Below, one piece after another: positions 1 through 12,539 of a stretch of DNA of 12,539 nucleotides; the first letter of the stretch is position 1, and each line of letters starts with the position of its first letter. The notes below the pieces were generated by a model, which was given only the letters and a program-made list of their open reading frames with translations, was not told where the DNA came from and ran no database searches. The DNA is from Clostridiales bacterium (lineage in GTDB: Bacteria; Bacillota; Clostridia; Lachnospirales; Anaerotignaceae): assembly GCA_021202325.1 (NCBI GenBank), contig JAJQDF010000304.1:1-12539 (forward strand). The letters are read 5' to 3'. Made by a program: the position numbers and the translations under genes.

Positions 1-226
1 CAATGACTGTTATACATACTAATTACCTGAAACAGCAATTTTAAATTTTATACAAATCTCAATTTTGCCGACAGAAGCAGTGAACGCCCGAGGAATTCAC
101 TTCCGAGGACGGCAAAACCTAATGAATAGCCTATGCAAATGCAAAAGTTTCTCCCGGAACTTTTGCATTTGCTTCCAACAGTAAGCGGAAAGCCCTTAAG
201 GATTTTCGCTTAAGCCGCTCTGCGGC
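1..226 (-). repeat. Structured repeat, copy 1 (long form), at the 3' end of the Rrf2 gene
   Basis: The strand given is the sense in which the adjoining gene would be transcribed. Read on the plus strand, an AT-rich left part (1-88) is followed by the box GAGGAATTCACTTCCGA (from 90), a linker ending in AGCC, and three hairpins. Hairpin 1 is a perfect 15-bp stem (135-149 with 158-172, loop 150-157). Hairpin 2 has 13 paired positions with one G-U and one mismatch (182-194 with 200-212). Hairpin 3 is GCCGC-TCT-GCGGC (214-226). TTTTGCCG (63-70) and CGGCAAAA (110-117) also form an 8-bp inverted repeat around the box. Positions 67-111 match the reverse complement of 9444-9488 at 39 of 45 bases, and recognisable similarity continues to the window edge, so the copy may extend outside. 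Hairpin 3 and half of hairpin 2 encode the last residues of the Rrf2 protein. Family unknown to me. Confidence 0.85.
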
Positions 227-624
227 GCCATGAGCTCTGCGAGCGTGATATTTTCAAAAAACTCATCTATCACCTTGTCCAGCTTTACCCACATGGGATA
301 GGTCTTGCATGTATCGACCTTGGAACAGCCCTCCCGGCCGCATTCCAGGCAGGTCACCGGCGCAAGAGATTTTTCGGTAAGCTTGAGTATGGAGCCGACA
401 GTATATGTTTCAGGCTTGCGTGCAAGCTTATATCCGCCGCCCTTTCCTCTGAGGCCGATAACAAAGTGTGCTTTGCTTAGCGACGATACTATACTTTCCA
501 GATATTTTTCCGAAATTTCCTGCCTTTCCGCAATCTCGTTCAGAGTAATATATTCTCCGTTGTCATGCTCGGCTAAATCAATCATAACCCTCAGTGCATA
601 TCTGCCCTTAGTGGAAACCTTCAT
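196..624 (-). CDS. Rrf2/IscR-family transcriptional regulator, probable Fe-S sensor
   Basis: A 142-residue winged-helix DNA-binding regulator of the Rrf2 family (IscR, CymR, NsrR relatives). The N-terminus MKVSTKGRYALRVMIDLA is the family signature, residues about 26-66 form the helix-turn-helix and wing (QEISEKYLESIV, then LRGKGGGYKLAR). Four cysteines (C92, C95, C100, C106) lie where IscR carries its [2Fe-2S] ligands, so redox, Fe-S or sulfur sensing is likely (inference). The start at 624 is chosen because GAGGTG sits 6 nt upstream; the in-frame ATG at 660 lacks such a site and adds 12 residues before the conserved start. It lies 45 nt behind the gene at 670-1140 and is probably co-transcribed. 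Oddity: the C-terminal tail APQSGLSENP is encoded by hairpins 3 and 2 of the adjoining repeat, and the stop codon falls at the loop of hairpin 2. The target genes cannot be told from the sequence. Confidence 0.93.
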   Translation of the reverse strand: MKVSTKGRYALRVMIDLAEHDNGEYITLNEIAERQEISEKYLESIVSSLSKAHFVIGLRGKGGGYKLARKPETYTVGSILKLTEKSLAPVTCLECGREGCSKVDTCKTYPMWVKLDKVIDEFFENITLAELMAPQSGLSENP

Positions 625-669
625 ACAAACCACCTCATTTATCAATTTTATCGGAATCATTTCGCTTAA

Positions 670-1140
670 TTATCTTTTTTTATTCCTTCGGCTGCTAGTG
701 CTGCTTGTACTGTTCTTATAGCTCTTACTGTTCCTATAGCGCTTAGCATTTCTCTCTTCCGCCTTGGCTTTTTGGCGTTCACGGTTATTGATGTACGCCA
801 TGGTAAAGGCCATTCTTTTGTAAAATTCGTCATTGTTTTTATTATTATTGTTATTATATGTACTTGTGGGAGTGTAGTAGTTTTGACTGTAAGACGTTAA
901 ATCGGGATCATATTCGTCCAAATCCTCGTTGAAATCCTCGTCAAAGTCTCCATCATACTCATCCGGCGGAACTTTCGCTGAAAAATTGGCGGCTGATTTA
1001 TTTTTTTCTTCATCTTTAGCCTTTTTGCTTTGAGCCGGCAGCCAAATCACTAATACATATAGTGCAAAAATAGAAGCAAATAACATAATTAGATTACGCA
1101 TTATCTCTTCATCAGATAATATATATATTAATGTATACAT
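670..1140 (-). CDS. Membrane-anchored low-complexity protein, function unknown
   Basis: A 156-residue protein I do not recognise. Residues about 15-35 (LIMLFASIFALYVLVIWL) form one hydrophobic segment, probably a signal anchor. Then come a Lys/Glu-rich stretch (38-48), a strongly acidic Asp/Glu/Tyr segment (59-80, with repeated DFDED/DFNED/DLDEY units), an Asn run (96-103), and a very basic Arg/Lys/Ser tail (118-156, ending SSRRNKKR). The Asn run is encoded by a trinucleotide-like AAT/AAC tract near 838-857. The start at 1140 has AGGGGG about 8 nt upstream; an internal Met at residue 14 is a possible alternative but has a poorer site. The charge segregation suggests a disordered domain, perhaps binding another protein or nucleic acid, but no function can be assigned. 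It is probably first in an operon with the Rrf2 gene. Confidence 0.75.
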   Translation of the reverse strand: MYTLIYILSDEEIMRNLIMLFASIFALYVLVIWLPAQSKKAKDEEKNKSAANFSAKVPPDEYDGDFDEDFNEDLDEYDPDLTSYSQNYYTPTSTYNNNNNKNNDEFYKRMAFTMAYINNRERQKAKAEERNAKRYRNSKSYKNSTSSTSSRRNKKR

Positions 1141-1199
1141 TGTCTCTGCCCCCTGTCTTATTCCGATCGTACATTTTAACCTTCGTATTACCTACATTT

Positions 1200-1228
1200 A
1201 TTATAGTTATATTTAAAGCAAATAGCAA
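1200..1228 (-). promoter_or_regulatory. Sigma-A promoter for the membrane protein and Rrf2 genes
   Basis: Read on the minus strand: -35 TTGCTA (1223-1228), a 17-nt spacer, and a perfect -10 TATAAT (1200-1205). It lies about 60 nt upstream of the start at 1140 and no other gene lies between. The intergenic stretch 1141-1381 carries this promoter and a divergent one at 1302-1330, and I see nothing else in it. Confidence 0.6.
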
Positions 1229-1301
1229 GTGTTATGGTTAAAGCAGTAAATTTATCGGCTTTCATTTATTCATTTTGAATAAATATTAAGGCTGATTTAA
1301 T

Positions 1302-1330
1302 TTGGCACTATCATTTAAATGTGTTATAAT
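1302..1330 (+). promoter_or_regulatory. Sigma-A promoter of the acyl-CoA dehydratase activase operon
   Basis: -35 TTGGCA (1302-1307), a 17-nt spacer, and -10 TATAAT (1325-1330), about 50 nt ahead of the first start codon at 1382. The ribosome binding site AAGAGGT follows 7 nt before the ATG. It likely drives the closely spaced genes through 6512. Confidence 0.72.
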
Positions 1331-1381
1331 ACTTTCTATACGTACAAAATTACACACATTCTCTAAAAAGAGGTAAAAAAT

Positions 1382-2335
1382 ATGAGCAAAATAAACTTAT
1401 CAAGTGCAAAGAGCGGCGCCGTGACAATAGGTCTGCCCCGTGCCATGCTCTATTATCGATACGAAATACTTTGGAAAAATTATTTTTCCGCCCTGGGAGT
1501 AAAATATATCGTAAGCGAACCCACAAATAAGGAAATGATAAAGACCGGTTCTGCCTATGCCATAGACGAAGCCTGTCTTTCCACAAAAATATTCATGGGA
1601 CATGTCAATGCCCTCATAGGCAAATGCGACTATATATTGATTCCGAGGGTGAGCAACTTCGGCTTCAGGCGCAATATGTGCACCAAGTTCGAGGCGCTCT
1701 ATGATATGACCTGCAATATATTCAGAAAAAGCGGCCAGAAATTTATATCCTATAACGTGGACGAGCTGGCTGGACTGACCGAGGAAAAGGCTTTCATCAG
1801 CCTTGGCGAGGAGCTGGCGTTTTCCAGGAAAGAGGCCTACTCTGCATATAAATATGCCAAAAAGGCCGAGGCCGACCATAACAGAAACCGTGTAAAGACT
1901 CAGGAGACTCTCTATAAAAAGGGCGGCCTGAAAATTCTCATAGCTTCCCACAGCTATGTGGAGAGGGACGCCTACATCGGTAAGCCGGTAGTGACATATC
2001 TTAAGAAAATGGGTGTTGTCCCCATATATGCCGATGTGGTTGACAGAAAAGATGCCCTTAAGGCGAGCGTTAAGGCTTCTCCCACCCTTAAATGGGAGTT
2101 CAGCAGAGAAATTGTGGGCAGTATTCAGATAAATAAGGACAGAATCGACGGCATAATACTGCTTTCGGCATTCCCCTGCGGCCCTGACTCCATGGTAAAC
2201 GAAATGGTAATAAGACGGTTTGCCGGTATCCCTATACTGAATATCCTTCTCGATGACCAGGATGGAACTGCCGGATTGGAAACACGTCTGGAAAGCTTCA
2301 TTGATATTTTGAGATTTAAGGGAGGCGATTTGTAA
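1382..2335 (+). CDS. DUF2229/COG3580 protein, acyl-CoA dehydratase activase-related (HgdA/B-like)
   Basis: A 317-residue protein of the DUF2229/COG3580 family, related to the subunits of 2-hydroxyacyl-CoA dehydratases. The N-terminal IGLPRAMLYYRYEILWKNYF and the region SEPTNKEMI...DEACLSTKIFMGH are typical. The C-terminal AFPCGPDSMVNEM and ILLDDQDGTAGLETRLESF match the cluster-binding end of HgdA/B-like folds. C65, C100 and C266 are candidate [4Fe-4S] ligands, by analogy with the three cysteines of HgdB-type subunits. In many bacteria this is one domain of a giant protein (BadF-BadF-DUF2229-HgdB-like); here it is a separate gene. The stop and the next start share one base (TAATG), indicating translational coupling. 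Substrate unknown: no canonical dehydratase, CoA-transferase or acyl-CoA dehydrogenase gene lies in the window. Confidence 0.9.
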   Translation: MSKINLSSAKSGAVTIGLPRAMLYYRYEILWKNYFSALGVKYIVSEPTNKEMIKTGSAYAIDEACLSTKIFMGHVNALIGKCDYILIPRVSNFGFRRNMCTKFEALYDMTCNIFRKSGQKFISYNVDELAGLTEEKAFISLGEELAFSRKEAYSAYKYAKKAEADHNRNRVKTQETLYKKGGLKILIASHSYVERDAYIGKPVVTYLKKMGVVPIYADVVDRKDALKASVKASPTLKWEFSREIVGSIQINKDRIDGIILLSAFPCGPDSMVNEMVIRRFAGIPILNILLDDQDGTAGLETRLESFIDILRFKGGDL

Positions 2336-3408
2336 TGCCGAGAAGTAAAACGAAGGTATCGTTTCCGCAATTCCATTTTTATAACTATCCTATAAAATAT
2401 TTCATTGAACAGGGACTAGATGCCCAGTATATAACTGCACCTAAAATGATAAACCGCACATTGGACAGGGGTTCAAAATTGAGTCCCGACTATGTTTGTA
2501 CGCCGTTTAAGGGCACTTTGGGCAGCATGATAGACGGCCTTGAGGCCGGAGCCAATACCCTTGTTATGACAATGGGCGTTTGCCGTTTGGGCTACTACGG
2601 CGAGCTTCAGGAGCAGATACTCCATGACATGGGCTATGAATTTGATTTTATAAATCTTTCAGAATACAGCACCGGTAAGCAGAGGGATGTTTTTAGGGCG
2701 TTTAAACGCATAAACCCTAAGTATTCCCTGCCAAAGGCCACAAAGACGTTTTTGGATGCGCTGAAAATGGTGGAATATATGGACGAGTGCGAGGAAATTT
2801 ATTATAAAAACTGCGGCTTTGAAGTAAATAAGGGCAGCTACAAAAAGGTCTATAACAGATTTCTTTCCGCCATGGATACCGCCACATCGAGGGGCGATAT
2901 AGAGGCAGGATATAAGGCCTTCAAAAGACAGATAAGGGAGATTCCCCTGGATAAGCCCGACCATCCTCTGAGAGTCGGCGTTGTGGGCGAGTATTTCACC
3001 GTAATGGATCCCTTCTCAAATTTGGAGGTTCAGCAGAAGCTCTGCAACATGGGCGTGGAAACCTACAGATATATAAACGTAACACATAGAAACATACATT
3101 ATAATAAGGCGAAAAATCTTAGAGTCGGCATGGAGGATTATTTTAAATATGAAATGGGCCCCACATCAACGATGAACATTTGGGCGGCAAAGGACTACGC
3201 CGAAAAGGGCTTTGACGGGGTTATCCATATAAAATCCGCAGGCTGTACTCCGGAAATAGACATTATGCCGGTATTGCAGAACATAAGCGCAGACTATAAG
3301 ATGCCCATACTCTATCTGACATATGATACCCAGACCAGCGACACCGGTCTTGACACCAGGCTTGAGGCCTTTTACGACATGATAAGCATGAGAAAGAAGG
3401 TTATATAA
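2335..3408 (+). CDS. COG3581 protein, HgdB-like acyl-CoA dehydratase activase-related
   Basis: A 357-residue HgdB-like protein, the COG3581 partner of the preceding gene. Conserved features are DYVCTPFKGTLGSMIDGLEAGA (residues about 52-73), MGVCRLGYYGELQ (80-92), a second half starting at VGVVGEYFTVMDPFSN (214-229), and the C-terminal SAGCTPEIDIMPVLQNI followed by LTYDTQTSDTGLDTRLEAF (about 301-346). C55, C83 and C304 are the expected three cysteine ligands of a [4Fe-4S] cluster. It overlaps the upstream stop codon by one base, so the two products are probably made in equal amounts and may form a heterodimer like HgdA-HgdB (inference). It is followed without a gap by the ATPase/activase. Length fits a free-standing COG3581 protein. 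The reaction is unknown; the HgdB relationship suggests ATP-driven low-potential electron transfer. Confidence 0.9.
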   Translation: MPRSKTKVSFPQFHFYNYPIKYFIEQGLDAQYITAPKMINRTLDRGSKLSPDYVCTPFKGTLGSMIDGLEAGANTLVMTMGVCRLGYYGELQEQILHDMGYEFDFINLSEYSTGKQRDVFRAFKRINPKYSLPKATKTFLDALKMVEYMDECEEIYYKNCGFEVNKGSYKKVYNRFLSAMDTATSRGDIEAGYKAFKRQIREIPLDKPDHPLRVGVVGEYFTVMDPFSNLEVQQKLCNMGVETYRYINVTHRNIHYNKAKNLRVGMEDYFKYEMGPTSTMNIWAAKDYAEKGFDGVIHIKSAGCTPEIDIMPVLQNISADYKMPILYLTYDTQTSDTGLDTRLEAFYDMISMRKKVI

Positions 3409-4377
3409 TTGAAAGAAGCATATCTTGGAATTGACATAGGCTCCATATCCACAAAGGGAGTTATTATAGACGAAAAAAACAACATCCTTGCCAGCTCATA
3501 TATTTGGACGGAGGGCAATCCCCTTGGTTCAGCAAAGAAGCTTTTGGCACTGCTTGAAGAGCAGTTTGATAAGGAAAAATATAAAATAGTTGCTACAGGA
3601 ACAACAGGAAGCGCAAGAAACCTTGTCGGAGCCATGGTGGGCGCCACAATGGTCAAAAACGAAATAACCGCCCATGCCGTCGGTACAACGACACTTCATC
3701 CAAATGTAAGAACCATACTTGAGATAGGCGGACAGGATTCAAAGATAATACTTGTAGAAAACGGCGTAGCCATTGACTATGCCATGAATACGCTCTGCGC
3801 CGCAGGAACGGGCTCATTCCTTTCCAGTCAGGCCAAGAGGCTGGGTGTTGAGGTTGAGGAGTTCGGAGAGATTGCTCTTTCTTCCAAGCATCCCACACAG
3901 ATAGCCGCCAGATGCACCGTATTTGCCGAATCCGACCTGGTTCATAAAATACAAATGGGACATTCCAAGGAGGATATTATTGCAGGACTCTGCAAGGCCG
4001 TAGCCAATAACTATCTCAATAACGTTGGCAAGGGCAAAAAGATTGTTCCGCCGGTCGTTTTCCAAGGCGGAGTAAGCAAGAACATCGGCGTAAAGAAGGC
4101 CTTTGAGGATGCCCTCGGCTGTGAGGTTATAGTCGATGAAAACGGCCATCTTATGGGAGCCTTTGGTGCGGCAATACTTGCCGGAAGAAGCAGTAAGCGC
4201 AGGGAGTTTGACTTCTCTGTTGAGGACATGGAGTTCAAGACAAGGGACGTAAACTGCGGCAGGTGTCCCAATAACTGTGAAATAATATGCGTATACAGAG
4301 ACGGTGTGCTCATTGACTCATGGGGCAACCGCTGTGATAAGGGAGCAATAAAGGTCGGACAAAAGGCAGCCAATTAA
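3409..4377 (+). CDS. BadF/BadG/BcrA/BcrD-type ATPase, acyl-CoA dehydratase activase (HgdC-like)
   Basis: A 322-residue ASKHA-fold ATPase, like the activator (archerase) of 2-hydroxyacyl-CoA dehydratases, which couples ATP hydrolysis to injection of a low-potential electron. Visible motifs are phosphate-1 GIDIGSISTKG (7-17), IGGQDSK (106-112), cluster ligands C130 (NTLCAAGTGSF) and C169 (ARCTVFAESD), which correspond to the two HgdC cysteines that bridge a [4Fe-4S] cluster at the dimer interface, and VFQGGVSKN (217-225). Translation starts at TTG 3409, directly after the upstream stop (3406-3408), with AAGAAGG 8 nt before it. Beyond the usual roughly 260-residue domain there is a C-terminal extension with C283, C286, C290 and C309 (CGRCPNNC ... 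GNRCDKG). This resembles the cysteine motif that follows the BadF domains in the giant fused activases, so it is probably an extra metal or Fe-S site. Confidence 0.94.
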   Translation: MKEAYLGIDIGSISTKGVIIDEKNNILASSYIWTEGNPLGSAKKLLALLEEQFDKEKYKIVATGTTGSARNLVGAMVGATMVKNEITAHAVGTTTLHPNVRTILEIGGQDSKIILVENGVAIDYAMNTLCAAGTGSFLSSQAKRLGVEVEEFGEIALSSKHPTQIAARCTVFAESDLVHKIQMGHSKEDIIAGLCKAVANNYLNNVGKGKKIVPPVVFQGGVSKNIGVKKAFEDALGCEVIVDENGHLMGAFGAAILAGRSSKRREFDFSVEDMEFKTRDVNCGRCPNNCEIICVYRDGVLIDSWGNRCDKGAIKVGQKAAN

Positions 4378-4392
4378 AAAAGAGGAAACGAC

Positions 4393-4923
4393 ATGATTAA
4401 AAATGAAACTCTTGAAACATTGAAAACACGCCGCAGCTGCAGAGCCTATAAGCCGGAGCTTATAACAGACGAACAGCTTGAAACAATACTTGAAGCTGGA
4501 GAATGGGCGCCCAGCGGAATGGGAAAGCAGAGCGCAATAATGATTGCCGTACAGAATAAGGACGATGTTGCCGAACTGGAAAGGATAAATGCCGAAATAT
4601 TCGGAAAGCCGGATTCGCATCCGTTTTACGGTGCGCCCACTGTTGTTGTTGTGCTTGCCGATACGGACAAGCCTACAGCCATATATGACGGAAGCCTTGT
4701 TATGGGCAACCTTATGAATGCTGCCGCTTCCATCGGTGTGGACTGCTGCTGGATACACAGAGCAAAGGAAACATTCGAGAGGGAGGATGGAAAGGCTCTT
4801 CTTAAAAAATGGGGAATTGAAGGAAACTATATCGGCATAGGAAACTGCATATTGGGCTATGCCGCTCAGGAAATCCCTGCCCCTGCACCGAGAAAAGAAA
4901 ACTATATTACAATAATTAAGTAA
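4393..4923 (+). CDS. Nitroreductase-family FMN-dependent oxidoreductase
   Basis: A 176-residue nitroreductase-fold protein, the usual length for the short clostridial members. RRSCRAYK (13-20) gives the FMN-phosphate arginine/serine region, EWAPSGMGKQS (37-47) is the second FMN-binding loop, and the C-terminal half holds WIHRAKETF and a GNCILGYAAQE strand. It is likely a homodimer using NAD(P)H, or reduced ferredoxin through a partner; the natural substrate cannot be read from sequence. AGAGGAA lies just ahead of the ATG. It begins 15 nt after the activase and is surely co-transcribed, so a redox role beside the activase system is possible but unproven. Confidence 0.92.
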   Translation: MIKNETLETLKTRRSCRAYKPELITDEQLETILEAGEWAPSGMGKQSAIMIAVQNKDDVAELERINAEIFGKPDSHPFYGAPTVVVVLADTDKPTAIYDGSLVMGNLMNAAASIGVDCCWIHRAKETFEREDGKALLKKWGIEGNYIGIGNCILGYAAQEIPAPAPRKENYITIIK

Positions 4924-4969
4924 TGAGCCGGGCTTTCATACCGTATCAGTTTAAACGGAGGTTAATAAT

Positions 4970-5362
4970 ATGACGGAGGTTGCGGCCGCACTTATATGGA
5001 GGGACGGCAAATTTCTGATATGTCAAAGACCGCCCCAAAAGGCCAGAGGCCTGCTATGGGAATTTGTCGGCGGAAAGCTTGAAAAGGGCGAAACTGCGGC
5101 GGAGGCGCTGATTCGTGAGTGCCGTGAGGAGCTGGATATAACCGTAAAACCCAATGATATATTCATGGAGGTTGTCCATAAATATCCCGATATAGAGATA
5201 AAGCTTGTGCTTTTCAATGCCGAGATCGCCGAGGGCAAGCCTAAGCTCATAGAGCATGTGGACCTGAAGTGGATAACGCCAAGTGAGATAGACAGCTACG
5301 ATTTTTGCCCGGCGGACGAGGAAATCTTAAAAGAGATAAAAAGAAAAACATCAGACAAATGA
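4970..5362 (+). CDS. Nudix hydrolase, MutT-like (d)NTP pyrophosphohydrolase
   Basis: A 130-residue Nudix protein. The Nudix box begins at G35 and reads G-x5-E-x7-R-E-x2-E-E: E41, R49, E50, E53 and E54 are the expected Mg-binding and catalytic residues. D56 replaces the usual glycine near the end of the box, a variation common in this branch. The opening EVAAALIWRDGKFLICQRPP and the LLWEFVGGKLEKGE context resemble MutT/CTP-pyrophosphohydrolase proteins that clean the nucleotide pool of oxidised or aberrant dNTPs. The start has GGAGG about 8 nt upstream. It is 46 nt after the nitroreductase and 10 nt before the radical SAM gene, so it belongs to the same run. The exact nucleotide substrate is uncertain. 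Confidence 0.92.
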   Translation: MTEVAAALIWRDGKFLICQRPPQKARGLLWEFVGGKLEKGETAAEALIRECREELDITVKPNDIFMEVVHKYPDIEIKLVLFNAEIAEGKPKLIEHVDLKWITPSEIDSYDFCPADEEILKEIKRKTSDK

Positions 5363-5372
5363 GGAAAAAACG

Positions 5373-6512
5373 ATGAAAGTATTTGAGAGCGGAGTATACA
5401 GACCGCCAATGCACGGATACAGCCTTCTGCTGAGGGTTACGGAAAACTGCCCTTGGAACAAATGCCATTTCTGTATGCTCTATAAGGGCACGCAGTTTAG
5501 GACAAGGCCTAACAATATAATACTTGATGAAATAGACAATATAGGTTATATTAAAGACAGCATATTAAGCCATGTGAAGGACGGAAGGCTTGACATGGAT
5601 TCCCTGAATAGGGAATATGCCGCCCTTAGAACCATTGAAGAAAAAGAATGCTATGCCATGGTGTTCAACTGGATTGCCAATAACGGCATGGAATCCATAT
5701 TCCTTCAGGACGGCAACACAATGGTGCTTAAAACTAACAGGCTTCTTGAAATATTGGAGAGAATAAGGCTTCGCCTGCCGGAGCTTAGGATAATTGCGTC
5801 ATACGGCAGAGCGGATACGCTTTGCTTAAAGAGCGCCGAAGAATTCAAGGAGCTGAGGGAAGCTGGACTGAACATGATGCACTGCGGCTACGAAACCGGT
5901 TCTGCCGAAACGCTTAAGCTCATAAACAAGGGCTTTACCGTAGAACAGGAGCTGGAGGCCGGCCATAAGCTTAAAAATGCCGGAATAACAATGAATCTTT
6001 TCTATATGCCGGGCAATGGCGGAAGGAGCGGCTGCATCCGCAACGCCGCCGAAACAGCCCGGGTTGTGAATGATATAGAGCCCGAATATGTGAGGCTCAG
6101 GAGCTTTGTGCTTAAGGAAGGCACTATCCTTCGTGAAATGGAGAGACGGGGCGACTTTGTCAACTGCACAGAAAACGAAAAGGTGGAGGAGCTTAGGACT
6201 TTCTTGGAAAGCCTCAGAAGCCTTAATACCACCATCGTCAGCGACCACATTATAAATCTGCTGGATGTACACGGCCTTGTTAAGACCGATAAGGGCAAAA
6301 TGCTTGGCCTGATTGACGGCTATCTTGCCCTTCCGGAGGACATTCAGAGGGAGTATCAGCTGGCAAGAAGACGTTTTTACATAAATACGCCTACTGATAT
6401 GGAGCAATTGGGAGCCGGCGAGAGAAGCTATATAAAGAGGACGGCCGACAGCATATCGGATAAAAACGAGTGGGAAAGTTTGATGAGGTCGTACCTGGAA
6501 CATATGATCTGA
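5373..6512 (+). CDS. Radical SAM protein with a CX4CX2C cluster motif
   Basis: A 379-residue radical SAM enzyme. The cluster motif is NCPWNKCHFCMLYKG, with C26, C31 and C34 spaced C-x4-C-x2-C instead of the classical C-x3-C-x2-C. Later elements of the TIM barrel are IIASYGRADTLCLKS, LNMMHCGYETGSAETLKLINKGF and a glycine-rich FYMPGNGGRSG stretch, followed by a C-terminal helical domain (LLDVHGLVKTDKGKMLGLID). The pattern resembles the HemN/Elp3-like superfamily branch annotated generically as radical SAM protein. I cannot assign a substrate. It is last in the run that starts at 1382; GAGGAA precedes the ATG. Its stop codon lies inside the left arm of the terminal inverted repeat of the folded segment 6505-6680. 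Confidence 0.93.
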   Translation: MKVFESGVYRPPMHGYSLLLRVTENCPWNKCHFCMLYKGTQFRTRPNNIILDEIDNIGYIKDSILSHVKDGRLDMDSLNREYAALRTIEEKECYAMVFNWIANNGMESIFLQDGNTMVLKTNRLLEILERIRLRLPELRIIASYGRADTLCLKSAEEFKELREAGLNMMHCGYETGSAETLKLINKGFTVEQELEAGHKLKNAGITMNLFYMPGNGGRSGCIRNAAETARVVNDIEPEYVRLRSFVLKEGTILREMERRGDFVNCTENEKVEELRTFLESLRSLNTTIVSDHIINLLDVHGLVKTDKGKMLGLIDGYLALPEDIQREYQLARRRFYINTPTDMEQLGAGERSYIKRTADSISDKNEWESLMRSYLEHMI

Positions 6513-6680
6513 CGCAAAAAGTTTCCAAAGTCATAATCGGGTGCTGGCACCCAGATTTATGACCTTGGAAACTGCAAGAACATGAGAACGTAGCCATTTT
6601 TCATAGAAAAATGAGCGGGTTCGAATGGTTTAGGATTTCGAGAACGTTTAGCGTGGAGAAATCCATATTGCGTCATATCA
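6505..6680 (+). ncRNA. Candidate structured RNA or small mobile element
   Basis: The segment is closed by a 13-nt inverted repeat with one mismatch: TGATCTGACGCAA (6505-6517) with TTGCGTCATATCA (6668-6680). Inside are three hairpins. The first spans 6521-6572: outer arms GTTTCCAA/TTGGAAAC, then GTCATAA/TTATGAC, then GGGTGC/GCACCC around the tip. The second is a perfect 8-bp stem CATTTTTC/GAAAAATG (6595-6602 with 6606-6613, loop ATA). The third is GGATTTC/GAAATCC (6633-6639 with 6658-6664). GAGAACGTAGC (6584-6594) recurs as GAGAACGTTTAGC (6640-6652). No U-tract follows, and no ORF fits. Multi-stem folding with a closing stem suggests a non-coding RNA; the strand is assumed from both neighbours being on plus. 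A MITE-like element is the main alternative. The rest of the 6513-6758 gap shows only the AAAGGGG ribosome site of the next gene. Confidence 0.5.
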
Positions 6681-6758
6681 ATTTAAAAAAGCAGTGGTTA
6701 GTGAGTAGTATTTAAAATCTGCATATAAATAAAAACGTATTACAAAGGGGTTATTTTA

Positions 6759-7586
6759 ATGGAAGAAAATGAAACAATGAATGTACAGGCAGAAGCCGAT
6801 TTGTCTGAAGAACAGCCGGAAGCAGAGAACAATTTTCCTGCAGAACAGGACGATGAGGAAAATGCCGTAACAGAGCCCATACGCACAGTGGAGGACGGCT
6901 ATGCCGCCTTTGCTGAGAAAAACTACGGAGAGGCGGAGAAAATTTTCCAGAGCATCAATGCCTTTGAGCTGTCGCCAATGGCACTCTACGGAGAAGGCCT
7001 TTCAAGACTGTACAAAGAGGACCTTGAAAATGTGAGATCGTACACCCTTAAGCTGAACCAGGCGCTGGAGGTTGCGGAAGAAGCGGATGATATTAAAAAA
7101 ATAATATTGATGGCGCTTGATGTAAATGCCGACCTGGAGGAAAGGGTAAACGGCATGGTTCCCAGCAAAAAAAGGACTGAGGTTGCGCCCTACATAGTCT
7201 ATGTTGACAACTGCTACGATTTTTGTCTTTTCATGATGGAGGAGATTGAAACAAGGAAGCTCATGGATGATGTGGAACTGAACAGAGCATATTATACCTT
7301 TCTCAAGGCAGCGGCAAAATTTTTCAGAAAGGTTGACTCTGTTCCCAGAGTTGACCGAAAGAGGTACGGCAGAGATTTTAATCTGTTCAAGCTGATTTTG
7401 TCGCAAATGAAGGCAAATAAATATCTTCCCGAAACAGAGGAGGATTTCAAGGCGGCAAAGGAGGTTGTCGAAGACGTAGACAAAGGACGCAAGGCGGACG
7501 ACAAAAAGGCCAGAAGACTGATGATATTCATGCTGGTGGTTTGCCTTTTTGTTATCCTGTTTATGAACAGACTGCTTGGAATATAA
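6759..7586 (+). CDS. Acidic tail-anchored membrane protein with TPR-like helices, function unknown
   Basis: A 275-residue protein I do not recognise. Residues 1-45 are highly acidic and low in complexity, probably disordered. Residues about 46-110 (GYAAFAEKNYGEAEKIFQSI, then ALYGEGLSRLY) look like one or two TPR-type helical hairpins. Residues 140-225 are helical, with Tyr, Phe and basic residues. The C-terminus has a charged linker (DKGRKADDKKARR) and one hydrophobic helix at about 254-270 (LMIFMLVVCLFVILF), ending RLLGI. This fits a tail-anchored protein with its bulk in the cytoplasm, since there is no N-terminal signal. AAAGGGG precedes the ATG. It is transcribed alone, between the folded segment and a terminator at 7595-7633. 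A scaffolding or protein-interaction role is a guess from the TPR-like part only. Confidence 0.82.
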   Translation: MEENETMNVQAEADLSEEQPEAENNFPAEQDDEENAVTEPIRTVEDGYAAFAEKNYGEAEKIFQSINAFELSPMALYGEGLSRLYKEDLENVRSYTLKLNQALEVAEEADDIKKIILMALDVNADLEERVNGMVPSKKRTEVAPYIVYVDNCYDFCLFMMEEIETRKLMDDVELNRAYYTFLKAAAKFFRKVDSVPRVDRKRYGRDFNLFKLILSQMKANKYLPETEEDFKAAKEVVEDVDKGRKADDKKARRLMIFMLVVCLFVILFMNRLLGI

Positions 7587-7594
7587 TTAAAACG

Positions 7595-7633
7595 ACGGAA
7601 AGCTGAAATACCGGCAGGTACCAGGCTTTCCGT
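7595..7633 (+). terminator. Probable intrinsic terminator
   Basis: A perfect 9-bp stem, ACGGAAAGC (7595-7603) with GCTTTCCGT (7625-7633), lies 8 nt after the stop at 7586. The 21-nt loop itself contains TACC/GGTA. The following ATTTCATATT is T-rich but not a clean T-run, so efficiency is uncertain. GAAATAC in the loop could alternatively pair with GTATTTC across the 3' arm. Confidence 0.6.
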
Positions 7634-7653
7634 ATTTCATATTATCCGTACTA

Positions 7654-7682
7654 TTGACTAATTATGCCATATGTACTATAAT
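7654..7682 (+). promoter_or_regulatory. Near-consensus sigma-A promoter of the rhodanese-HD-tcdA genes
   Basis: -35 TTGACT (7654-7659), an exact 17-nt spacer, and -10 TATAAT (7677-7682). It is the best promoter in the window, one mismatch from consensus, and lies 38 nt before the ATG at 7721, straight after the preceding terminator. Confidence 0.82.
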
Positions 7683-7720
7683 TCATATCATTATGATAGG
7701 ATTTATTTGGAGGCGGTGCC

Positions 7721-8038
7721 ATGAAAACTGTTACAATAGAGGAGCTTGAAAATACTGACCTGAACGAGGTTTGTATTCTTGACATTAGGCAGAGGAAGGA
7801 CTACGAAAAAGGAAGCGTACGGAGTGCTGAAAACATAATTAACATACCGTTCGACGAATTATCTGCCGATAACGGCCTTTTGCCGAAGGACACACCCATA
7901 TATATTATCTGCTATAAGGGCGAAAGCAGCGGCGAAGCCTGTGAAATGCTTGAAAAGGCCGGATTTGATGCCTATAGTATTGAGGGCGGCTACAGAGAAT
8001 ATTGGAGGAACTGGCTTATTAAGAATGTAGATATTTAA
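7721..8038 (+). CDS. Single-domain rhodanese-like sulfurtransferase
   Basis: A 105-residue cytoplasmic single-domain rhodanese, full length for the type (GlpE/PspE/YgaP-domain size). Visible are ILDIRQRKDYEKGSV (19-33, the conserved D-x-R strand and helix), NIPFDEL (41-47) and the active-site loop IICYKGESSGEA, where C64 is the predicted persulfide-carrying cysteine in the C-x2-G-x2-S arrangement. The ending IEGGYREYWRNWL is typical. It moves sulfane sulfur to an acceptor; which one is unknown. The ribosome site GGAGG lies about 8 nt before the ATG. It comes first behind the strong promoter at 7654, and 47 nt precede the HD-domain gene. Confidence 0.94.
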   Translation: MKTVTIEELENTDLNEVCILDIRQRKDYEKGSVRSAENIINIPFDELSADNGLLPKDTPIYIICYKGESSGEACEMLEKAGFDAYSIEGGYREYWRNWLIKNVDI

Positions 8039-8085
8039 TCGAAATATTAATTTAGTTATATTTATTCAGGAGGGAGAAATATAAA

Positions 8086-8628
8086 ATGATAACAAGAGAC
8101 GAGGCGTGGGCACTGCTCACCGAATATAATCAGGATCCGTTCCATTTGGAGCATGCGGAAATTGTTGAGGGTACTATGAGGTACTTTGCCAAGAAGCTGG
8201 GATATGACGAGGATTTCTGGGGAATTGTCGGACTTCTTCACGACCTGGATTTTGAAAAATATCCCGAACAACACTGCATAAAGGAGCAGGAAATAATGCG
8301 TGAAAGAGGCATTGACGAGGCCATTATCCATGCAACGGCAAGCCACGGCTACGGTTTGGCATCTGACATAAAGCCTGAGCATGAGATGGAGAAGGTTCTC
8401 TATGCCGTTGATGAGCTGACGGGACTTATCGGTGCCGTTGCCATAATGCGCCCGTCAAAGAGCGTACAGGATTTGGAGCTGAAATCGGTTAAAAAGAAAT
8501 TCAAAACGCCAAAATTTGCGGCCGGCTGTTCCCGTGAGGTAATACAAAACGGCGCAGATATGCTGGGCTGGACGCTGGACGAGCTCATCGAGAGAACAAT
8601 TGCGGCGCTCAGAACATTCAGACCTTAA
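8086..8628 (+). CDS. HD-domain protein, putative phosphohydrolase
   Basis: A 180-residue HD superfamily protein of the HDIG-like small type. Metal-ligand candidates are H23 (HAEIVEGTMRYFAKKLG), H52-D53 (GLLHDLDFEKYPEQH), H82 and H87 (IIHATASHGYG) and D109 (LYAVDELTG). The domain fills nearly the whole protein, and the C-terminus (NGADMLGWTLDELIERTI) is a conserved helical end. It is probably a metal-dependent phosphohydrolase of unknown substrate. A strong AGGAGGG site lies upstream of the ATG. Only 13 nt separate it from tcdA, so the two are co-translated from one mRNA; no functional link is evident from the family. Confidence 0.9.
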   Translation: MITRDEAWALLTEYNQDPFHLEHAEIVEGTMRYFAKKLGYDEDFWGIVGLLHDLDFEKYPEQHCIKEQEIMRERGIDEAIIHATASHGYGLASDIKPEHEMEKVLYAVDELTGLIGAVAIMRPSKSVQDLELKSVKKKFKTPKFAAGCSREVIQNGADMLGWTLDELIERTIAALRTFRP

Positions 8629-8641
8629 AAAGGTGGGTACA

Positions 8642-9355
8642 ATGTCAGATAGATTTTCGAGAACGGAGCTTCTTTTGGGAGCGGAAAACATGGAAAAGCT
8701 GGCCAATGCACGGGTTGCGGTATTCGGAATTGGCGGTGTGGGCGGCTTTGCTGCCGAAGCCATTGCTAGATGCGGTGTCGGAGCCATGGATATAATAGAT
8801 AACGACAGGGTTTCCGAGTCAAACATAAACAGGCAGATTATTGCGCTAAGCAGCACCGTCGGCAGATACAAAACCGATGTTATGAAAGAGCGCCTGCTGG
8901 ACATAAATCCCGATCTAAGGCTTACGGTGCACAACTGCTTTTATCTGCCGGAAACTGCGGACGAATTTGATTTTTCCGAGTATTCCTATGTAGTTGATGC
9001 GGTGGATACGGTTACGGCAAAGATTGACATAATCGTGCGTTGCAAGGCACTTAATGTGCCGGTCATAAGCTGTATGGGCGCCGGAAATAAGTTGGATCCG
9101 ACTATGCTTGAGGTGTCGGATATATATAAAACATCGGTTTGTCCCCTTGCCAAGGTTATGCGCCGGGAGCTTAAAAAACGGGGTATAGACAGCCTGAAGG
9201 TGGTATATTCCAAGGAGGAGCCCATAAAGCATAAGTGTGCCGCTAAAGAGCAAACCGGCAGACGAGCCATTCCGGGCAGTGTATCATTTGTGCCGTCAGT
9301 GGCGGGGCTGATAATGGCGGGAGAGGTAGTAAGAGAGCTGACGCTGTTAGGATGA
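8642..9355 (+). CDS. tcdA: TcdA, tRNA threonylcarbamoyladenosine dehydratase (E1-like)
   Basis: A 237-residue ThiF/E1-like adenylating enzyme (CsdL/YgdL type) that cyclises t6A37 of tRNA to ct6A using ATP. It opens with DRFSRTELLLGAENMEKL. The nucleotide-binding loop is FGIGGVGGFAAEA (28-40), DNDRVSESNINRQ (53-65) contains the conserved Asp and Arg, VVDAVDTVTAKI (117-128) is the acidic strand, SCMGAGNKLDP (143-153) follows, and SFVPSVAGLIMAGEVVREL closes the fold. Length is normal, though somewhat short of E. coli TcdA. The start at 8642 is chosen because AAAGGTGGG precedes it and the family begins there; an upstream in-frame ATG at 8600 overlaps the HD gene. The stop TGA (9353-9355) lies in a perfect hairpin that begins repeat copy 4. 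Rhodanese upstream recalls the sulfurtransferase link of csdL in E. coli. Confidence 0.94.
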   Translation: MSDRFSRTELLLGAENMEKLANARVAVFGIGGVGGFAAEAIARCGVGAMDIIDNDRVSESNINRQIIALSSTVGRYKTDVMKERLLDINPDLRLTVHNCFYLPETADEFDFSEYSYVVDAVDTVTAKIDIIVRCKALNVPVISCMGAGNKLDPTMLEVSDIYKTSVCPLAKVMRRELKKRGIDSLKVVYSKEEPIKHKCAAKEQTGRRAIPGSVSFVPSVAGLIMAGEVVRELTLLG

Positions 9356-9548
9356 AATCTGCGATTTCATCCTGTAACGGGGGCAAATGCAAAAGTTCCA
9401 CGAGAAACTTTTGCATTTGCAGTGGCTGTGTTTTATGCATAGACGTCCTCGGAAGTGAATTCTTTGGACGATTACTGCTTCTGTCGGTAAAACTGAAGTT
9501 TGTACAAAATATAAAGTTATCGTTTTCGAGTAACTATTATGTTTAACA
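9349..9548 (+). repeat. Structured repeat, copy 4 (long form, inverted), fused to the tcdA stop
   Basis: Inverted relative to the other three copies and read here in the tcdA sense. Hairpin 2 comes first, AGGATGAAAT/ATTTCATCCT (9349-9358 with 9364-9373, 10 bp perfect), and its left arm contains the tcdA stop. Hairpin 1 (9383-9397 with 9406-9420) has the same 15-bp arms as copy 1. The box complement CGGAAGTGAATTC follows near 9450-9462, then an AT-rich part matching 1-88 of the window in reverse complement, with only scattered substitutions and small gaps, up to about 9548. Hairpin 3 is weak or absent. A 64-codon reading frame here (9352-9546) is not considered a gene. The whole 9356-9836 gap between the convergent genes is filled by copies 4, 2 and 3. 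Confidence 0.85.
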
Positions 9549-9558
9549 GACACCGCTT

Positions 9559-9694
9559 GAGGAATTTATTTCCGAAAGTGCCGAGGCTTAGGTAGTAGCC
9601 AATGCAAATTGAAAAGTTTCAAGGGAACTTTTCAATCTGTCGCCGCAATAAGCTGAAATCTCCCAAAGATTTCAGCTTACACGGCTCTGCCGTG
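9559..9694 (-). repeat. Structured repeat, copy 2 (short form)
   Basis: On the plus strand: box variant GAGGAATTTATTTCCGA (9559-9575), a linker ending AGCC, and hairpin 1 ATTGAAAAGTT/AACTTTTCAAT (9608-9618 with 9626-9636, 11 bp). Hairpin 2 is TAAGCTGAAATCT/AGATTTCAGCTTA (9649-9661 with 9667-9679, 13 bp perfect). Hairpin 3 is CACGGC-TCT-GCCGTG (9680-9694). The AT-rich left part of copies 1 and 4 is missing; copy 4 abuts it instead. No gene ends on this copy. It stands in tandem with copy 3, so it may be a duplication. Confidence 0.85.
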
Positions 9695-9701
9695 GCCGCC
9701 T

Positions 9702-9845
9702 GAGGAATTCACTTCCGAAGGTGTCAACGCATAGAAAACAGCCAAAGTAAAAGCCAATGTTTCGATGATTTTACGGAACATTGGCTTTTACTGCCGCCAG
9801 TAAGCAGAAATTCACAGGAATTTCTGCTTAAAGCGCTCAGCGCTT
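9702..9845 (-). repeat. Structured repeat, copy 3 (short form), fused to the xanthine dehydrogenase stop
   Basis: On the plus strand: box GAGGAATTCACTTCCGA (9702-9718) and a linker ending in AGCC before hairpin 1, which has a perfect 16-bp stem (9746-9761 with 9777-9792) and a 15-nt loop. Hairpin 2 is TAAGCAGAAATTC/GAATTTCTGCTTA (9801-9813 with 9818-9830, 13 bp perfect). Hairpin 3 is AAGCGC-TCA-GCGCTT (9831-9845). Its loop is, on the minus strand, the TGA stop of the xanthine dehydrogenase gene. Stems differ in sequence from copies 1 and 2 but remain paired. Confidence 0.87.
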
Positions 9846-12389
9846 ATAAGGAGTATTTTCCAGCGGCAATTTTGTCCTAAACTCCCTATCCTTATTGTAA
9901 TACGCAAGCTGTACCGCAGGGGCAGTGGGTATGGAGGCAATTTCGCCTATGCCCTTGGCTCCGCAGGCAAGGCCGCCTATGTTTTTGCCTACGATTATGG
10001 ACTCCAGCTCAGGGGTTTTATCGGCTCTGAAAAGCCCCAAAGTTCCGTATTTGGCCAATGGCTTGCCGTTTTCAAGCGGATAGTCCTCGGTCAGGGCATA
10101 GCCCAGACTCATCACAACTCCGCCTTCTATCTGTCCTTCCACTGACTTGGGATTTACCGCTGTTCCCACATCGTGGACGGCCACAACCCTCTTCAACGTT
10201 CCGTCGTCGTTTAACTCCACTAGGTGCGTGGCATAGCCGTAGGCTATATGGCTGACGGGATTTTCTTTGTCTGAACCCATTTTGTCTGTAATTCCCGTGT
10301 ATTCGCCGAAAAACTCACGGCCGTTTAGGGCTTCCAGCGTTCCGGCCTCATCCAATGCTTTTTTAAGCTCTTTGGCGGCTCTCACAACGGCTTCGCCTGT
10401 GAAAAGCGTCTGCCTGGATGCCGTTGTGTTGCCCGAATCCGGCGAAAACTTTGTGTCCGGGGTGTCGTATATTATATTTTCATGGGAAATTCCCGTTGTT
10501 TCGCATATCATCTGTATCTGTACCGTTCCCATGCCCTGACCAATGCAGGCCGCAGAGGATGTGACATGTACAATGCCGTCCTTAACGGTTATACGACAGC
10601 GCCCGGTGTCCGGTATTCCTACGCCTAAACCGCTGTTTTTGAGGGCGCAGGCGATTCCTGCTTTGGGATTTTTCTCGTAAATATCCCGTACCGCATCAAG
10701 AGTTTCCACCAGCGCTGTGCTTTCATCGGCAATCTGTCCGTTGGGCAGTATGTCGCCGGGACGAAGGGCGTTGCGGTAGCGTATCTCAAAGGAGGATATG
10801 CCCACCATCTCCGCCAGCTGATTTATGTTGCATTCCGTGGCGAAACAGCTCTGGGTAACACCGAAGCCCCTAAACGCTCCGGCCGGGGGATTGTTGGTGT
10901 AATAAGCCTTGCCGGTAATGTCTATGACCTGATAATTGTAAGGCCCGGCGGCATGGGTGCAGGCTCTCTGCAGAACCGGTCCGCCAAGACTGGCATAGGC
11001 GCCTGTGTCGGATATTATGACGGCCTTCATCGCCGTAAGATAGCCATTTTCGTCGCAGGCCGTGGTGAAATCCATTTCCATGGCGTGCCGCTTCGGATGA
11101 ACGAGTATGCTTTCCTGCCTTGTCAGCTTAACCTTTACAGGACGGCCTGTTTTCTGCGCCAAAAGTGCGGCGTGGTGCTGTACGCTCATGTCCTCCTTGC
11201 CTCCGAAGCCGCCGCCGACCATTGCGGCCGATACTCTAACCTTTTCAAGCGGCAGTCCTGTGGCATCGGAACATTCACGCCTTGTCTGATATATGCCCTG
11301 GTCGCCGCTGATTATGTGTATGCCTCCGTCCTCCGGAAAGGCTACGGCGCATTCGGGCTCCATGAAAGCGTGTTCCGTAAAGGGAACGCTGTAGTGATTC
11401 GTAACCTTGTATTTGCTTTTCGCTATGACCTCATCGGCATTTCCTCTAACTAAATGCTCGGAAGCCAAAAGATTGCCGTCCTCATGGAGAAGGGGCGCTC
11501 CCTCCTTCATGGAATCTGCCGGCGAAAATATTCCCTCTAAGGGCTCATATTCCACCTTTATAAGCTTTTTGACCGTATCTAAAGCCCGTTGATTTTCGGC
11601 GGCAATAAGCACAATGGCATCGCCTAAATAGTGGGTTGTTCCGCCGATAGGGATAAGCACATCCCAGTCACGTTTAAGATGGCCGACCTTCTGGGTTCCG
11701 GGAATGTCCTCGGCTCCCATTATGCATACTACGCCCTCAACCTTTTCGGCCTCGGATTTGTCTATCGAAAGGACTTTGGCTCTCGGATATTCGCTTCTAA
11801 GCGCCGAGCCCACAAGCATGTTTTCCATGTAGAAATCATCGGCATATTTGGCTGTGCCCAGTGCCTTTGCTTCGGCATCCACCCTGTGTATGTTTTCGCC
11901 CAAAAGCCCGATGTATTCTGTCTTTTTGACGGGTTTGTTTTCCCTCAGTATTTCGGCGGCTAAAGATATTGCCTCCTCAATTTTTTTGTAGCCGGTACAG
12001 CGGCATATGTTGCCCCTTATTGCGGTCTTTATATCCTCTGTTGTAGGACTTAAATTTTTGTCCAGCAAAGCCTTGGCGCACATAACCATGCCGGGTATGC
12101 AGAAGCCGCACTGAACCGCTCCAGCCTCGGAAAAGGCAAAGCTGTATACCTCCTTTTCCCTCTCGGTCAGTCCCTCGCATGTGATTATGGTTTTGCCGTC
12201 GAGACGGTCGGTTTTCTGCACGCAGGCTTTCATTGGCTTTCCGTCAATAAGCACTGTACATGCTCCGCAGGCTCCTTCGCTGCATCCGTCCTTCACTGAT
12301 GTAAGGCCTAAGTTTTCCCTCAAAAATGGCATGAGCTTGACGTTTTCGGTAACTGTATATGAAATGCCGTTTACTGTAAATACGGACAT
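9837..12389 (-). CDS. xdh: FAD-less molybdenum hydroxylase, selenium-dependent xanthine dehydrogenase type
   Basis: An 850-residue xanthine-oxidase-family protein that would hydroxylate a purine at a molybdopterin centre. The N-terminal plant-type [2Fe-2S] domain has C36, C41, C44 and C56; the second [2Fe-2S] domain has C94, C97, C129 and C131. From about 160 comes the Moco part: VGGGFGGKED (391-400), GAFRGFG (504-510), GQGMGTVQIQ (617-626) and KGIGE with catalytic E816. E399, R507 and E816 align by motif with bovine XDH E802, R880 and E1261, favouring a purine over an aldehyde. There is no FAD domain, so electrons must leave through a partner or ferredoxin. Architecture and length match the TIGR03311-type selenium-dependent XDH, whose selenium is a labile cofactor, not selenocysteine; FAD-less aldehyde oxidoreductase (Mop) is the alternative. 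The start at 12389 has AAAGGAGG 7 nt upstream; the ATG at 12431 lacks one. The stop is in the loop of repeat hairpin 3. Confidence 0.92.
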   Translation of the reverse strand: MSVFTVNGISYTVTENVKLMPFLRENLGLTSVKDGCSEGACGACTVLIDGKPMKACVQKTDRLDGKTIITCEGLTEREKEVYSFAFSEAGAVQCGFCIPGMVMCAKALLDKNLSPTTEDIKTAIRGNICRCTGYKKIEEAISLAAEILRENKPVKKTEYIGLLGENIHRVDAEAKALGTAKYADDFYMENMLVGSALRSEYPRAKVLSIDKSEAEKVEGVVCIMGAEDIPGTQKVGHLKRDWDVLIPIGGTTHYLGDAIVLIAAENQRALDTVKKLIKVEYEPLEGIFSPADSMKEGAPLLHEDGNLLASEHLVRGNADEVIAKSKYKVTNHYSVPFTEHAFMEPECAVAFPEDGGIHIISGDQGIYQTRRECSDATGLPLEKVRVSAAMVGGGFGGKEDMSVQHHAALLAQKTGRPVKVKLTRQESILVHPKRHAMEMDFTTACDENGYLTAMKAVIISDTGAYASLGGPVLQRACTHAAGPYNYQVIDITGKAYYTNNPPAGAFRGFGVTQSCFATECNINQLAEMVGISSFEIRYRNALRPGDILPNGQIADESTALVETLDAVRDIYEKNPKAGIACALKNSGLGVGIPDTGRCRITVKDGIVHVTSSAACIGQGMGTVQIQMICETTGISHENIIYDTPDTKFSPDSGNTTASRQTLFTGEAVVRAAKELKKALDEAGTLEALNGREFFGEYTGITDKMGSDKENPVSHIAYGYATHLVELNDDGTLKRVVAVHDVGTAVNPKSVEGQIEGGVVMSLGYALTEDYPLENGKPLAKYGTLGLFRADKTPELESIIVGKNIGGLACGAKGIGEIASIPTAPAVQLAYYNKDREFRTKLPLENTPYKR

Positions 12390-12396
12390 GGTATAG

Positions 12397-12450
12397 CCTC
12401 CTTTCAACAGCTCTTTTTTCAATGGTAACACTTTAATGAATGCATTTCAA
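12397..12450 (-). promoter_or_regulatory. Ribosome binding site and possible promoter of the xanthine dehydrogenase gene
   Basis: AAAGGAGG on the minus strand (12397-12404) sits 7 nt before the ATG and decides the start. A modest promoter, TTGAAA (12445-12450), a 17-nt spacer, and TACCAT (12422-12427), lies just upstream; use of it would exclude the ATG at 12431. A second possible -10, TATAAT (12532-12537), is at the window edge, and its -35 would be outside. I see nothing else in 12451-12539. Confidence 0.45.
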
Positions 12451-12539
12451 GCGGATTGGAAATGGAGCGTTATTCTAAATTAAGGATAAAGCTATTTTCA
12501 TGAAGCTCTTTATTTAAAGTAAAATCTGTCTATTATAAA

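Follow-up and report, generated by a model that had tools for sequence, protein, structure and literature searches.

The window analysed here is an entire contig (C304) of 12,539 nucleotides, one of the 313 that make up a 1.86 Mb draft genome with 83% completeness. It carries four copies of a hairpin repeat, termed halves A, B, C, and D, whose hairpins are numbered hp0 to hp3. Three genes end at these copies. Half A overlaps the 3′ end of an Rrf2 gene (196–660, minus strand), hp2 of half B overlaps the end of a ThiF-family gene (8600–9355, plus strand), and hp3 of half D extends into the end of a xanthine-dehydrogenase-like (XDH) gene (9837–12431, minus strand). The window also holds a Clostridiales-1 RNA (RF01699; 93.9 bits) at 6510–6675 on the plus strand. 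The repeat features, with covariance-model scores, are as follows.

1–83, plus strand: remnant of an AT-rich centre upstream of half A, truncated by the contig end
84–226, plus strand: half A, 124.6 bits; hp0 85–111, linker, hp1 135–172, hp2 182–212, hp3 214–226
9347–9471, minus strand: half B, 124.4 bits; hp0 9444–9470, hp1 9383–9420, hp2 9349–9373, without a good hp3
9472–9552, no strand assigned: AT-rich centre of 81 nt, flanked by the head-to-head halves B and C (model end of B at 9471, model start of C at 9553)
9553–9694, plus strand: half C, 113.3 bits; hp0 9554–9580, hp1 9605–9639, hp2 9649–9679, hp3 9680–9694
9696–9845, plus strand: half D, in tandem after C, 118.0 bits; hp0 9697–9723, hp1 9746–9792, hp2 9801–9830, hp3 9831–9845

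Halves B (minus) and C (plus) make one head-to-head pair, D is an extra half, and A begins in a cut centre; positions 1–83 plus half A are the mirror image of 9383–9525, with 80% complementarity in an inverted-repeat search. A fifth cmsearch match on the opposite strand (9604–9724, 37.9 bits) is a by-product of the palindromes.

The initial annotation of this DNA had located these copies and their hairpins, including a fourth copy without a good hp3, which is half B on the minus strand, and cmsearch finds all four halves at 113.3–124.6 bits. The details it gave are also as described: hp1 stems of 15, 11, and 16 bp closing with GTT...AAC, a sixth pair of hp2 that is G-C, T-A, or A-T, and 3-nt loops in hp3. 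Its plan of a box, a linker, and three hairpins is right for hairpins 1 to 3 and needs amending at the box, which is itself a hairpin (hp0) with covarying base pairs. The copies do belong to a repeat family, and the unit has to be redrawn in that each copy is a four-hairpin half that in its own genome often stands head-to-head with another (44/86).

Anatomy and covariation of the half

The comparison covers the own genome (G000), three other species of the same genus (G001, G002, and G003), and a genome from another family of the same order (G120). The unit is a half of about 140–150 bp in which hp0, a linker of about 26 nt, hp1, the linker YTCCRN..AAG, hp2, and hp3 follow one another in fixed order. 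The apex of hp0 reads GGAA-TTCAY-TTCC and its base covaries; adjoining the apex, an A.G opposition is found in 42 of 59 halves and by eye forms part of a tandem G.A/A.G mismatch. The tips of the hairpins are kept between species (hp0 GGAATTCAYTTCC; hp1 AAAGTTTC..GGAACTTT; hp2 GAAA..TTTC) and the bases of the stems vary, with the linker between hp1 and hp2 conserved within the genus. The tips are not absolute, since some G003 halves have a very different hp0 tip (GGGAGCTTTGCCC) and the hp1 tip is variable in some copies from the own genome and G003. In G120 the same three tips recur with the hp0–hp1 linker nearly absent, in copies of about 205 bp (eight of the nine copies were inspected), the clearest of which carries matched terminal repeats, CAGGGCAAACCCATGAA / TTCATGGGTTTGCCCTG. 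The elements of the genus show mirror symmetry only between the two halves of a pair; matched ends, that is, terminal inverted repeats, are clear in some of the eight inspected G120 copies.

Other palindromes are found in or beside the halves. One (GCCGTTTGACTTAAGAAT...) replaces hp1 or sits within it in several halves of G000 (C69:2631–2862, C157:981–1211, C203:109–266, and near 9095 of C8). Insertion of a second palindromic element into hp1 was considered for these and set aside, as the replacement hairpin in C203 looks complete by itself when inspected by eye. Halves at L014 (C125), L096/L026 (C73), L004 (C135), and L090 (C180) have beside them an array of small palindromes of another kind, either TTTGAGGCAGAGCCTCAAA, CAGGGATAGCATCCCTG, GAAAAACTTCGTTTTTC or only some of its parts.

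Covariation was scored on an alignment of 59 halves (54 from the own genome and 5 from G003) with a 34-pair structure derived from the same halves. Paired cells make up 97.0% of this alignment, 25 of the 34 pairs have changes on both sides, and one pair in hp1 occurs as all four Watson–Crick types (16, 16, 13, and 11 of 59). The covariation score is 0.489, against a mean of 0.148 for shuffled alignments and at most 0.094 for slid partners, and the real alignment beats all 500 shuffles on every measure as well as every slid control. A chance origin is rejected on this result and on the cmsearch scores of the halves in the window. A set of 76 matches from G001 and G003, of which 71 lay outside model building, gives 96.8% of cells paired and a score of 0.574 against 0.151; a further set that includes G120 (55 matches, 37 chosen sources) scores 0.604 against 0.154. 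Both of these sets were aligned by fitting to the model, and their counts lean its way; a few antisense or cut-off matches remain among those from G001 and G003. The evidence for covariation is strong, yet because the alignments are model-fitted and the shuffles keep the relatedness among copies, these tests are not independent proofs.

The wobble pairs carry information about the strand that folds. On the box strand of hp1, G.T exceeds A.C by 46:11 distinct contexts over three species (27:7, 15:2, and 4:2) under symmetrical scoring, a count that includes a constant T.G beside the tip; without it, on the 59 halves, the ratio is 31:5. For hp0 the ratio is 21:14 overall, with G003 reversed (5:8), and for hp2 it is 15:16, neither being a clear strand bias. 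Only hp1 speaks for a single folding strand, the one that reads hp0 first and hp3 last and is antisense to the gene that usually adjoins a half.

The way in which stems change also bears on how they came to be paired. Linkage among the stem types of hp0, hp1, and hp2 was not detected in 82 own-genome halves (p 0.40, 0.57, and 0.25), in a test of low power with up to 27 × 40 types, many of them rare. Unlinked stem types imply that whole hairpins may move as cassettes, and the exchange of whole hairpins between copies may account for part of what looks like compensation. Hairpins resembling hp2 are found outside the counted halves, five in G000 and one in G003; the G000 count excludes C84:1742, C203:59, and C233:3052, which lie in dropped rows (eight were listed before). 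The own genome has 14 distinct outer hp1 stems that are paired throughout. In four pairs of these stems the only difference is a single base pair, altered in both arms, as expected from true compensation and from templated repair alike. The initial annotation took the paired changes as direct evidence of selection for structure. Paired changes over many copies and species are borne out, and the conserved tips and linkers and the wobble excess, seen in hp1 only, speak for selection. As direct evidence, however, the claim is too strong in the light of the unlinked stem types and of only four one-pair differences among the 14 hp1 stems.

Arrangement, placement, and distribution

A second box on the other strand is often present upstream of a box. 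Arrangement was counted in 157 halves from three species, obtained from 176 aligned hits by removing overlaps (leaving 170) and then rows shorter than 100 nt and three poor rows; a stricter earlier filter kept 123 halves. Neighbouring halves form 31 head-to-head pairs, 10 tandem pairs, and 0 tail-to-tail pairs. A head-to-head partner lies within 600 bp for 60 of the 157 halves (44/86 in G000, 8/49 in G003, and 8/22 in G001), with a start-to-end distance of 74–84 in 36 of the 44 paired own-genome halves and 163–231 in the remaining 8. A locus in G001 (L140:12554–12996) has three tandem halves behind one gene, which we take, from its C-terminus, to encode a gyrase subunit; one half is found at the orthologous gene end in G003.

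The halves are placed at the ends of genes. On simple longest-ORF calls, and as raw counts rather than as an excess over chance, 111 of 157 halves (65/86 in G000, 35/49 in G003, and 11/22 in G001) have a convergent gene on the far side of hp3 at a distance of up to 250 nt, and 14, 8, and 7 halves, respectively, have a co-directional gene there within the same distance. Counted in the same raw way, a convergent stop codon lies between −20 and +25 nt of the end of hp2 in 43/86 halves of G000, 28/49 of G003, and 9/22 of G001; in 21, 5, and 1 of these it falls inside hp2 by 4 nt or more; a co-directional start codon lies within 25 nt in 0, 2, and 3. The Rrf2 protein of the window illustrates such an end. 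It finishes with ...APQSGLSENP, encoded by hp3 and hp2, while a 96% identical relative ends in APQSGLS and an 80% identical relative in LVNREIK. Of the 8 G120 copies inspected, 4 have a gene beyond hp3 with the same direction as the element, and only 2 have a convergent stop codon no more than 25 nt from the right end.

A possible terminator signal follows hp0 when it is read in the sense of the gene. At least five T residues occur in the 9 nt after hp0 in 36/49 halves of G003, 10/22 of G001, and 30/82 of G000. A control place gives 5/49, 2/22, and 20/82 when it is taken from the same strand, and 9, 2, and 14 when it is taken from the opposite one. Graded on these counts, a terminator role for hp0 appears likely in G003, possible in G001, and weakly indicated in G000. 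A terminator scan of positions 9300–9900 of the window found none. A promoter in the AT-rich centre was also considered and dropped, as a scan of the window found none.

The initial annotation had proposed a covariance-model search of the host genome and its relatives. Model R1 at E ≤ 0.001 gives 97 matches in G000, 67 in G003, 26 in G001, and 1 weak match in G002, a few of them on the opposite strand or partial, and G120 has 9 matches at E ≤ 0.01. In blastn searches, half D finds a single weak hit among 40 genomes besides its own, in G003, with none in G001 or G002; window positions 8600–11000 find two element hits within the genus, both in G003, and again none in G001 or G002. These results point to species-specific subfamilies.

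Searches across more than 40 genomes used stricter filters. In a search of 58 genomes from the family, six that lie outside the genus gave hits, all of them weak (best 3.1e-6), and among 295 genomes of the order, at E ≤ 1e-5, matches are confined to G000, G001, G003, and G120. The G120 copies (L195–L203) represent a compact relative, and some, judged by eye, immediately precede promoter-like sequence. Model R2 at E ≤ 1e-5 across 391 genomes of the class, a sample that apparently does not include G001, G003, and G120, matches the own genome and gives one weak match in G633. The G633 site (L204) is a lone multi-hairpin with the hp1 tip AAAAAGTTTC..GGAACTTTTT and may be due to chance. The exact box pattern gives two hits in the genome_contigs collection (from which the own genome may have been excluded), in a planctomycete and in Roseibium, both taken as chance, and a longer exact box pattern has no match in viral contigs. 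An origin from phages or plasmids is rejected, with blastn of window positions 9345–9850 at E ≤ 1e-5 finding nothing in 50,697 phage or 72,556 plasmid records.

Membership in a known Rfam RNA is likewise rejected. With a cutoff of E = 1, the element in the window matches nothing in Rfam, and other loci yield only five hits, far under the gathering score (L195, L142, L150, L006, and L204). The earlier remark that no named repeat is known with this plan agrees with the Rfam search, which produced no fitting family. The four-hairpin plan was also not recognised in the open-access papers covered by the literature searches, most of them represented by title and opening of the abstract.

Relation to known repeats and the best explanation

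REPs are presented in the portions of the literature cited here as single palindromes of 20–40 bp with a tag tetranucleotide, the GTAG types having an associated transposase (PMC3733652, PMC2817692); they occur as head-to-head pairs and supply stop codons to genes (PMC3733652). The present family resembles REPs and BIMEs, as those portions describe them, in its many intergenic palindromes that are mostly head-to-head, touch genes, give stop codons, and fall into species-specific types (PMC3733652, PMC2817692); dimers here are indeed mainly head-to-head. It differs in having four hairpins in about 140–150 bp, no common tag, and no Y1 transposase in G000 or G001. Inspection of the alignments by eye finds no constant GTAG or CGTC tag at the foot of the palindromes, with CGTC present only in part of the hp0 feet of G000. 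Since the REP tags are absent and a REP enzyme is unproven, the family is not filed as REP; it may belong among the MITEs.

Other families share some of these attributes. The BOX, RUP, and SPRITE repeats of Streptococcus pneumoniae are small, interspersed, and foldable as RNA, BOX being modular and SPRITE terminator-like, but they are set apart by their description, which has another module plan and, in the portion cited, no stem covariation (PMC3049150). Bcr1 and other stem-loop families are structured intergenic repeats, mostly of 31–200 bp and some in Firmicutes; they too are set apart by description, the present plan not being shown in the portion cited (PMC2267715). The hairpin elements of sponge mitochondria (RHE), and the double-hairpin elements of Allomyces mitochondria that are grouped with them, are portrayed in the cited portion as hairpin repeats limited to related species and thought to be mobile (PMC2800124 and, for Allomyces, work cited there). 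In the sponge elements, however, the stems are conserved and the loops vary, whereas here the tips are conserved and the stems vary (PMC2800124).

The swings in copy number within the genus, together with the species-specific subfamilies, argue for mobility. A half is present at the XDH 3′ end in G000 and G003 and absent there in G002; in G001 no half lies within the 96 nt left before the contig end. Seven gene ends have a half in two species, four shared by G000 and G003 and three by G001 and G003, at protein identities of 59–92%, the lowest (59%) belonging to one of the three G001–G003 ends. When elements are compared at shared ends with more than 55% protein identity, they rank from the 7th to the 98th percentile from the top among cross-species pairs, C307/C26 lying in the top 7%. 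Clean vertical descent at these ends is rejected, as most of the elements resemble one another no more closely than cross-species pairs drawn at random. Either repeated landing at favoured gene ends or complete turnover would account for the pattern, and retention with a host function is also possible.

A search for Y1_Tnp and RVT_1 found no autonomous partner in the genus. Y1_Tnp is missing from G000 (a draft that is 83% complete) and from G001, occurs once with an internal stop in G003, and is present as broken pieces in G002; RVT_1, a reverse transcriptase, is found only in G002 among G000–G003. The G003 gene (L193, on contig C94) encodes a short transposase of the IS200 type; it is interrupted by one internal stop and seems, by eye, to have end hairpins of its own. 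No half is on C94 among the G003 matches listed (53 of 67).

The best explanation, which we hold to be moderately probable, is that this is a small non-coding, non-autonomous family of mobile repeats of the REP/BIME/MITE kind, recognised by its folded shape, which on landing becomes the 3′ UTR and terminator of a gene. The anatomy, covariation, copy numbers, placement, and T tract of G003 are computed; mobility and recognition of the folded form we infer. Because the tips and linkers are conserved and the stems are free as long as they stay paired, a mobilising or binding factor would read the folded strand, either ssDNA or RNA, through its tips and geometry. The element tends to lie immediately after a stop codon, with hp3 facing the gene. 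Transcribed along with that gene, it would form the 3′ UTR in the order hp3–hp2–hp1–hp0, which in G003 would finish with hp0 and the T tract, as in an intrinsic terminator. A bolder form of this account is possible, if on the doubtful side: a mobile 3′-end cartridge in which tips and geometry are recognised, stems drift while paired, hairpins are swapped as cassettes, and landing gives a stop codon, a 3′ UTR, and a terminator, with an enzyme of a kind new to such repeats.

Several alternatives need to be weighed against a mobile repeat. It is unlikely that the element is instead a host-useful 3′-UTR RNA module, with hp3, hp2, and hp1 protecting or processing the mRNA end, hp0 and its T tract terminating transcription, and recombination making copies that selection keeps. 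Such a module would suit the excess of T tracts after hp0 over same-strand controls in G003, G001, and G000, the orientation towards convergent stop codons, and the differing hp0 tip of some G003 halves, which looks as if the terminator hairpin alone were needed. Yet the preference for G.T over A.C on the box strand of hp1 means mismatches in the gene-sense RNA, the scan of the window shows no terminator at 9300–9900, and the T-tract excess in G000 is small. Match numbers that swing from 97 through 67 and 26 to 1 within a genus, along with the G120 copies in which half of the neighbouring genes are co-directional and few have a convergent stop nearby, also sit poorly with a host module.

Distinctly less credible is a neutral account in which templated repair or template switching between arms, combined with swaps of whole hairpins, keeps the palindromes paired without selection. 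The unlinked stem types of the 82 own-genome halves agree with it, as do the extra hp2-like hairpins outside the counted halves and the lack of strand bias in hp2. It has to contend with tips and non-palindromic linkers that are conserved over three species (the tips in G120 as well), with the G.T excess in hp1, and with a hairpin order and spacing that are kept, and the linkage test on which it draws is weak. Finally, it is very improbable that this is a REP/IS200-type system in which a Y1 (RAYT-like) transposase acts on the halves and happens to be absent from the drafts. Mainly head-to-head palindromes that give genes their stop codons recall the REPs of the cited portion (PMC3733652), and recognition of a single folded strand would suit the strand bias seen in hp1; against this stand the lack of a family-wide GTAG or CGTC tag by eye, the absence of Y1_Tnp from G000 and G001, and a G003 Y1 gene that is short, IS200-like, and on a contig with no half among the matches listed.

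The repeat family is real, unnamed, and structure-keeping. Most likely it is mobile and REP/MITE-like and serves secondarily as 3′ UTR and terminator. The mobile element and the 3′-UTR module, both offered as functions in the initial annotation, each receive some support, possibly jointly. Sequence is the usual means of recognising small interspersed repeats; in this family the folded form outlives it, as blastn with half D finds nothing in G001 where the covariance model finds 26 matches. Rfam is without a model for the family, which offers a natural test of what keeps palindromes paired, be it selection on a folded strand, templated repair, or cassette exchange. Mobile DNA seems in this one lineage to remodel the 3′ ends of dozens of genes.
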